Positions 1 to 64,000 of a stretch of 64,000 nt of DNA are shown piece by piece (the stretch's first letter is position 1; each line of letters begins with the position of its first letter). The notes beneath the pieces were generated by a model. It had not been told where the DNA came from and made no database searches. It was given only the letters and a program-made list of their open reading frames with translations. The stretch covers positions 197,460-261,459 of the forward strand of contig JAEUKT010000004.1 in NCBI GenBank assembly GCA_016794125.1, read 5' to 3'. This DNA comes from Alphaproteobacteria bacterium (lineage in GTDB: Bacteria > Pseudomonadota > Alphaproteobacteria > Micavibrionales > UBA2020). The position numbers and the translations under genes are program-made.

Positions 1-931
1 TGCCGAAATCGTCGATCGAAATATCGATGCCGTAATTGCGGCATTTTTCCAAAGCTTCCTTGGCCGCCTCCGGCGCCTCCATCAGCAGACTTTCCGTGAT
101 TTCAAGGTGGATCTGCGCGGGGTTGACGCCGGTTTTATCGAGAGTCGTGCGGATAAAGGACGCGATATCGCCATCTGCGAAATCCTTAACCGAGAAGTTG
201 ACACCCACGAAGACAGGGTGCGGGCCGGTGATGGCAGGGTTGGCGGCGCACTGCAGCTTGCCGACGATCTCGCAGGTGCGGCTGAGCGCGAAGCGCGACA
301 GCTCGAGTATCAACCCGCTTTCTTCAGCGACCGGAATGAAAACGCCCGGCGAAATCATGCCTTTTTCAGGGTGCTTCCAGCGCATCAGTGCCTCGAAGCC
401 CGCGATCTTCATGTTCTGCACGTCGATGATCGGCTGGTAATACAGCATCAGCTGTTTCTGGTCGAGCGCGACCTTCAGTTCGTTCTGGATCTTGATGGTG
501 GACATCGCGATATCGTGGATGTCGTTGCTGTTCTCGGCCGTCGTCGCGGCGGCATGTGCCGTCGGCGTGACGCTGACGAAGCTGTTGGTGCGGCCGATCA
601 TGTCGCGGTAACGGTTGGTGATGACACGCATCACCATTTTAACGACGGGGTCGGCGCTTTCGACGCGGCGCGCAAAGTCGTCGCGCGTGATTTCCAGCAC
701 GTCACAGTCATCGAGGGCGCGCACGGTTGCCGTGCGGGGCTTGTCGTCGATCATCGCCATTTCGCCGATCAGCGAGCCGGGGCCGCGTGTGCCGATCTGT
801 AACGGCTGTCCCTCGCGCTGGACAAGGATTTCCACGTTGCCGTTTTCGATGATATAGGCGCACAACCCGGGCTCGCCCTCGCGGATCAGTAATTCGCCGC
901 GCTTGAACTGTTTTTTTGTGGTGACTGGCAT
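1..931 (-). CDS. Cyclic nucleotide-binding / EAL domain protein (C-terminus beyond window)
   Basis: The reading frame starts at ATG 931 and runs off the left edge, giving 310 residues. Residues about 5-115 form a CRP-like cyclic nucleotide-binding fold, with a phosphate-binding cassette around residues 56-70 (GEMAMIDDKPRTATV). From about residue 150 comes an EAL phosphodiesterase domain with the signature GFEALMRW (178-185), N245 in NFSVKDF, E277 in HLEITES and DDFG at 307-310, all positions expected of an active c-di-GMP phosphodiesterase. No GGDEF domain or membrane segment is visible. The likely role is c-di-GMP hydrolysis controlled by a bound nucleotide; that coupling is inference. The end of the EAL domain lies outside the window. 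Confidence 0.85.
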   Translation of the reverse strand, partial: MPVTTKKQFKRGELLIREGEPGLCAYIIENGNVEILVQREGQPLQIGTRGPGSLIGEMAMIDDKPRTATVRALDDCDVLEITRDDFARRVESADPVVKMVMRVITNRYRDMIGRTNSFVSVTPTAHAAATTAENSNDIHDIAMSTIKIQNELKVALDQKQLMLYYQPIIDVQNMKIAGFEALMRWKHPEKGMISPGVFIPVAEESGLILELSRFALSRTCEIVGKLQCAANPAITGPHPVFVGVNFSVKDFADGDIASFIRTTLDKTGVNPAQIHLEITESLLMEAPEAAKEALEKCRNYGIDISIDDFG

Positions 932-1072
932 GAAATGATACCCCTGCTGGAAGATATATTATCGCGAAAGTGGCTAAACAAAACGCTAATTTTGGCGGGC
1001 GCATTACGGGAACAAACTAACGCTCGCCAAGGTCGCAGCGGGTTTTTAGAATGGTCAGAACAGGGAAAACCG

Positions 1073-1492
1073 ATGACACTCATCGACATCGCCATTATTT
1101 ATCTTGTCTTCACCGTCAAGCACCTGATCTGCGACTGGTTTCTGCAGAACAGCTGGATGGCGCTGAACAAGGACAAGCCCATGCGGCAGGGCGGCGCAAA
1201 GCCGCTGGCCGCCCATGCCGGCATCCATGCGGTGTTCACCTTTTTTCTGATGCTGATGTTCGCGCCCGGCCTGTGGTGGATCGGCGCGGTCGATTTAATC
1301 GTGCATGGCGGCATCGATTTCCTGAAGGGACGCATCGTGACAAAAAAGGGCTGGAACTATGCCAGCCCGCAATTCTGGTGGGCGATCGGCACCGATCAGG
1401 AAGCGCATCACCTGACGCATTTCGTCTATATCATTTTAATCGTTTGGGCGCATGGCGTCGATTTCTCAGCCGCCCTGTCCCTCCAGCCATAA
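1073..1492 (+). CDS. DUF3307 family membrane protein
   Basis: A 139-residue protein beginning at ATG 1073, preceded by AGGGA at a good distance; a longer frame upstream is possible but lacks a ribosome site. It has about four hydrophobic segments with conserved polar residues typical of DUF3307: KHLICDWFLQ near residue 16, KPLAAHAGIHA near 43, DLIVHGGIDFLKG near 75 and DQEAHHLTHFVYI near 111. The family is found in bacteria and phages and has no established function. The 3' end overlaps the end of the convergent TauE/SafE gene by 27 bases. Confidence 0.7.
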   Translation: MTLIDIAIIYLVFTVKHLICDWFLQNSWMALNKDKPMRQGGAKPLAAHAGIHAVFTFFLMLMFAPGLWWIGAVDLIVHGGIDFLKGRIVTKKGWNYASPQFWWAIGTDQEAHHLTHFVYIILIVWAHGVDFSAALSLQP

Positions 1493-2236
1493 CAGCACGG
1501 CCTTGACGATATAAATCGCGCCGACCGTGAACAGGGCGGCCTGCGTCGCCTTGAAGAACTGTTTATCCGACAAGCGCTCGAGAATGAATTTCGACAGATG
1601 CGTGCCGCACATCGCAACCGGCACGACGGCCGCGCACAACCATAACGGCAATCCCGCTGTCGCATGCGCAAAGCTGGAAACGACGAAGCCGAAATAGATG
1701 AATTTGGTGATATGCGATATGGATTGCGTGAAGGCTTTCGTCGCAACCGTCTGGTGCCGCGTCAGCGCGCGGGTCTGGAAAAACACATCCAGCAGCGGGC
1801 CGGAAACGCCGCCTGTCAATTGAAACCCCGTCACCAGCATGCCGCAGGCCATCGCCTGCCACGGTTTTGTGAAGTCCAGCTGCACATCCTTGGGCAATGC
1901 GAATGCCAGAAATGGTGTGACGCCCAGCAGCAGGAATACCGTGAGTTTGTCGGGCACAAGCGACACGAACACAAACACGCCCAGCATCAGCGCAAGCCCG
2001 CTGAAATAATAGGGCAGGGTTTTTGTGTAGATATGCTTGCGGTGGATAACTGCGCGGCTGCCGTTCGCAAAGAACTGCGACACCGCATGCAATATCATCG
2101 CCTGCTGCACGGGCAGCACCCAGGCCAGAATGCCCATCAGCACCATGCCGCCCGCCATGCCCAAAATGCCGGATAAAATCGAGGTGAAGAAAACACCGAC
2201 AAGGATGATGCAAATGGTTGAAAGGGGAAGCGTCAT
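1466..2236 (-). CDS. TauE/SafE family anion permease
   Basis: A 256-residue polytopic inner-membrane protein with about eight hydrophobic segments and the glycine-rich N-terminal repeat of TauE/SafE permeases (SGILGMAGGMVLMGIL near residue 22) plus a second GGVSGPLLDVFF repeat near residue 142. Members move sulfite, sulfoacetate or similar small anions; the substrate here cannot be read from the sequence. No neighbouring sulfur-metabolism gene helps. No strong ribosome site precedes ATG 2236, so the start is the least certain point. Confidence 0.75.
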   Translation of the reverse strand: MTLPLSTICIILVGVFFTSILSGILGMAGGMVLMGILAWVLPVQQAMILHAVSQFFANGSRAVIHRKHIYTKTLPYYFSGLALMLGVFVFVSLVPDKLTVFLLLGVTPFLAFALPKDVQLDFTKPWQAMACGMLVTGFQLTGGVSGPLLDVFFQTRALTRHQTVATKAFTQSISHITKFIYFGFVVSSFAHATAGLPLWLCAAVVPVAMCGTHLSKFILERLSDKQFFKATQAALFTVGAIYIVKAVLLWLEGQGG

Positions 2237-2299
2237 GATGGTCGTTTATCAGATATATCGGGCGGGAGCATAGATGTGGCCGTTCGGAGCATAAAAAAA

Positions 2300-2331
2300 G
2301 TCCGGAGAACCTTTTAAGGGATCCTCCGGAC
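2300..2331 (-). terminator. Rho-independent terminator (leftward)
   Basis: An 8-bp stem, GTCCGGAG (2300-2307) pairing with CTCCGGAC (2324-2331), is followed on the minus strand by a run of seven T. It would end leftward transcription coming from the buf operon, whose last gene stops 350 bases upstream, or from a short transcript inside that gap. Confidence 0.75.
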
Positions 2332-2680
2332 AAACGGCGGTAATAGAGGGTGTGTAGCTAAGTTATAAGAAATTACACCTGCGCGCGCAAGACAAAACTG
2401 CATGTATCTTAAAAAAAAGTGAAGGTTTTTGGAATAATGATAGGTTTTATACGTCCATTTGATAATAAAATGACAAGTTTTCCAGAAATGCGATGATAAT
2501 GGTTCTCAGTGAATTTACAGGTTTTTTGCCCGTTTTTTAACGCCCGATGATGCAAAAATGCGCCAATTTCAGGCATTTTCCGCATTGCTGCAATGCGCAA
2601 AAAAGCGTGATTTTTCAGTATAGTTTTCATAAGTAAAATTTTTAGCGCGCGTCCAATGCGAACTGATTCCCGATGCGATT
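2332..2680. other. Intergenic region without convincing gene
   Basis: About 350 bases, AT-rich compared with the flanks, between bufC and the leftward terminator. The only frame of note (minus strand, 2409-2630) has no ribosome site and biased composition, so I do not call it. The stretch could be a long 3' untranslated region of the buf operon or hold a small RNA ending at 2300. Confidence 0.5.
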
Positions 2681-3445
2681 CTATGCCGCTTTTTTTGCGA
2701 GCAGTTCCTGCTGCAGCAATGTCGCCAGCAGCCGGTCGAGCGATAAGTCTGGCTCCGCGCGCATGCCCGCTTCGGCGGCGAAAGCGAAGGTGGGGTCGGA
2801 TTGCAGGTATTCCAAAAACCGGTAACCACCTTCGCTGATGCTCCAGACGGAAATGTTGTCGCCGGCACGGAAGATTGCGGCGAAGGTTTCGGCGGGTTTC
2901 ATTTCAAAATCTTTCAGCGCCGCGCCTTGCTCGTTCACGCGGCTCCACAATTTATCCACCGGCCAGCCGGAGCGCAGCAGTTTTACATGGGGCTGCAAAT
3001 GCAGTTTCAAATTCACAGGGTCTTGGACAGCGGCCAGATCTTGCGCCGTCAACGGCGTGCGGCGCGGGCTTAAATACGCTTCCTGCGCCAGCCATTCCAG
3101 CCGCGCGACATCGGGCACATAGGCGAACTGGTTCAGGTTCGGCAAATGTTCGAGGAATTCGGGGAAGCCCGCGCCATAGGCATTCATGTCGCCGTTATCG
3201 GGCGGCGCGATGCCGGTGAATTCATGCACGGCGAAAGCCATGAATTTTTCGCCCAGCAGCAGGGCGGTCACGGGAAAGGCCTGGTTGATCACATCGCGCA
3301 GGGTCATGGTCATGTTGTTTTTATACACATTCAATCGTTGTTCGGGCGTAAAGGGCGGCTGGTTTTCAATCGGCAAACCCTCGGCGCTTTCGCCCTTGGT
3401 GATTTTATCCATCATCTGTTTTTGCAGCTCAGGCAGTTTTGGCAT
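2681..3445 (-). CDS. bufC: BufC/HvfC-type RiPP maturation partner (DUF2063)
   Basis: A 254-residue soluble protein with the DUF2063 (HvfC/BufC N-terminal) layout: a helical N-terminus with RLNVYKNNMTMTLRDVINQAFP (around residues 37-58), then FEF-type helices with DVARLEWLAQEAYL around residue 112, and a C-terminal half that follows the same family. In bufferin and related RiPP systems this protein partners the DUF692 iron oxidase and helps it bind the precursor peptide. It is the last gene of the leftward operon; its start overlaps the end of bufB by 17 bases, which suggests translational coupling and a fixed stoichiometry. Family assignment is confident; precise function is from homologous systems. 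Confidence 0.8.
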   Translation of the reverse strand: MPKLPELQKQMMDKITKGESAEGLPIENQPPFTPEQRLNVYKNNMTMTLRDVINQAFPVTALLLGEKFMAFAVHEFTGIAPPDNGDMNAYGAGFPEFLEHLPNLNQFAYVPDVARLEWLAQEAYLSPRRTPLTAQDLAAVQDPVNLKLHLQPHVKLLRSGWPVDKLWSRVNEQGAALKDFEMKPAETFAAIFRAGDNISVWSISEGGYRFLEYLQSDPTFAFAAEAGMRAEPDLSLDRLLATLLQQELLAKKAA

Positions 3446-4298
3446 GTTTCACCCCAGAAATGCGCACGCGGATGGCATCGGCCTTCGCGGCCTCCGCCAC
3501 CAGCAGGGGCAGGGGCGGCAGGTCGGTATCCCATTCGACCAGCGTCGGGATATCGCCGAACCGCGCCAAAGCCTGCGCGTACAAATCCCATACGCCGTCA
3601 TAAACCGCGTGGTTATGCGCATCGATGAAAATGCTGTCGGCGCCAATCGTGTTGACCTGATAGCCGGCCAGATGGATTTCACTGACGATGCCCAGCGGCA
3701 GCGCATCGATATAGTCCGCCGCATCGAAATTCATGTTATGCGCGCTGACGGCGATATTGTTTACATCCAGCAGGATGCCGCAGCCGGTCGCGCGCGCGAT
3801 GTCGGCCATAAACGCCGGCTCCGCCATTTCCTGCCCCGCAAAACGCAGATAGGACGACGGATTTTCGACCAGAATTTTTCGCTGCAGCGTATCCTGCACA
3901 TGGCTGATATTTGCGCAGATGGTTTCCAGCGCTTCGCGCGTCATCGGCAGGGGCAGCAGGTCGGGCAGGGCTTTGCCGTCTGCCGCGTTCCATGACACAT
4001 GTTCGGAGACAAGCGCAGGCTGCACGATATCGACGAGCGTTTTTAGTTTTTGCAGATGTTCAGCTGAAACGCCGCCCGCCGACCCAAGCGACAACCCCAC
4101 GCCATGCAAGCTGATTGGATAGCTCTCGCGGCATTTCATCAGCTGTTCAAACGGCGCGCCGCCGATGCGGAAATAATTTTCGCTATGGCCTTCAAGAAAC
4201 CCGACAGCGGGCTGAGATGCGATAATCGATGCCGCATGCGGGCTGCGCAACCCGATGCCCGATTTTATCCCCGCCTCGATTTTCACGTTCGTTGCCAT
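3429..4298 (-). CDS. bufB: BufB multinuclear iron oxidase (DUF692, MbnB-like)
   Basis: A 289-residue TIM-barrel enzyme of DUF692. The metal-binding signature positions are all present in order: HSENYF near residue 38, HGVGLSLG near 64, SEHVSW near 98, ENPSSYL near 143, DVNN near 176, EIHLAGY near 208, DAHNHAVYDGVWDLY near 225 and VEWDTDLP near 253. The family converts cysteines of a precursor peptide to oxazolone- or thiooxazole-type heterocycles using a mixed-valent iron cluster. The adjacent upstream bufA is its likely substrate and the overlapping bufC its partner. A hairpin in the 82-base gap to bufA may lower bufBC expression relative to the peptide. Confidence 0.88.
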   Translation of the reverse strand: MATNVKIEAGIKSGIGLRSPHAASIIASQPAVGFLEGHSENYFRIGGAPFEQLMKCRESYPISLHGVGLSLGSAGGVSAEHLQKLKTLVDIVQPALVSEHVSWNAADGKALPDLLPLPMTREALETICANISHVQDTLQRKILVENPSSYLRFAGQEMAEPAFMADIARATGCGILLDVNNIAVSAHNMNFDAADYIDALPLGIVSEIHLAGYQVNTIGADSIFIDAHNHAVYDGVWDLYAQALARFGDIPTLVEWDTDLPPLPLLVAEAAKADAIRVRISGVKHAKTA

Positions 4299-4331
4299 GC
4301 TTTATATATAGGCGAAATGCCGCCAAAGAAA

Positions 4332-4369
4332 AAGCCGCCGGAACAGCCTTTCGGCCATTCCGGCGGCTT
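4332..4369 (-). terminator. Intercistronic hairpin / attenuator between bufA and bufB
   Basis: A perfect 12-bp stem, AAGCCGCCGGAA (4332-4343) with TTCCGGCGGCTT (4358-4369), followed on the minus strand by CTTTTTCTTT. It sits just after the bufA stop, so it probably terminates part of the transcription and protects the bufA message, giving much peptide and little enzyme. This role is inference. Confidence 0.75.
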
Positions 4370-4380
4370 CGCGAATTCAA

Positions 4381-4668
4381 TTATTCCGCTTTTTTCTCTT
4401 CTTGCTTCTCTGCGGCGGGGGCTTCTTTGCTGCCGCCGGTCAGCTTGTCGCACAGGCCTTCGGGCACCTTGACCCATTCGGTCTTGTCGCTGTCGGTTTT
4501 CGCGACGCCCGCGCAGGAATGCGCGGCGGTGTTGCAGTCGTTCTTGCCGGCCTTCACGACGCCATAGCATTTTTCGGTCTTGGCTTCGTGGTGTTCGGCC
4601 TGCGCGGCGTTGGCGGCGAAGGAAATGGCGGCTGCCAGCGTGGCGGCGGCGATAACGTGTTTTTTCAT
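4381..4668 (-). CDS. bufA: BufA bufferin precursor peptide (DUF2282)
   Basis: A 95-residue precursor. ATG 4668 is chosen because AAAGGA lies 5 bases upstream and it opens directly with a signal peptide ([19 protein letters not shown], cleavage near NAAQA). The mature part has the four cysteines of DUF2282 bufferins: [19 protein letters not shown] and [10 protein letters not shown]. In studied bufferins these cysteines are partly turned into thiooxazoles and the periplasmic product binds copper. Unlike typical members that end soon after the last cysteine motif, this one has a roughly 15-residue Lys/Glu-rich tail. It follows a SigF-type promoter and precedes bufB and bufC. Confidence 0.85.
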
Positions 4669-4727
4669 GGCTGTCCTTTGGGTTCGGTTGTTGTTGCCGG
4701 GCAAAATACCGCCCGCACGCGATCATA

Positions 4728-4753
4728 TTCGATGTTCGCAAATAATTGGTTAC
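4728..4753 (-). promoter_or_regulatory. SigF-type ECF promoter for bufABC
   Basis: On the minus strand GTAACC (4753-4748), exactly 16 bases, then CGAA (4731-4728). This equals, from memory, the consensus described for the Caulobacter SigF regulon (GTAACC-N16-CGAA). It lies between the nrsF stop and bufA, 60 bases before the bufA start, in front of genes that SigF homologues control. Confidence 0.75.
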
Positions 4754-4762
4754 GCGGCTGCC

Positions 4763-5395
4763 TTATTTTTTCCGTTTTAACAGAATCCGCCCAAGGCCGA
4801 TGCCGATGATAGCAAAGGCGAGGACAGGCAGGTAATGCCAGACCAGCAAATGCGCCGGTTGTTCGTTCGGGCAGGCGAAACGCATGCCGAGCGCGGCGAA
4901 GGAGCCGACGGACAGCGCCAGCGCATAACCCGCCCAGCCGTACCAGACGGGCGCACCGCGCGTCGCCATAAAAATACCGGCGGCGAAGGGAATGATGAAC
5001 AGCAGCGAAAAATCGGTCAGGCAGTTTCGGTATCCGGCTTCCGGCGGCTCTGCCCCGATCTGCCCGGCGATCAGCAGCACCCAGATGAAACTGGCAAGGC
5101 CCAGAATGACGCGCTCCGGCGTGCGGATGCGGGTGTCGGGAACGGAAAGTTTAAATGCGGCATAAGCGGCCAGCATGCCTGCCACGAAAATGGCCGCCGT
5201 CTGGCAGACATGTTCGTTGAACATCACCTGCCAGTCGGCGCGGATGCCCTTGGTGAAAATCGCAATCGCGGCGAAGGTGGCGGCGAGCGACAGGCCGGAC
5301 AGGATGAGCGACAGCGTCAGCGCACCCGCCAGCGGCTTCACGGGTTTCAGGTCCTGCCCCAGCTGTGCGATGAGTTTTTCAGTATCCGTACTCAA
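4763..5395 (-). CDS. nrsF: NrsF/DUF1109 anti-sigma factor
   Basis: A 210-residue integral membrane protein with a short cytoplasmic N-terminus (about 25 residues) and six hydrophobic segments, as in the NrsF (DUF1109) anti-sigma family. Two cysteines, C64 (EHVCQTA) near the second membrane segment and C126 (YRNCLTD), plus C177, sit near membrane boundaries; in Caulobacter NrsF, cysteines are needed for metal sensing. It probably holds the SigF-like factor inactive at the membrane until metal stress. Its start lies 17 bases inside the end of the sigma gene, a coupled sigma/anti-sigma pair. Confidence 0.85.
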   Translation of the reverse strand: MSTDTEKLIAQLGQDLKPVKPLAGALTLSLILSGLSLAATFAAIAIFTKGIRADWQVMFNEHVCQTAAIFVAGMLAAYAAFKLSVPDTRIRTPERVILGLASFIWVLLIAGQIGAEPPEAGYRNCLTDFSLLFIIPFAAGIFMATRGAPVWYGWAGYALALSVGSFAALGMRFACPNEQPAHLLVWHYLPVLAFAIIGIGLGRILLKRKK

Positions 5396-5954
5396 GCAGC
5401 CACTCCTTCATTTTCTTGGTCGCGCGGTGCGCGGTCACTTTCACGGCGGTTTCGGTCATGCCGAGTTTCGCGGCGGCCTCCGCCATCGATAACCCCTCCA
5501 CCCGCGTCATCAGCAGCACCTCGCGCTGCTTTTCGGGCAGCTGGGCCAGCGCCTGTTTCACATCTTTGCCGATCATGGCCTCTTCGGGGGTATTCGCAGT
5601 ATCCTGCATAAAGGTTACAAGCTCGTCGTCATTGATTTCATTTGCGGTTTTTCGGCCATATTTGCGCAGGTAATCGATCATTTTGTGCCGCGCCACGCCA
5701 TACATCCAGTTGCGGAACGGTTGGTCGGGGCGGTAGGTGTGGCGGGCGGCATGGATCGCCAGCAAAATTTCCTGAACGATATCATCGATATGCTCGCGCG
5801 CGAAAAAACGGGCGCGGAGGAAGGCGCGCAAGGGGGGCGTGATTTCCCGCAACAACCGCTGATACGCTGCCGCATCGCCGCCCTGCGCCGCCAGCATCAG
5901 TTGCGGCCATGCGGCTGAGTCGTCTTTCGGGCTGTTGTTTGGTTCAGAAGTCAT
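5379..5954 (-). CDS. sigF: ECF sigma factor, SigF-like
   Basis: A 191-residue two-domain sigma-70 family protein. Region 2 spans roughly residues 25-95 with HIDDIVQEILLAIH (2.2) and the DNA-melting/-10 segment RNWMYGVARHKMIDYLRK; region 4 spans about 130-185 with LPEKQREVLLMTRVEGLS and the helix-turn-helix AAAKLGMTETAVKVTAHR. No C-terminal sensor domain. Pairing with a DUF1109 protein places it with Caulobacter SigF, which responds to heavy metals. The expected target promoter stands just downstream in front of bufA; no copy of that motif is visible upstream of sigF itself. Confidence 0.9.
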   Translation of the reverse strand: MTSEPNNSPKDDSAAWPQLMLAAQGGDAAAYQRLLREITPPLRAFLRARFFAREHIDDIVQEILLAIHAARHTYRPDQPFRNWMYGVARHKMIDYLRKYGRKTANEINDDELVTFMQDTANTPEEAMIGKDVKQALAQLPEKQREVLLMTRVEGLSMAEAAAKLGMTETAVKVTAHRATKKMKEWLLEYGY

Positions 5955-6040
5955 TGTTTTTTATGCGTTAATTCGGTATAGCCACTATGCGCCCATGACT
6001 ATATGATGTACAGAAATTTTTTAACCCGAGGTTTCTTTTG

Positions 6041-8004
<1,964 letters not shown>

Positions 8005-8008
<4 letters not shown>

Positions 8009-8415
8009 AGAAACGTCAGCTCTTCTTTTGTCTGTTTGTTGGCCTTTTGCTTGTGGGGTTGATCGCCAAATTCGTCGATATGGAAGGTTTAATTTCCTAC
8101 AAGAGAGATGGTAAATTTTTAAATTCAATTGACTTAAAAAAAGACTATCCAATCGGATCGGAGGAGGGAGGATTAGAAACTCTGATCTTATCGGAAGGAT
8201 ACAAAATCATTTCATGCGGAAATGCAGACTCTCTTGATGAAGGTAAGGAAAAACGCTGCTTCTATAAAAAGCGTTGTTTTGATGGCGGCGGTTTTACGGC
8301 TGGCTGGATACACGTTTTCCTTGATAACAATAAGAAAATCTCTGGGATTGATGGAGGGTGGGGCACTACCTTTCATGCTAAATGTCCTAACATTGATGAA
8401 ACTGTAGGTAAATAA
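8005..8415 (+). CDS. Hypothetical membrane-anchored protein
   Basis: A 136-residue protein of unknown function. It starts with TTG 8005, overlapping the TGA of aacS (TTGA). Residues 6-25 are a single hydrophobic anchor or signal ([18 protein letters not shown]); the rest is predicted outside the cytoplasm and holds four cysteines (C72, C85, C91, C128) that could form disulfides. The DNA is clearly richer in A+T than both neighbours, with runs of AAA codons, which suggests later acquisition. I recognise no family. Confidence 0.6.
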
Positions 8416-8447
8416 CAGCAGTACAATTTGCTGATGAAGGGATAAAA

Positions 8448-9005
8448 ATGCGCGGCTATTTCGGGATTGGTGTCGAAGGTATTTCTAAGCCCATGAATGT
8501 GGGGAACCTGCTGCGGTCGGCGCATAGCTTTGGCGCGAGCTTTTTCTTTACGGTGAATACCGAGATCGACCTGCATGCGATGCGCGAAAGCGACACTTCC
8601 GGCGCGTTCGACCATATTCCGTTCTATAACTATGCGGGTGTCGATGACCTGAAACTGCCGCGCGGCACCTCGATGGTGGCGGTGGAGCTGGTGGAGGGCG
8701 CGGTGGAGCTGCCGAGCTTCCGGCATCCGGCGCAGGCCGTCTATATTCTGGGGCCGGAGAAAAATAGCGTGTCGCCCGAAATGCTAAAACGCTGCCAGCA
8801 TGTCATCAAGATCCCGATGAAGTTCTGCGTGAATGTCGGCGTGGCGGGGGCGATCGTGATGTATGACCGCCTTATTTCGCTGGGCAAATTCGCGCCGCGC
8901 CCCGTCAAGGAAGGTGGGCCGGTGTTTATGCCCGATGATCTCCGCCGTGACCAGATTATTTCCACACCCAACGACCGGCCGTTTACGCCGAAGGCGAAGC
9001 GGTAG
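8448..9005 (+). CDS. TrmH/SpoU-family RNA methyltransferase
   Basis: A 185-residue SPOUT methyltransferase with the three family motifs: NVGNLLRSAHSFGA (motif 1, about residue 17), ILGPEKNSVSPEML (motif 2, about 98) and IPMKFCVNVGVAGAIVMYDR (motif 3, about 122). These build the trefoil-knot S-adenosylmethionine site and transfer a 2'-O-methyl group to tRNA or rRNA. The target nucleotide cannot be read from sequence; motif 3 is closest to small TrmH-like proteins. AAGGGA precedes the ATG. Confidence 0.8.
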   Translation: MRGYFGIGVEGISKPMNVGNLLRSAHSFGASFFFTVNTEIDLHAMRESDTSGAFDHIPFYNYAGVDDLKLPRGTSMVAVELVEGAVELPSFRHPAQAVYILGPEKNSVSPEMLKRCQHVIKIPMKFCVNVGVAGAIVMYDRLISLGKFAPRPVKEGGPVFMPDDLRRDQIISTPNDRPFTPKAKR

Positions 9006-9018
9006 TCGTTATCATACC

Positions 9019-9131
9019 GCGTCACCCCCGCCTTGCGCGGGGGGCCAGAAGGCTGTCCAGCCGTCGTGTGACTCTGACTTATGTGACGCGCGGACGCGCT
9101 TCTGGATGCCCGCGCAAGGCGGGCATGACGG
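9019..9131. repeat. REP-like element with inverted ends
   Basis: Two inverted copies of a GTCA-CCCCGCCTTGCGCGGGG-CCAGAAG module face each other (left from 9021, right ending at 9129). The right half, read on the minus strand (CATCCAGAAGCGCGTCCGCG), closely matches a second copy at 57131-57185. It could fold into a long hairpin downstream of the methyltransferase gene. Confidence 0.7.
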
Positions 9132-9383
9132 TGTAAATGGTTGAGTCGCAAACCATTCTCATCTCCTTTCGCAGCAAAATTCCTGCTGCAACGCGCAAAA
9201 ATTTAAAATCAAAACGCACTGCAGCAATTGATATTTAAAAACAAACCCGCAGTGCAGCATTGCAACTTTCCAACTATCGTATTTTCGGTATCGCCTTTTA
9301 GTGGACAGGAAATACCTGAATGTGAGAATCGGAATTACAAGGTGGCGCATCCGCCATCCGGTACACATGAACAGGAGTCATCG
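9132..9383. other. Leader region of leucine dehydrogenase gene
   Basis: About 250 bases, A+T-rich in the middle. It contains an inverted pair GCACTGC (9216-9222) and GCAGTGC (9249-9255) inside two similar stretches (CGCACTGCAGCA and CGCAGTGCAGCA), possibly sites for a regulator of the downstream gene. No clear -35/-10 pair could be fixed. Confidence 0.35.
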
Positions 9384-10457
9384 ATGTCTGTTTTCAGCCA
9401 CAAGGAATTCGACCAGCACGAACAAGTCTCTTTTTTCCACGATGCGCAATCGGGGCTGAAGGCGATTATCTCGGTGCATAACACGAACCTCGGCCCCGCG
9501 CTGGGCGGCTGCCGCATGTGGGCGTATGAAAGCGACGAGGCGGCGATCAAGGACGTGCTCCGCCTGTCGCGCGGCATGACGTACAAGGCCGCCATCACCG
9601 GCCTGCCGCTGGGCGGCGGCAAATCCGTCATCATCGGCGACAAGAAAATGAAAACCGCCGACATGATGCGCGCCATGGGCCGCGCGGTCGAAAACATGGG
9701 CGGCCGCTATATCGTCGCCGAAGACGTCGGCACGACGGTCGAAGACATGAGCTACATCAACAGCCAGACGAAACACGTCGTCGGCATTTCGCACGGCACC
9801 GCCGGTTCGGGCGATCCGTCCCCCACCACCGCCCTTGGCGTGTTCACGGGCCTGAAGGCCGCTGTACGCTTCCGCATGGGCCGCGGCGACCTGAAAGGCC
9901 TGAAAGTGGCCGTCCAGGGCCTTGGCAACGTCGGCTACAACCTGTGCCGCCACCTGCACGAAGCAGGCGCGCAATTGTTTGTCACCGATATGGCCGCCGA
10001 CCGCGTCGATATGGCCAGCCGCGAATTCGGCGCGATGCCGGTTGCGCTGAACAGCATTTACGATGTCGATGCCGATGTGTTTGCGCCCTGCGCGCTGGGC
10101 GGCATCATCAACGACGAAACCCTGCCGCGCATCAAGGCAAAGGTTGTGGCGGGTGCCGCCAACAACCAGCTGGCCGAAGCACGCCACGGTGACGCGCTCC
10201 GCCGCGCGGAAATCCTCTATGCGCCCGACTATCTGGTGAACGCGGGCGGCTTGATCTCGGTCTATTTCGAGCATCAGGCGCGCGCGACCGGCAAGGCTTA
10301 TGACCGCCAGGCGGTTCTCGACATGGTCGCCAAGATCGATACCACCGCGACCAGCATCTTTGAAATGGCCGACAAGGAAGATATCTCCTGCGGCACCGCC
10401 GCCGACCGCATCGCGGAAAGCCGCTTCTGCGTCAAGAAAGCCTGCAAGGCCGCATAA
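9384..10457 (+). CDS. Leucine dehydrogenase-like Glu/Leu/Phe/Val dehydrogenase
   Basis: A 357-residue oxidoreductase; ATG 9384 is chosen because AGGAG lies 7 bases upstream and the N-terminus then aligns with the family. The substrate domain carries GGCRMW (about residue 38) and the catalytic lysine motif GLPLGGGKSVI (about 74); the Rossmann domain has VQGLGNVGYNL (about 178) and PCALGGIINDET. Such enzymes deaminate branched-chain amino acids with NAD. The enzyme fits the amino-acid-catabolic character of this segment. A strong terminator follows. Confidence 0.85.
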   Translation: MSVFSHKEFDQHEQVSFFHDAQSGLKAIISVHNTNLGPALGGCRMWAYESDEAAIKDVLRLSRGMTYKAAITGLPLGGGKSVIIGDKKMKTADMMRAMGRAVENMGGRYIVAEDVGTTVEDMSYINSQTKHVVGISHGTAGSGDPSPTTALGVFTGLKAAVRFRMGRGDLKGLKVAVQGLGNVGYNLCRHLHEAGAQLFVTDMAADRVDMASREFGAMPVALNSIYDVDADVFAPCALGGIINDETLPRIKAKVVAGAANNQLAEARHGDALRRAEILYAPDYLVNAGGLISVYFEHQARATGKAYDRQAVLDMVAKIDTTATSIFEMADKEDISCGTAADRIAESRFCVKKACKAA

Positions 10458-10484
10458 GCTTTTAGGGTAGCAACTAAAACAGGG

Positions 10485-10514
10485 AAGGGCCGGGAAACCG
10501 GCCCTTTCTTTTTT
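10485..10514 (+). terminator. Rho-independent terminator
   Basis: A 9-bp stem AAGGGCCGG (10485-10493), GAAA loop and CCGGCCCTT, then TCTTTTTT. It closes the leucine dehydrogenase transcript. Confidence 0.9.
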
Positions 10515-10553
10515 GTGTTGAAATAAACGGTGCACAACTATAAATTGCAACTT

Positions 10554-11360
10554 ATGAAAAAGCTGCCCGCACCCCATACCGTGAAACTCGATGCCCTGTC
10601 GCAATTCGCGGGCGGCGTGGCGCATGACATGATCAACGTATTGTCGTCTATCGAGGCCGAAACGGCCGCTGGCGTGCGCCTGCTGGAAACGGGCGATATC
10701 ACCGCCGCCGAACTGCAGCAACGTATCCACAAACTGACGCAGCAGGGCGCGCAACAGGTGCGGCAATTGCTGGCTTTTTCGCAGCAGAAGATCGGGCTAG
10801 AGGAAACGCTCGACCTTGCCGAAGTGTTGCGCGCCATGCGCGGCGCGCTGGAAACGCTCGCGGGTGGGGATGTATCCGTGCAATTCGACCTGCAGCCCGC
10901 CGTGGTCATCGCCGCGCGCGAACATGTGGCGCAGGTGGTGCTGAACCTTGCGCTGAACGCGGTGGAGGCGATGCCGAATGGCGGAATCTTGCGCATTTCC
11001 TGCACGGGGGCGCAGCTGGTGGTGCGCGATGACGGGCGGGGGATCGAGCCGCATCTGCTGCCGCGTATTTTCCAGCCGTTCTTTACCACCAAGACAGCGG
11101 GCAGGGCGGGGCTGGGCCTGTCGGTCGTCTATGGCATCGTCGAACAGCTGGGCGCGCAAATTGCGGTTGAATCGAAACCGCGCCGGGGCACCGCCTTTAC
11201 CGTGACCTTCCGCACCGGCGCAGTGGCCACGCAGCTGCCCCCGAATGATGTCGTAAACCTGCACAAAAGCGGTGCAATTGCCGCCGAAAACGGCATCTTG
11301 TGGAAAATCCTGCAGCGTGCGCGGGAATATCACCTGCAAAACCCCGAAGACGAGGCATAA
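10554..11360 (+). CDS. Soluble orphan sensor histidine kinase
   Basis: A 268-residue kinase core with no membrane segment and no recognisable sensor domain. The H box is FAGGVAHDMINVLSSI with H24 as phosphoacceptor; the ATPase part has the N box VLNLALNAVEAMPNGG, G1 DDGRGI, F box FQPFFTTK and G2 GLGLSVVYGIVEQLG. The H box resembles the NtrB/CckA-like HisKA subgroup, but HDFNN is changed to HDMIN. A GTG at 10530 would add eight residues; neither start has a good ribosome site. No response regulator is adjacent, so its partner is unknown. Confidence 0.8.
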   Translation: MKKLPAPHTVKLDALSQFAGGVAHDMINVLSSIEAETAAGVRLLETGDITAAELQQRIHKLTQQGAQQVRQLLAFSQQKIGLEETLDLAEVLRAMRGALETLAGGDVSVQFDLQPAVVIAAREHVAQVVLNLALNAVEAMPNGGILRISCTGAQLVVRDDGRGIEPHLLPRIFQPFFTTKTAGRAGLGLSVVYGIVEQLGAQIAVESKPRRGTAFTVTFRTGAVATQLPPNDVVNLHKSGAIAAENGILWKILQRAREYHLQNPEDEA

Positions 11361-11424
11361 TAACTATTGCCATCCTTGCCATATTCCGCTTAAATATCAG
11401 GGAGTTAATCGGGGACTGACTCGC

Positions 11425-12951
11425 GTGTCAAAAATCAGGGAAGTGGATGTTCTGGTCATCGGCGGCGGCGTGAACGGCTGCGGCATCGCGCGCGACCTTG
11501 CGGGGCGCGGATTGTCGGTCGTGCTGTGCGAAAAAGACGACCTTGCCTCTGCAACATCCTCCGCTTCGACCAAGCTGATTCATGGCGGGCTGCGCTATCT
11601 GGAACAATACGAATTCAACCTTGTGCGCCACGCGCTGCACGAACGCGAAGTGCTGCTGAAATCCGCGCCGCATATCATCTGGCCGCTCACTTTCATTTTG
11701 CCGCATCACCGCAAACTGCGCCCGTGGTGGATGATCCGCGCAGGCCTGTTTTTGTACGACCATCTGGGCGGCCGAAAAATCCTGTCGCGTTCCCACAGCC
11801 ATTACCTGCCGGGCACGATGTACGGACAGCCGCTGCGCCCCGAATTCCGCCGCGGTTTTTCCTATGCCGATTGCTGGGTCGAGGATACGCGGCTGGTCAT
11901 CCTGAGCGCGCGTGATGCGTTCGAAAAGGGCGCGGAAATTTTGACGCGCACCGAATGTATCTCCATCGGCAAGCACCCGAAACAGGACATCTGGCAGGCC
12001 GTGCTGCAAGATGTGAACACCGATGAAAAGCACAAAATCCATGCGCGCATGGTGGTGAACGCATCGGGCCCATGGGTTGCGAAAACGCTGGGTCTGGTTG
12101 GCGAAGGTGTCGGCAAATACAAGATCCGCTGGGTCAAGGGCAGCCATATCATCGTGCCCAAGCTTTATCAGGGCGACCACGCCTATATCCTGCAAAACGA
12201 CGATAAACGCGTCGTTTTCACGATCCCTTACGAGAAAAAATACACCCTCGTCGGCACGACCGACATCGAATACAAGGACGATATCGAGGAAGTGCGCATT
12301 TCGATCGAGGAAGTCGATTACCTCTGCGCCGCCGTCAACCGGTTCTTCCGTTATGCGGTAAAGCCCGAAGATGTCGAATGGACCTATAGCGGCGTGCGCC
12401 CGCTGGTCGATGATGGCGATGCGAATGTGTCGGAAGTTACGCGCGACTACATCCTTGAAATGGACGATGTCGAAGGCCTGCCCATTTTGTCGGTCTATGG
12501 CGGCAAGATCACGACCTTCCGCAAACTGGGCGAGCAGGCGGGCGATATGGTCACCGAAAAACTCGGCAAGGGGACGGCGGCATGGACTGAAACCGCGCCG
12601 CTGCCGGGCGGCGAAGGCGGCATCGCGGGTTTTGAAACCTTCATGAAGACGATACGGCGCGAACATGCATGGCTGCCCGAAAACCTCGCCAAACGCCTGG
12701 GCCGCGCTTATGGCGCGCGCACGCGCGACATTTTGCGCGGCGCAAAACGCATCACCGATCTGGGCGAACATCTGGGCGAAAGCATTTACGAAGCGGAAAT
12801 CAGGTATCTGGTCGCCAACGAATGGGCGCAGACGCTGGAAGACATTTTGTGGCGCCGGTCAAAACTCGGCCTGCACACCACCGAAATGACCCAAGACAAA
12901 ATCCGCAAACTGCTGAAAAAAATTGCGGGCGATCAGGAAGAGGCGGCGTAA
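11425..12951 (+). CDS. glpD: Aerobic glycerol-3-phosphate dehydrogenase
   Basis: A 508-residue flavoprotein, the usual length for GlpD. GTG 11425 gives an N-terminus that leads straight into the FAD Rossmann motif VLVIGGGVNGCGIARDLAG (residues 8-26); further family motifs are TSSASTKLIHGGLRYLEQYE (split around residue 45-65) and YGGKITTFRKLGE near 365. It oxidises glycerol-3-phosphate to dihydroxyacetone phosphate at the inner face of the membrane and feeds electrons to quinone. glpK starts 1 base after its stop, so the two form an operon. Confidence 0.93.
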   Translation: MSKIREVDVLVIGGGVNGCGIARDLAGRGLSVVLCEKDDLASATSSASTKLIHGGLRYLEQYEFNLVRHALHEREVLLKSAPHIIWPLTFILPHHRKLRPWWMIRAGLFLYDHLGGRKILSRSHSHYLPGTMYGQPLRPEFRRGFSYADCWVEDTRLVILSARDAFEKGAEILTRTECISIGKHPKQDIWQAVLQDVNTDEKHKIHARMVVNASGPWVAKTLGLVGEGVGKYKIRWVKGSHIIVPKLYQGDHAYILQNDDKRVVFTIPYEKKYTLVGTTDIEYKDDIEEVRISIEEVDYLCAAVNRFFRYAVKPEDVEWTYSGVRPLVDDGDANVSEVTRDYILEMDDVEGLPILSVYGGKITTFRKLGEQAGDMVTEKLGKGTAAWTETAPLPGGEGGIAGFETFMKTIRREHAWLPENLAKRLGRAYGARTRDILRGAKRITDLGEHLGESIYEAEIRYLVANEWAQTLEDILWRRSKLGLHTTEMTQDKIRKLLKKIAGDQEEAA

Positions 12952-12952
12952 C

Positions 12953-14434
12953 ATGTCCAAATTCATCCTCGCCATCGATCAGGGCACGACCAGCACGCGC
13001 GCGATTTTGTTCGATGAAAAGGGGCATATCACCGGCATCGCGCAAAAGGAATTGCAGCTTTACTATCCCGAAAACGGCTGGGTGGAGCAGAACCCCGAAG
13101 ATATCTGGTCGGATACCGAATATGTCTGCCGCGGCGTGATGGCGCAGCATAGCATCCATCCCACCAATGTCGCCGCCATCGGCATTACCAACCAGCGCGA
13201 AACCACCATCGTCTGGGACCGCAAGACTGGCGAGCCTGTCTATAACGCCATCGTCTGGCAGGACCGCCGCACAGCGGATATGTGCCAGAAATTCAAGGAT
13301 GCGGGGCTGGAGCCGACTTTTGCGCGCAAGACCGGCCTGCTGCTCGACCCTTATTTCTCCGGCACGAAACTGCGCTGGATACTGGATAACGTCGAAGGCG
13401 CTGCCGCGCGTGCGAAAAACGGCGAACTGGCCTTTGGCACGATTGACTGCTTCCTGCTCTGGAGGTTGACGGGCGGCAAGGTGCATGCGACCGACATCAC
13501 CAACGCGTCACGCACGCTGCTGTTCAATATCGTCGAACAGAAATGGGATGATGAACTGCTGAAAATCCTCGGCATCCCTGCATCCATGCTGCCGGAGGTA
13601 AAGGACAACAGCACGCATTTCGGCGATGTGGGGGCGGATTTCCTCGGCGCGCCGACGCGCGTTGCGGGCATGGCGGGCGATCAGCAGGCGGCATTGATCG
13701 GGCAGGCCTGCTTCAAGCCCGGCATGGTCAAAAGCACCTATGGCACCGGCTGCTTCGCGCTGATGAATATTGGCGGCGAGTTCAAGCCGTCGCAGAACAA
13801 GATGCTGACAACCGTCGCCTATCGCCTGAACGGCGAGATCAATTACGCCATCGAAGGATCAATCTTTGTCGCGGGCGCGGCGATACAGTTCCTGCGCGAC
13901 GGGCTGGGCATCATCAAATCGTCGAACGAGACCGAGGCGCTGGCAAAATCGGTGCCCGATAACGGCGGTGTCTATATGGTGCCAGCCTTCACCGGTCTTG
14001 GCGCGCCGTACTGGAACCCCCATGCGCGCGCGTCAATCAGCGGGCTGACCCGCGGGGCGACATCGGCGCATATCGTGCGCGCCGCGCTGGAGGCGCAGGC
14101 ATATCAAACCGAAGACCTGATGCGCGCGATGGCGGAGGACGCGGGATACCCGATGACCGAAATCCGCGTCGATGGCGGCATGGTGAAAAACAGCTGGGTC
14201 TGCCAGTTCCTGGCCGATATGACATCGACCCCCGTGCTGCGGCCAACCGTGACGGAAACGACGGCGCTGGGCGCTGCATATCTTGCGGGGCTGCAGGCGG
14301 GCATGTTCCCCTCCATCGATTACATTACCGATTCATGGGAATGCGAACGCCGCTTCACGCCCGTCATGATGTCGGCGGAGCGTGAAAGGCTTTATGCGGG
14401 CTGGCAGCAGGCCGTGAAGCAGGTGCTGGCGTAA
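12953..14434 (+). CDS. glpK: Glycerol kinase
   Basis: A 493-residue FGGY-family sugar kinase matching GlpK in length. The N-terminal phosphate loop is AIDQGTTSTRAILFD (residues 6-20), followed by WVEQNPEDIW, TNQRETTIVWDRKTG with the glycerol-contacting R-E pair, the FGGY signature GTYGTGCFALMN near 260 and the adenosine motif region with VDGGMVKNSW near 405. It phosphorylates glycerol in the cytoplasm for GlpD. No glpF facilitator is next to it; the following small membrane protein overlaps its stop codon. Confidence 0.95.
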   Translation: MSKFILAIDQGTTSTRAILFDEKGHITGIAQKELQLYYPENGWVEQNPEDIWSDTEYVCRGVMAQHSIHPTNVAAIGITNQRETTIVWDRKTGEPVYNAIVWQDRRTADMCQKFKDAGLEPTFARKTGLLLDPYFSGTKLRWILDNVEGAAARAKNGELAFGTIDCFLLWRLTGGKVHATDITNASRTLLFNIVEQKWDDELLKILGIPASMLPEVKDNSTHFGDVGADFLGAPTRVAGMAGDQQAALIGQACFKPGMVKSTYGTGCFALMNIGGEFKPSQNKMLTTVAYRLNGEINYAIEGSIFVAGAAIQFLRDGLGIIKSSNETEALAKSVPDNGGVYMVPAFTGLGAPYWNPHARASISGLTRGATSAHIVRAALEAQAYQTEDLMRAMAEDAGYPMTEIRVDGGMVKNSWVCQFLADMTSTPVLRPTVTETTALGAAYLAGLQAGMFPSIDYITDSWECERRFTPVMMSAERERLYAGWQQAVKQVLA

Positions 14435-14829
14435 TGGCGATCCCGCGCGACAAAAACCGCATCGCCGGTTTTATCCTCATGCTGCCGCATTTCGCGCTGG
14501 CGACGCTCAGCGGCATGAACCTTATTTATGATGTCGGATTGCTGGATCTCAGCGGCGAGCGCAGGCTGAATATTCCTCTGGACTGTATCGTGATGGGCGG
14601 CGAGGTGCTGACCTGCTTCGCGTTATGGCGGCCCGGCAGGTTCAGCTCCATCGGCCCTCTCGCCAAAATTCGCGTATTGGCATTTATCTGGAACATCCTG
14701 AACGCGCTATGGCTGGCGTTCATCTTCATGCGCGGGGATGCAGACGGGATGCAGACAGGCGAGATGGCGCTGGCGATTATCACGCTGGGGGCGCTGCTGT
14801 TCTTCGCAATCGGAAATAAGAAAGCCTAG
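14434..14829 (+). CDS. Small four-helix membrane protein, unknown, in glp operon
   Basis: A 131-residue protein whose ATG overlaps the glpK stop (TAATG). Four hydrophobic segments lie near residues 11-32, 48-64, 78-98 and 110-128; no motif of the MIP glycerol facilitator (NPA) or any transporter is present. Position and coupling tie its expression to glpDK. I do not recognise the family. Confidence 0.6.
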   Translation: MAIPRDKNRIAGFILMLPHFALATLSGMNLIYDVGLLDLSGERRLNIPLDCIVMGGEVLTCFALWRPGRFSSIGPLAKIRVLAFIWNILNALWLAFIFMRGDADGMQTGEMALAIITLGALLFFAIGNKKA

Positions 14830-15545
14830 CGTCCGTGGCGCAGCGTCGGGGCGACGCTGGTGCGTTTGGGCGCGTTTTCGTCGGGGCTGGTATGGCCGGT
14901 GAAGGTGCCACTGATGCGGTCGTCGCCGATCTTGCGCAACGCCATCGGTTTTTCCCCGGCATCGATGCGCTGCTGTTCCTCGCGGCGCGCGCCGTCGAAA
15001 ATTTTGTCGATCTTGCCCGCGTGGTCGGCGGTCGTCATCGCGCCCCAGACATCATCACCTTTTTGCAAACCTTGCAGGAAATCGGCCACGAATTTGTCGC
15101 TGTTGCCCTTGTATTCCTTGCGGATGCCTGCGGCGAGGTCGACATACCGCTTGGCTTCATCCTTTTCCATGCCCGTGGGGTCGAGCGAGGTAAAGAAATC
15201 CTGCAATTCCCATTTACCCGGCGCGACTTTTGAAATGTTCACGCGCGCGAGCATGGCATAGCTGCCGTCAGCCTCGGGCTGGCGCTTGACCACGGCAAAG
15301 GCGGCGTTATCACCGCTGACGCTGGTCATGACTCGGATGTCTTTTTCGGGTTCCTGCTTCAGGGCGCCCAAACGGTCTTCGGTGAAGGGGCGGTGTTCAT
15401 GCATGTCGCGCACAATCTGCGCGAATTTGAAATTGCCGAGTTCCTTTTGCTGCATGAGGGTGTAGACGGGGTTGCTGTCCATTTCCTGCAAAGGGGTTTG
15501 CCCTTTGAGCTGTTCCACCAAACCGTCGACGAATTTCACGTTCAT
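14826..15545 (-). CDS. Hypothetical soluble protein
   Basis: A 239-residue protein of unknown function, predicted soluble and without signal peptide. ATG 15545 is preferred to upstream alternatives because it follows AAAGG-type sequence and avoids a low-quality extension. The middle alternates charged helices and short beta segments (for example SYAMLARVNISKVAPGKWEL); the C-terminus is polar and probably disordered. It converges on the glp operon, overlapping by 4 bases. Two exact 21-bp repeats lie 53 bases upstream of the start and may control it. Confidence 0.5.
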   Translation of the reverse strand: MNVKFVDGLVEQLKGQTPLQEMDSNPVYTLMQQKELGNFKFAQIVRDMHEHRPFTEDRLGALKQEPEKDIRVMTSVSGDNAAFAVVKRQPEADGSYAMLARVNISKVAPGKWELQDFFTSLDPTGMEKDEAKRYVDLAAGIRKEYKGNSDKFVADFLQGLQKGDDVWGAMTTADHAGKIDKIFDGARREEQQRIDAGEKPMALRKIGDDRISGTFTGHTSPDENAPKRTSVAPTLRHGR

Positions 15546-15597
15546 GCCTGCACCCTTTTGTCCTTTATCAGCAGTATAACGTCTATATGTAAACAAT

Positions 15598-15639
15598 TTA
15601 TTAGCGGAAATACAAGAATTATTAGCGGAAATACAAGAA
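15598..15639. repeat. Two adjacent exact 21-bp direct repeats
   Basis: Copies at 15598-15618 and 15619-15639 with core TTAGCGGAAATACAAG are identical and head-to-tail, two DNA turns apart, as in iteron-like regulator sites. They precede the leftward hypothetical gene starting at 15545. Confidence 0.8.
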
Positions 15640-15664
15640 AAATCACCATATATTACAAAGAGTT

Positions 15665-15686
15665 CGGGAGCCCCTTGAGGCTCCCG
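15665..15686. other. Hairpin CGGGAGCC / GGCTCCCG
   Basis: An 8-bp stem with a 6-base loop, without a clear T run on either side. It lies in the 259-base gap between the hypothetical gene and plsC and could be a weak terminator for plsC. Confidence 0.45.
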
Positions 15687-15804
15687 ATATCTTCACAACA
15701 CACACAACTATGAATTCTTTTTGCCGTTTGTCCGTGCCAGCGTATTCGCCCTGCACAATCACAACCTAGCAGGGGAGCGGTAAAGGGATGGTTAATGCGT
15801 ATTG

Positions 15805-16551
15805 CTATTTTCGGGGCAGCGCAGCGCCGCCGGCTTCGACGACCAGCTTGTCGCTCGCAGACTCCAGCGCGGTTTCGAGGCGTTCCATCATCTGCAGCGG
15901 CGGCACGCCGGCGGGGATGGGCGGCAGGAATTCGAACACGACCGTGCCGGATTTTTTAAAGAACGCGTTGCGCCCCCAGAACACGCCGGAATTGAGCGCC
16001 ATCGGTACGACCGGCACATCGAGGTCTTTGTAGATTTTCGCCAGCCCTGCTTTATACGGTTTCACATCGCCCGGCTTCACGCGCGTGCCCTGCGGGAAGA
16101 TGGCGACCGACCTGCCGCTGTCAATCGCCGCCTTGCAGCCGCGGCTCATCGCGCGCATCGATTCCATGCCGTCGCCGCGGTTGATCGCGACCTGCCCCAT
16201 GCGTTTCGGGTACATGCCCCACAGCGGCAAATATGTCAGCTCCTTTTTCAGGATGATGACGGGATAGCGGAATTTTTCCTGGAACGGCAGTTTCAGCGTT
16301 TCATAGGCCGACTGGTGCTTGGCCGCGATGATATAGGGCGTGTCCGCCGGCAGGTGTTCCAATCCGCGGATTTCCAGCTTCAGCCCCAACACGTATTTTT
16401 CGATGAAGGCGATATAGCCGCCGTAATATTTCGATACGATGGCCGTGCATTTTTTCGGCGCGAAGAAAAACGACCACGGCAGCACAAGGCTCCAGAACAA
16501 TGACCCGAAGATATAGAGGAAGTTGAAAGCAATCGACCGCAACGCGTCCAT
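15805..16551 (-). CDS. plsC: 1-acyl-sn-glycerol-3-phosphate acyltransferase
   Basis: A 248-residue PlsC-family enzyme anchored by an N-terminal hydrophobic segment (residues 7-31). Motif I is KHQSAYE with H79 (the usual aspartate is replaced by E84, as in many bacterial PlsC), motif III is IFPQGTR (151-157) and motif IV surrounds VPVVPMALNSG. It makes phosphatidic acid at the cytoplasmic face of the inner membrane. It lies 11 bases after the ydcF-like gene in a leftward ftsE-ftsX-ydcF-plsC run; an AGGAC site precedes the start. Confidence 0.9.
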   Translation of the reverse strand: MDALRSIAFNFLYIFGSLFWSLVLPWSFFFAPKKCTAIVSKYYGGYIAFIEKYVLGLKLEIRGLEHLPADTPYIIAAKHQSAYETLKLPFQEKFRYPVIILKKELTYLPLWGMYPKRMGQVAINRGDGMESMRAMSRGCKAAIDSGRSVAIFPQGTRVKPGDVKPYKAGLAKIYKDLDVPVVPMALNSGVFWGRNAFFKKSGTVVFEFLPPIPAGVPPLQMMERLETALESASDKLVVEAGGAALPRK

Positions 16552-16562
16552 TTTTTATTGTC

Positions 16563-17153
16563 CTATGCCGCAAAGGGGCGCCACACCAGCGCCGCGATGA
16601 ATTTCATGTATTCGCGCAAGATCAGCGCGCGCGTGGTTCCGTCGCGCCACCAGTTTTTCATGTCGAGCCCTTCGGGTTCGACGGGGTAGGGGATGGCGGT
16701 CAAGTCATCGCCGTAGGCATCGAAATCCATCAACGCGCGCTTCATGTGGTAATTGGCGGTGACCAGGTAATAGGTCTTGAAGTTTTCGCGGCGCAGCCAT
16801 GCGGTTGCTTCCTTGGCGTTGCCAATCGTGTCGTCGGCTTCAAATCCCAGTTCGACGCAGCAATCGAGGCCCGCGCCTTTTTTGCGCGAACGCTCCAGCA
16901 GCTCCTTCACCTCGACCCCGCGATACACGCCGGAGATAAACAGTTTTTTGCCCTGCGCTTTTTCCAGCAGGTCAAACCCCGCATCCAGCCTGTTGGTGCC
17001 GCCGGTCAGCACGACAATCGCATCGGCCTTGTCGGCCGCTTCGGCGCGGATTTCCGATATGCCGCGCGTGAAGGCGTAAAGCCCCGCCAGCCACAACGCC
17101 AGCGCAAGCAGCAGTATCAGCGGCAGCCGTACGGATTTGGCATGCGCAGACAT
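16563..17153 (-). CDS. YdcF/DUF218 domain protein
   Basis: A 196-residue protein with one N-terminal membrane anchor (residues 9-30) and a DUF218 Rossmann-like domain: ADAIVVLTGGTNRL near residue 43, KLFISGVYRG near 70, DDTIGNAKEA with the conserved acidic/polar patch near 107 and YYLVTANYHMKRAL near 128. Related proteins (ElyC, SanA, YdcF) act in envelope or lipid-carrier metabolism. Its place between ftsX and plsC agrees with an envelope role; the exact activity is not known. AGAGGA precedes ATG 17153. Confidence 0.8.
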   Translation of the reverse strand: MSAHAKSVRLPLILLLALALWLAGLYAFTRGISEIRAEAADKADAIVVLTGGTNRLDAGFDLLEKAQGKKLFISGVYRGVEVKELLERSRKKGAGLDCCVELGFEADDTIGNAKEATAWLRRENFKTYYLVTANYHMKRALMDFDAYGDDLTAIPYPVEPEGLDMKNWWRDGTTRALILREYMKFIAALVWRPFAA

Positions 17154-17162
17154 AAAATCCTC

Positions 17163-18068
17163 TTACGCCAGCTTCGAGAGTTCGCGCATCACCGTGCGCT
17201 GCGCCGTGAAATGCGCGATCAACGATCCCGCCAGCACGGGGGCGGCGGCGATCAATATCCATTCCAGCGGCATCAGGCGGATATGCGGGAAAATGGCGGT
17301 GTCGATGGTATGGGTCATGTAACTGACGCCCAGAATCGCCAGCACCATGCAGACGACGCCGCCCATCGCGCCCTTCATCGCGCCTTTCAGCGTATGATGG
17401 CGGAACTGGCGCGCGATATATTCGTCGGATGCGCCGACCAGATGCAGCGTTTCCACTTCCTGCGCATGGATGGCCAGTTTCGACCTGACGATGCCCGCAA
17501 TGGACGCTGCGGTTAAAAGGATGATGACGCCCGTCAGCAGCAGCACGAACATGCGCGCGGTTGCGACCAGCGTTTTGACATCGCTTAAGGTATCTGCATG
17601 GCTGTCGACCGCAGCGTCAGGCGCGACCTTGTTCAGGTCGGCTATCAGCGCGGCGGAATCAACGTCTTTCTTCAGCGTGATATCGATAATGGCGGGCAGG
17701 GGCAGGCTGTCGGGCGCTTTTTCACCCAGCCACGGGCGCAGCAGACCCAGAATTTCTTCGCGCGTCAGGGCGCGGCTTTTTTCGACCGCCGGATGCTGTT
17801 TGGCCATCCACAATACTTTTTTCAGCGTTTCGGCGGATGCCGCTTTTTGCTCGTCCGTTACCGGCGGCTTGATCTCGACGGTGAGGCTGCCGGAAAGGCC
17901 GGACACCCAGCTTTGCGTGACAGCGTTCAGGCCAAGGTTGACGGCAAGCGCCAGCGTCGCGAAAAACACCATCAAACCGGTTGACCACGCCACCAGATGT
18001 GCGCCGGCACCCTGGTCGAGGCCTATATCGTATTGGTATTTTCCGGGGATCAGCTTGCTTTTTGCCAT
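17163..18068 (-). CDS. ftsX: Cell division protein FtsX
   Basis: A 301-residue permease-like protein with the FtsX layout: a cytoplasmic N-terminus, first membrane segment near residues 27-48, a periplasmic loop of about 120 residues, then three membrane segments (about 168-190, 215-240, 265-290). With FtsE it forms the ABC-type complex that activates septal cell-wall hydrolases. The start lies one base after the ftsE stop (TAACATG), giving tight coupling. Sequence similarity in the family is low, so the call rests on layout and the ftsE neighbour. Confidence 0.88.
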   Translation of the reverse strand: MAKSKLIPGKYQYDIGLDQGAGAHLVAWSTGLMVFFATLALAVNLGLNAVTQSWVSGLSGSLTVEIKPPVTDEQKAASAETLKKVLWMAKQHPAVEKSRALTREEILGLLRPWLGEKAPDSLPLPAIIDITLKKDVDSAALIADLNKVAPDAAVDSHADTLSDVKTLVATARMFVLLLTGVIILLTAASIAGIVRSKLAIHAQEVETLHLVGASDEYIARQFRHHTLKGAMKGAMGGVVCMVLAILGVSYMTHTIDTAIFPHIRLMPLEWILIAAAPVLAGSLIAHFTAQRTVMRELSKLA

Positions 18069-18069
18069 G

Positions 18070-18756
18070 TTACGCCGCCTTCACCTTGCGTTTCGGGCCT
18101 TCGGTCAATGTGCCGTTTTCCAGCCGCATCTGCGGATGGCGGAAACGCGTCACGATTTCGTCGTCATGTGTCGCGATCAGGACGGTTGTGCCGTGGCGGT
18201 TCAGTTCCTCGAACAGATGCATGATGCGTGTGCCGATTTCTGAATCGACGTTGCCGGTCGGTTCGTCCGCCACCAGAATTTTCGGGCGGTTGATGACCGC
18301 GCGGGCAATCGCAATCCTTTGCTGTTCGCCGCCCGACAGCGTGGGCGGGCGCGCTTCCATCTTGTCGCCGATACCGACCCATTCCAGCAATTCGGTCACG
18401 TTGCGCTTGATGTCTTTTTCCGCCAAACCCGAGGTGCGCAAGGGGAGCGCCACATTGTCGAAGGCCGACAGATGCGGCAGCAGCCGGAAATCCTGGAACA
18501 CGATGCCGATCTGGCGGCGGAGCATGGGCAGTTCGCGGCGCGGCACCGAAGTCAGGTCGCGGCCCAGCATATGGATGATGCCGCGCGTCGGGTGCTGGCC
18601 CAGATACAGGAGTTTCAAAAGCGACGTCTTGCCCGCGCCCGACGGGCCGGTCAGGAAGTGGAAAGAGCCCTGCTGCAGTTCGAACGACAGGTCGTGCAGC
18701 ACCTCCGGCCCTGTGCTGTAACGCATGCCTACATTGGAAAATTTGACGATCGTCAT
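18070..18756 (-). CDS. ftsE: Cell division ATP-binding protein FtsE
   Basis: A 228-residue ABC ATPase of normal FtsE length. Walker A GPSGAGKTS lies at 37-45, Q loop near IGIVFQDFRLL, the signature LSGGEQQRIAIARA near 138 and Walker B ILVADEPTGNVD near 158, followed by H-loop IATHDDEI. The motif GNVD in the D-loop region is characteristic of FtsE/LolD-type ATPases. It heads the leftward ftsEX-ydcF-plsC operon; GGAG precedes ATG 18756. The 153-base divergent gap to the MJ0042 gene should hold both promoters. Confidence 0.93.
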   Translation of the reverse strand: MTIVKFSNVGMRYSTGPEVLHDLSFELQQGSFHFLTGPSGAGKTSLLKLLYLGQHPTRGIIHMLGRDLTSVPRRELPMLRRQIGIVFQDFRLLPHLSAFDNVALPLRTSGLAEKDIKRNVTELLEWVGIGDKMEARPPTLSGGEQQRIAIARAVINRPKILVADEPTGNVDSEIGTRIMHLFEELNRHGTTVLIATHDDEIVTRFRHPQMRLENGTLTEGPKRKVKAA

Positions 18757-18909
18757 GCCCTGTTCTCCGTTGCTTCCGATATTTCAATAATATCAGCGGC
18801 TTCGCATAATTATAGGCTCAAAAATTAATAATTGATATGCTATCCTTAATCAATCGGCTATGCCACTTTTATTTGGCGTATCTGTTTGAAAAAAGGGGGA
18901 TTCCACCGC

Positions 18910-19674
18910 GTGATTCACGTCACCTGCGAGAGCTGCGGGACCGTGTATAAGGTCGAGGAGCGCCTGTTGGGTGCGACCGGCCGCACGGTGCGTTGCACGC
19001 AATGCAACCAGATGTGGCACGAAGCGCCGCCCCTGAAAGCAGAACCCGAAACGCCCGCGCCCGTGCCCGAATGGGAAGATCCGCAACCCGCCGACGATCT
19101 TGATTTCAAAACCATCGTGCACGGCACCTATGTGAACGAAGACACGATTGAAATTCCGCAATCGGTGATGCCTGTGCCGGCCGATCCGTTGCCCTCCACG
19201 TTCCAGATCCCGGTCATGACCTATCGCCCGCTCGGCATGGCGGCGGCGCAATTCGGCATTTTTGTTTTCATGGCGCTCAGCTTCGTCACGCTGTCGGGAT
19301 TGTTCCTGATGAAGCAGCCGGTGCTGCGCCATGCGCCCGCGATGGCGCATTTCTATTCCAAGCTGGGCTTCACGGTGAAAGCGCCGGGCGAGGGGTTTCA
19401 GCTGTCGGAACTGGTCGCGGAAAACCGCGTGGCCGGCAAGCAGCGCACGCTGGCGCTGCAGGCGAAACTTGCCAATATTTCGGCGATGAAAATGGAAACG
19501 CCGCCGCTGCTGGTCAAGCTCAAGGGGGCCTATGGCGGCGTGCTGAAAACCTGGGAATTCAGGCCCGAAAAGGCGCAAATGTTGGCGGCGGGCGACAACA
19601 TGCCGCTCGACCTGTCGTTCAAGGACGCACCGGAAGACGGCAAGACGGTCGAGCTTACGATTTTGGATAAGTGA
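18910..19674 (+). CDS. MJ0042-type zinc-ribbon membrane protein
   Basis: A 254-residue protein beginning with GTG 18910, preceded by GGGGGA. The N-terminal zinc ribbon of the MJ0042 type spans residues 4-33, with CESC (5-8) and CTQC (28-31) as the four ligands. An acidic, Pro-rich linker follows, then one membrane segment near residues 116-137 and a C-terminal domain of the DUF3426 kind (about 160-250) with beta-strand character and the ending VELTILDK. The class is common in alphaproteobacteria near ftsE and a cpdR-like gene; its function is unknown. Confidence 0.78.
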   Translation: MIHVTCESCGTVYKVEERLLGATGRTVRCTQCNQMWHEAPPLKAEPETPAPVPEWEDPQPADDLDFKTIVHGTYVNEDTIEIPQSVMPVPADPLPSTFQIPVMTYRPLGMAAAQFGIFVFMALSFVTLSGLFLMKQPVLRHAPAMAHFYSKLGFTVKAPGEGFQLSELVAENRVAGKQRTLALQAKLANISAMKMETPPLLVKLKGAYGGVLKTWEFRPEKAQMLAAGDNMPLDLSFKDAPEDGKTVELTILDK

Positions 19675-19685
19675 AGGGTGTTACC

Positions 19686-20063
19686 ATGACGGCAGATGAA
19701 GATACGAAATGGGTTCTGGTGGCGGATGACGAGCCTTCCGTGCGCCAGTTTGTCGAACGCGCCCTCAATTACGCGGGCTATGCGGTGACGGTGGTGCCCG
19801 ACGGCAACGCCGCGCTGGAGGCGCTGACGAAACGCAGTTACGACCTGCTGCTGACAGACATTGTGATGCCCGACCTCGACGGCATCGCGCTCTCGCTGAA
19901 GGTGTCGAAAGATTACCCGAAAACGAAAATCCTGATGATGTCGGGTTACGCCAACCAGCGCCAGCGCGCGCATAACCTCGATTTTCTTGCCCATGAAGTG
20001 ATTTCCAAGCCCTTCACGCTGGAGGAAATCACGCGCCGTATCTCGACCACACTCGCGGCATGA
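19686..20063 (+). CDS. cpdR: Single-domain response regulator, CpdR-like
   Basis: A 125-residue receiver domain with no output domain. The acidic pocket is ADDE (near residue 12), the phosphoacceptor is in LLTDIVMPDLDGI (near residue 58), with MSGYA and the conserved lysine in ISKPFTLEEI. The segment QRQRAHNL followed by VISKPF matches alphaproteobacterial CpdR, the ClpXP adaptor that primes proteolysis of cell-cycle proteins when unphosphorylated. ATG 19686 is used; the zinc-ribbon gene ends 11 bases upstream and the next gene overlaps its stop (ATGA). Confidence 0.68.
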   Translation: MTADEDTKWVLVADDEPSVRQFVERALNYAGYAVTVVPDGNAALEALTKRSYDLLLTDIVMPDLDGIALSLKVSKDYPKTKILMMSGYANQRQRAHNLDFLAHEVISKPFTLEEITRRISTTLAA

Positions 20064-20869
20064 AGATTGCGCATCATCACGGCGTCGCCATTTTTCTTGG
20101 CCTTGCGGTGCTGGCCGTCGCAGGCGTGTTTTCTCTTTCGGCGATCGCGCAGGACCCGGCATATCATGACTTTGCCGACAAGCGCGGATGGCTCGGCATT
20201 CCTAATTTCGGCGATGTGATGGGCAACTTGGCATTTGCGGTCGTCGGGATCGCAGGGCTGGTGCGCGCGCATCACCGCTGGCCGCGCCACAAAGGGGCGG
20301 ATTACTGGCTCTGGACGGTCTTTTTCGGCGGGGTTTTCCTGGTCGCCTTCGGGTCGGGCTATTACCACCTGGCGCCCAGCAACGCGACGCTGGTCTGGGA
20401 CAGGCTGCCTATGACGATTGCCTTCATGTCGCTGTTTTCGATCGTCATCCGCGACCGGATGCATGAACGCTGGGGCTTGCTGCTGTTCCCGGCCTTCCTG
20501 CTGATCGGCATCGGCAGCGTATGGTATTGGGACTGGACAGAAAGCCTCGGGCGCGGCGACCTGCGCCCCTATGCGCTGGTGCAGTTTTACCCGGTGCTGG
20601 CCATCATCCTGATGATCGCGCTGTTTCCGCCGCGCCATGACGGCACGGCCAAATACCTGTTCTGGACGTTGGGCTGGTATGTCGCCGCGAAGTTGCTGGA
20701 GCATTTCGACCCGCAAATCTTCGCCCTGACCGGCCATGTGGTGAGCGGCCATACGCTCAAGCATGTCGCCGCCGCCGTGGGCGTCGCCTGCATGGTACCG
20801 TATATGAAGGCGGGCGACGTGGGGCCGGACCGCGCTGAAAAACCCGCCGCTGGCGCGCAGCCCGTCTAA
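20060..20869 (+). CDS. Alkaline ceramidase-like (CREST superfamily) membrane protein
   Basis: A 269-residue protein with seven hydrophobic segments. It carries the polar motifs of the ceramidase/CREST hydrolase superfamily: NFGDVMGNLAFAVVG in the first third, FGSGYYHLAPSNATLVWDRLPM (H and D pair, around residues 98-119) and SGHTLKHVAAA near residue 233, which together could bind a catalytic zinc. Members hydrolyse lipid amides; the bacterial substrate is unknown. The ATG overlaps the stop of the CpdR-like gene, so the two are probably cotranscribed. It converges with the TIGR02302 gene, 3 bases away. Confidence 0.7.
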   Translation: MKIAHHHGVAIFLGLAVLAVAGVFSLSAIAQDPAYHDFADKRGWLGIPNFGDVMGNLAFAVVGIAGLVRAHHRWPRHKGADYWLWTVFFGGVFLVAFGSGYYHLAPSNATLVWDRLPMTIAFMSLFSIVIRDRMHERWGLLLFPAFLLIGIGSVWYWDWTESLGRGDLRPYALVQFYPVLAIILMIALFPPRHDGTAKYLFWTLGWYVAAKLLEHFDPQIFALTGHVVSGHTLKHVAAAVGVACMVPYMKAGDVGPDRAEKPAAGAQPV

Positions 20870-20872
20870 TCC

Positions 20873-23800
20873 TTATTCGAACTGGTTCAGCAGCCGGTCG
20901 ATATATTCGCGTTCCTGTTTGGGGCGCGTGTAGTCGTTGGATCTTGCACGCAGCTCTTCTATGATCTGCTGGACGCGACGGCGTTCTTTTTCTTCGGGGA
21001 TCGCCACGAAATCGTCGCCGGGCTGGCCGTTATCGCCGGGCTTGCCCATGCGGCGGCCCAGCGGATCGTATCCTTCGCCATAGCCGGGGCCTTCCTGCGG
21101 CATGCCGAAATTCATCATGGTGGTCTGCAGCTGTTCGGCCAGCTGTTTCACCGCGTTGTCCATCGCGCCTTCCAGCTCCTTCAGCGCCTCTTTCTGGTGC
21201 TGAAGAGATCCTTGCGGGTCGCCGTCCTTCAGCTCGTTGCGCGCCGATTTCATCGCCTGATCCGCCTTGCCGAAATTTTCCGGCACCTGCGGCAGGCCTT
21301 CGCCGATCTTGCGCATGATTTCGCCAAGCTTGCCGCGAATGCCGGTCTGTTCGGCAGCGCCTTCCTTCGGTGTGCGCACGGGCGCGCCCGCGTTGTCGTT
21401 GGTCAGCTGCTGTTGCTGCTGCGCGTCTTTGCCGTCCTTGCCCATGCCTTGCGCCTGTTCGGGGCTGTCCTTGACTTGCTGGCCGGCCTGTTGCTGCGCG
21501 TCGTCTTTTTTATCGGTGCCGCCCGCGCTTTGCTCCTGGCCGGTTTTATCCTTTTGCGCCTGGTAGCCTTGCGGGAAGGGCACGGGCTGCGGGGGCTGGC
21601 CGGGCTGCGACTGACCGTTTTGCTGGCCCTGTTGCTGGTCTTGCGCCTGTTGTTGTCCTTGTCCTTGCTGCTGCCCGTCTTCTTTCTTCTGGCCGTTCTG
21701 TCCAAGGCGGGAGGAGGGCAGGGAGCTGTCGCCGCCCTGGCCTTGTTGTTGTTGACCTTGCTGCTGACCCTGTCCCTGCTGCTGCCCGGACTGCTGCCCC
21801 GATTGTTGCTGGCCGGATTGCCCCTGTTGTTGACCGGATTGCCCCTGTTGTTGACCGGATTGGCCTTGCTGCTGTTGGGACTGCTGCTGACCCTGTTGCC
21901 CTTGCTGGCCTTGTTGCTGCGATTGCTCGCCCTGCTTGCCCTGTTGTTGCTGGCTTTGCTGCTGGCCCTGCTGGTCTTTGTTGTTCTGTGCGTCTTTCTT
22001 CTGCTGTTCTTCCTGTTCTTTTTTCTGCTGAGCGGCCTGTTTTTCTTGCTGCTCTTTTTGCTCCTGCTGTGCTTTTTGTTCGGCTGCTTTCTTTTCTTCT
22101 TCGGCTTTTTTCTGTTCGGGTGTTTGCGGGGTCAGTTTTTGCGTCTTGTCGATCAGCTGCTGCTGGCGCTCGATCAGTTTCTGCAGCTCCTCCAGCCCCT
22201 CCATCGCCGATTTCTGTCCCTGCTGCATCTTGTCCATGCGCTTGGAATCCATGCGGTCGACGGAATTCTTCATGTATTCGGCCAGCTTCTGCATCTGCTC
22301 CGCTTCCGAGCCGGAGGTGAGTTCCTCCATCTGCTTCATCAGCTTGTCCATATCGATGTTTTTCATGATACGGTCGGCCAGTTCCTGCGAAATCTGCGGC
22401 GCCTGCTTGCCCTCCAGCATGCGCTGGCGCATTTCCTGCGCCAGATTCTGCGAATATTCGCGCATCTTGCGCTGCACTTCGGACATCAAATCGGCGATTT
22501 CTTCCTTGGTCGCGTTCTTGTCCTTCAGTTTCTCCGCCAGCTTGGCCAGCGCGTCGCTCAGCTCGCGCTGGGCGAGGGCAAGGCCGCCGTCCTCCACCCG
22601 TATCGCAAGATCCCACAGCAGCGGCACCAGCGATTCAGCGGCGGCTTCCGATCCGTCATAGATCAGGCGTTTATAGCTCATGCCAAGGCCGAGGAACACG
22701 ATCTTGTCCCATTTATACGCTTCCGGATTGGAGGTGATGTCGGCCAGGGTCTGCGCGGTAACCTTGCGCGTCAGCACGTTGTTGTACCAGATCAGCTTGC
22801 GGCGCTCCGCGATGATTTTTTTCGCGACGGGGTTGGTGAACTGGCGTTCGGGCAGCAGGATTTTCTGGGGCGCGCTTTGGCCTGTCTGGCCAAGGTCGTC
22901 TTTCGCGTTCAGCACCAGCACGACTTCCGATCCCGCCCAGGGATGCGATGTCATGTCGGTGACAAATGTTTTTTCATCCTGCGCGGTTTCCGGCAGGGGG
23001 ATGTTGAAATCGACCGTTTTCGTGCCGAATACCTTGATCAGTTCCTGCGTCGGCGAAATCGATCCATATACTTCCTTGATGCGGTAATCGTCTTTCGCGG
23101 TATAGATCAGCTGCAAACGGTCGCGCTTGGTGGGTTCGGCCTTCAGCAGCACGATTGCGGGCGGCTTGTCCTTCAGCACGGTGATCGGCCATTCGCCCAG
23201 CGTGCGGAATTTCCATTTGGTCAGTTTCAGCATGCCGCTTTGCGTCAGCGGCATTTCCAGCGTAAAGCTTTTCGGCGCGGCTTCGGCAAAGGCGGGTTCA
23301 AGATCGCCATAGCTGAGGGTGGGGGCGGAGGACAATCCGCCGACGCGCACCTTCAGGATGCTGTTTTGCGGCACCTGCACGCCGCCCTTGACACCCGCCG
23401 CGCCCAGTTGCGTGGTGGCGAGGAAGATCGGGTTTTCATTCGTGTAATCCGGCGGCTCGATCCACACATCCAGCGCGCCCGCATTCATGCGCAGGTAGCC
23501 CTTGATATCGGGGTTCAGCGCCTGCGTGATGCGGAACAGCGTTTCGCGCTGGCCGATGGCAAGGCCCAGCAGCAGCAGCACAAGCGCGATATAACGCAGC
23601 GAATATTTGTCATGCGCGGCGATATCGGCGTGCGGGCGGTGGATTTTCGTGCGCGACCACAAGCCCTTCAGCCGCGCCTGGTATTTCGCCCACAGCGCCG
23701 CCGTTTCCGGCGATGTGGTGATGGGGCGGTCGAGGATCGCCTCCAGCGGGCGGTGCAAAAGGCCGCTCTGTTTTTCAACCGCGCGGCGCACTTCCTTCAT

Positions 23801-24043
23801 CGACGGGCGGTGGAATTTCGTGCCGTAGCGGGCGAGGGCGACGATGAACGCCACGGCAAAAACCAGCAGCGCGAAAATATGCCCCGCATTGCCAAGCCAC
23901 GGGAACACCCGCAGCGCGGCCAGGCCGATAAAGGCGAACAGGACGGACAGCGCGGGCCAGAACGACGCCCAGAAACGCTCGGCGAACAGCGACAGCCAGC
24001 TGAAAAGCGATACAAGCTGATAGCGAAGCTGCCCTAAATTCAT
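20873..24043 (-). CDS. TIGR02302 family protein (DUF4175) with Gln-rich region
   Basis: A 1,056-residue protein; ATG 24043 overlaps the lysA stop (ATGA). The N-terminal part has two to three membrane segments (about 14-75 and 145-165), then a large extracytoplasmic-type domain with Ig-like beta segments (about 190-400), a long helical region (about 450-640) and a very Gln/Gly-rich low-complexity stretch (about 640-850). The C-terminal quarter is again helical and charged (KIGEGLPQVPENFGKADQAM and on). The family is alphaproteobacterial and of unknown function. The low-complexity DNA contains tandem 21-bp units and creates a long open frame on the opposite strand that is not a gene. Confidence 0.85.
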   Translation of the reverse strand: MNLGQLRYQLVSLFSWLSLFAERFWASFWPALSVLFAFIGLAALRVFPWLGNAGHIFALLVFAVAFIVALARYGTKFHRPSMKEVRRAVEKQSGLLHRPLEAILDRPITTSPETAALWAKYQARLKGLWSRTKIHRPHADIAAHDKYSLRYIALVLLLLGLAIGQRETLFRITQALNPDIKGYLRMNAGALDVWIEPPDYTNENPIFLATTQLGAAGVKGGVQVPQNSILKVRVGGLSSAPTLSYGDLEPAFAEAAPKSFTLEMPLTQSGMLKLTKWKFRTLGEWPITVLKDKPPAIVLLKAEPTKRDRLQLIYTAKDDYRIKEVYGSISPTQELIKVFGTKTVDFNIPLPETAQDEKTFVTDMTSHPWAGSEVVLVLNAKDDLGQTGQSAPQKILLPERQFTNPVAKKIIAERRKLIWYNNVLTRKVTAQTLADITSNPEAYKWDKIVFLGLGMSYKRLIYDGSEAAAESLVPLLWDLAIRVEDGGLALAQRELSDALAKLAEKLKDKNATKEEIADLMSEVQRKMREYSQNLAQEMRQRMLEGKQAPQISQELADRIMKNIDMDKLMKQMEELTSGSEAEQMQKLAEYMKNSVDRMDSKRMDKMQQGQKSAMEGLEELQKLIERQQQLIDKTQKLTPQTPEQKKAEEEKKAAEQKAQQEQKEQQEKQAAQQKKEQEEQQKKDAQNNKDQQGQQQSQQQQGKQGEQSQQQGQQGQQGQQQSQQQQGQSGQQQGQSGQQQGQSGQQQSGQQSGQQQGQGQQQGQQQQGQGGDSSLPSSRLGQNGQKKEDGQQQGQGQQQAQDQQQGQQNGQSQPGQPPQPVPFPQGYQAQKDKTGQEQSAGGTDKKDDAQQQAGQQVKDSPEQAQGMGKDGKDAQQQQQLTNDNAGAPVRTPKEGAAEQTGIRGKLGEIMRKIGEGLPQVPENFGKADQAMKSARNELKDGDPQGSLQHQKEALKELEGAMDNAVKQLAEQLQTTMMNFGMPQEGPGYGEGYDPLGRRMGKPGDNGQPGDDFVAIPEEKERRRVQQIIEELRARSNDYTRPKQEREYIDRLLNQFE
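21813..21875 (-). repeat. Tandem 21-bp repeat inside TIGR02302 gene
   Basis: Units at 21813-21833 and 21834-21854 are identical, with a diverged third to 21875. Each encodes the heptad GQSGQQQ on the minus strand. The exact repeats make copy-number change by slippage likely. Confidence 0.75.
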
Positions 24044-25302
24044 GCAAGCCACCCGGGGATCACATCGTTTTTTACAAGGTCATCGACCGTCTGCGGTTTG
24101 CGCGCAAGGCCGAATTTCTTGCCCTGCACGATTGCTTCGCCCGCCAGCGGCCGCGTGTTGTAGTTCGACGACATGACCGCGCCATATGCGCCCGCCGTCA
24201 TGATCGCGACAAGGTCGCCTGCCTTCAATTGCGGCAGTTTTTCGTCGATATGGAAGGTGTCGCCCGTTTCGCAGACGGGGCCGACAATGTCATACAATGT
24301 CGGCTTGCCGCCTTTTTTGAGCGGCAGCACGGCGTGATACGCGCCATAGAGCGCGGGACGCATCAGGTCGTTCATGGCGGCGTCCAAAATCAGGAAATTC
24401 TTGTTGTGCCCTTTTTTGACACTGACCACGCGGGACAGCAGCACACCCGCATCGCCGACGATGGAACGCCCGGGCTCCACCACGATATGCACGCCCAGGG
24501 GCAAAATAACGTCGCGCACCATCAGCGCGTACAAATACAGGTCAATCGGCGTTTCGTTGCGATAGGTGATGCCGATGCCGCCGCCTAGATCGACGCGGGT
24601 GATGTCGTTGCCCTGCTTGCGCAGGATGCGCACAAGGTCGGCCACACGTTCATACGCGCGTTTGTAAGGTGCAAGCGATGTCAGCTGCGATCCGATATGC
24701 ACAGCCACGCCGACCGCGTTGATGTTGGGCAGTCTCAGCGCGCGTTTATACAGCGCGGGCGCGAATTCGATGTCGATGCCGAATTTGTTTTCTTTTTTGC
24801 CGGTCGTGATCTTGGCATGGGTTTTGGCATCGACGTTCGGGTTGATGCGGATCGACACATCGACCGTCTTTTTCAGCTTTTTCGCGATGCGCGAAATCGC
24901 CTCCAGCTCCGGCTCGGATTCCACGTTGATCTGCATGATGCCGGTTTTAATGGCGAAGGTGATTTCCGCGTCGCTTTTGCCGACGCCGGAATAGACGATC
25001 TTTTTCGGCGATATGCCGGCGGCAAGCGCGCGGCGCAATTCGCCGCCCGACACGATATCTGCGCCCGCGCCGCGTTTTTGCAACAGGCTTAAAACCGCGA
25101 TGTTGCTGTTGGCCTTGGTCGCATAGCAAATGGTGAAATCGTCTGTCACGCTTTTCAGCGCGCGGCGGTAGGCCTCATAATTCTGCTCGATCTGCGCCGC
25201 GCTGTAGCAATACAGCGGCGTGCCGAATTTTTCGGCGACGGATGCCAGTTCCACATCCTCCATACGCAGGCGGGAGTTTTTATAGGCTGTGGTCTTGGTC
25301 AT
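24040..25302 (-). CDS. lysA: Diaminopimelate decarboxylase
   Basis: A 420-residue fold-III PLP enzyme. K63 in CYATKANSN binds PLP; HIGSQLTSL, DLGGGIG, EPGRSIVGDAG and CETGDTF follow in the usual order, the last giving the catalytic cysteine from the dimer partner. It makes lysine from meso-diaminopimelate in the cytoplasm. ATG 25302 is fixed by overlap with the stop of the upstream lipoprotein gene (ATGA), and the lysA stop in turn overlaps the next start. A longer frame to 25479 would cover the lipoprotein gene in another frame and is rejected. Confidence 0.95.
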   Translation of the reverse strand: MTKTTAYKNSRLRMEDVELASVAEKFGTPLYCYSAAQIEQNYEAYRRALKSVTDDFTICYATKANSNIAVLSLLQKRGAGADIVSGGELRRALAAGISPKKIVYSGVGKSDAEITFAIKTGIMQINVESEPELEAISRIAKKLKKTVDVSIRINPNVDAKTHAKITTGKKENKFGIDIEFAPALYKRALRLPNINAVGVAVHIGSQLTSLAPYKRAYERVADLVRILRKQGNDITRVDLGGGIGITYRNETPIDLYLYALMVRDVILPLGVHIVVEPGRSIVGDAGVLLSRVVSVKKGHNKNFLILDAAMNDLMRPALYGAYHAVLPLKKGGKPTLYDIVGPVCETGDTFHIDEKLPQLKAGDLVAIMTAGAYGAVMSSNYNTRPLAGEAIVQGKKFGLARKPQTVDDLVKNDVIPGWLA

Positions 25303-25472
25303 TTCGGCACATAGCGTTGGGGGTTCGGGTCGGTGGCGGGGTCGGGATAGGTGCGGGGGAAATAATCCTTGCCCTTTTCCACGCTGGCAGGCGGGTCGAC
25401 CTGGTTGGGCTTCACGCCGCAACCGGTCAGGAAAAGCATGAATAAAGGAAGCATCAGTACCGCTATTCTCAT
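25299..25472 (-). CDS. lptM: LptM-like small lipoprotein
   Basis: A 57-residue gene missed by a length cutoff. It begins ATG 25472, has a short signal peptide (MRIAVLMLPLFMLFL) and a lipobox LTGC with C18, then GVKPNQVDPP, which fits the GCG-(K)G-L--P start of LptM/YifL-type lipoproteins; the rest is a short Pro-rich tail ending PQRYVPK. LptM homologues aid oxidative folding of the LPS translocon LptDE. Its stop overlaps the lysA start (ATGA), an arrangement common in proteobacteria. Confidence 0.75.
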   Translation of the reverse strand: MRIAVLMLPLFMLFLTGCGVKPNQVDPPASVEKGKDYFPRTYPDPATDPNPQRYVPK

Positions 25473-25531
25473 CTCGCACCCGCCATCTTATTATTATAGA
25501 GTCCTTTTTGTTATTTTGGAGTTAAAGAACC

Positions 25532-26071
25532 ATGCGGGTAAAGCCACAAATCGTCTATCTCTGGGCTGTCGCGCTGATCGCCTTGCTGGGTTACGGGATT
25601 GCCACAATGGTATTGTCATATCCCGCTGATAATAAGGAAAATATTTCCACCGTCATCAAGAACGACACCCCGCCGCCAATCACCTTTTACGACGAGAAGG
25701 GCGCAAAAAAGACGCTGGAGGATTTCAGGGGCAAACGCGTTCTGGTCAATTTATGGGCGACATGGTGCACGCCCTGCGTCGCCGAACTGCCGTCGCTCGC
25801 CAGCCTTCAGGACGTAAAGGTCGTGGCGATCAACCTCGACCGCAACGGCACGCCTGAAAAAATCGCGGAATTTTTGAAAAAACATGGCGCGGATAAACTT
25901 TCGGTCTATCTCGACACCGACCGCCAGATACCGGCCGCATGGGAAAAACTGTATCAGGGGCTGCCGACCAGCTTCCTGATCGATACGCGCGGCAATATCG
26001 CGGCCACCTTCGCCGGCCCGTTCGACTGGAGCCAGCCGGAAGTTTTGAAGCGCATTAACCAACCAGAGTAA
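25532..26071 (+). CDS. tlpA: TlpA-family thioredoxin-like protein
   Basis: A 179-residue membrane-anchored thioredoxin-fold protein: N-terminal segment residues 8-30, then PPPITFYDEKGAKKTLEDF, strand LVNLWATWCTPC with the CTPC active site at 79-82, and a cis-proline loop GLPTSFLID near residue 148. TlpA/ResA proteins reduce periplasmic disulfides, often for cytochrome or copper-site maturation. It diverges from lptM-lysA. A GGAG site lies 10 bases before ATG 25532. Confidence 0.87.
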   Translation: MRVKPQIVYLWAVALIALLGYGIATMVLSYPADNKENISTVIKNDTPPPITFYDEKGAKKTLEDFRGKRVLVNLWATWCTPCVAELPSLASLQDVKVVAINLDRNGTPEKIAEFLKKHGADKLSVYLDTDRQIPAAWEKLYQGLPTSFLIDTRGNIAATFAGPFDWSQPEVLKRINQPE

Positions 26072-26094
26072 AAATAACATGGGGAAAAAATAAC

Positions 26095-26847
26095 ATGGGC
26101 ATCGTATTGATCACCGGCGGCAGCCGCGGCCTTGGCAAGAACATGGCGCAACACCTCGCCAAAAAGGGTCATGATGTCATCATCACCTATCACAGCAAAA
26201 AGGACGAAGCCGAAAAGGTTGTGGCCGAAATCGCCGCCGCAGGGCGCAAGGGGGCTTCGCTGCAGCTGGACGTATCCGACAGCAAATCATTCGCGGGTTT
26301 CGCGGCGACCGTTGCAAAAACATTGCAGGACAAATTCGGGCGCAAGGATTTCGACGCGCTGGTGAACAATGCCGGTTCCGGCGTGCATGCCGGTTTCATG
26401 GAAACGACCGAAGAACAATTCGACCAGATGGTGAATATCCATTTCAAATCGACGTTTTTCCTGTCGCAAAAACTGGTGCCGCTGCTGAAGGATAGCGGGC
26501 GCATCCTGAACGTATCGTCCGGCCTTGCGCGGTTTTCGATGCCGGGCTATGCCGCCTACGGGTCGATGAAGGGCGGGGTGGAGACGCTGACGCGCTATAT
26601 GGCGAAAGAACTGGCCGCGCGCAAGATTTCCGTCAACGTGCTGGCCCCCGGCGCGATCGAAACCGATTTTGGCGGCGGCACGGTGCGCGACAACAAGGCG
26701 GTGAACGACATGATCGCCAGCAGCACGGCGCTTGGCCGCGTCGGCCTGCCGGATGATATCGGCGCGCTGGTATCGGCATTGCTGTCGGATGACTGCCGCT
26801 GGGTCAACGGCCAGCGTATCGAAGCGGCGGGCGGCATTTTCCTTTAA
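26095..26847 (+). CDS. SDR family oxidoreductase
   Basis: A 250-residue classical short-chain dehydrogenase: cofactor motif TGGSRGLG (7-14), NNAG near residue 85, catalytic Ser in LNVSSGLARFS and the YxxxK pair in YAAYGSMKGG, and a C-terminal end WVNGQRIEAAGG typical of FabG-like proteins. The basic residue after the first motif (HSKKDE) favours NADPH. The substrate is unknown. It starts 23 bases after tlpA and may be cotranscribed. Confidence 0.85.
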   Translation: MGIVLITGGSRGLGKNMAQHLAKKGHDVIITYHSKKDEAEKVVAEIAAAGRKGASLQLDVSDSKSFAGFAATVAKTLQDKFGRKDFDALVNNAGSGVHAGFMETTEEQFDQMVNIHFKSTFFLSQKLVPLLKDSGRILNVSSGLARFSMPGYAAYGSMKGGVETLTRYMAKELAARKISVNVLAPGAIETDFGGGTVRDNKAVNDMIASSTALGRVGLPDDIGALVSALLSDDCRWVNGQRIEAAGGIFL

Positions 26848-26864
26848 AATTCACACAAAATGAA

Positions 26865-26903
26865 GCATCCCGTGCTGCCGGTACACACGGCGGCACGGGA
26901 TGC
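26865..26903. terminator. Long hairpin after SDR gene
   Basis: A 16-bp stem GCATCCCGTGCTGCCG (26865-26880) pairing with 26888-26903, one G-U wobble, followed on the plus strand by a short CTTTG. A second smaller hairpin, TTCCCGC-ACTATA-GCGGGAA, lies at 26913-26932. Together they separate two converging transcripts. Confidence 0.6.
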
Positions 26904-26946
26904 CTTTGCGAATTCCCGCACTATAGCGGGAACGACAAACTTATAA

Positions 26947-27489
26947 TTACGGCTGGAATCCAGCCTTGGTGAGCACGCCGTCGGCATGGCGGCCGGTGAT
27001 GTTGATGTTCGACAGCTGCTCGTCAATCCCTTCGCGCGCCTTCAATTCGGCTTCGCGCTTGCGGATTTTCTGCGCCAGCTTGGGATGGTCGAGCCCTGCC
27101 GCGCGGGCTTCGGGGAACAGGATCTGCTGTTCCTGCTGAACATGCGCCGCGACTGTTTCGCCCAGCACGATGAAGGTCGCGTCAAACAGCTCGTCGCCCG
27201 GCTCCAGCTGGTTCAGGCGGTTGATGAGCGCCTTGACGGTTTCATTGCCATGTAATTCGCGCGCGACAAGCTCTTCGTCGCCCGTGGCCGATTTAACGGC
27301 GGGATAAAATACATCCTCCCGCACCTGCAGGTGTGTCATCACATCGGCGCAGGTTTCTCGCACCAGTTCAACCTTGCGGCCGATATTGCCGTCGTCCTTT
27401 TCCACCACTTTCGCGAATTCGCGGAAATTGGTCATGGCCGACCCGAAATCCTTCGCGAGCAGCGACAGGGCTGTGTTTTCTTTTTTCAT
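26947..27489 (-). CDS. Hemerythrin-like HHE protein with eroded metal site
   Basis: A 180-residue four-helix protein clearly paralogous to the next upstream gene. Aligned without gaps to that protein, ligand positions are F15 instead of His in helix 1, H53 kept, R57 in place of the bridging Glu, N82 in place of the helix-3 His (with a His two residues before), and H116/E120 kept in HVQQEQ. Loss of three of the expected ligands suggests it no longer binds a normal di-iron centre. It starts 26 bases after the paralogue, with AGGAG before the ATG. Confidence 0.75.
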   Translation of the reverse strand: MKKENTALSLLAKDFGSAMTNFREFAKVVEKDDGNIGRKVELVRETCADVMTHLQVREDVFYPAVKSATGDEELVARELHGNETVKALINRLNQLEPGDELFDATFIVLGETVAAHVQQEQQILFPEARAAGLDHPKLAQKIRKREAELKAREGIDEQLSNINITGRHADGVLTKAGFQP

Positions 27490-27515
27490 CGCGCTTCTCC
27501 TGTGTTTAATGCGTG

Positions 27516-28127
27516 TTACCGGAAGCCGGGCGGCGGCACCAGAATGTCGGGCAGCAGCCCTGCGGCATCGGCGGCAGATGCTTCATCGACCGGCTGGATG
27601 TTGTGATTCATTTCATCCAGCGTCTCGCCGATGCGTTTGCCGATCACCAGCACTTCGCGGCGGAGCAGGATTTTGCGGCCAAGGGCGAACATGTCCAGCT
27701 TCGCGCTGCGCACCAGCGGGAAGATTTCCTTTTCTTCCTTCTTCATGTGCAGCGTCGCAATTTCGGACAGCACGATGAATTTCGCGTCGAAAATCTCGTC
27801 GTCGGGCGACAGCTTTTTCAGGTCGTCCATCAGTTCGCCTGCGGTGTCGTGCTCGATCTGCGCCTGATCCATCAACTGTTCTTCGCGAAGCGCCTTGCGG
27901 AGGGCTGGGTAGAAAATTTCTTCCTCCAGCTGGGTGTGGATTTCCAGCAGGTCGCAGGCTTCGCGCACAATGGTTTCTTTCGCGGCCATGTCTTCGTCGT
28001 CGCGGCCAAGGTGGCGCTGGAATTCGGCGAATAATTTGCGCAAGTGGTCGTGGTCCGCCTGCAAAATCACCAGCGCATCTTCGCGCAGGGGCAGGTCGAA
28101 GGGCTTGGCGTTTTTGTGTACTTTCAT
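27516..28127 (-). CDS. Hemerythrin HHE domain protein
   Basis: A 203-residue protein starting at ATG 28127 (GGAGGA upstream). The four-helix bundle carries all HHE ligands: H26 in ADHDHLRKLF, H64 and E68 in HTQLEEE, H93 in IEHDTAG, and H127 with E131 in HMKKEEK. Such proteins bind a non-haem di-iron pair and handle O2, NO or iron stress. The C-terminal 60 residues are a helical and Pro-rich tail (ILVPPPGFR). It forms a two-gene operon with the eroded paralogue downstream. Confidence 0.85.
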   Translation of the reverse strand: MKVHKNAKPFDLPLREDALVILQADHDHLRKLFAEFQRHLGRDDEDMAAKETIVREACDLLEIHTQLEEEIFYPALRKALREEQLMDQAQIEHDTAGELMDDLKKLSPDDEIFDAKFIVLSEIATLHMKKEEKEIFPLVRSAKLDMFALGRKILLRREVLVIGKRIGETLDEMNHNIQPVDEASAADAAGLLPDILVPPPGFR

Positions 28128-28217
28128 AGGTGTCCTCCCGTGTACGTTGGACATTGTTGTCTGATTGCCAACGACTACGGGGGAACAGGGTTCCAGCCGG
28201 TATTTAAAGGATTGAAT

Positions 28218-28514
28218 TTATTGACGTTTAATGCGAATGCGGGACGATGTCGCGGGGGTCACGAAGTATATATAGTCCCCCTCCGCCGATTCCACATACA
28301 GCGCCGCGCCATTCGCGTCGCCCGACATCCGTTCGATGCGCGACAGGGCGGGCAGCACCAGTTCGGTCATGGTTTCCGCAGGGGGTACGACTGCGGGTTT
28401 GGGCTTTTCCGCCGCCAGTTCGCCGGTTTTTGTTGCCAGCCCATAGGCCAGCAGGCCGATGCAGATGACGATCATCAGGCTCATAACGCCGACCAGTATC
28501 TTCATTCCCTGCAT
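28218..28514 (-). CDS. Small single-pass membrane protein, DUF6476-like
   Basis: A 98-residue protein from ATG 28514 (GGGAG 9 bases upstream). One membrane segment near residues 5-27 is followed by a Pro-rich linker and a small beta domain (LVLPALSRIERMSGDANGAA, YIYFVTPATSSRIRIKR). The pattern and its place divergent to rluD recall the alphaproteobacterial DUF6476 proteins. Function unknown. Confidence 0.6.
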   Translation of the reverse strand: MQGMKILVGVMSLMIVICIGLLAYGLATKTGELAAEKPKPAVVPPAETMTELVLPALSRIERMSGDANGAALYVESAEGDYIYFVTPATSSRIRIKRQ

Positions 28515-28548
28515 GACTATTCTCCCGAAGTTCGGATATATTGTTAGC

Positions 28549-29520
28549 ATGGAAAACGTGACAATCAAAGCAGAGGAAGAAGACAGGGGTCTCAGGCTCG
28601 ACAAGGTGCTGGCGCGCCATGCGCCCGATTTTTCACGCTCCCGCCTGCAACAGCTGATCGAGGGCGGTAACGTATCGCATCTTGGCAAGCCTTTCCCCGA
28701 CAGCTCGCACAAGGTCAAGCCGGGCGAGGAATTCACCATCACAGTCCCGCCCGCAATCGAGGCCACGCCGGTTGCGCAGAAAATCGACCTCGACATTATT
28801 TTTGAAGACAAAGACCTGCTGGTCATCAACAAGACACCCGACATGGTCGTGCATCCGGGCGCGGGCAACTGGGATGGTACGCTCGTGAATGCGTTGCTCG
28901 CCCATTGCGGCGGCGAGCTGTCGGGCATCGGCGGCGTGAAGCGCCCCGGCATCGTCCACCGCCTTGATAAGGAAACATCCGGCCTGCTGGTGGTGGCAAA
29001 AAATGATACGGCGCACAAAGGCCTGTCGGCGCAGCTGGAATCCCGCAAGCTGAAGCGCGTCTATAACGCGCTGTGCTGGGGCAACGTCACGCCGACCTCG
29101 GGCCGCGTGGAAACGCAGATCGGCCGCAGCCGCACCAACCGCCAGAAAATGGCGGTGCTGGAGGAGGGCGGCAAAGACGCGATCACCGATTACGAATTGC
29201 TGGAAACCTATGGCATGGTCGCGAGCCTTGTCGAATGCCGGCTGCAGACGGGGCGCACGCACCAGATCCGCGTGCATATGGCGCATCTGCAGCGCTGGAT
29301 CGTGGGCGATCCCGTCTATGGCAAGCCCGGCATCCCTAAATTCATCCGCGCGCATAAAGTTCCGGAAAAGACCGCCAAGGCTTTGATGGAATTCCCGCGC
29401 CAGGCGCTGCATGCCGCGCAGCTGGAATTTAACCATCCGGTAACCAATAATAAAGTATCATTCAAGGCGGAACTGCCCGATGATATGCGCCAGCTTATCA
29501 AGCAGTTGAAGAAGCTTTGA
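28549..29520 (+). CDS. rluD: RluA-family pseudouridine synthase (RluD-like)
   Basis: A 323-residue enzyme with an N-terminal S4 RNA-binding domain (residues 14-62, LDKVLARHAPDFSRSRLQQL) and the RluA catalytic domain: HRLDKETSGLLVVAK with the catalytic Asp near residue 143, YNALCWG and GRTHQIRVHM near 240. RluD modifies 23S rRNA helix 69. The family call is firm; RluD rather than RluC is inferred from S4 plus context. It diverges from the DUF6476-like gene across 34 bases. Confidence 0.88.
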   Translation: MENVTIKAEEEDRGLRLDKVLARHAPDFSRSRLQQLIEGGNVSHLGKPFPDSSHKVKPGEEFTITVPPAIEATPVAQKIDLDIIFEDKDLLVINKTPDMVVHPGAGNWDGTLVNALLAHCGGELSGIGGVKRPGIVHRLDKETSGLLVVAKNDTAHKGLSAQLESRKLKRVYNALCWGNVTPTSGRVETQIGRSRTNRQKMAVLEEGGKDAITDYELLETYGMVASLVECRLQTGRTHQIRVHMAHLQRWIVGDPVYGKPGIPKFIRAHKVPEKTAKALMEFPRQALHAAQLEFNHPVTNNKVSFKAELPDDMRQLIKQLKKL

Positions 29521-29552
29521 GATAAAAATTTTTTCAGTCGGAGGGTTTAAAA

Positions 29553-30167
29553 ATGGGCATCAGCCTCAGAAAAGAAATCATGAAGAAAGACGAGGAAGTC
29601 GATCTTCTTGGCGTCGATCCGACATTGCACAAGGTTTTCGTCGGCCTTGGCTGGGAAGCGCCTGAAACCAAGGACGGCCACCCCGTCGATATCGACGCGT
29701 CGGCTTTCATCCTCAACCGCGAGGGCAAGGTGCGCCGCGATACCGATTTCATTTTCTACAACAACCTTGAAACGGATTCCGGCGTCATCCAGCACATGGG
29801 CGACAACACGACCGGCGAGAAAAAAGAAGGCGACACCGAAGACGCGGAAGTCATCAAGGTCGCGCTCGATACGCTGGCCTTCGATGTCGAAAAGGTCGCG
29901 TTTTCGGTTACCATCCACAACGCCGACGACCGCCAGCAGAATTTCGGCGTCGTTAAAAACGCCTATATGCGCGTCGTCAACGCCGACACCGGCGCCGAAC
30001 TTGCGCGTTTTGACCTGACCGAAGACGCATCATCCGACAATGCCATGATTTTCGGCGAGCTGTTCCGCGAGGGCCTCGGCTGGAAATTCAAGGCGATGGG
30101 CGTGGGGTCGAAAGGCGGGCTGTTCGAAATCGCCCGCAATTACGGCGTGAACGTCGCGCCCCCGTAA
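29553..30167 (+). CDS. terD: TerD-family calcium-binding stress protein
   Basis: A 204-residue TerD domain protein. Family landmarks are VFVGLGWEAP near residue 28, DIDASAFIL with acidic ligands near 47, DFIFYNN near 65, DTEDAEVIKVALDTL near 93 and SVTIHNAD near 117, the pattern of Ca2+-binding acidic clusters. TerD proteins are tied to tellurite, phage and envelope stress resistance. This is a lone copy without terA, B, C or E. The next gene's start overlaps its stop (TAATG). Confidence 0.85.
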   Translation: MGISLRKEIMKKDEEVDLLGVDPTLHKVFVGLGWEAPETKDGHPVDIDASAFILNREGKVRRDTDFIFYNNLETDSGVIQHMGDNTTGEKKEGDTEDAEVIKVALDTLAFDVEKVAFSVTIHNADDRQQNFGVVKNAYMRVVNADTGAELARFDLTEDASSDNAMIFGELFREGLGWKFKAMGVGSKGGLFEIARNYGVNVAPP

Positions 30168-31270
30168 TGGCCACCAACACACAATCATTCATGCGCGCCG
30201 CAGCGGTTCTTATCGCTGCGGTGTCGCTTTTTTATGGCGCGGCAGCGCAAGCCTCCTGCGCCGCACCCGAAAACACCGATCCCTTCGATATCCGCGTGAC
30301 GGGCAGCTGGAAGGCGCAGCATGCAACCGACGGTGATATCCGCGGCTGCCTGCTGACGGCGGAAAAAAACGACGGCACAAAGGTTACGGCCTATACCAAT
30401 TACGAATTCATCTGCGCGCTGAAACCGGATGAAAAAATCAGCGTCGCGCCGTACTATGCCTGCTGCGACACAGGCTTGCAGGGCGATTTCGTCTGCGGCG
30501 TCACCCCGCGCGTGCCGCTGGCAGTCGTCGGCCAAACGCCGCTGATGATTTCTCCTTCTACGCATGATCCGCGCGCGATCATAGACCTTGTCGCGGGCAG
30601 CCTGTCCGGCAAGCTGCGCGAAGCGGCGGCAATCCCGAAACTGCAGGAATATCTTTCCGATCCCGCCTATGCCGATGCGGTGCGCCAACAGCTGCCGCAG
30701 TTGGAAGCGGCGCTGGACGACGGCACGCTCAAGCAGGATTTTGTGCGCGGGCAGGTGGCGGGGCTGCTGCTGGCCGGGTACCCCGATTCACCCAAGCGTG
30801 ACGCGTGGCGCATGATGCAATTCACCGGCGGCATGGATTACGCGCTGACCCCGATCCAGAAAAGCATCGCGCAGGAACTGCTGGAAAAGCCCGATACCGC
30901 GCTGCGTTTCATGCCCGTGCTGATCGACCGCCTGCGCCGCAGCAGCGAGCCCGACCGGATTTACCTGTTGTCGGTCGCCGCGCGCAGCGGCCAGTCGAAA
31001 GCGCATATAAACGAAATACGCGACGCGCTGGGCAGCGATATCGACCTGCCGGAGGCCGCGCCGGATTCGCGCCCCGCGCCCGCCGACAATGTCGAAGCCG
31101 TCCGCCGCGAAGCCGAACAGAAAGCGCGCGCCGAGATGATTACGGCGCGCACGGCCCTGCGTGCCGTTTACCTGCCTTTGCTGGCAAAAATAGCCTGCAC
31201 GGGCGAAACGGGGCAGGTGACCGTCGGTTCGCTCTATAAAACCGTGCTGGATTGCAGTGTAACACCCTGA
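30167..31270 (+). CDS. Hypothetical secreted protein
   Basis: A 367-residue protein with a signal peptide (residues about 9-29, cleavage near AAQAS). The N-terminal domain (about 30-130) is Cys-rich, with a CC pair in YYACCDTGLQGDFVCG, suggesting disulfides in the periplasm. Residues about 130-300 are helical, and a charged helix with many Arg/Glu follows before a C-terminal GETGQVTVGS segment. I recognise no family. Start overlap with terD implies coexpression. Confidence 0.6.
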   Translation: MATNTQSFMRAAAVLIAAVSLFYGAAAQASCAAPENTDPFDIRVTGSWKAQHATDGDIRGCLLTAEKNDGTKVTAYTNYEFICALKPDEKISVAPYYACCDTGLQGDFVCGVTPRVPLAVVGQTPLMISPSTHDPRAIIDLVAGSLSGKLREAAAIPKLQEYLSDPAYADAVRQQLPQLEAALDDGTLKQDFVRGQVAGLLLAGYPDSPKRDAWRMMQFTGGMDYALTPIQKSIAQELLEKPDTALRFMPVLIDRLRRSSEPDRIYLLSVAARSGQSKAHINEIRDALGSDIDLPEAAPDSRPAPADNVEAVRREAEQKARAEMITARTALRAVYLPLLAKIACTGETGQVTVGSLYKTVLDCSVTP

Positions 31271-31310
31271 TCTTTTGCGTTATGAAAATAACAAAAATCC
31301 TGCGCTTTCC

Positions 31311-31339
31311 TTGACAATTTCGGGGTTGCGCCCCATTTT
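31311..31339 (+). promoter_or_regulatory. Candidate promoter of ahpC
   Basis: A consensus -35 TTGACA at 31311-31316, 17 bases, then a weak -10 CATTTT at 31334-31339. The spacer contains GGGG-TTGCG-CCCC, a short inverted repeat that could serve a regulator. No OxyR half-sites were recognised. Confidence 0.45.
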
Positions 31340-31380
31340 CATCACACAATATTGGTACACAAAATCGAAAGGTGCTTAAC

Positions 31381-31926
31381 ATGCTGACAATCGGCCAGAA
31401 ATTCCCCGAATTCAAACTCACCGGCGTCGTTTCCGACGACCAGAAAACAGCCTTCAAGGAAATGACCAACAGCTCCTTCAAGGGCAAATGGCTGGTGCTG
31501 TTCGCATGGCCGAAAGATTTCACCTTTGTCTGCCCCACCGAAATCGCCTCGTTCGGCAAACTGAACAAAGACTTCGCTGACCGCGATGCGCAAGTGCTGG
31601 GCCTGTCCACCGACAGCGACTACGTGCATCTGGCGTGGAAACAAAACCACAAAGACCTGAAAGACCTGCCCTTCCCGATGCTGTCCGACATCAAGCGCGA
31701 ACTTTCGACCGCGCTCGGCATCCTGCATGCGGAAGCGGGCGTCTGCAACCGCGCGACCTTCATCGTCGATCCGAACGGCGTCATCCGCCACGTGTCGGTC
31801 AACGACCTGAAAGTCGGCCGCAACGTGAACGAAGTGCTGCGTATCCTCGACGCGCTGCAAACCGACGAACTGTGCCAGTGCAACTGGAACAAGGGCGAAG
31901 ACACCCTGTCGAAAAAAGCGGCCTAA
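31381..31926 (+). CDS. ahpC: Peroxiredoxin AhpC
   Basis: A 181-residue typical 2-Cys peroxiredoxin. The peroxidatic C51 lies in FTFVCPTEIASF, with Thr and Arg of the active site around (R near VCNRATFIVD); a resolving cysteine is in the C-terminal LCQCNW segment. It reduces organic peroxides, H2O2 and peroxynitrite. No ahpF or ahpD neighbour is present, so the reductant is not given by context. ATG 31381 follows AAAGG; a strong terminator follows the gene. Confidence 0.92.
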   Translation: MLTIGQKFPEFKLTGVVSDDQKTAFKEMTNSSFKGKWLVLFAWPKDFTFVCPTEIASFGKLNKDFADRDAQVLGLSTDSDYVHLAWKQNHKDLKDLPFPMLSDIKRELSTALGILHAEAGVCNRATFIVDPNGVIRHVSVNDLKVGRNVNEVLRILDALQTDELCQCNWNKGEDTLSKKAA

Positions 31927-31940
31927 CCGCTTTCATTCAA

Positions 31941-31972
31941 AAAAGCCCCGCTGGAAACAGCGGGGCTTTTTT
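31941..31972. terminator. Bidirectional terminator
   Basis: A 13-bp stem AAAAGCCCCGCTG / CAGCGGGGCTTTT around a GAAA loop, with A and T runs on both sides. It serves ahpC and the converging gene that stops at 31985. Confidence 0.93.
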
Positions 31973-31984
31973 AATGCCGATTTT

Positions 31985-32929
31985 TTAAATATGCAGGAAA
32001 TTCTTCAGCGAAAATTTCGGCTTCGCCGCCGCCTGTTTCAGTACCTGCGCAGCGTGGCCGGTTTTGTCGAAGCCTTCGCGCACGATGCCGATCAGGGCCA
32101 GCGTGACGTTTTCGGGCAAGCCGCCGTCGCGCGCGTAATCCTGCGCGACTGAAATGATGGTGCGCAGGGCGGCCGCAAATGTCTTGCCGTCTTCGATATG
32201 GTTCGCGCGCGGTTCATTCAAAACTTCGGCCACATCCAGCGCGGCCCTGAATTTTTCGGCGCGGGGCAGGCGGGCGATAATTACCGACCAGCGTTCCGCC
32301 GCCGCGTCATCTATTTCCGCATCGGGCTTGTTCTGTTTCACAGTCGCGCGCAGGATGGTCGCAACCGATGCCGCATCACGCGCCTTGCCCATTTCTTCCA
32401 GCAGCAGGTGGCGCGCGGTGTGTTTCAGCTTTTCCTCGCTGCCCGCATGGCCGAGGCCGATGGCGCCGATCAGCGCGACGCGTTCGTTGAAGTCCGGAAT
32501 TTTGCGCGCATCGGCGAAGGCGCAGATGGTGGCATCCATCTTTTTCGCCGTATAGCGCGCCAGCGCCTTGTCCTTGTGCGTCACCGCCAGCAATCCGTCA
32601 AAGGCCTTGTCGCAGGTGATGTCGCGCGCGTTTTCAAACAGTTTCTGCGCGAACAATTGGTGCGCGGCGGGCTGCGATGCCTGTTCGAACAGTCCGGTGA
32701 AAACATCGGGCAGCTTGTCGTGCGCGGTTTCGGACAGCGTGTTCAGCGTTTTGGTGATGACGGTATCCAGCATCGCGCTGTCGGATTCGACGGCGGCGTA
32801 TTTGCGCAACGCGCGCGCCGCCGCGCCCGCATGGCCTTCCGACAGATGCGCCGCGATCGACGCCAGCAGCACGCCGCGCGTTGCGCTGGGCAGTTCCTTG
32901 CGTGCGGTGCTGGCGAAAGCGTGAAGCAT
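31985..32929 (-). CDS. Hypothetical all-helical protein
   Basis: A 314-residue soluble protein of helical hairpins rich in Ala and Leu (for example LPSATRGVLLASIAAHL, ERVALIGAIGLGHAGSEEKL), suggesting a HEAT-like or TPR-like solenoid. No catalytic motif or signal peptide is seen. ATG 32929 is preferred over a TTG at 32947 because GGGGA sits 5-6 bases upstream. Function not recognised. Confidence 0.55.
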   Translation of the reverse strand: MLHAFASTARKELPSATRGVLLASIAAHLSEGHAGAAARALRKYAAVESDSAMLDTVITKTLNTLSETAHDKLPDVFTGLFEQASQPAAHQLFAQKLFENARDITCDKAFDGLLAVTHKDKALARYTAKKMDATICAFADARKIPDFNERVALIGAIGLGHAGSEEKLKHTARHLLLEEMGKARDAASVATILRATVKQNKPDAEIDDAAAERWSVIIARLPRAEKFRAALDVAEVLNEPRANHIEDGKTFAAALRTIISVAQDYARDGGLPENVTLALIGIVREGFDKTGHAAQVLKQAAAKPKFSLKNFLHI

Positions 32930-33509
32930 ATTGTCCCCGTTTTTCAAAACTAGGGGTATTCTGTCACATGGGAGTTAAGGCGCGGTAAATATGGCAAGGT
33001 GATATGGATTATTTCACTATACGCCGTTAAGATGCTTTTCGTATTCGCGAAGCGGCGTGACGAATCAAAACCCGCGCCGCCGTAAATAACCAAAATAACC
33101 CGGAAAAACGCGTTACAACGCGTAACGCCGCCCGCATTTTCAAAAAAATTTTTCACCCTGCAAACGATTGCGCATGCTGCAAAACCCTTCGTGACAACGC
33201 GTGTATAACGCAAAAAACGCATTGAAACCTGAGGTCAAAGTTGAGAGAATTTAATCAGGCTCTATAGCCGCGCCCCGCGGGGGCAACCTTCAATAAAACA
33301 GGGTGATCTTCAGGCCGCGATATGCGGCCTGCAACACAGTTGCGAAATCGCTGCACCGCAGCATCTTTTATAACACTTAAGTACCGGATTTTATTATGTT
33401 TCTTGCACCCGTTTTCGGTTGGCAATCGCCCCTGCTTGGTTTAACTAATTGTCCATGCCTCAGGCGTATGATTGAGGAAGCAAAAATCCTTCTGCAACAG
33501 GTGTTTCGC
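32930..33509. promoter_or_regulatory. Long regulatory region before NAD-GDH
   Basis: About 580 bases without a credible gene. It contains an inverted repeat GCGTTAC-N5-GTAACGC (33110-33128), a related stretch ACAACGCGTGTATAACGC (near 33195-33212), and a perfect 8-bp inverted repeat CAGGCCGC-GATAT-GCGGCCTG (33311-33331). These look like regulator sites and a leader hairpin for the large dehydrogenase gene. The plus-strand frame could begin at ATG 33396, but this extension does not resemble the family. Confidence 0.45.
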
Positions 33510-36500
33510 ATGTCCAAATCCCCCCAAAAAGACCGTCTCATCCAAAACGCATTGATCGCGTCGCGAGAAGGGAAGGGGGCGAAAAAAGAAAACCAGCTGC
33601 TGCACGAATTCCTCAGCGCGTTTTACCAGCAAGTGCCGCCCGACGACCTGCAGGGCTGGAAGGCCGAAGACCTGTCCCGCGTGGCAGGCTCGATGTGCGA
33701 CTGGTCGGCGGAGCGCGCCAGCGGACAGGTCAAGGTGCGCGTGTTCAATCCCGAACTGAAGCGCGACGGCTGGCACATTCCGCATACGGTCATCCAGATC
33801 GTCAACGACGACATGCCTTTCATCATCGATTCCATCGCCTCCGCGCTGCTCAGCCAGGGCTTGAACATCGACGTGCTGTTCCACCCGATCCTGTCGGTCG
33901 CGCGCGACGGCAGCAAGCTGAAATCGGTGCAGGCCGGCAAGCATGCGGATGCGAAACTGGTTGAATCCTGCGTCTATGTGCAGCTGGAACAGATGCTGAC
34001 GACCGACGCGATGCGTAAATTGCAGACCGCGCTGGAACAGACGCTGGGCGATGTGCGCGCCGCGACCGCCGACTGGCGCGGCATGCTGGGCAGAATCGAC
34101 GAGGTGTCGCTGTTCGCCGAAGGCTTCGCGAAAAACCACGACATGCACGACCTGCAGGAATCCCGCGATTTCCTCGCCTATGTGAAAAACAACAACTTCA
34201 CGCTGCTGGGCTACCGCGCCTATAACGTCGCGGGCGGCAAGGCCTCGACGCTCGCCGGCTCCAGCCTTGGCATCCTGAAGGGCGGCCGCGTGATCGAGAT
34301 CGGCGACGAAGCCGAAAACCGCCTGATCGAAGGCCTGCGCCAGTCGCGCTGGGCGGTGTCGATCGGCAAGCTGGTCGGCGAAATTTCCACCGTCCACCGC
34401 CGCGTGCCGATGGATGCGATTGTCGTGAAATCGGTGAACGCCAAGGGCGACCTGACCGGCATGCACATTTTCGTCGGCCTGTTTACGTCCAGCACTTATT
34501 CCTGCCGCACGAGCGAGATTCCGATGGTGCGCCAGAAGGTCGCCGAAACCATCGAACATGCGGGCTTTATCCGCGGCACGCACGACTACAAGGCGCTGGA
34601 GCATATCCTCGAAAAAATGCCGCGCGACGAGCTGTTCCAGGTATCGAGCGAAGATTTGCAGAAACTCGCGCTGGGTATCCTTCGCCTGCAGATCAAGCAG
34701 CGCGTGGCGTTGTTCTCGCATATGGACACAATGGGGCAGCATATGTCCTGCCTGCTCTATGTGCCGCGCGACCGCTACAACACCAAATTCCGCCTGCAGG
34801 CCGAACGCATCCTTGAACAGGGACTGAACGGGCGCGTGGCGAACTTCTTCACGACGCTCGATGACAGCCTGCTGGCGCGGTTGCTGTTCACCGTGCGCGT
34901 CGAGGACGGCGGCGCGTCGTATAACCACGCGAAACTGGAATCGCAGCTGATCGAATTGTCGCGCGAATGGGACGAACGCCTGAAAAAAGTCCTGATCGAC
35001 GTCTATGGCAAGATCAAGGGCGAGGAACTGGCAGCGACCTATGGCCGCGCCTTCCCCTCCGCCTATCATGAATCGATTGAAATCCGCAACGCGGTGCATG
35101 ACATCCGCCAGCTGGAAACCATGCTGCACAACGACGGCAAGGACGATATCCGCGTCGAATTCTACCGCCTGCACGCGGCACCCAAGGGCGAATACCGCCT
35201 GAAGGTCTATCACGAAGGCAAGCCCGTGCCGCTGTCGGACATTCTGCCCGTGCTGGATGCGATGGGTTTCAAATCGGAATCCGAAATGCCGTACGAGGTA
35301 AAGCCGGTCGGCGCAACGGGCGCGATCTGGATTCACGATTTCGTGTTGAAGGGCCCGGAAGATGTCGAGATCGAGAAAGTGAAGCAGAACCTCGAGGAAA
35401 CATTCGTGCAGGTCTGGAAAGGCCGCGCGGAAAGCGACGGGCTTAATCAATTGGTCCTGCGCGCGAACCTGAACTGGCGCGAAGTGATGGTGTTGCGCAC
35501 CTATTCCGGCTATATGCGCCAGGCGCGCCTGCCGTATTCCCGCGTCTATATCGAACAGACGCTGGCAGCATATCCGCAAATCGCGCGCGAACTGGTCGAA
35601 ATGTTCAAGCTGCTGCACGACCCGAAAGCGGGCGCGAAATCGGCCGAAAAAGCGCGCCTTGCGGGCGAAAAAATCGTCGAGATGCTGGGCAATGTGCAAA
35701 AGCTCGACCATGACCGCATCCTGCGCAGCTACAAGACGCTGATCGAGAAAACGCTGCGCACCAGCTATTTCCAGACCGACGAAAACGGCATGCCGAAAAA
35801 CCTGCTGGCGATGAAGCTGGATTCCAAAAATATCATGGAACTGCCGCTGCCGCGTCCGCATGTGGAAATCTACGTCTATTCCACGCGCGTAGAGGCGATC
35901 CACCTGCGCGGCGGCGACATCGCCCGCGGCGGTATCCGCTGGTCCGATCGCCACGAGGATTTCCGCACCGAAGTCCTGAGCCTGATGAAGGCGCAGCAGG
36001 TGAAAAACACCGTCATCGTGCCGGTCGGCGCGAAGGGCGGTTTCGTCGTGAAGCAGCCGCCCAAAACCGGCGGCCGCGACGCATACCTGCAGGAAGGCGT
36101 CGATTGCTACAAGATTTTCGTGCAGGCGCTGCTCGACCTGACCGACAACAACGTGAAGGGCAAGATCGTGCGCCCGAAAGACGTCGTATGCCATGACGGC
36201 CCCGACCCGTATCTGGTCGTGGCGGCGGACAAGGGCACGGCCACATTCTCCAACCACGCGAACGGATTGTCGGTCAAGGCCGGCTTCTGGCTGGGCGACG
36301 CGTTCGCCTCCGGCGGTGCGACCGGTTACGACCATAAAGGCATCGCCATTACCGCGCGCGGCGGCTGGGAATGCGTGAAACGCCATTTCCGCGAAATGGG
36401 CACCGACATCCAGAAACAGCCCTTCACCACCGTCGGCGTGGGCGATATGGCGGGCGACGTGTTCGGTAACGGCGTGCTGCTGTCGAAACAGATGAAGCTG

Positions 36501-38324
36501 CTGGCCGCTTTCAACCACGTGCATATCTTCTGCGACCCGAACCCCGACCCGGCATCCAGCTTCGCGGAACGCCAGCGTATGTTCGATAACCGCCTTGGCT
36601 GGGACGGTTACAACAAGGATAAAATCTCGGCGGGTGGCGGCGTGTTCGACCGTTCGGCGAAAACGATCAAGCTGTCGGCGGCGATCAAGAAAGCCTTCGA
36701 CATTGCCGAAGACAGCGTCACGCCGGATGAACTGATCCGCGCCATCCTGAAATCACAGGTCGACCTGATCTGGCTGGGCGGCATCGGCACATTCATCAAG
36801 TCTGCGGCGCAAAGCAACGCGGATGCGGATGACAAAACCAACGACAACCTGCGCGTCGATGCGAAGGATGTGCGCGCGAAAGTGATCGGGGAAGGTGCGA
36901 ACCTCGGCACCACGCAGCTGGCGCGGGTCGAATATGCCCGCAACGGCGGCCGCATCAATACCGACTTCATCGACAACTCGGGCGGCGTCGATTGCTCCGA
37001 CCATGAAGTCAACATCAAGATTCTGCTCTCCGACGTCGTCGGTCGCGGGAAACTGTCGATGGAGGCGCGCAACAAACTGATGGCCGACATGACGGATGAG
37101 GTATCGGAACTGGTCCTGCGCGACAACTACCAGCAATCGCAATCGCTGTCGCTGCAGCAAAAAATCGCCCGCGACCAGCTGGGCATGCATATCGACCTGA
37201 TCCGCCATCTGGAGAAATCGGGCCTGATCAAGCGCAGCCTTGAAGGCCTGCCGGATGACGAGGCGCTGGGACGTCTGACCAAAGAACGCGGCGGGTTGAC
37301 GCGCCCCGAGCTTTGCATCCTCACCTCATGGGCGAAGATCGACATCTATAACGAGCTGCTGAAAACCGATGTGCCGGATGACGCGCGGATGGAAGGTCTG
37401 CTGTTCGATTACTTCCCCAAAGCGCTGCATAAATACAAAGACGAGATCAAGGCACACCGCCTGCGCCGCGAAATCATCGCAACGCAGCTGGTCAACATGA
37501 TCGTCAACCGCATGGGGCCCGTTTTCGTCATGTCGCGCATGCAGAAAACCGGTGCGCAGCTGGGCGAGGTCGTGAAGGCCTTCATGATCGTCATGGAATC
37601 CTACGCCATGCCGCAGATGTGGGCGGCGATCGAGGCGCTGGACAACAAGGTGCCGGCATCCGTCCAGCTGGATGCGCTCAACGAAGTCTTCGTGGTGGCG
37701 AAACGCACCGTCACATGGTATCTGCGCTTCGGCGGCGGCGACCTGAACGTGGGCAAGGAAGTGGAAGCGTTCCAGCCGGGCGTCGAGATGCTGAAAAAAT
37801 CCGTCGCGAAAATCGTGCCCGACGGCCTGCGCGCATCGGTGCAGGAAGACGAAAAGCATTTCGCGGACAGCGGCATGACCGCCGCGCTGGCATCCGACAT
37901 CGCGGTTGCAAAACTGCTGTCATCCGCGACCGATATCACCTCGATCGCCCGCCGTTCCAGCGCGGATATCAAGGCGATTGCGGAGATGTATTTCGTTGTG
38001 GGCGACCGCCTTGGCCTTGTCTGGCTGCGCCGCAAGGTGGCGGAGCTGGTTCCGCAAACCTCGTGGCAGGCGCGCATCATGGGCGGCTTGACGGATGATT
38101 TCTATATCCATCAGGCGGCGCTGACGATGGCGTTCGCGGGTTCGGTCAAGAAAAACGCGAAGCCCGACCGCGCCATGGTCGATAAATGGTTCGCCGACAA
38201 CAGCGTGCGCACGAACAAGATCAACGCGCTCGTGAACGAACTCCGCGCCCAGCCGCATGTCGATCTGGATATGCTTGTGCTGGTCAGCCAGCGCATCGGC
38301 CAGCTGGTGCATCAGGCGAAGTAA
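33510..38324 (+). CDS. NAD-specific glutamate dehydrogenase, 180-kDa class
   Basis: A 1,604-residue enzyme of the large NAD-GDH family (Caulobacter/Azospirillum/Pseudomonas type). The N-terminal half holds ACT-like regulatory domains; the catalytic part lies around residues 790-1250 with RGGDIARGGIRWSDR, VPVGAKGGFV, GTATFSNHAN, DGPDPYLVVAADKG and the nucleotide fold GVGDMAGDVFGNG. It oxidises glutamate to 2-oxoglutarate and ammonia, chiefly for catabolism. ATG 33510 is chosen because the family begins a short way before the ENQLLHEFLSAF helix; ATG 33396 or 33468 would add up to 38 residues without similarity. Regulatory repeats lie upstream and a terminator follows. Confidence 0.93.
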   Translation: MSKSPQKDRLIQNALIASREGKGAKKENQLLHEFLSAFYQQVPPDDLQGWKAEDLSRVAGSMCDWSAERASGQVKVRVFNPELKRDGWHIPHTVIQIVNDDMPFIIDSIASALLSQGLNIDVLFHPILSVARDGSKLKSVQAGKHADAKLVESCVYVQLEQMLTTDAMRKLQTALEQTLGDVRAATADWRGMLGRIDEVSLFAEGFAKNHDMHDLQESRDFLAYVKNNNFTLLGYRAYNVAGGKASTLAGSSLGILKGGRVIEIGDEAENRLIEGLRQSRWAVSIGKLVGEISTVHRRVPMDAIVVKSVNAKGDLTGMHIFVGLFTSSTYSCRTSEIPMVRQKVAETIEHAGFIRGTHDYKALEHILEKMPRDELFQVSSEDLQKLALGILRLQIKQRVALFSHMDTMGQHMSCLLYVPRDRYNTKFRLQAERILEQGLNGRVANFFTTLDDSLLARLLFTVRVEDGGASYNHAKLESQLIELSREWDERLKKVLIDVYGKIKGEELAATYGRAFPSAYHESIEIRNAVHDIRQLETMLHNDGKDDIRVEFYRLHAAPKGEYRLKVYHEGKPVPLSDILPVLDAMGFKSESEMPYEVKPVGATGAIWIHDFVLKGPEDVEIEKVKQNLEETFVQVWKGRAESDGLNQLVLRANLNWREVMVLRTYSGYMRQARLPYSRVYIEQTLAAYPQIARELVEMFKLLHDPKAGAKSAEKARLAGEKIVEMLGNVQKLDHDRILRSYKTLIEKTLRTSYFQTDENGMPKNLLAMKLDSKNIMELPLPRPHVEIYVYSTRVEAIHLRGGDIARGGIRWSDRHEDFRTEVLSLMKAQQVKNTVIVPVGAKGGFVVKQPPKTGGRDAYLQEGVDCYKIFVQALLDLTDNNVKGKIVRPKDVVCHDGPDPYLVVAADKGTATFSNHANGLSVKAGFWLGDAFASGGATGYDHKGIAITARGGWECVKRHFREMGTDIQKQPFTTVGVGDMAGDVFGNGVLLSKQMKLLAAFNHVHIFCDPNPDPASSFAERQRMFDNRLGWDGYNKDKISAGGGVFDRSAKTIKLSAAIKKAFDIAEDSVTPDELIRAILKSQVDLIWLGGIGTFIKSAAQSNADADDKTNDNLRVDAKDVRAKVIGEGANLGTTQLARVEYARNGGRINTDFIDNSGGVDCSDHEVNIKILLSDVVGRGKLSMEARNKLMADMTDEVSELVLRDNYQQSQSLSLQQKIARDQLGMHIDLIRHLEKSGLIKRSLEGLPDDEALGRLTKERGGLTRPELCILTSWAKIDIYNELLKTDVPDDARMEGLLFDYFPKALHKYKDEIKAHRLRREIIATQLVNMIVNRMGPVFVMSRMQKTGAQLGEVVKAFMIVMESYAMPQMWAAIEALDNKVPASVQLDALNEVFVVAKRTVTWYLRFGGGDLNVGKEVEAFQPGVEMLKKSVAKIVPDGLRASVQEDEKHFADSGMTAALASDIAVAKLLSSATDITSIARRSSADIKAIAEMYFVVGDRLGLVWLRRKVAELVPQTSWQARIMGGLTDDFYIHQAALTMAFAGSVKKNAKPDRAMVDKWFADNSVRTNKINALVNELRAQPHVDLDMLVLVSQRIGQLVHQAK

Positions 38325-38342
38325 AAATCTGACGCAAACAAA

Positions 38343-38374
38343 AACCGCCCCGATTTACACCGGGGCGGTTTTTT
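38343..38374. terminator. Terminator after NAD-GDH
   Basis: A 10-bp stem AACCGCCCCG / CGGGGCGGTT with A run before and TTTTTTG after; it can work in both directions and separates GDH from the converging bpt gene. Confidence 0.92.
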
Positions 38375-38377
38375 GTT

Positions 38378-39124
38378 TTAAAGTTCCGGCGGCTGCTTTT
38401 CGTCGGGCGGCACGACCGTGCCGAAATCGACCCAGCGTTCATCGACGAACAGCTCCAGCGGCTGGAATTTCGATTTATAGGCCATTTTTTGCGACCCGCG
38501 CACCCAGAGGCCCAGATAGATATAGGGCTTGCCAGCATTCGCCGTGTATTCGCACAGTTTCAAAACCAGCCATGTGCCAAGGCTGCGTTTATCGTCGGCG
38601 GGGCTGAAATAACTGTAAACGGCGGACGCGCCGTCTGGCAGGTCGTCGAACTGCATCACGCCGACCACCTCGTCGCCGCGGCGGGCGACCAGGAATTTGG
38701 TGTCCATCGGGCTGTCGTCCATCATCTGCTGGAACGCGCCGTAGGACATTTCCGTCATGCCGCCGTCGGGGTGGCGCGTGTGCAGGTAGGTCGAGAATAA
38801 TTCGTACAGCGCAAAGGTCGCTTTGGATTCTTCAATCGTGAAATGCAGGTCGGCATTTTTTTTCAGGATGCGGCGGAACCCGCTGTTCGGCGTGAAATCG
38901 CGCAGGCGGATGCGCGCGGCGATGCAGGCGCGGCAGGCGGGGCATTTCTGGCGGTAAAACATGCCCTGGCTGCGGCGGAAACCGCGCTCGATCAGGCGCG
39001 GGGCGAGCGGCAGTTCGACCGGCGACAGCAGCGTCGCCACCTTCTGCTCCACCCGCCCGTCAAGATAAGGGCAGGGGCCGGAGGGGAGCAGGTAGAGCTG
39101 CAGCGTGGTTGATTTGACGTTCAT
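38378..39124 (-). CDS. bpt: Aspartate/glutamate leucyltransferase
   Basis: A 248-residue protein of the ATE/Bpt family. The N-terminal domain carries GPCPYLDGRVEQ (C18) and CPACRACIA (61-69), cysteines typical of the family; the C-terminal GNAT-like domain has GVMQFDDLPDGASAVYSYF and YIYLGLWVRGSQKMAYK. It transfers leucine from leucyl-tRNA to proteins with N-terminal Asp or Glu, making them ClpS/ClpAP substrates of the N-degron pathway. Length and motifs are normal. Confidence 0.9.
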   Translation of the reverse strand: MNVKSTTLQLYLLPSGPCPYLDGRVEQKVATLLSPVELPLAPRLIERGFRRSQGMFYRQKCPACRACIAARIRLRDFTPNSGFRRILKKNADLHFTIEESKATFALYELFSTYLHTRHPDGGMTEMSYGAFQQMMDDSPMDTKFLVARRGDEVVGVMQFDDLPDGASAVYSYFSPADDKRSLGTWLVLKLCEYTANAGKPYIYLGLWVRGSQKMAYKSKFQPLELFVDERWVDFGTVVPPDEKQPPEL

Positions 39125-39171
39125 GGATTTAATATATGCCTGCTATGCGGGCAATCCAACCGGCAAAAAGA

Positions 39172-40164
39172 TCACGGGAACTGGATCACGCCCGGATCGA
39201 CCGGTTTCACGCCGGTGATCGTGGGTTTCTTGACCGTGGGTTTTTTCACCGCATTCGGTTTTTTCGGGCCGTTGGTGATGGATTGCTTCAGCAAAATCAC
39301 GCTGATGCGGCGGTTGCGCGGGTTGGCGGGGTCGTTCGGCACCAGGGCCTCGCGGTCGGCCTTGCCCTGCACGTTTTCGATGCGGTCAATCGCAAGTCCG
39401 TCGGCCAGCAGTACACGGCGGCTGGCATTCGCGCGGTCGGATGACAGTTCCCAGTTGGTATAGGTGGCATCCTTGCCATAGGGCACGCTGTCGGTATGGC
39501 CGCGCAGCGAGATTTTATTTGGCAGCGGCTTGATGACGGTGTTCACAAGGTTGAACAGTTTCTGCGCGGCGGGCAGGGGCTTGGCGCTGCCGGTTTCGAA
39601 CATCGGCTTGCCTTCCTGATCGACGATCTGGATGCGCAGGCCTTCGGGCGTCATGTCGATCAGCAGGTTCTGGGCAAGCTCCTTCAGCTCCGGCTGATCT
39701 TCGATCGCTTTTTTCAGCTGCTCGGCGGCGTTGTCGAATGCCTTGTCGTCGGCCTTGTCCATCGCCTCGATTTCCTTTTCTTCCTCGGTCGTCATTTTGT
39801 TGACGCCGTCTTCGCCGTCTTCTTTTCCCACGCCTTCCGACGGGTCGCGCTGCTGGGAAATGGGGTTGCGGTTGCTGGTCATCGCACCGTCGGGCGACAT
39901 CGTGGTGCCGCCCATCACACCGCCCGCGCCGCTGGTGGAGGTTGCGATACGGGGGTCGGCGGGCGCGAAATAGGCCGATATCATCGCCTTCTGCTCGTCC
40001 GTCGTGACGTTGAGCAGCCAGAGCAGCAGGAAGAACGCCATCATCGCGGTCACGAAGTCGGCATAGGCGACTTTCCACGCGCCGCCGTGGTGGCCGCCGG
40101 AAACCTTCTTCACCTTCTTGATGATGATGATCGGTTGTTTTTCGTCGTTCTGCTTCTTGGCCAT
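39172..40164 (-). CDS. motB: Flagellar motor stator protein MotB
   Basis: A 330-residue stator protein. Residues 33-53 (YADFVTAMMAFFLLLWLL) are the single membrane segment, with D36 as the proton-binding aspartate. A long acidic linker of about 120 residues precedes the OmpA-like peptidoglycan-binding domain (about 190-300: ISLRGHTDSVPYG, NWELSSDRANASRR, NPRNRRISVILLK). The Thr/Lys/Pro-rich C-terminal tail is unusually long. It follows motA by one base. Confidence 0.93.
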   Translation of the reverse strand: MAKKQNDEKQPIIIIKKVKKVSGGHHGGAWKVAYADFVTAMMAFFLLLWLLNVTTDEQKAMISAYFAPADPRIATSTSGAGGVMGGTTMSPDGAMTSNRNPISQQRDPSEGVGKEDGEDGVNKMTTEEEKEIEAMDKADDKAFDNAAEQLKKAIEDQPELKELAQNLLIDMTPEGLRIQIVDQEGKPMFETGSAKPLPAAQKLFNLVNTVIKPLPNKISLRGHTDSVPYGKDATYTNWELSSDRANASRRVLLADGLAIDRIENVQGKADREALVPNDPANPRNRRISVILLKQSITNGPKKPNAVKKPTVKKPTITGVKPVDPGVIQFP

Positions 40165-40165
40165 G

Positions 40166-41023
40166 CTACGCCGTCACGTTCTGCGTGGCTTCTTCGACCT
40201 CGATAAAGGTGGGCTGCGTGTCGTGCAGCAGGATCTTGCGGCCGAATTCGATCGCGACTTGGGGTGCTGCGCCCTGCAGGAAGGCAAGGATGCAGGTTTT
40301 CATGCACAGGTAATATTTCACTTCGCTGTCGTTACGCTCCTTGATCGCCGAAGCGATGGGCGCGATAAAGCCGTAAGACAGCCAGACGCCGAGGAACGTA
40401 CCCACCAGCGCGCCGCCGATCAGGTGGCCGAGGACTTCGGGCGGTTCGGTGATCGAACCCATGGTGTGAATAACGCCCAGAACCGCCGCGACGATCCCGA
40501 GCGCGGGCATGCCGTCCGCCATCGTCTGCACAGCGTGGGAGGTGTGGTTGCGCTCCCCCTGCTGGGTTTCGATTTCCTGGTCCATCAGCGCCTCGATCTC
40601 GTGCGGTTTTTCCGCGCCCAAGGATATCAGGCGCAGGTAATCGCACAGGAAGGTGACGGCATGGTGGTTGGCGTGGAAGGTCGGAAATTTCTTGAAAATC
40701 TCGCTTTCTTCCGGGTTTTCGATGTGCTGTTCCAGCGCCAGCCAGCCTTTCGACCGCGCGGTCTTGAACACGACGAACAGCATCGACAGCACTTCGACAT
40801 ATTCGGGTTTGTTGAAGGTGTCTTTTTTATAGATGCTCTTGATATCCGCCATCGTCTGCTTGATGACGTGCTTGGAGTTCGCTGTCAGGAAGGCCGCGCA
40901 GGCGGAGCCGAAAATGATGACCAATTCGAAAGGCTGCCACAAGACGGCCAGATGTCCGTTGTTGGCGACGTAGCCGCCAATCGTACAGACGATCACCATG
41001 ATGTTGCCGACGAGCTTTAACAT
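40166..41023 (-). CDS. motA: Flagellar motor stator protein MotA
   Basis: A 285-residue protein with four membrane segments (about 3-20, 30-50, 170-190, 202-225). The large cytoplasmic loop holds charged residues that contact FliG, and the family signature TMADGMPALGIVAAVLGVIHTM lies near residue 166. With MotB it forms the proton-driven stator. No other flagellar gene is in the window. AGGA precedes the ATG. Confidence 0.93.
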   Translation of the reverse strand: MLKLVGNIMVIVCTIGGYVANNGHLAVLWQPFELVIIFGSACAAFLTANSKHVIKQTMADIKSIYKKDTFNKPEYVEVLSMLFVVFKTARSKGWLALEQHIENPEESEIFKKFPTFHANHHAVTFLCDYLRLISLGAEKPHEIEALMDQEIETQQGERNHTSHAVQTMADGMPALGIVAAVLGVIHTMGSITEPPEVLGHLIGGALVGTFLGVWLSYGFIAPIASAIKERNDSEVKYYLCMKTCILAFLQGAAPQVAIEFGRKILLHDTQPTFIEVEEATQNVTA

Positions 41024-41123
41024 TTCATCCTGAAATATTTAAAGTGGAGACCCGGGATTTCTTCCGGGGTTGGTACACTCATAGTATGCCAAGCGAGAGT
41101 TAATTATTTATTGATAAATGCCG

Positions 41124-42044
41124 TTATGAAAAGCAGGATTCGATAATATTTTCGACGAGTTGCCCTGTTTTGTTCAACTTGTCCTGATGGGGGTTGAATT
41201 CCGCCAGTTCAAGGCCCGCGAAACGGGGGTGGCGGGCGATGGATTTCAGCACGGGCAGCACTTCGGCCGCGACCAGCCCCGTATCTTCGGCCGATCCGAC
41301 GCCCGGGGAATCTTCGGGGCGGAAACAATCCATGTCGATGGTCAATCCGAACGCATCGGTGCCGTCATTTGCGCGCGCCAGCGCCTCGTCATAGCAGGCC
41401 TTGAAGCCGCGGGCGCGCACTTCGTCGAGGAAGAAAACGCGGATGCCTTCGCGTTTGGCGAATGCGACTTCGGCGGGCTCATAGCTATGCGCGCCGATGA
41501 TGCTGATATGCTGCGGCGATAATTTCGGCAGCAGGCCGCCGATATGCTGCAGGTCGGGCAGGCCGTGGCCGGTCAGCGCGGTCACAGGCTGGCCATGCCA
41601 CCATCCGCCCCATTTGCCCTGATATGATGTTTCGATGGTGTGGCAATCCATATGCGCATCGACCCAGATCAGGCCGAATTTGCGGTGCGCTTTTCTGGCG
41701 GCGACAACGCCCGACCATGTGCCGATAGCCGATGAATGATCGCCGCCGATCACGATTGGCACGTTGCCGTTTTCGGCAGATATGCGCACGGTATCCGACA
41801 GGCGGCGCAGCGCGGTCAGCACATGCGCAAGGCTGTCCAGCTTGTCTTTCACATCTTCGTGCCTGCCGAGGAATTTCAGCCCGAGCGGCGCGTGCCATTT
41901 CGCCGCGACATGATGCGCCGCAAGGCTGGCGAGGATTGCGGAGGCGTTGACCGATGCCGGCCCGTCTTCGCAGCGGAAATTGGCGCAGCCCCAGCCGCTG
42001 TCAAAGCCGATGATGTCTGTGCGAAGCGGTGTCTTGGACTGCAT
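41124..42044 (-). CDS. rocF: Arginase-family ureohydrolase
   Basis: A 306-residue ureohydrolase. Manganese ligands are visible in GGDHSSAIG (H near 101), WVDAHMDCHT (D, H, D near 127-131) and TIDMDCFRPEDSPGVGS (two D near 230). The form DAHMDCHT rather than DAHxDxN, and the late PGVGS segment, are closer to arginase than agmatinase. It hydrolyses arginine to ornithine and urea, a source of nitrogen in line with the nearby GDH. A 12-bp palindrome lies 20 bases upstream. Confidence 0.85.
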   Translation of the reverse strand: MQSKTPLRTDIIGFDSGWGCANFRCEDGPASVNASAILASLAAHHVAAKWHAPLGLKFLGRHEDVKDKLDSLAHVLTALRRLSDTVRISAENGNVPIVIGGDHSSAIGTWSGVVAARKAHRKFGLIWVDAHMDCHTIETSYQGKWGGWWHGQPVTALTGHGLPDLQHIGGLLPKLSPQHISIIGAHSYEPAEVAFAKREGIRVFFLDEVRARGFKACYDEALARANDGTDAFGLTIDMDCFRPEDSPGVGSAEDTGLVAAEVLPVLKSIARHPRFAGLELAEFNPHQDKLNKTGQLVENIIESCFS

Positions 42045-42064
42045 GATTTACGTAACGGGATTGT

Positions 42065-42076
42065 TGAACCGGTTCA
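42065..42076. promoter_or_regulatory. 12-bp palindrome TGAACCGGTTCA
   Basis: A perfect palindrome in the 142-base divergent gap between the arginase gene and the membrane protein at 42187, well placed for a dimeric repressor or activator of either gene. Confidence 0.5.
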
Positions 42077-42186
42077 CAGGATGGCTTTTTGGCCATAAAA
42101 AGTCAAAGCCCAAAGGGCAAAGGATAGTAATAACAGTGCTTTTCATGGCATAATCCCAGCAGATTCAAGGTGCAAGAGGTCGTCCC

Positions 42187-43014
42187 ATGCTGATGATGTG
42201 CTGGTTTTACTGCTTCGACCTGGCATGGTTTCTATACTATGCCGGCGGCCCTTTGCTGATGCTGTGCGCGATGTTCGCGCTGAAACGCGGCATCGCCAAC
42301 CAGCGCAAGGGCCTGCGCCAGACGGCGTTCTTGATGATGTGGGGCGTGTCGGCGAAGATGTTCCTCATCGACCCGTTCATGTTCCCCGCCGCGATCAAGA
42401 AAAAAGCCTGCAGCGTCGCAGCGCAGCTGGAACCTCTCGCCTGCAAAGCGGACGGCAAGGGTTATCCCTTCATCCAGTTTTCGGGCGTGGTGCTGTTTCT
42501 TGTTTTCGCCTATGTCATCTACGAATATTACAAAATCCACATGCCGGAAAAAAAGATCAAGCATGTGACGCCCGATCAGGTGCATCTGCGGTTCTGGGCG
42601 AACCTTGCCTTCGTTTCGACGATGACGATGGTGATGTGGCAGCTGGCTCCGTGGGTGGGTTACCTGACTGTCGGCTGCATCCCCGGCATTTTCATCCTGT
42701 TCACCTGGCAGGAACTGGCGCTGGTCAATCTTGGCCTGCTGACGCTTGGCTTCTGGAAGCTTGAATCCTGCGTCTGGCAGTACAAGGTGTCGGAGCGCGA
42801 ACGCATGAAATACGTGCAGGCGACATGGACACCCAAGGATACGCTGTGGATGACGGTGTTCATTTACATCGTGACGCTAGGCATGAGTTACGTCGCGCAT
42901 GACATCATGGTGCGCACGAAATCGGTGCCGCATTCATGTTCGCTGGCGCAGATGCAGCAGAACCGCGAAGACATGAACGAGATCGACAGCGGCGACATGG
43001 ATATCAGCCGCTAA
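42187..43014 (+). CDS. Hypothetical polytopic membrane protein
   Basis: A 275-residue protein with about seven hydrophobic segments (near 5-30, 45-65, 95-115, 135-155, 158-178, 180-195, 220-240). Several Trp, Cys and His residues lie at segment ends (MLMMCWFYCF, HSCSLAQMQQ). The C-terminal tail is acidic and soluble. AGAGG precedes ATG 42187. No transporter or enzyme motif is recognised. Confidence 0.6.
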   Translation: MLMMCWFYCFDLAWFLYYAGGPLLMLCAMFALKRGIANQRKGLRQTAFLMMWGVSAKMFLIDPFMFPAAIKKKACSVAAQLEPLACKADGKGYPFIQFSGVVLFLVFAYVIYEYYKIHMPEKKIKHVTPDQVHLRFWANLAFVSTMTMVMWQLAPWVGYLTVGCIPGIFILFTWQELALVNLGLLTLGFWKLESCVWQYKVSERERMKYVQATWTPKDTLWMTVFIYIVTLGMSYVAHDIMVRTKSVPHSCSLAQMQQNREDMNEIDSGDMDISR

Positions 43015-43018
43015 CGCG

Positions 43019-44068
43019 TCAGGCCTTCAGCAGTTTCGCGATATCGCGCGCCGCATAGGTCAACACGCCGTCGGCGCCCGCGCGCTTGAAGCACATCATC
43101 ATTTCCATGATGGCCTTGTCGTAGTCGAGCCAGCCGTTCTGCGCCGCCGCCTTCACCATCGCGTATTCGCCCGACACGTTATAGGCGAAAGTCGGCATGC
43201 GGCATTCGTCCTTCACGCGGCGGATGACATCCAGATAGGGCAGGCCCGGCTTCACCATCACCATATCCGCGCCCTCGTCGATATCGAGCGAGGTTTCCAT
43301 GATGGCTTCTTCGGAATTGGCGGGGTTCATCTGGTAGGTTTTCTTGTCGCCCTTCAGGTATCCGCCCGAATTGACCGCGTCGCGGAACGGGCCGTAAAAG
43401 GCCGATGCGTATTTTGCGGCATAGGAAAGGATCGCGGTATTGGTGAAACCATGTTCGTCCAGCGTATCGCGGATCGCGCCGATGCGCCCGTCCATCATGT
43501 CGGAGGGGGCGACGATATCGACGCCGGCTTCGGCCTGCACAAGCGCCTGACGGCACAGCACCTCGACCGTTTCATCGTTCACCACATAACCGTCGGCATC
43601 GACCAGTCCGTCGTGGCCGTGGCTGGTATAGGGGTCGAGAGCGACATCGCAGATGATGCCGATATCCGGCACGGCATCCTTGATCGCGCGGATGGTGCGG
43701 CAGATCAGGTTGTTCGGCTCCCATGCTTCGCGGCCGTCCATCGATTTTTTGTCGGCATCGACAACGGGGAACAGGGCGATCGCGGGGATGCCCATGGTTG
43801 CGGCGGCTTCGATTTCCTTCAGCAGGTTATCCAGCGACCAGCGGGACACGCCGGGCATCGATTTGATCGGGTCTTCGATTTTTGCGCCTTCCATCACGAA
43901 AACGGGCCAGATCAGGTCGTTCACGCTCACCGCGTTTTCGGCGACAAGGTTGCGCGTCCATGCGCTGCGGCGCAGGCGGCGCGGGCGCACGCGGCCGGGA
44001 TCGTGCAGCGGCGGGCTGTCGGGCTCGCGGCGCGGCGATTGTTTTCTGAACGAGCTGATGTTTTTCAT
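43019..44068 (-). CDS. hemB: Delta-aminolevulinic acid dehydratase (porphobilinogen synthase)
   Basis: A 349-residue TIM-barrel enzyme. The two active-site lysines lie in SYAAKYASAFYGPFRD and MVMVKPGLPYLDV; PSDMMDGRIGAIR and the C-terminal FKRAGADGVLTYAARD are family signatures. The metal segment reads DVALDPYTSHGHDG, lacking the three zinc cysteines, so this is the magnesium-dependent class usual in alphaproteobacteria. It condenses two aminolevulinate molecules in tetrapyrrole synthesis. The N-terminus carries an Arg/Pro-rich extension of about 30 residues. Confidence 0.95.
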   Translation of the reverse strand: MKNISSFRKQSPRREPDSPPLHDPGRVRPRRLRRSAWTRNLVAENAVSVNDLIWPVFVMEGAKIEDPIKSMPGVSRWSLDNLLKEIEAAATMGIPAIALFPVVDADKKSMDGREAWEPNNLICRTIRAIKDAVPDIGIICDVALDPYTSHGHDGLVDADGYVVNDETVEVLCRQALVQAEAGVDIVAPSDMMDGRIGAIRDTLDEHGFTNTAILSYAAKYASAFYGPFRDAVNSGGYLKGDKKTYQMNPANSEEAIMETSLDIDEGADMVMVKPGLPYLDVIRRVKDECRMPTFAYNVSGEYAMVKAAAQNGWLDYDKAIMEMMMCFKRAGADGVLTYAARDIAKLLKA

Positions 44069-44167
44069 AATTCCATAATCCTTGTTATGAGGGTTTATAC
44101 AATATTATGGAGGGTGGAGGGAAGGGGGTTATACCGCTCCGAAATCGATGGGAGCGCCGATTACCCC

Positions 44168-44187
44168 CTCTCCCGCACGCGGGAGAG
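44168..44187. repeat. Hairpin CTCTCCCGC / GCGGGAGAG
   Basis: A 9-bp inverted repeat of the CCCTCTCCC type between hemB and the ankyrin gene. It resembles the inner arms of the element at 50627-50781 and may be a remnant of the same family. Confidence 0.5.
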
Positions 44188-44198
44188 AGGATCAAAGT

Positions 44199-45011
44199 TT
44201 AAGGCCGCAGCGCCGATTTATTCCCGGGCTTCGGTGCGGCGGTTGTTTCGGGTTGCGTGCCGTCATTCGCCTGCGCGAATTTATGCTGCAATCCGGCCAG
44301 CAGCTTCGCGCGTTCTTCCGGCGACGCATCGCCGAGGACGGAGGCGAGGGTATCGAAGCGGTGGTCTTTTTCGACGACCGGCATTTCGGGATGCGTTTTC
44401 TGGTGGGCGCGGATCAGGCGGATGGCGTTGTCGTTCTTCGCGTCTTCGGCGGCGAACAGCGCGGTTTCGTACCCGCGCGCGCCGGCATCCAGCAGCTGCG
44501 TCACGATATGCCCGTATGATTTTTCACGGGCGGCGATGGCAAGCGCGCCGTTCAGCGCGTTTTGCGCCACACCGCGTTCGATCAATATGCCCAGGATTTC
44601 CGCCTGGCCGTTCAGCGCCGCATATTCGGCCAGCGATTGCCGGCGTTCACGCCCGTTGATGCTGTGCGTTGCGATGAAATCCTTGTCCGCGCCGCGGTCC
44701 AGCAGCGCCGTCAGCGCGGCGGGATTTCTTTCCTGCATCGCAAGCAGCGCGAGCGATATTTTATCCTCGAAGGTATAGCTGCCCGCATTGCCGTTGAAGG
44801 TCGATTTGCTGTCGAGCGGCTGGTTCACATCGGCGCCGTCGTCGATGGCGGCAAGCGCCGTTTTCCAGTAGCCCTTGTATGCGGCCTGCACGGCGCGGAT
44901 GTTCAGCGTTTGCTGCGACGGCTTGCCCAGCTCCGCGTCGCGCTTTTCGTGCTGCGCGCGCAGCTTGGCATCGTTCTTGTCATTCCAGCTTTTCCACAGC
45001 TTTTTCAGCAT
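44199..45011 (-). CDS. Ankyrin repeat protein
   Basis: A 270-residue protein from ATG 45011 (GGAG upstream). After a charged helical N-terminus there are about four ankyrin-like repeats (residues 45-200), recognisable by AAIDDGADVNQPL, ALLDRGADKDFIA, GILIERGVAQNA and QLLDAGARGYETA. The C-terminal 60 residues are polar. Ankyrin repeats mediate protein contacts; the partner is unknown. A second ankyrin protein is encoded at 55956-56981, not closely similar. Confidence 0.72.
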   Translation of the reverse strand: MLKKLWKSWNDKNDAKLRAQHEKRDAELGKPSQQTLNIRAVQAAYKGYWKTALAAIDDGADVNQPLDSKSTFNGNAGSYTFEDKISLALLAMQERNPAALTALLDRGADKDFIATHSINGRERRQSLAEYAALNGQAEILGILIERGVAQNALNGALAIAAREKSYGHIVTQLLDAGARGYETALFAAEDAKNDNAIRLIRAHQKTHPEMPVVEKDHRFDTLASVLGDASPEERAKLLAGLQHKFAQANDGTQPETTAAPKPGNKSALRP

Positions 45012-45071
45012 GGCGCGACTCCGCTCGCAAGGCATTTAAATTTGATGCACGAGTGTAGGACGGCTGAAAAT

Positions 45072-45464
45072 TTATGTCAATTTATCGGTATTTTCGGGTG
45101 TTTTTTCAGGTGTTTGGGCGTTTCGTTCGGCCAGCTTGGTTTTGGCCATCTGGTATCCGGCCTTGCCAGCGTCAATGCCTGCATCCAGCACCATTTCCTG
45201 TATCATGTCGAGGATGATGAACTGCGCCGCAAAGAAACCGGCGACACCGCCCAGCAAAATGCCGCCAATCGTACAAACCCAATCCAGCCATGCGGCCAGC
45301 GCGTAATGATCCGCGGCCCAGTGCCCGCCGATGCCGCCGCCGATCAAGCCGATGATGGTCAGCATGACGTAAAGTGCCGCTGCCTTGACCGCAAAGCCGA
45401 CGCTTTTTTTGCCATAGGCCCTGGCATGGGTTTTCAGCTGGTCTTTGTCGAGCTTCAGTTTCAC
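45072..45464 (-). CDS. Small membrane protein coupled to DUF805/Sel1 gene
   Basis: A 130-residue protein starting with GTG 45464, which overlaps the stop of the upstream gene (GTGA). A longer frame to 45554 exists but would lie inside that gene. Two or three hydrophobic segments span residues about 20-50 and 58-95 with glycine-rich GLIGGGIGGHWAADHY and GGILLGGVAGFFAAQF; the C-terminus is a charged helix. Function unknown. Confidence 0.6.
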   Translation of the reverse strand: MKLKLDKDQLKTHARAYGKKSVGFAVKAAALYVMLTIIGLIGGGIGGHWAADHYALAAWLDWVCTIGGILLGGVAGFFAAQFIILDMIQEMVLDAGIDAGKAGYQMAKTKLAERNAQTPEKTPENTDKLT

Positions 45465-46648
45465 GGTGTCGCGGGCGCGGGTGCGGGCGTTGCGGGCATC
45501 GGCGGTGCGGCAATCGCGGGCGCTGCGGGCGGCGCTTTCACGACTGGTTTCCATTCATGCGCGGCTTTTTCGATCTGCGCGCGCAATTCGGGGGTCAGCA
45601 ATTGCCCGGCCTGCGCGCGGTAATCGTTGCCCTGCGGGATATGGCCGCGATAGGTGGCGCGCGTCGCCCAGAAATAGGCGCGGGCGTTATCGACCGCATA
45701 ACCCTTGCCTTCAAAATACAGCAGGCCAAGGTTGTATTGCGCGGGGGCGTGGTCCTGCTCCGCCGATTTTTGCAGCCATGCGCCCGCCTTGGCGTAATCC
45801 AGCGGCACGCCGTTGCTGCCCGTGAAATAACGGGACGCGATGTCGTACTGCGCCATCGCATCGCCGGCCAGCGCGCGTTCCAGCAATTTCTTGTCGGCCT
45901 GCTTGCGTTCTTCCTCGGCCTTTTTCGCTTCCTCAGCCGCCAGCGCGGCGCGCTGTTCGGGGGTTAACGCGGGTTTGGCTTTTTCCTCGGCGGCGGCCCT
46001 GGTTTTCTGAAGTTCATCGGCAAACTGCTTGATCGACGCGACGCTGGCAAAGACCGAGCCCACGGCAACCGCGAACATGATGCCGACAATCATCAGCGCC
46101 TGTCCGGTATAGGGCGGCGTGTCGATATAGGGGTCGGTGCCGTAAAAATTGTCGGCCTTGGTGCCTTTGAAAAACATCAGCTTGACGGTGTACCAGATAA
46201 TCGCGACCAGCCAGATCAGCGACAGCACGATTTCGGCGATCTGCCAGTCCATGAAACGGAACAACGCGAGCAGCATGAACAGCGGCAGCGGGAAATACAG
46301 CAGCAGCGTCCACCAGCCCGACATGCCGAAATCGTGGAACCGCTTGATGGTGGCCATGATCGCCGCGACATAGGCCATGACATACAGGAAGAACCCGAGG
46401 CCGGCGACGACCAGAATATCGGTGCCGAAGGATGTTTCGGGGGCTGCCTCAGCGCCTGCGGCGGGCATCTTGGGCGCGAGAGCGTCGGGGGTAAGCATCG
46501 CGCCCAGCCCCTTGCTCATCATGTAGCCGAAAATGCCCATGACAAGCGCAAAGATGAAAAACGTGATCGACCAGATGACAAGGTGATAATCCACGCGGCG
46601 GAAACGGCCCGAAGGAGTAAAAAGATAGCTGAGAATATAACCTAACAT
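45461..46648 (-). CDS. DUF805 membrane domain fused to Sel1-like repeats
   Basis: A 395-residue protein from ATG 46648. Residues 1-200 form a DUF805-like membrane region with about four segments and the signature IKRFHDFGMSGWWTLLLYFP. After a further membrane segment near 190-210 and a charged helical linker come two to three Sel1 repeats (ALAGDAMAQYDIASRYFTG, SAEQDHAPAQYNLGLLYFEG, ARAYFWATRATYRG). The last 40 residues are Pro/Ala-rich. Sel1 repeats bind proteins, so this may be a membrane scaffold. It is coupled to the next small membrane gene. Confidence 0.72.
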   Translation of the reverse strand: MLGYILSYLFTPSGRFRRVDYHLVIWSITFFIFALVMGIFGYMMSKGLGAMLTPDALAPKMPAAGAEAAPETSFGTDILVVAGLGFFLYVMAYVAAIMATIKRFHDFGMSGWWTLLLYFPLPLFMLLALFRFMDWQIAEIVLSLIWLVAIIWYTVKLMFFKGTKADNFYGTDPYIDTPPYTGQALMIVGIMFAVAVGSVFASVASIKQFADELQKTRAAAEEKAKPALTPEQRAALAAEEAKKAEEERKQADKKLLERALAGDAMAQYDIASRYFTGSNGVPLDYAKAGAWLQKSAEQDHAPAQYNLGLLYFEGKGYAVDNARAYFWATRATYRGHIPQGNDYRAQAGQLLTPELRAQIEKAAHEWKPVVKAPPAAPAIAAPPMPATPAPAPATP

Positions 46649-46773
46649 GCTGGAAATGCCTTTTGCCCTGAACGACTGAATTGCCGCCTGCAGCCATGAT
46701 AGGATGATTTGCGGATATTGAACAGGGGCAGGCGTGCTATACTGCCGCCATCGACAATTTTTCAGAGCCTGCC

Positions 46774-47436
46774 ATGCCGTCCCGTTTTGTCCTGACCGAA
46801 ACATTCGAAGCCCTTGCCGCGTTTTATGGTGCGCGGCCGTTTGGCGGCGGGAAATGGGCGGAAAATTACAATATCGGCGCGGGCGCGGAGGTGCCTGTGC
46901 TGGTGGCGGAACCGGACGGGCTGGAACTGCGCCTGATGCAATGGGGGCTGGTGCCGTTCTGGGCAAAGGATGGAAAAATTGCGGGCAAGATGATCAACGC
47001 CGATGCCGCGACGATTGCGGAAAAGCCGGGTTTCCGCGATTCATTCAAGGACAAACGCTGCATCATCCCCGCGACGGGGTTTTATGAATGGCAGAAACTG
47101 ACATCGGTCAAGAAACCGCATTATTTTACAGACGGCGCACTGCTGTCCTTCGCCGGGTTGTGGAGCCGCTGGGTCAATCCGGACTCGCAGGAAATCGAAA
47201 GCTGCGCGATTGTGACGACCGCCGCAACCGGCGCTGTGAAGCCGGTATCCGATACCATGCCGCTGATGCTGGATAAAAAAGACATTGCCGCATGGATTGC
47301 GAAAACCACGAAGCCGAAGGACCTGCAGGAATTGCTGGCCGCGCCCGCGCCCGAACTGACGGGCATCGCCGTGGGCAATCATGTGAACGCCGCAAAAAGC
47401 AGCGGTGCGAAATGCATCGCGCCGAAAGAGGCCTGA
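46774..47436 (+). CDS. SRAP-domain protein lacking the catalytic Cys2
   Basis: A 220-residue homologue of SOS response-associated peptidases (YedK/HMCES). The fold is clear: MQWGLVPFWA, NADAATIAEKPGFRDSF, RCIIPATGFYEW and DTMPLML match the family in order and spacing. But the start reads MPSRFVLT where the family has MCGRF, so the Cys2 that crosslinks abasic DNA is missing. N75 and E105 are kept; the family Arg and Glu in NARxE are D77 and A79, and the HDRMP histidine is S159. It may bind DNA without making the crosslink, or have a new role. The -10-like TATACT lies at 46738-46743. Confidence 0.8.
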   Translation: MPSRFVLTETFEALAAFYGARPFGGGKWAENYNIGAGAEVPVLVAEPDGLELRLMQWGLVPFWAKDGKIAGKMINADAATIAEKPGFRDSFKDKRCIIPATGFYEWQKLTSVKKPHYFTDGALLSFAGLWSRWVNPDSQEIESCAIVTTAATGAVKPVSDTMPLMLDKKDIAAWIAKTTKPKDLQELLAAPAPELTGIAVGNHVNAAKSSGAKCIAPKEA

Positions 47437-47440
47437 AGGC

Positions 47441-48556
47441 CTAGTCCGTCGCCAGATTGGTCGAGGATGTCCACATCGCTTCGTCGCGCTCTGCCGCTGC
47501 GGATGAGGATTGCAGGGCGCGGAAGGCGGTTTCGGCGCGGGTGCGGGCTTCGGCGGCCTTGGCGGCGGCGGTCTTGGCGCGGGCGCGTTCCTGTTGCGCT
47601 TCCTTTAATGCCTTTTCTGCCCAGGCTTTCCAGGCGGGGCCGTCCTTCATGGCGGCTTTTGCCTTGGCGGTTGCTTCGGCTTCGCGGTATTTGCGCTCGG
47701 CCTCGTTCGCTTTTTCATCCGCCTGATCCGCAACTGCGGTAAGGGCCTTGGCTTCGGCCGATGCTTTTTCGGCGCGTGCGCGCGCTTCGATTTCTTCGGC
47801 CGTCGATTTGCGAGGTCCCGCGGATGCGGGGTCTTTTTCGCGGATCCACGCGTCATGTGCGGATTTTTTCTGCGCGTCCGACAGGTGATCGATCGCCTTT
47901 GCCACGGCAGGGTCGTTCGGGAATTTCTGGCCCATCGCGCGGGCTGCGGCGGCGATCACTTCCGGCGGCGCGTCGCGCAGAATTTTCAATGTGTCGTAGA
48001 GGGTGACGATCGCGCCGTCCTTGCTGGTGACGGCATGTTTTGCGGCTTCATCGCTGCTTTGCTTGGCCGTTACGGCGGCGGCGGCGGATTTTTTTTCCGC
48101 TTCCACTGCGTCGTTTTCGGTCTGCTGCGCCAGCGCGGCCCATTTCGCTTTTTCGGAGGGCGGGCAGGTTGCGGCCTTGGTTGCGGCCTGCTTCGCCTTG
48201 TCGCGCGCCGTTTTTGCCTCCAGCGCGGTCGATACGGCCCAGTTGTTCCATTTCGCGGCGGCCTCGGCATAGGTCGCGGCCTTTTCTTCGGCTGCCTTTT
48301 CCTGCGGGGTCAGCACGCGCTTGGGCGGCGGGGGCAGGTGTTTTGCGACCCAGTCGTCATGTTCCTTGCGCTTGGCATCGTCGCTGAGCGTTTTATATGA
48401 CGTGATGACCATCTGCATCATGCGGACGGCTTCGGGGTTGTGCAGGTTTTTGTCGGGGTGGTATTTCTGCGCCAGCGCTTTATAGACCGCCTGAATAACT
48501 TCGGGCGGGGCGTCGCGTGTGATCTTCAGCGTATCGTAATGCGTGACGACCGTCAT
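47441..48556 (-). CDS. Tandem J-domain protein, second domain without HPD
   Basis: A 371-residue protein. Residues 3-70 are a J domain with H33-P34-D35 (QKYHPDKN). A long Ala/Lys/Glu coiled-coil region follows, then a second J-like domain from about residue 185 that repeats the start (LYDTLKILRDAPPEV, compared with HYDTLKITRDAPPEV) but has KFPND at 211-215, so the Hsp70-activating HPD is lost. The rest is again coiled coil. It is probably a co-chaperone or scaffold. Its start almost touches the stop of the GIY-YIG gene (4-base overlap). Confidence 0.75.
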   Translation of the reverse strand: MTVVTHYDTLKITRDAPPEVIQAVYKALAQKYHPDKNLHNPEAVRMMQMVITSYKTLSDDAKRKEHDDWVAKHLPPPPKRVLTPQEKAAEEKAATYAEAAAKWNNWAVSTALEAKTARDKAKQAATKAATCPPSEKAKWAALAQQTENDAVEAEKKSAAAAVTAKQSSDEAAKHAVTSKDGAIVTLYDTLKILRDAPPEVIAAAARAMGQKFPNDPAVAKAIDHLSDAQKKSAHDAWIREKDPASAGPRKSTAEEIEARARAEKASAEAKALTAVADQADEKANEAERKYREAEATAKAKAAMKDGPAWKAWAEKALKEAQQERARAKTAAAKAAEARTRAETAFRALQSSSAAAERDEAMWTSSTNLATD

Positions 48557-48825
48557 GGAGCCTTGTTTTGCGTGCGTTTTTGCTTTTTGGGAAACAGCTT
48601 TAATTTCTGTGTCCGACCCAAGGATTTTATGACAGCTTCACGTTGCAGGGCAAAGCCTTTCGTCGGGTGATTTTCGGTATATCGGAGAATAAGCGGCCCG
48701 CGCCCGCGCGTGTATTTTGCGCCTTTGCCGTCCGTATGCGCCTTGATGCGCTTGTCCAGATTATTGGTAATGCCTGTGTATAAAGTCTTGTCCGCACATT
48801 CAAGTATGTAAACAAACCATGGCAT
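48553..48825 (-). CDS. GIY-YIG domain protein (UPF0213-like)
   Basis: A 90-residue GIY-YIG superfamily protein: FVYILECADKTLYTGITNNL contains the paired tyrosine motifs (VYIL and YTGIT) and R/H/E of the family follow (KRIKAHTDGKGAKYTRGRGP, EAVIKSLGR). Small single-domain members are of uncertain function, possibly structure-specific nucleases. ATG 48825 is preferred to 48831 on spacing to GAGAG. It overlaps the J-domain gene by 4 bases. Confidence 0.8.
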   Translation of the reverse strand: MPWFVYILECADKTLYTGITNNLDKRIKAHTDGKGAKYTRGRGPLILRYTENHPTKGFALQREAVIKSLGRTQKLKLFPKKQKRTQNKAP

Positions 48826-48898
48826 TGGCATCTCTCGGCTTTATTCTTGAACGGATAGGCTCTATGGTATTATGCATCATCAAAGGGCAAATGGAAAC

Positions 48899-49984
48899 AT
48901 GACGCAGGAACAGGATGTACTTTTCGAGCGCCGCGGCAATCTGGGGCTCATCACGCTCAACCGTCCGCAGGCGCTGAACGCGCTGAACCTGCCGATGATC
49001 CGCGCCATGAATGCGCAGCTGACCGAATGGGCGAAAGATAAGAATATCGAGGCGGTGGCGATCACAGGTGCCGGCGACCGCGCCTTTTGCTCCGGCGGTG
49101 ATGTGAAGGCTGTGGCGCTTGATGCGAAGGCCGCGCAGGAAGGCAAAAGCGACGGGCAGCTGACGCGCGATTTTTTCCGCGAGGAATATATCCTCAACCA
49201 CCGCATCCAGACATTCCCCAAGCCTTACATTTCTCTCATCAACGGCATTGTGATGGGCGGCGGCAAGGGCGTTTCCGCTCACGGGTCGCACCGCGTCGTG
49301 ACGGAAAACACGCTGTTCGCGATGCCGGAAACGAATATCGGATTTTTCCCCGATGTCGGTGGCGGCTATTTCCTGCCGCGCTGCCCCGGGCAGACGGGCG
49401 CGTATCTGGCGCTGACATCGAAGCGCATCAAGGCGATTGACACCATTTACATCGGTTTCGCTACGCATTTCGTTGCGCTGTCCGATATGCCCGCGCTGGT
49501 CGATAAACTGGCGGCGCTGAAATGGGATCCGCGCAAGACCGCGCACCAGCACGTAACATCTGCGATAGAAGAATTCGCCGGCAACCCGCCCGGCGATTCA
49601 GAAATCGCGCCGCACCGCGCCATGATCGACCATTGCTTCGGCTTTGACCGCGTCGAGGATATTGTGAATGAATTGCAGCGGGTGGCATCCGACTGGACGC
49701 GCGAGACGCTTGCGGCTATGTATGCCATGTCGCCTACCAGCCTGAAGGTGGCGCTGCGCCAGATCCGCTTGGGCGCGAAGATGCCGTTCGCGCAGGTGAT
49801 GACGATGGAATATCGCCTCAGCCAGGCGGTCGCCGCAAACCACGATTTCTACGAAGGCATTCGCGCTGCACTTATCGACAAGGACCGGCAGCCCAAATGG
49901 AAGCCGGAACGGTTGAGCGATGTGCCGGATGCGGAAGTTGAAAAGTATTTTGAACCGTTGGGCAGCCGTGACCTGACATTTTAA
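48899..49984 (+). CDS. 3-hydroxyisobutyryl-CoA hydrolase-like enoyl-CoA hydratase family enzyme
   Basis: A 361-residue crotonase-fold enzyme, long as in HIBYL-CoA hydrolases. Motifs: ITLNRPQALNALNL near residue 18, oxyanion-hole AFCSGGDVKAV near 62, NGIVMGGGKGVSAHGSHRV near 113 with the hydrolase-type layout, and ETNIGFFPDVGGGYFLPR near 142 with the catalytic Glu/Asp pair. The extra C-terminal helical region (about 230-350) is typical of this branch. It acts in valine catabolism, fitting the leucine dehydrogenase and GcdH in the window. ATG 48899 is chosen; an in-frame ATG at 48872 has no ribosome site. Confidence 0.83.
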   Translation: MTQEQDVLFERRGNLGLITLNRPQALNALNLPMIRAMNAQLTEWAKDKNIEAVAITGAGDRAFCSGGDVKAVALDAKAAQEGKSDGQLTRDFFREEYILNHRIQTFPKPYISLINGIVMGGGKGVSAHGSHRVVTENTLFAMPETNIGFFPDVGGGYFLPRCPGQTGAYLALTSKRIKAIDTIYIGFATHFVALSDMPALVDKLAALKWDPRKTAHQHVTSAIEEFAGNPPGDSEIAPHRAMIDHCFGFDRVEDIVNELQRVASDWTRETLAAMYAMSPTSLKVALRQIRLGAKMPFAQVMTMEYRLSQAVAANHDFYEGIRAALIDKDRQPKWKPERLSDVPDAEVEKYFEPLGSRDLTF

Positions 49985-50014
49985 TATTCATATTACGGCA
50001 TTTTGTTTCTTTCT

Positions 50015-50043
50015 TTGCACAACACCTTGATATGCCGTAGAAT
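50015..50043 (+). promoter_or_regulatory. Sigma-70-type promoter for LdtR-like gene
   Basis: TTGCAC (50015-50020), 17 bases, TAGAAT (50038-50043), 32 bases before the TTG start. Confidence 0.65.
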
Positions 50044-50075
50044 AAACCCAGATGATATCTGAGGAGTGACCGGCT

Positions 50076-50540
50076 TTGAGTTCACCTTATTACGACGCGA
50101 TTAACCTGATCGAACGCCTGCACCGCCAGTTTCTGGATGTGCTGAAGGTCGAACTGGAACGCGCCAATATCCTCGACATCAACAACGTGCAAAGCATGAT
50201 CCTGCACAACATCGGCACGGATGAGCTGACCGTCGGCGAATTGACCGTGCGCGGTTATTACCTCGGCTCCAACGTGTCGTATAACGTGAAAAAGATGGTC
50301 GAAAACGGCTATCTGGTGCAGGAACGCTCCATCCACGACAAGCGATCGGTGCGCGTGAAGCTCTCCGAAAAAGGCCGCAAGCTGTCGGACGCCATCACCA
50401 AGCTATACAAAAAGCACGAAGAAAAACTCGGCGGCGCCGGTCTCACCAATGCCCGCTTCGACACCATGAGCGCCGTCCTGCGCGACCTCGAAACCTTCTG
50501 GGCGGAGCAAATGGGCTCCGGCGGCTTGAACGTTTCTTAA
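50076..50540 (+). CDS. ldtR: LdtR-like winged-helix transcriptional regulator
   Basis: A 154-residue MarR-type winged-helix protein. TTG 50076 is fixed by GAGGAG 9 bases upstream. The sequence INLIERLHRQFLDV, DINNVQSMILHNIG, ELTVRGYYLGSNVSYNVKKMVENGYL and the wing RSIHDKRSVRVKLSEKG follow the LdtR family of Liberibacter and rhizobia closely. Those proteins activate an L,D-transpeptidase gene and osmotic-stress functions; no such target is adjacent here. Confidence 0.78.
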   Translation: MSSPYYDAINLIERLHRQFLDVLKVELERANILDINNVQSMILHNIGTDELTVGELTVRGYYLGSNVSYNVKKMVENGYLVQERSIHDKRSVRVKLSEKGRKLSDAITKLYKKHEEKLGGAGLTNARFDTMSAVLRDLETFWAEQMGSGGLNVS

Positions 50541-50565
50541 AATTATAAATCTTCCATCTTTGTAC

Positions 50566-50583
50566 CCCCTGCGAAAGCAGGGG
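50566..50583. repeat. REP-like hairpin CCCCTGC-GAAA-GCAGGGG
   Basis: A perfect 7-bp stem with a GAAA loop and following TCCA, the same design as the modules at 56991 and 57131. It lies 26 bases after the ldtR stop and could also slow transcription. Confidence 0.6.
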
Positions 50584-50626
50584 TCCATGTACCATCGGCA
50601 AAAATGGCGGTGACACCTCGTGCGCG

Positions 50627-50781
50627 AAAGTACCCTCACCCTCACCCTCTCCCAAAAGGAGAGGGGACAAATGACTTTTGCTATCGCAAAAGAAAATCAT
50701 AAATTGAATTCATATCATGTTGGCGCAGCCAACTCTGTAATAACCTCTCCCTCTGGGAGAGGATTAGGGTGAGGGTACTTT
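50627..50781. mobile_element. 155-bp MITE-like element with 16-bp perfect inverted ends
   Basis: The ends AAAGTACCCTCACCCT (50627-50642) and its exact complement (50766-50781) enclose a non-coding, A+T-rich core. Just inside each end are second inverted arms (CTCTCCC... and ...GGGAGAGG). No target-site duplication is evident. The right end reaches to within one base of the stop of the next gene. Confidence 0.7.
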
Positions 50782-50782
50782 G

Positions 50783-51736
50783 CTACTTTGGCTTGATGTA
50801 CTGACCAACAACATCATGCCATTTTTTCTTCTCCGCCGCCGTTGCATGGCCATATGCGCCGAGCGACATTTCCATTTGCGCATCCTTATTGCCGTTTTCT
50901 GCAGCCTTACGCCACCATTCCAATCCAATTTTATCTTGTTCGTAGGAATGGCTGTTTGCGAAATAGAAACGCCCGATTTCGTATTGCGCCGCTGCGTCGC
51001 CGTCTTGTGCTTTTTTCTCGAATTCTTTTTCAATCGCGCCTAACTCGATTTTCGGGACTTCGATACATACACAGCCGCAATACTGGTCCGACATCAGAAA
51101 ATTTTGTCGCATTTTAACTGCCATGCAGCATTGTGGACGCGACAAATATGCGAGTGAAAATAATGTGATCGAGACGACCGCGTGAATAACGAGAATTTTT
51201 TTTCGTGAAATTCCGTCGGTGACAACAAGAAAAATCGCCGCAAGAATAGACATTCCGATGGATGCCAACACCGACACAAGTGCAGGTACAAAAGCTTGCT
51301 GGATCGCGAGGTAAATGGCAGTTCCGACATAGGGAAACAGGACTGCGCCAGCCGCATAATAACGGCGTTGTTCCTTAGTCGCTTGCCTGAAAAAAATGTG
51401 AGCGCAATAAGCAGCAATGATAAGCGGCGGCGAGAGCGTGATGGCGATTATCACGGTTTTTATTGATGCTGCCGGAATGTCAGCGAAAAGCGCATATGCC
51501 GCCAGCCACAGATAAAGAATAGCGCCGCCCTTAATAATCTGTTCGTTATGCTTGATTATCGCCGCGCCTGCCCAATCGAAGAGGTGAATGGTTATCAGAA
51601 AAACAATTGGCCACAATATAAGTGCGGTTGCGATATCGTAGTACAGCTGATTGGGCATGTACGAGCAGCTAGCAAACACCGTTTGCGGCAATGCAAAAAT
51701 GTGCAGGAAAAATGTAATGAAAATAAAACGCGACAT
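50783..51736 (-). CDS. Membrane protein with C-terminal Sel1-like repeats
   Basis: A 317-residue protein from ATG 51736. It opens with a signal or first membrane segment (MSRFIFITFFLHIFALPQTVFA), has four to five more segments up to about residue 195, then a Cys-rich linker (DQYCGCVCIEV) and two Sel1-type repeats (KAQDGDAAAQYEIGRFYF, WRKAAENGNKDAQMEM). The DNA is markedly more A+T-rich than its surroundings and a MITE-like element abuts its 3' end, both signs of acquisition. Family not recognised beyond the repeats. Confidence 0.65.
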   Translation of the reverse strand: MSRFIFITFFLHIFALPQTVFASCSYMPNQLYYDIATALILWPIVFLITIHLFDWAGAAIIKHNEQIIKGGAILYLWLAAYALFADIPAASIKTVIIAITLSPPLIIAAYCAHIFFRQATKEQRRYYAAGAVLFPYVGTAIYLAIQQAFVPALVSVLASIGMSILAAIFLVVTDGISRKKILVIHAVVSITLFSLAYLSRPQCCMAVKMRQNFLMSDQYCGCVCIEVPKIELGAIEKEFEKKAQDGDAAAQYEIGRFYFANSHSYEQDKIGLEWWRKAAENGNKDAQMEMSLGAYGHATAAEKKKWHDVVGQYIKPK

Positions 51737-51789
51737 GATTGTCAAACTTTACACGGGATTTCAAATTTCTTACATCCACTTGCTGTTGC

Positions 51790-51812
51790 TAGACATGCAT
51801 ACGTTATGTCTA
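51790..51812. promoter_or_regulatory. Inverted repeat TAGACAT-N9-ATGTCTA
   Basis: A perfect 7-bp inverted repeat in the 196-base gap between divergent genes at 51736 and 51933; a plausible operator for one or both. Confidence 0.5.
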
Positions 51813-51932
51813 CTGTTAATTATGTCCAACACCCCAACATTCTCCATTTCCCGCATTTACCTTTCATCTTTACGGTGCTAATTTCCTTGAATTCATAATT
51901 TCATTTCGATTTTCGTTACGGGAGAGACAGAA

Positions 51933-52718
51933 ATGGCATCCAGCTATGGTCGCAAGAAGACCTTCAAGGAAAAAGCAGGCGATTTCGGCAGCAAGCTGAA
52001 ACGCGCCTTTATCATGGCGACCATCGGCGGCGCTGCGATCGGCGGTCCGGCCTATTACCACTACGGCACGATCCATGAAACCGAAGTGAAGATCAAGGAA
52101 GTGAAATCGGAATACCTGCGCTATGACGAAGACAAGGGCGCGATCTACGAATACAAGATCATCACCGACAAAGGCACCGTGCTGGCGAACGAAAACACGC
52201 TGCTGCACCTGAAATTCAATTCCAAAGACATCCAGGACATGCTGTCGGAAGGCCGCGACACTTACGCGCCTTACGATGAATCCCCCGCCGACAAAAAGGC
52301 GCGCGAAGCGGCAAGCCCCGCCAACAAGACCTATGCGATCCGCTATTACGGTTCACGAATTGATGTGCCGTTCATCCATACCTTCCCGAACCTGCTGAGC
52401 GTGCGTGAAGTGCCTCAGGAAGAATTGCAGGCGCGCGCGAAGGCGGCGGCCGATGCGCGCCGCGCCGCGCAGCAGGGCCAGCAGGGGCAGCAGACGGCTC
52501 AGCCCGTGCAGCAACCCGTCGCGGGCCAGCAGCCCGCGCAGGGCGGCGGCCAGCAGGCGGCGGTCGGCGCGCTGTCGGGCACCATGATCACGTTTGAAAC
52601 CGTGGTTGATGGCCAGAAGATTTCGATGACCGTGCCGATCGAGGCCGCGAACAAGATCACGGTGAACAAGGTGCAGCCCCTCGTGCCGGGTGCAACGCCC
52701 AAAGCGCCGGGGATGTAA
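51933..52718 (+). CDS. DUF1523-like membrane-anchored protein
   Basis: A 261-residue protein with a basic N-terminus, one membrane segment near residues 26-46 and an extracytoplasmic domain. The segment VKIKEVKSEYLRYDEDKGAI, NENTLLHLKFNSKDIQ and YYGSRIDVPFIHTFPNLLSV resembles the DUF1523 pattern. A Gln/Pro-rich linker (about 165-205) precedes a C-terminal beta segment (TMITFETVVDGQKISMTVP). Function unknown. A strong terminator follows. Confidence 0.6.
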   Translation: MASSYGRKKTFKEKAGDFGSKLKRAFIMATIGGAAIGGPAYYHYGTIHETEVKIKEVKSEYLRYDEDKGAIYEYKIITDKGTVLANENTLLHLKFNSKDIQDMLSEGRDTYAPYDESPADKKAREAASPANKTYAIRYYGSRIDVPFIHTFPNLLSVREVPQEELQARAKAAADARRAAQQGQQGQQTAQPVQQPVAGQQPAQGGGQQAAVGALSGTMITFETVVDGQKISMTVPIEAANKITVNKVQPLVPGATPKAPGM

Positions 52719-52739
52719 TTTCTCAAGCTTACACGCAAG

Positions 52740-52770
52740 AAAAAGCCGCCGCATACCGGCGGCTTTTTCT
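52740..52770 (+). terminator. Rho-independent terminator
   Basis: An 11-bp stem AAAAGCCGCCG / CGGCGGCTTTT with a 5-base loop and a continuing T run ends the DUF1523-like transcript. Confidence 0.92.
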
Positions 52771-52800
52771 ATTTAGGTCAATGCCTTAACGGGCAGGGGG

Positions 52801-52829
52801 TTGTGTTTGCCCGGTGAGTGTAGTATGTA
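52801..52829 (+). promoter_or_regulatory. Candidate promoter TTGTGT-N17-TATGTA
   Basis: -35 at 52801-52806 and -10 at 52824-52829, directly followed by AAATA; the same -10 sequence stands before the ankyrin gene at 55956. It is 8 bases from the start of the next gene, implying a very short leader. Confidence 0.5.
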
Positions 52830-52837
52830 AAATAACC

Positions 52838-53359
52838 ATGAAAGAATCCGAGATCAAGACCAAGTTCGATGCCGCATCGCAAGCCTTTGCCAAAAGGCTG
52901 GAAGATACCTATGCGGGCACTTATCTCGCCGCGCTGCAGGGTGCCGTAAAGGAATTGCAGGAAGGCGGGATGAACATTTCGCTGGAAACGCGCCTGCGCA
53001 AAAACGGCAGCGCCGTGCCGCGTGCCGATGTTCCGGTGGTTAACGCGACCACGGTTGTCGATGGTCACGCGCTGGAATGGATCATCCTCAGCACTTTTAA
53101 CAAGTCCAGCCTGATCGCGTATGACGCAGGCGGACAGGTGACCAATTTTGAATCGGAGCGTAAATCGTGGACAGGCCCCTGGTCTGCGCCGCCCACCGAC
53201 GGCGCGGTGTCGCTGAAGGACGCGATCATGACTGTCATCATCGAGAACTTTGCGCAGGCGAAGGCCGCAGCCGCGTTCAGCGTGCCTGCAACCGGCATTT
53301 CCGGCACGCTCGACAAAAAACCGATCGCACCGCCGAAGCTGGGGATTGCAAACCCATGA
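52838..53359 (+). CDS. Hypothetical protein, first of a tandem paralogous pair
   Basis: A 173-residue soluble protein without signal peptide. The N-terminal helices (IKTKFDAASQAFAKRLED, ALQGAVKELQEGGM) and the end (VPATGISGTLDKKPIAPPKL) match those of the next gene, while the middle is a diverged beta domain. Function not recognised. ATG 52838 comes soon after a good promoter and no ribosome site is seen, so translation may begin with a very short leader. Confidence 0.55.
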   Translation: MKESEIKTKFDAASQAFAKRLEDTYAGTYLAALQGAVKELQEGGMNISLETRLRKNGSAVPRADVPVVNATTVVDGHALEWIILSTFNKSSLIAYDAGGQVTNFESERKSWTGPWSAPPTDGAVSLKDAIMTVIIENFAQAKAAAAFSVPATGISGTLDKKPIAPPKLGIANP

Positions 53360-53838
53360 GCACGAACCCGCTGCAGGAAAAATTCGACAAGGCCCGCAAG
53401 GATTACAAAGCCGGACGCGAAACCAAGCTGCTGGGACTGGCGCTGGGTGCGCTGCGTGACGCAGTCAAGGACATGCAGGAAAACGGCATGCCCGCCGCGC
53501 TGCAGGTGCGGCCCGGCAGCCCGGGGCAGCCGGCGGATGCCAATATTCCCGTCCTTGCGCACGGCACGCTTACGCTGCATGAACTTGATATCCCGTTTGT
53601 CGTGGCCAAGCCGGAAAGCGGCACGGTCGATTACCTGCACATCCATCTGTCGCACGGCACGTCCCGCCGCACGGTCTGGGCGCGCGAAACAAATCCGGAT
53701 ATGAAAGACCAGATCCTGACCGGCATCTTCAGGATACATGCGGAAAACGAATTCGCCGAAAGTTTCAATGTCGGCACGACCGGCATATCCAGAATGACAC
53801 TCGATAAATTTCCCGCGCCGAAACTGCCCAAGCCCTAA
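53356..53838 (+). CDS. Hypothetical protein, second of the tandem pair
   Basis: A 160-residue paralogue of the preceding gene, sharing KFDKA, ALRDAVKDMQENGMP and TGISRMTLDKFPAPKL at the same relative positions. ATG 53356 overlaps the stop of its neighbour (ATGA). The central part (LHIHLSHGTSRRTVWA) is beta-rich. It converges with the next gene by a 4-base overlap. Confidence 0.55.
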   Translation: MSTNPLQEKFDKARKDYKAGRETKLLGLALGALRDAVKDMQENGMPAALQVRPGSPGQPADANIPVLAHGTLTLHELDIPFVVAKPESGTVDYLHIHLSHGTSRRTVWARETNPDMKDQILTGIFRIHAENEFAESFNVGTTGISRMTLDKFPAPKLPKP

Positions 53839-54410
53839 TGCAGCGTCTTCTGCGCGAACGCTTTCTGTTCCCTGTCCCATTGCAGGCTGTTGATGAATTC
53901 CAGCGCCTGTTTCGTTTCGGCGGGCGTCAGCGTATGGCCGTGTGATTTTAGCAGCGCGTCCTTGTGCGGCGCGCATGACCGGTGCAGGAAATACGACATT
54001 TCATGGATATTGGCTGCCTTCAGCGGGTCGGGCAGTTCGTTTTCGCTTTCGCGTTCCAGTATCGACGCGGCATTCGTGGTCGCGATGATGATGACGGGAA
54101 TACTACGCGGGCGCAGCTGTACGGCGGTTGCGTATTTCAGGACCGCGCCCGTCAGCATCGCCCAGCCTTCGGCGTTTGGCGGGTCGGACTGCCGCTGCTT
54201 TTCCAGCCCCGCGATCACCGTCCATAAATGGCCGAGGATCGCGTCGCGGTGCTGGTCCAGCGCGTCGCCGTGCGGCGTCGCCGGCATTTTCACGACCGGC
54301 AGGATGTCGGTATTCACCTCGAAAACGCTTTTGCGTTTCCTGCGCCGCCGCAGCACGGTAATGCCGCAGGCGATGACCAGCAGCGGCAAAAGAAGCGTGA
54401 CCGGATCCAA
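53835..54410 (-). CDS. Hypothetical membrane-anchored protein
   Basis: A 191-residue protein with an N-terminal membrane segment (residues 3-20) followed by an Arg/Lys cluster (RRRRKRKS), so the bulk is cytoplasmic. The helical body includes AAILERESENELPDP-like stretches and a His/Cys segment FLHRSCAPHKDALLKSHGH. It starts 2 bases after gcdH ends and is probably cotranscribed with it. No family recognised. Confidence 0.55.
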   Translation of the reverse strand: MDPVTLLLPLLVIACGITVLRRRRKRKSVFEVNTDILPVVKMPATPHGDALDQHRDAILGHLWTVIAGLEKQRQSDPPNAEGWAMLTGAVLKYATAVQLRPRSIPVIIIATTNAASILERESENELPDPLKAANIHEMSYFLHRSCAPHKDALLKSHGHTLTPAETKQALEFINSLQWDREQKAFAQKTLH

Positions 54411-54412
54411 AA

Positions 54413-55642
54413 TTAACCGAAGGCCTGAATGCCCGTGATCGCACGGCCAAGGATCAGCGCATGAACGTCATGCGTGCCTTCATATGTGTTCACGGCCTCC
54501 AGGTTCATGCAGTGGCGGATGACGTGGAATTCGTCCGAAATACCGTTGCCGCCCAGCATGTCGCGCGCGATGCGGGCGATTTCCAGCGACTTGCCGCAGT
54601 TGTTGCGCTTCATCATCGAAATCGCTTCGGGGGCCGCGCGTTCCTCGTCCTTCAACCGGCCAAGGCGCAGCGCGCCCTGCAAGCCCAGCGTGATGTCGGT
54701 CTGCATATTCGCCAGTTTCAATTGAATGATCTGGTTCGCCGCCAGCGGGCGGTTGAACACGGTGCGGTCGAGCGCGTATTGACGCGCTTGATGGAAGCAA
54801 AACTCGGCTGCGCCGAGGGCGCCCCACGAAATCCCGTAACGCGCATTATTGAGGCAGGAGAACGGCCCCGTCAGCCCCTTCACTTCGGGGAATTTGTTTT
54901 CTTCCGGCACGAACACATCGTCCATCACGATCTCGCCTGTGATGGAGGCGCGGAGGGAGAATTTCCCCTCGATCTTCGGCGCGTTCAGACCCTTCATGCC
55001 TTTTTCAAGCACGAAGCCGCGGATATCGCCCGCTTCGTCCTTTGCCCAGACCACGAACACATCCGCGATCGGCGAATTGGTGATCCACATCTTGGACCCT
55101 TTGAGCGTATAGCCGCCCTTGGTTTTGACCGCGCGCGTTTTCATGGACGCAGGGTCGGAACCGGCATCGGGCTCTGTCAGGCCGAAGCAGCCGACCCATT
55201 CGCCGGTCGCCAGTTTCGGCAGATATTTCTGGCGCTGTTCTTCGGTGCCGAAGGCATAGATCGGGTACATGACCAGCGACGACTGTACCGACATCGCGGA
55301 GCGGTAGCCGCTATCCACGCGCTCCACCTCGCGCGCGATCAGGCCGTAGGAAACGTAATTCGTGCCCGCGCAGCCATAGCCCTGCAGCGTGGAACCGAGC
55401 AGGCCGAGCGCGCCCATTTCGGTCATGATTTCGCGATGGAAAATTTCGTGGCGGTTCGCCTCCAGCACGCGGGGCATCAATTTGTCCTGGCAATAGTCGC
55501 GCGCCGCATCGCGGATCATGCGCTCCTCGTCCGTCAGCTGGTCGTCGAGCAGCAGCGCGTCGTCCCATTTGAAGGTCGGCTTGAGTTTCGATTTATCCAG
55601 TTTCTTTTCCATGGGGATACTCGCGGCTGCTTGAGCGTTCAT
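54413..55642 (-). CDS. gcdH: Glutaryl-CoA dehydrogenase
   Basis: A 409-residue acyl-CoA dehydrogenase. Class motifs [16 protein letters not shown] and the FAD segment [17 protein letters not shown] are present, and the region [56 protein letters not shown] and [18 protein letters not shown] is that of GcdH, with the catalytic Glu in NTYEGTHD. It converts glutaryl-CoA to crotonyl-CoA in lysine and tryptophan breakdown. ATG 55642 has AGGAG 7 bases upstream; upstream in-frame codons are rejected. Confidence 0.93.
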
Positions 55643-55676
55643 CGGATTGCTCCTAATATAAGTGGGTGAGGGAAAT

Positions 55677-55880
55677 ATGGCAGAATTGCTGCAAGGGCGC
55701 GAGGTCATTTTCGAATTCCGGCAGATGGGACCCGCCATGCGCGTCAGCGCGATGGACACCGAAACCATGACCGAAATTGTCATTCAATGCCCCGCCAGCG
55801 CGGGCGAGGCGGTTTTCAAGAAAAACGCCCTCGCGCGCCTTGCCTATGTGCTGAAAAAGAACGGGCATATCAAGGACTAA
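55677..55880 (+). CDS. Small DUF6898-like protein
   Basis: A 67-residue protein from ATG 55677 (GAGGGA upstream), divergent from gcdH across 34 bases. The sequence [32 protein letters not shown] and [11 protein letters not shown] fits the small alphaproteobacterial DUF6898 family. Function unknown. Confidence 0.6.
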
Positions 55881-55900
55881 GCCGACACCCGTGCGCCGGA

Positions 55901-55939
55901 TTGACCGCCGCGCCATTCTGTCGTATGTAAAATACATAC
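55901..55939 (+). promoter_or_regulatory. Promoter TTGACC-N17-TATGTA with inverted repeat
   Basis: -35 at 55901-55906, -10 at 55924-55929. The -10 is part of a perfect inverted repeat GTATGTA-AAA-TACATAC (55923-55939), so a bound repressor would block the promoter of the ankyrin gene. Confidence 0.6.
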
Positions 55940-55955
55940 CAAACCAACACGGACG

Positions 55956-56981
55956 ATGCCGATGCCCGCCACCCGGGATAACGATATCAGGCTGCTGAAC
56001 GCCGTCACGCGCGGCGATGCCGATGGCGCGCGCGCGCTGCTGAACGCCGGTGCCGATCCGCATGTGACCGATGCGCAGGGCCGCCCCGGTGCGCATATTG
56101 CCATCCGTCAGGATAATTACAGCCACAGGGGCGGTCGCGAACTGGTCGCAATGTTCCTCAACCGCGGCGTGAGCGTGAATGCCAAGGACGGGGCAGGGGC
56201 GACGCTGCTGCATCACGCCGTGCAGGACACCGATTACACCATCCATTACAAAATGACTGATATGGTGCATTTCGGGGCAGACATTCACGCGCGCGACAAC
56301 GACGGCCGCACGCCGCTGCATTGGGCGGCGATGCAGGGATATAAAACCGAAGGCGTCTCTTTCCTCATCAACAACAACGCCGATGTGAACGCGGCGGATG
56401 AACAGGGTGTCACGCCGCTGCACCTTGCCGCCGCGCGCGGTGATGCCGATGTGATCAAGGTGCTGGTCAGCGCCGGCGCGGATATGCAGGCGGTGACGAA
56501 GCAGGGAAAAACCGTTTGGGATTTTGCGGTCGATGCAGGGAAAGATTATCAGGCGCAGGTGCTGAAGGCCGACGCCGCCAAAGACCTGATCGCCCGCCAG
56601 AAAAAAGCCGAGGAGAAAAGGTTTTTCGAGGAAGCCGCGAAAGCCGAAAAACAGGCCGAAAAAAAACCGGTTGATCCGTGGCAGCTGCTGTCGAACGACC
56701 GCGTGGCGTTTTCATCGGTCGAGCGCGGCTTGGGCTATAAACTCACCGAAATCTTCAACTTCTCCGCCCGCACCTATACGCAGATCACGCATAACCTGAA
56801 TACGAAATCCGAAGCCGTCGTCATGAAAACCTTCGACGAATTCAGCGACAAAACCCCCATCGAAAAAGCGCACAATGCCCTGGAGAGGCTCGGAGGCACC
56901 GCAGAGAATACTTTGATCGGCGGCCCGATGCTGGAAAAACCGAAGCGGAATTTGAAATTGCCGGGCAACCCCGCGCCATAA
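55956..56981 (+). CDS. Ankyrin repeat protein
   Basis: A 341-residue protein. Five ankyrin repeats cover residues about 8-185: RLLNAVTRGDADGARALLNA, VAMFLNRGVSVNAKD, DMVHFGADIHARDNDGRTPLHWAA, FLINNNADVNAADEQGVTPLHLAA and VLVSAGADMQAVTKQGKTVWDFA. A charged coiled coil follows (about 200-235) and then a C-terminal domain that is not recognised (DRVAFSSVERGLGYKLTEIF). No signal peptide or membrane segment. An alternative start lies at 55962. It probably binds a host-cell protein partner in the cytoplasm. Confidence 0.8.
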   Translation: MPMPATRDNDIRLLNAVTRGDADGARALLNAGADPHVTDAQGRPGAHIAIRQDNYSHRGGRELVAMFLNRGVSVNAKDGAGATLLHHAVQDTDYTIHYKMTDMVHFGADIHARDNDGRTPLHWAAMQGYKTEGVSFLINNNADVNAADEQGVTPLHLAAARGDADVIKVLVSAGADMQAVTKQGKTVWDFAVDAGKDYQAQVLKADAAKDLIARQKKAEEKRFFEEAAKAEKQAEKKPVDPWQLLSNDRVAFSSVERGLGYKLTEIFNFSARTYTQITHNLNTKSEAVVMKTFDEFSDKTPIEKAHNALERLGGTAENTLIGGPMLEKPKRNLKLPGNPAP

Positions 56982-56990
56982 CCGGCCTTG

Positions 56991-57103
56991 TCATCCCGGC
57001 GAAAGCCGGGATCCACGGACCGCCTCATGCGGCACAAAACCGTCACCGCCTGTTCACGCCCCAAATCCCCGTCCTTGGACTCTGGCTTTCGCCGGAGTGA
57101 CAG
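56991..57103. repeat. REP-like element, complete copy
   Basis: TGTCATCCCGGCGAAAGCC at the left and a near-exact inverted copy (GGCTTTCGCCGGAGTGACA, 57084-57102) at the right; 17 of 19 positions agree. Each end is itself a small hairpin (CCCGGC-GAAA-GCCGGG). Confidence 0.7.
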
Positions 57104-57130
57104 CGGGGTATGGTCGCCTTACCACACAAC

Positions 57131-57185
57131 CGTCATCCCCGCGAAGGCGGGGATCCAGTAGCGCGTCCGCGCGTCATGTGAGACA
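57131..57185. repeat. REP-like element, half copy
   Basis: The module CGTCATCCCCGCGAAGGCGG with GGATCCAGTAGCGCGTCC matches the right half of the element at 9019-9131 read on the minus strand. The partner end is missing. Confidence 0.65.
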
Positions 57186-57219
57186 TATACTTTTCGGATG
57201 GAAGTCGACGGGTTTTAAT

Positions 57220-58368
57220 TTATTTCTGCCCATTTGCTTCCTTTACTTTAAGCATCGGCAGGATTTTTTGGGCGTAGGTCTGGAGTTCCAGATTACTGCT
57301 ACTCGTCTGCTCATTGACAAAGCTTTCAAGAGAATCGAAATCGCTCCATTTTTGGAGGTGTCCGAATGTGGATTGTGCATAGCCTATTGTTTCTTTTTCT
57401 TCTGCGAAGGTAAAAATATGTATCAAGCCCAATATTGCGAGTTTCACTTCATCAGATGGATTCTTCCACCATTTGAAGTCACCGTTTATTTTTGCTTTTA
57501 AAACCAGTCTGCATAAGAAGCTAGCAGCGCGCATCGTCGATTTTGAATCTTCTGGATTAATGTGCCCAACAAAATAATAAACTAGGTTGGGCACATTATT
57601 GCCTAAGGTATCTGTCGCAGAATTCCATACCTCTTTGTCATCATCCGACATAGCAAGATATTTGACTTGGTTGACGATCTCATTATTACCGAGAAAAGGT
57701 TTTATGTACCTGACAGCGTTGCGGCGGACCGCAAGTTTAGGGTCTTTCAAAAGATGTATCATAAGTAATTCCGCGCCGCTTTCTTGGCTAAATTTTTCAG
57801 AAAGGGCGCGCGAGGCTTGTGTCCGGAAAAACTTACTTTTGTGAGTAGCGGCAGTTTTTACTTGGTCGTAAGTGGGAGTGCTGTCTTCATAAAATTCCTT
57901 ACACTCAGGGTCTCTTTGATAAATACCGGGACAATGACGTTTTGGTTGTAGTGCTGCTCCAAGTTGTATATCGGCTTCAAGGTATGACAAGGGTTCTTTC
58001 GAAATGGCAGAAAGCAAGAATAGCTTGATGTTTTCTACTTTGTTGGCAGGAGCGTCTGTTCTGAACAATAAATCATCTACAAGCGGCATCGATGTCAGGC
58101 CTCTTGCATTCTGTTGAAATTCGTCACGTTGTTGGATTGCGATATAAAAATCTTGTGAGTCTTGTACGATGACGAATGCGAGATAAGAGTTATAGGCAGT
58201 TTTTGTCATTCCTCCCCTTACAGTGTTTTCAGGGAAAGTGAAAAAAGTGTTCGAGACTTTTATTGTAAAAGGCTCATCAATAAGCGAGTTATCAATGTGA
58301 TATTGCGTGGCATGGCTCTGCGAAGCCGAAATCAGAATTAAAAATAAAATTACAAACAAAGAGCGCAT
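57220..58368 (-). CDS. Hypothetical secreted protein with HEAT-like helices
   Basis: A 382-residue protein from ATG 58368 (AGGGA upstream) with a clear signal peptide (MRSLFVILFLILISASQSHA). An N-terminal beta region (about 20-130) is followed by helical pairs (RTQASRALSEKFSQES, LLKDPKLAVRRNAVRYI, VWNSATDTLGNNVPN) that resemble HEAT repeats. The gene is strongly A+T-rich for this window and uses codons such as AAA, ATA and AGA more often, so it may be acquired. No family recognised. Confidence 0.6.
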   Translation of the reverse strand: MRSLFVILFLILISASQSHATQYHIDNSLIDEPFTIKVSNTFFTFPENTVRGGMTKTAYNSYLAFVIVQDSQDFYIAIQQRDEFQQNARGLTSMPLVDDLLFRTDAPANKVENIKLFLLSAISKEPLSYLEADIQLGAALQPKRHCPGIYQRDPECKEFYEDSTPTYDQVKTAATHKSKFFRTQASRALSEKFSQESGAELLMIHLLKDPKLAVRRNAVRYIKPFLGNNEIVNQVKYLAMSDDDKEVWNSATDTLGNNVPNLVYYFVGHINPEDSKSTMRAASFLCRLVLKAKINGDFKWWKNPSDEVKLAILGLIHIFTFAEEKETIGYAQSTFGHLQKWSDFDSLESFVNEQTSSSNLELQTYAQKILPMLKVKEANGQK

Positions 58369-58527
58369 GAAAATCCCTTTTAAATCAGGGTAACTCGATA
58401 GCGTTAAAAAAAGTAATAACCTGCATATTCCATAATACAGATTCAATATCTAGCGTGATACTTCTGGAATACCCCTACTACATTTGGTATATCAGGGCAG
58501 CGGTAACAATATCTTGGGGTCAAAGCC

Positions 58528-58977
58528 GTGGCCGAGGGTAAAAAAATAGCCATTTCTTCCGATCATGCGGGCTTTCAGTTGAAGGCCGCGGTGGTCGAAC
58601 ACCTCAAAAAAGCGGGGCATGACGTTATTGACCTTGGTCCGTTTAACGAGGATCGCGTCGATTACCCCGATTTCGGTTTTAAACTGGCCGAGGCGATCAA
58701 TGCGGGGCAGGCACCTATCGGCATCGCCATCTGCGGCTCCGGCATCGGCATCAGCATAGCGGTCAATCGGTACAAGGGCATGCGCTGTGCGCTGGCGCAT
58801 GATGTCACCTCGGCGCGGCTCGCGCGGCTGCACAACGATGCCAATGTTATTGCGCTGGGTGCGCGCCTGCTGGGCGTCGAAACGGCGCTTGATTGCGTGA
58901 ATGTATTTTTATCAACGGATTTTGAAGGCGGCCGCCATGCGGGCCGCGTCGAAAAATTAGGAAAGTGCGGTGCATAA
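58528..58977 (+). CDS. rpiB: Ribose 5-phosphate isomerase B
   Basis: A 149-residue RpiB/LacAB protein: ISSDHAGFQLK near residue 9, ICGSGIGISIAVNRYKGMRCAL near 67 with catalytic Cys, and HNDANVIALGARLLG near 101. It interconverts ribose-5-phosphate and ribulose-5-phosphate. GTG 58528 is used with TGGGGT upstream. glyA begins directly after the stop codon. Confidence 0.93.
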   Translation: MAEGKKIAISSDHAGFQLKAAVVEHLKKAGHDVIDLGPFNEDRVDYPDFGFKLAEAINAGQAPIGIAICGSGIGISIAVNRYKGMRCALAHDVTSARLARLHNDANVIALGARLLGVETALDCVNVFLSTDFEGGRHAGRVEKLGKCGA

Positions 58978-60291
58978 ATGACTCTCGCTCAAAAGAAAGA
59001 AACCCCGACTGTGCCCTTCAATTTTTTTGAAACCGATCTGGCCGATGCCGATCCCGCCGTTTTCAACGCCATCCGTCAGGAACTCGGCCGCCAGAAAGAC
59101 CAGATCGAATTGATCGCGTCGGAAAATATCGTGTCCCGCGCGGTGCTGCAGGCGCAGGGTTCGGTTCTGACCAACAAATATGCCGAAGGCTATCCCGGCA
59201 AGCGTTACTACGGCGGCTGCGAATTTGTCGATGTGACGGAACAGCTGGCGATTGACCGCATCTGCGAACTCTTTGGCGCGAAATTCGCCAACGTGCAGCC
59301 CCATTCGGGCGCGCAGGCGAACCAAGCGGTGTTCATGTCGCTGGTGGCTCCCGGCGACACGATTTTGGGTCAGGCGCTCGCGCATGGCGGCCACCTGACG
59401 CATGGCGCGAAGCCGAACATGTCGGGCAAATGGTTCAACGCCGTGCAATACGGCGTGCGTGAATCCGACGCGCTGATCGACATGGACGAGGTCGAACGCC
59501 TCGCGCACGAACATAAACCTAAACTGATCGTCGCCGGTGCCTCCGCCTATCCGCGCGTGATCGATTTCGCGCGTTTCCGCAAGATTGCCGATGAAGTGGG
59601 CGCATACCTGATGGTCGATATGGCGCATTACGCAGGTTTGGTTGCGGGCGGGCAATATCCGTCGCCGGTGCCTCATGCGCATGTCACGACATCGACCACG
59701 CACAAAACCCTGCGCGGCCCGCGTGGCGGCATCATCCTCACGAATGACGAGGAGATCGCCAAGAAAATCAATTCCGCCGTGTTCCCCGGTTTGCAGGGCG
59801 GCCCGCTGGAGCATGTGATCGCGGCAAAGGCCGTGGCATTTGGCGAGGCGCTGCAGCCGGCCTTCAAGGTCTATGCGCAGAACGTGCTGGATAACGCGCG
59901 CGTGCTGGCGAATACGCTGAAAAACGGCGGGCTCGATATCGTGTCCGGCGGCACCGACTGCCATCTGGTTTTGATCGACCTGCGCCCGAAAAAACTGACG
60001 GGCAAGGACGCGGAACTGTCGCTCGAACATGCGGGCATCACCTGCAACAAAAACGCCATCCCGTTCGACCCGCAAAAACCGATGGTGACATCGGGTCTGC
60101 GCGTCGGCAGCCCCGCCGCCACCACGCGCGGCTTTGGCAAGGCGGAATTCGAACTGGTCGGCGAATACATGGTTGCGGTGCTGGATGGTCTTGCGAAGAA
60201 CGGCGCGGGCAACAACGGCGAGATCGAGAAAGCGGTGTATGCGGAAGTCCGCAAGCTCTGCGATAAATTCCCGATCTACCCGAAGGAGTAA
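58978..60291 (+). CDS. glyA: Serine hydroxymethyltransferase
   Basis: A 437-residue PLP enzyme of the normal length. [40 protein letters not shown] and the PLP lysine K243 in [12 protein letters not shown] are all present. It makes glycine and methylene-tetrahydrofolate from serine. The gene follows rpiB without gap and precedes nrdR by 6 bases, forming an operon. Confidence 0.97.
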
Positions 60292-60297
60292 CCAGAC

Positions 60298-60771
60298 ATG
60301 CGTTGCCCTTTTTGCACCGGTAACAATACACAAGTCAAAGACAGCCGCCCGACGGAAGACGATGCCGCCATCCGCCGCCGCCGCGAATGTCCCGATTGCG
60401 AAGCGCGCTTCACGACTTTCGAGCGCGTGCAGCTGCGCGAAATCATCGTGGTGAAAAACAACGGCAAGCGCGAGCCGTTCGACCGCAACAAGCTCATGCG
60501 TTCGCTGAAGCTCTGCCTGCAAAAACGCCCCGTCGACGCCGATGTGATCGAACGCGTGGCGAACGACATCGTGCGCCAGCTGGAACAATCCGGCGAAAGC
60601 GACGTGACGACCAAGGAAATCGGCGAAAAGGCGATGCAGGCGCTCTCCCAGCTCGACCCCGTCGCCTATGTGCGTTACGCATCGGTTTACAAAGATTTCC
60701 GCGAAGTGAAGGACTATAACGACTTCCTCGCGGGCGTCGAACACGTCTGCAAGAAAGTCAGCCATGGTTGA
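60298..60771 (+). CDS. nrdR: Transcriptional repressor NrdR
   Basis: A 157-residue regulator. Zinc ribbon CPFC (3-6) and CPDC (31-34), an Arg-rich stretch, then an ATP-cone domain (about 46-136, [20 protein letters not shown]). It represses ribonucleotide reductase genes when dATP is high. The nusB start overlaps its end by 8 bases. Confidence 0.96.
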
Positions 60772-61276
60772 TAAACAAAAAATCACCAAGCTTCCGCCCA
60801 AAGCGCCGGAAAAACGCGCGGTGAAGAAAAACGCCGGATCGAAAAACGCGCGCAAGACCGCCGCGCGTTTGGCCGCCGTGCAGGTGCTGTACCAGATGCG
60901 CCTGAACAACCAGGATGCGAAATCGGCGGTGCGTGAATATATCGACCACCGCAGCGGCTTCACGCTGGACGGCGACACCTTCGTGCCGCCCGACGAAGAA
61001 CTGCTGAACGACATCGTGCTGGGTTTGCAAAAACGCTGGGGCGATGTAGACGGCGTTGTTTCCGCCGCGCTCGCCGCCGGAAAAATCGACGAAGTGGAAA
61101 CGCTGCTGGATGCGATCCTGCGCGCTGGTGCCTATGAATTGCTCGCGCATGGCAAGACCGATACCGGCATCATCATCCATGATTACCTCAATGTCACCAA
61201 CGGCTTCTATGACGGGCCGGAACGCAAGCTGGTGAACGGCGTACTGGATAAAATCGCCAAGACTGTGCGCGAATAA
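60764..61276 (+). CDS. nusB: Transcription antitermination factor NusB
   Basis: A 170-residue NusB: a Lys-rich N-terminal extension of about 30 residues, then the helical fold with [16 protein letters not shown] and the C-terminal signature [29 protein letters not shown] (from about residue 120). It binds rRNA boxA with NusE. In many relatives rib genes lie between nrdR and nusB; here they directly overlap. Confidence 0.93.
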
Positions 61277-61373
61277 TCGCCGGGTTGTTTTGCTTCAAAA
61301 GACTGGATTCATTGGATTTTCGTCTTTAAAAGCTTCTTAACCTGATTTGCGATATAATCGCGGGACGAGGTAA

Positions 61374-61739
61374 ATGATGGCCGATCTGGATGTGCTTTTC
61401 GTGATTGCCGATGCCGCGCCGCTGCTCGACCGCGCCGATAACGCGCTGCGCCGCGTGGGGAAGGACAGCATTGCCGACGCGCTTTTGAAACTGCAGCAGG
61501 ATGCGGGGCTGGAGCTGGATAACGAAATGACCGGCAGCTTTTCCGAGCCCGCGCCGGGGCCGCAATCCGCGCTGCTGCGCGCCGCCTATGAACCCGTCAC
61601 GCCCGCGCGCCTGAATATCCTGAACGACGCGTTCCATGCAATCCGCGAACAGGACATCCGCGAGGACATTTGCGAAGTGATCCGCAAACTGCCCGCGCAA
61701 CCGTCGCCCGCGGCGAAAAACGCCCCCAAGCCGAACTGA
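61374..61739 (+). CDS. Hypothetical small acidic protein
   Basis: A 121-residue cytoplasmic protein, mostly helical (VIADAAPLLDRADNALRRVG, ALLKLQQDAGLELDNEM, FHAIREQDIREDICEVIRKL) with a Pro/Ala-rich tail. GAGG lies just before ATG 61374; ATG 61377 is equally possible. It ends one base before the converging gene's stop. Function unknown. Confidence 0.5.
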   Translation: MMADLDVLFVIADAAPLLDRADNALRRVGKDSIADALLKLQQDAGLELDNEMTGSFSEPAPGPQSALLRAAYEPVTPARLNILNDAFHAIREQDIREDICEVIRKLPAQPSPAAKNAPKPN

Positions 61740-62093
61740 TCAATTTTCCGCGTGAAAATGATGCAGCACGCGGTGAAACACCGGCACCAGCAACAGCCCG
61801 CCGCATATAACCAGCAAGATGCCGGAATAAAGCGCATAGAACGCCGCGAACAGCTTGCCGCCGACCGTGTGCAGCGCATCGACCTCGCCCATGCCGCCCA
61901 AAATCATCGCCGCGTTGAGCAAGGCGTCGATCCATGCCATGCCTTCAAACCCGCGATAGCCCAGCACGCCGATCATGAGCGACACAAGAATGATCGCCAG
62001 CGTCACGCCCAGCCAGCGCGCCATGCGCGCGGCGAACGCGCTCTTGGAAATCACGGCTCTGTGCTTGCTTTCAAGAATTTGTTTCTTAGGCAT
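61740..62093 (-). CDS. Small three-helix membrane protein, pore-domain-like
   Basis: A 117-residue protein with a basic N-terminus and hydrophobic segments near residues 27-48, 55-70 and 82-108. The layout helix, short re-entrant-like segment (DALLNAAMILGGMGEVDAL) and helix preceded by GGKLFAAFYALYSG recalls small ion-channel pore domains, but the potassium filter TVGYG is absent. Its start overlaps the end of the RND permease gene by 8 bases. Function is not known. Confidence 0.55.
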   Translation of the reverse strand: MPKKQILESKHRAVISKSAFAARMARWLGVTLAIILVSLMIGVLGYRGFEGMAWIDALLNAAMILGGMGEVDALHTVGGKLFAAFYALYSGILLVICGGLLLVPVFHRVLHHFHAEN

Positions 62094-64000
62094 GTTTCGG
62101 CATTTCCTTGCGTGACAACAGGCTGTAAACGACCGGTACGATAAACAGGGTAAAGAACGTGCCGATGCTCATGCCGCCGATGATGACCCAGCCGATCTGC
62201 TGGCGGCTTTCCGCGCCCGCGCCGGTGGCAAGGGCAAGGGGTAGCGCGCCCAGCACCATTGCGCCTGTCGTCATCAGGATCGGGCGCAGGCGCATCAATG
62301 CGGCCTGCGTTACCGCTTCGCGGCGGCCGATGTTTCTTTTCTCGCGTTCCTGGTTGGCGAATTCGACGATCAGGATGCCGTGCTTGGTGATAAGGCCGAT
62401 CAGCGTCACAAGCCCGATCTGGCTGTAGATGTTCAGCGTGCCGCCCGTCAGGTACAGCGCCAGCAGCGCGCCCGCAATCGACAGCGGCACCGACAGCATG
62501 ATGATGAACGGGCCCACGAAGCTTTCGAACTGCGCCGACAGCACAAGATAGATAAAGGCGATGGCCAGCGCGAAGGTCAGCACGATGCTCGACCCTGAAT
62601 CCTTGAATTCGCGCGATTCACCGTTGTAATCGACGATGAAGCCGGGCGGCAAAACTTCCTTCGCGCGCTTGTCGGCATATGCCAGCACTTCGCCAAGCGC
62701 ATAGCCGGGGGCAAGGCTGGCGGTAATATCGGCGGCGCGCAGCTGGTTGAAGTGGTTCAGCTCGCGCGGGGCGACCGTTTCCTTGATGGTCACAAGGTTC
62801 GACAGCTTGATCATGTCGTCCTTGGCGTTGCGCACATAAATATCGGTCAGGTCTTGCGGGCGTTCGCGCTGCTCGTTCGCCACCTGTACCATCACGTCGT
62901 ATTGTTCGCCACGGTCCTTGTACCTTGTGACCTGCCGTCCGCCCAGCAGGGTTTCCAGCGTGCGGCCGGCGGCGTCGATATCGGCATCGACGGCGGCGGT
63001 CTTGTCGCGGTCCAACTGGATGTTCAGCTGCGGCTTGTTCATGCGCAGGTTGGTATCGACATCGGCCATGCCGGGATATGTCGCGAAATCCTGCACCAGC
63101 TGCGTCACCGCCTTGTCGAGTTCAGCATAGGTGCCGCTGGTCAAAATAACCATCTGCACGGGCGATGACCGCACCGATCCGCCCAGCGAAGGCGGGTTGC
63201 GCGGGAACGCGCTGATGCCGGCGGTCTGGGCCACGACTTTGGGCGTGATTTCCTTGGTGATGTCCTGCTGCTTGCGCTTGCGTTCTTCCCACGGCTTCAT
63301 GCGTAGAAAGGCGATTCCGTCCGACACGGTCGGGCTGCCTGCCACCACGAAATAGCGGTCGATTTCCGGCACGGACGCCGCGATGGGCTCCAGCTTTTTC
63401 ATCCATTCGGTCATGTATCCGATAGTTGAACCTTCCGGCGCGGATGCGCGCACGACGATGGTGCCGCGATCCTCGATCGGGGCCAGTTCGGATTTGATGA
63501 TGGTCAACAGCGCCACGTTCGCGCCCGCAACGGCAAGGCCAATGATGACGATGACCGAACGCCAGGACAGCGCAAGGCCCAGCAACCGGCCATAGCCTGA
63601 CGTCAGTTTTTCAAGGAATGTTTCGATGGCGTTATAAACACGGCCGTGTTTTTCCTTGTGCCCCGACAGCATCTTGGAACACAGCATGGGCGTGAGGGTG
63701 AGGGCGACGAAGCCCGAAATAATGACCGCGCCCGCCAGCGTCAGGGCGAATTCGACGAACAGCTTGCCCGTTTTGCCGGTCGACAGCGCGATGGGCGCAT
63801 AGACGGCGGCCAGCGTGATGGTCATGGCGATGACGGCGAAAGCGATTTCCTTGCCGCCGGTCAGCGACGCTTCGCGCGGTGATTTCCCTTCCTCGATATG
63901 GCGGAAGATGTTTTCCAGCACGACGATCGCGTCATCCACCACAAGGCCGATGGCAAGGACGAAGGCCAGCAGCGTCAGCGTATTGATGGTGTAACCCATC
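62086..64000 (-). CDS. RND efflux permease, C-terminal part (N-terminus beyond window)
   Basis: The frame continues past the right edge; about 637 residues are visible, corresponding to roughly residue 385 to the end of an AcrB-type protein of about 1,030. Membrane segment 4 with the proton-relay aspartates is present (VLAIGLVVDDAIVVLENIFRH, split by convention), followed by segments 5-7, the periplasmic porter/docking region and the last block of membrane segments (GLITKHGILIVEFANQ, MTTGAMVLGALPLALATGAG). It exports drugs or other amphiphiles with a periplasmic adaptor that should lie just outside the window. Confidence 0.92.
   Translation of the reverse strand, partial: MGYTINTLTLLAFVLAIGLVVDDAIVVLENIFRHIEEGKSPREASLTGGKEIAFAVIAMTITLAAVYAPIALSTGKTGKLFVEFALTLAGAVIISGFVALTLTPMLCSKMLSGHKEKHGRVYNAIETFLEKLTSGYGRLLGLALSWRSVIVIIGLAVAGANVALLTIIKSELAPIEDRGTIVVRASAPEGSTIGYMTEWMKKLEPIAASVPEIDRYFVVAGSPTVSDGIAFLRMKPWEERKRKQQDITKEITPKVVAQTAGISAFPRNPPSLGGSVRSSPVQMVILTSGTYAELDKAVTQLVQDFATYPGMADVDTNLRMNKPQLNIQLDRDKTAAVDADIDAAGRTLETLLGGRQVTRYKDRGEQYDVMVQVANEQRERPQDLTDIYVRNAKDDMIKLSNLVTIKETVAPRELNHFNQLRAADITASLAPGYALGEVLAYADKRAKEVLPPGFIVDYNGESREFKDSGSSIVLTFALAIAFIYLVLSAQFESFVGPFIIMLSVPLSIAGALLALYLTGGTLNIYSQIGLVTLIGLITKHGILIVEFANQEREKRNIGRREAVTQAALMRLRPILMTTGAMVLGALPLALATGAGAESRQQIGWVIIGGMSIGTFFTLFIVPVVYSLLSRKEMPKHA

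Follow-up and report, generated by a model that had tools for sequence, protein, structure and literature searches.

An ECF sigma factor gene, sigF, in the 64,000-nucleotide stretch of alphaproteobacterial DNA analyzed here (the window) carries within its coding sequence an exact match to the promoter consensus of Caulobacter crescentus SigF. This internal site is the apparent novelty of the gene block in which it lies. It is conserved across much of a Micavibrio-like order, and is conserved at the DNA level through synonymous constraint that goes beyond constraint on the protein. From its sequence and by analogy with the rseA P3 promoter of Escherichia coli, we infer that it probably acts as an internal promoter driving the anti-sigma gene nrsF. 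Our literature searches turned up no earlier case of a promoter lying inside an ECF16 sigma gene. The features of the block are as follows:

2300..2331, minus strand: terminator-like hairpin between bufC and a TauE/SafE gene (12-bp stem, then TTTTTTT)
2681..3445, minus strand: bufC, DUF2063 partner protein of the MNIO (PF09836, 62.8 bits; cut-off 27.2)
3429..4298, minus strand: bufB, MNIO (formerly DUF692) bufferin maturase (PF05114, 328 bits)
4331..4370, minus strand: terminator-like hairpin between bufA and bufB (18 bp stem, then TTCTTT)
4381..4668, minus strand: bufA, 95-aa Buf1 bufferin precursor (PF10048, DUF2282, 77.2 bits)
4728..4753, minus strand: putative SigF-type promoter site GTAACCAATTATTTGCGAACATCGAA ahead of bufA (exact consensus match)
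4763..5395, minus strand: nrsF, membrane anti-sigma factor (NrsF/DUF1109), TTG start (PF06532, 81.7 bits; cut-off 26.8)
5379..5954, minus strand: sigF, ECF sigma factor, with the NrsF gene next to it (Pfam Sigma70_r4_2, 62.9 bits; Sigma70_r2, 48.5 bits)
5593..5618, minus strand: intragenic SigF-type site GTAACCTTTATGCAGGATACTGCGAA, a putative promoter (exact match to the Caulobacter SigF consensus)
5984..6012, minus strand: putative weak sigma70-like promoter of sigF, TGTACA-N17-CATAGT (from an alignment of upstream regions)

The original prediction described five genes encoded in one direction and leading from a sensor to a product. Domain profile matches bear this out, with sigF, nrsF, bufA, bufB and bufC all on the minus strand, and the NrsF cysteines and the exact SigF-type site before bufA lend further support to both the gene identities and the route from sensor to product. 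Both ECF sigma regions 2 and 4 are present in the sigF product, which is classed as ECF16 type on the basis of its partner gene and promoter motif. BufB also exceeds the cut-off of the NCBIfam model NF050167 MNIO_BufB (359.1 versus 310 bits). NrsF falls below the NCBIfam equivalog NF042994 (19.7 versus 300), a model built for close Caulobacter relatives; its two cysteines, C125 (18 of 18 sequences) and C175 (16 of 18), are taken as sensor cysteines. BufA has a Sec-type signal peptide, as judged by eye, and four cysteines (C34, C45, C52 and C73) that, by analogy with homologous systems, would be modified and bind copper. The block is a known kind of system, an ECF16 sigma/anti-sigma pair with a Buf1 bufferin cluster, and the intragenic site is the unexpected part of what was first described simply as that module.

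The physical linkage of these genes had also been presented as a departure from described systems, a view that the literature contradicts. In C. crescentus, the sigma pair and buf-type genes lie side by side (CC3252-CC3257), and a GTAACC-N16-CGAA consensus is SigF-dependent (PMC3511200). The Caulobacter SigF-NrsF pair with CC3254-CC3257 comprises the same five protein families, also as neighbors, and shares with the block both GTAACC-N16-CGAA ahead of bufA and two NrsF cysteines 50 residues apart (PMC3511200). Unlike in Caulobacter, the sigma pair and the buf genes are colinear here, and this orientation is the sole less usual feature of the layout (PMC3511200). Genes for DUF2282, MNIO and DUF2063 proteins likewise adjoin an ECF sigma/anti-sigma pair in Cupriavidus metallidurans, but the gigPABT-rpoQ-rsqA locus is a divergon and includes gigT (DoxX-type), both unlike the block here; the gig system is copper-inducible, and its sigma pair reportedly requires the housekeeping sigma factor (PMC10304878). 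Buf1 bufferin clusters have the DUF2282 precursor, MNIO and DUF2063 in common with the block, and sigma and NrsF genes have been recorded within them (PMC12452194). DoxX is frequent in such clusters and is counted as part of their core, though it is not universal (PMC12452194). The Caulobacter operon has a DoxX gene (PMC3511200), whereas here DoxX has been lost, and none was found in either the block or the genome.

The internal site, the second exact GTAACC-N16-CGAA in the block, spans codons 113-121 of sigF and lies about 200 nt upstream of nrsF. Most sigF genes of the order have a comparable site in the linker between sigma2 and sigma4. Counting related and therefore non-independent sequences, as do all our counts on this site, the exact motif occurs in 34 of 76 non-redundant sigF genes, against 1.3 expected and a maximum of 6 after synonymous-codon shuffling. 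The valine codon of the site is GTA in 55 of 55 cases, compared with a background of 16%, which is the strongest codon bias among 123 columns. The choice of GAA is also fixed, and the base ahead of it is C whatever residue is encoded. We reject a mere conserved V-T...E peptide as the explanation, given these fixed synonymous codons and the loss of the motif upon shuffling. The site is a clear-cut natural example of a promoter-like element kept within a sigma coding sequence, in which spacing and wobble bases are constrained while the encoded residues drift.

It is unlikely, in our estimation, that the motif is a by-product of constraint on the linker (V-T ... E/N) with no promoter role, in an ordinary SigF-NrsF-buf cluster. 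Such a by-product would fit the recurrence in the linker of V-T or E-T followed by an acidic residue or Asn, and also the lineages that have no exact consensus, including E-T-F forms that use GAA ACT rather than GTA ACC. Beyond the codon evidence above, however, the motif lies at different codons and in different codon phases between families, and it replaces the site upstream of sigF: 57 genes have the internal site and 12 the upstream site, with none having both, and the same mutual exclusion is seen in 25 genomes from other orders. The E-T-F type genes carry GAAACT-N16-CGAA in place of the GTAACC form, which may be a variant of the same site, and in L019, L020 and L022 the internal site is present only in degraded form. 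Because the site differs in codon and codon phase across families, any relocation of the autoregulatory promoter into the sigma gene probably occurred more than once.

We also consider it rather doubtful that the internal site is the target of another ECF sigma factor or regulator, or acts at the RNA level within the sigF-nrsF message. Sequence alone cannot say which factor uses the site, and across most of the order its two elements are N17 apart, as compared with N15/16 at the bufA sites there. Nevertheless, the site is identical to the ECF16 consensus, the version of which quoted for Brucella BcrS allows N17 (PMC8315932), and an Rfam scan of the block, which bears on the RNA-level alternative, matched no family.

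A precedent for an intragenic promoter of nrsF is provided by E. coli rpoE-rseABC, where rseA P3 is a sigma-dependent promoter within the sigma gene, about 230 nt upstream of the anti-sigma gene (PMC8595263). As in that case, the consensus of the cognate sigma factor lies here within the sigma gene, on the same strand and ahead of the anti-sigma gene. The E. coli anti-sigma family is unrelated to NrsF, and rpoE has an upstream sigmaE promoter as well as the internal one, whereas the internal and upstream sites here are mutually exclusive (PMC8595263). Caulobacter has its SigF-type promoter upstream of sigF rather than within it (PMC3511200), and EcfF-OsrA autoregulation in Bradyrhizobium likewise uses a promoter that precedes the sigma gene, unlike the internal site here (PMC3420878). 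We lean toward the view that the autoregulatory promoter of ECF16 systems has shifted into the sigma coding sequence across the Micavibrio-like order, with sporadic cases in other alphaproteobacteria, such that active SigF would raise only its anti-sigma factor. If so, joint sigma/anti-sigma autoregulation becomes pure negative feedback. The prediction this makes about feedback design can be tested: the sigma factor would amplify nothing but its own brake.

The original prediction had the genes joined by overlaps, which is correct for sigF/nrsF and bufB/bufC (17 nt each), the only overlapping pairs, but not for bufA, which is separated from its neighbors by 94 nt and 82 nt. These intervals contain its own SigF-type site, an exact GTAACC-N16-CGAA, and a terminator-like hairpin. 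The site is kept in most SigF-linked loci and in 13 of 15 unlinked clusters of the order, with no good site ahead of bufA in the family members L020, L021 and L022. The hairpin and T run 3' of bufA recur at the same place in seven of seven family members, with folding energies between −24 and −35 kcal/mol. With a separate SigF-type site for bufA and this conserved hairpin, the block is not one simple operon. The hairpin 3' of bufC is the probable end of the transcription unit. Among seven family members aligned upstream of sigF, TACATC is invariant or nearly so and CATAGT is present in five; this putative sigma70-like promoter scores under the threshold of the promoter scan.

Overall, these features probably constitute an envelope-stress circuit of the ECF16 (SigF-NrsF) type whose adjacent target is a Buf1 bufferin cluster. 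The housekeeping-type promoter would provide basal sigF and nrsF expression, and membrane-bound NrsF, with its two conserved cysteines, would hold SigF back until metal or oxidant stress inactivates it. Free SigF would then fire the site ahead of bufA. Since a terminator-like hairpin follows bufA, the precursor is proposed to be made in excess, with read-through supplying the maturase BufB and its partner BufC. The site inside sigF would drive nrsF and, by read-through, bufABC without extra SigF, giving negative feedback through the anti-sigma factor only. Homologous systems suggest the metal sensing, SigF dependence and promoter activity assumed here, and likewise the peptide modification, metal binding and partial termination. 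Counting against this circuit, the nrsF leader from an internal start would be long, about 190 nt.

SigF probably also acts at distant sites. Elsewhere in the genome, msrA, msrB and dsbD each have a SigF-type site ahead of them, and the block is for this reason not the self-contained module it was first taken to be; in other families of the order, moreover, buf clusters unlinked to sigF-nrsF still carry the same site. Consensus sites genome-wide show a modest excess, nine versus four for a reversed-pattern control, and the regulon was read site by site. Relatives show similar targets, as do published ECF16 regulons, which include methionine sulfoxide reductases (PMC3420878, PMC8315932). Bradyrhizobium EcfF-OsrA and Brucella BcrS-AbcS, both ECF16, also have an NrsF-family anti-sigma factor and a GTAAC...CG motif, and share methionine sulfoxide reductase targets with those predicted here (PMC3420878, PMC8315932). 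Among the reported targets that we read there is no bufferin cluster, unlike here (PMC3420878, PMC8315932). In this single predicted regulon, from a poorly studied order, the bufferin pathway would be linked to the repair of methionine sulfoxide and disulfides.

Transfer as a unit, which had been suggested for this copy, is not borne out. Every one of the six genomes of the genus has the block, as does one sister genus; the copies in the BufB tree follow these genomes, and its GC content is ordinary. We reject recent transfer of this colinear copy on these grounds. The same observations make it quite improbable that the five genes form one self-contained transcription unit moving between genomes as a cassette, as do the failure of a plasmid search with NrsF to find a match, the separate promoter sites and internal terminator, and the likely distal targets. 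The best case for a cassette comes from Sneathiella, Emcibacter, Nitrosospira and L040 of this order, whose sigF-nrsF/buf blocks are divergent and encode closely similar BufB proteins; from these, the divergent version looks to be mobile between classes.

The genes at 2681-5954 make up an ordinary SigF-NrsF-bufferin block in its colinear form, and Pfam and NCBIfam confirm the predicted identity of each. Together with the associated sites and the next downstream gene, they are arranged as follows.

1466-2236, TauE/SafE gene, downstream of the block beyond a terminator-like hairpin
2681-3445, minus strand, bufC (DUF2063, 62.8 bits)
3429-4298, minus strand, bufB (MNIO PF05114, 328 bits; NCBIfam BufB model, 359.1, exceeding the cut-off of 310)
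4381-4668, minus strand, bufA (DUF2282, 77.2 bits)
4728-4753, SigF-type site before bufA, exact consensus, 60 nt upstream of the bufA start
4763-5395, minus strand, nrsF (NrsF PF06532, 81.7 bits)
5379-5954, minus strand, sigF (Sigma70_r2/r4_2, Pfam)
5593-5618, second SigF-type site, inside sigF, exact consensus

The overlaps originally predicted between the genes exist for sigF/nrsF and bufB/bufC (17 nt each) but not for bufA, which is set off by gaps of 94 nt and 82 nt. On the far side, sigF and an acyl-CoA synthetase-type gene are divergently oriented. The closest named relatives are alphaproteobacterial MAGs, one of which is labelled Micavibrio. NrsF retains both sensor cysteines, C125 and C175, with the same 50-residue spacing as C131 and C181, which Caulobacter NrsF requires (PMC3511200).

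Physical linkage, presented earlier as novel, has precedents. In Caulobacter, sigF-nrsF (CC3253-CC3252) adjoins a DUF2282-DUF692-DUF2063-DoxX operon (CC3254-CC3257) driven by SigF via GTAACC-N16-CGAA (PMC3511200), gigPABT and rpoQ-rsqA form a divergon in Cupriavidus (PMC10304878), and sigma and NrsF genes recur in Buf1 clusters (PMC12452194). Among the BufB loci in our tree, 9 are colinear, 12 carry sigF-nrsF in the opposite orientation and 80 lack sigF within the stretch available for each locus, some of these stretches being short.

The window contains two matches to the SigF consensus versus 0.08 expected. Across many taxa, a close match before bufA (score 1.5 or less, by our own tally) is found at 16 of 22 loci with an adjacent sigF versus 3 of 55 without. 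bufA is followed by a hairpin of 18 bp and then by TTCTTT; all seven family members have a hairpin and T run at this position, with differing sequences, which fits production of the precursor in excess of the enzymes. No SigF-type site lies upstream of sigF in the window, where a weak but conserved sigma70-like pair (TGTACA-N17-CATAGT) is present.

Conservation of a SigF-type site inside sigF was unexpected, and is well supported across the order. NrsF homologs occur in 84 of 142 genomes, and most of the neighbouring sigF genes carry GTAAC(C/T/G)-N16/17-CGAA in the linker joining sigma regions 2 and 4. Residues encoded between the two boxes are free to vary, while codons in and beside the boxes are not used at background frequencies for the pooled genes: Val is GTA in 55/55 (background 16%), Glu is GAA in 53/53 (65%), GGC encodes the preceding Gly in 93% (36%), and TTA encodes the following Leu in 80% (15%). 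Across the 123 columns tested, synonymous bias is strongest for GTA and next strongest for TTA, with GGC in fourth place. When Ser, Ala, Asp, Arg, Tyr or Thr precedes Glu, the codon still ends in C, preserving CGAA. Members of the window's family have the motif 21 nt further 5′, with N16 and CGAA in another codon phase. When synonymous codons were permuted within each sigF gene, the exact motif, present in 34 of 76 non-redundant genes, appeared on average in 1.3 (maximum 6); for the GTAACN form, present in 55, the average was 4.2 (maximum 12). These data show that the internal site is under DNA-level selection.

Internal and upstream sites are never found in the same sigF gene. Within the order, 57 sigF genes have only the internal site, 12 only the upstream site and 23 neither; among 25 genomes of other orders, searched with a slightly looser upstream pattern, the counts are 5, 8 and 12. 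This exclusion is significant if relatedness is ignored (Fisher p 2e-6; pooled, 3e-8). We infer that the internal site is a promoter, most simply one for the anti-sigma gene, because its sequence is that of the SigF consensus. E. coli rseA P3, a sigmaE promoter within rpoE, 228 nt ahead of rseA, provides a precedent for this design, and supplements another promoter upstream of rpoE (PMC8595263). The autoregulatory promoter precedes the sigma gene in the ECF16 pairs of Caulobacter (PMC3511200) and EcfF-OsrA (PMC3420878), and a search of mainly open-access literature found no report of an internal promoter in an ECF16 sigma gene.

The E-T-F sigF genes (L019, L020, L022, L138, L141-L143, L146) have GAAACTTT...CGAA at the internal-site position, invariably with ACT, which may represent an alternative form of the -35 box or a site that has decayed. 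Separately, sigF-nrsF pairs in genus g38 (L153, L173, L175, L179, L182, L184-L186, L192) have neither an internal nor an upstream SigF-type site, and most g38 genomes with such pairs also lack MNIO.

The block had been described as self-contained, a view that does not hold. Exact SigF-type sites also lie 50-80 nt ahead of genes for a DsbD-type protein, an exported MsrB and MsrA in the same genome (L010:1501, L014:1501, L018:1501), which would together form a regulon controlled in trans for repairing methionine and disulfides. The genome total of such sites is only modestly above a reversed-pattern control, so this assignment is based on the coherence of the gene content and not on the number of sites. 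In relatives, sites precede genes for MsrA, MsrB, DsbD, a ScsC/DsbA-like protein and DUF1223 proteins; methionine sulfoxide reductases are among the ECF16 targets of Bradyrhizobium (PMC3420878) and Brucella (PMC8315932). MNIO is present in 62 genomes of the order and lies together with NrsF in only 9, some of the assemblies being fragmented. Unlinked buf clusters of the order have a SigF-type site 60-150 nt before bufA in 13 of 15 cases, pointing to control in trans. In three genomes (L264, L268, L277) exact sites precede genes for secreted, CxxC-containing DUF1223 proteins, which suggests that these proteins act in thiol or metal stress of the envelope.

Each of the genus's six genomes carries the colinear block, as does one sister genus, and the other eleven of the family lack it. 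The GC content of the block is 58.6% (window, 57.7%). BufB of the family and of locus L035 form a supported clade that tracks the genus, separate from the order's other BufB proteins. Transfer, proposed earlier for the block as a unit, is likely for the divergent version, since Sneathiella, Emcibacter, Nitrosospira and L040 have divergent blocks whose BufB are similar. In five of seven family members (L019-L022, L024) a DoxX gene sits between bufA and bufB. It is missing from L023 and from the window, in which only 4299-4380 separates the two buf genes, and no match to PF07681 was found anywhere in the window's genome. Two losses are likely, because L024, which keeps DoxX, sits nearer the window than L023 in the BufB tree.

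Several other MNIO and buf loci were encountered. Proteins of 550-570 aa in L215-L218 (for example L216:2738-4450) appear to be MNIO fused with a DUF2063-type partner, and have no DUF2282 precursor nearby. Two genomes of the genus (L008, L009) encode a second, distant MNIO with about 27% identity to BufB and no buf partners, probably serving another peptide pathway. Finally, an alphaproteobacterial-type buf cluster occurs in a MAG labelled Anaerolineae (L065), probably through a binning error.
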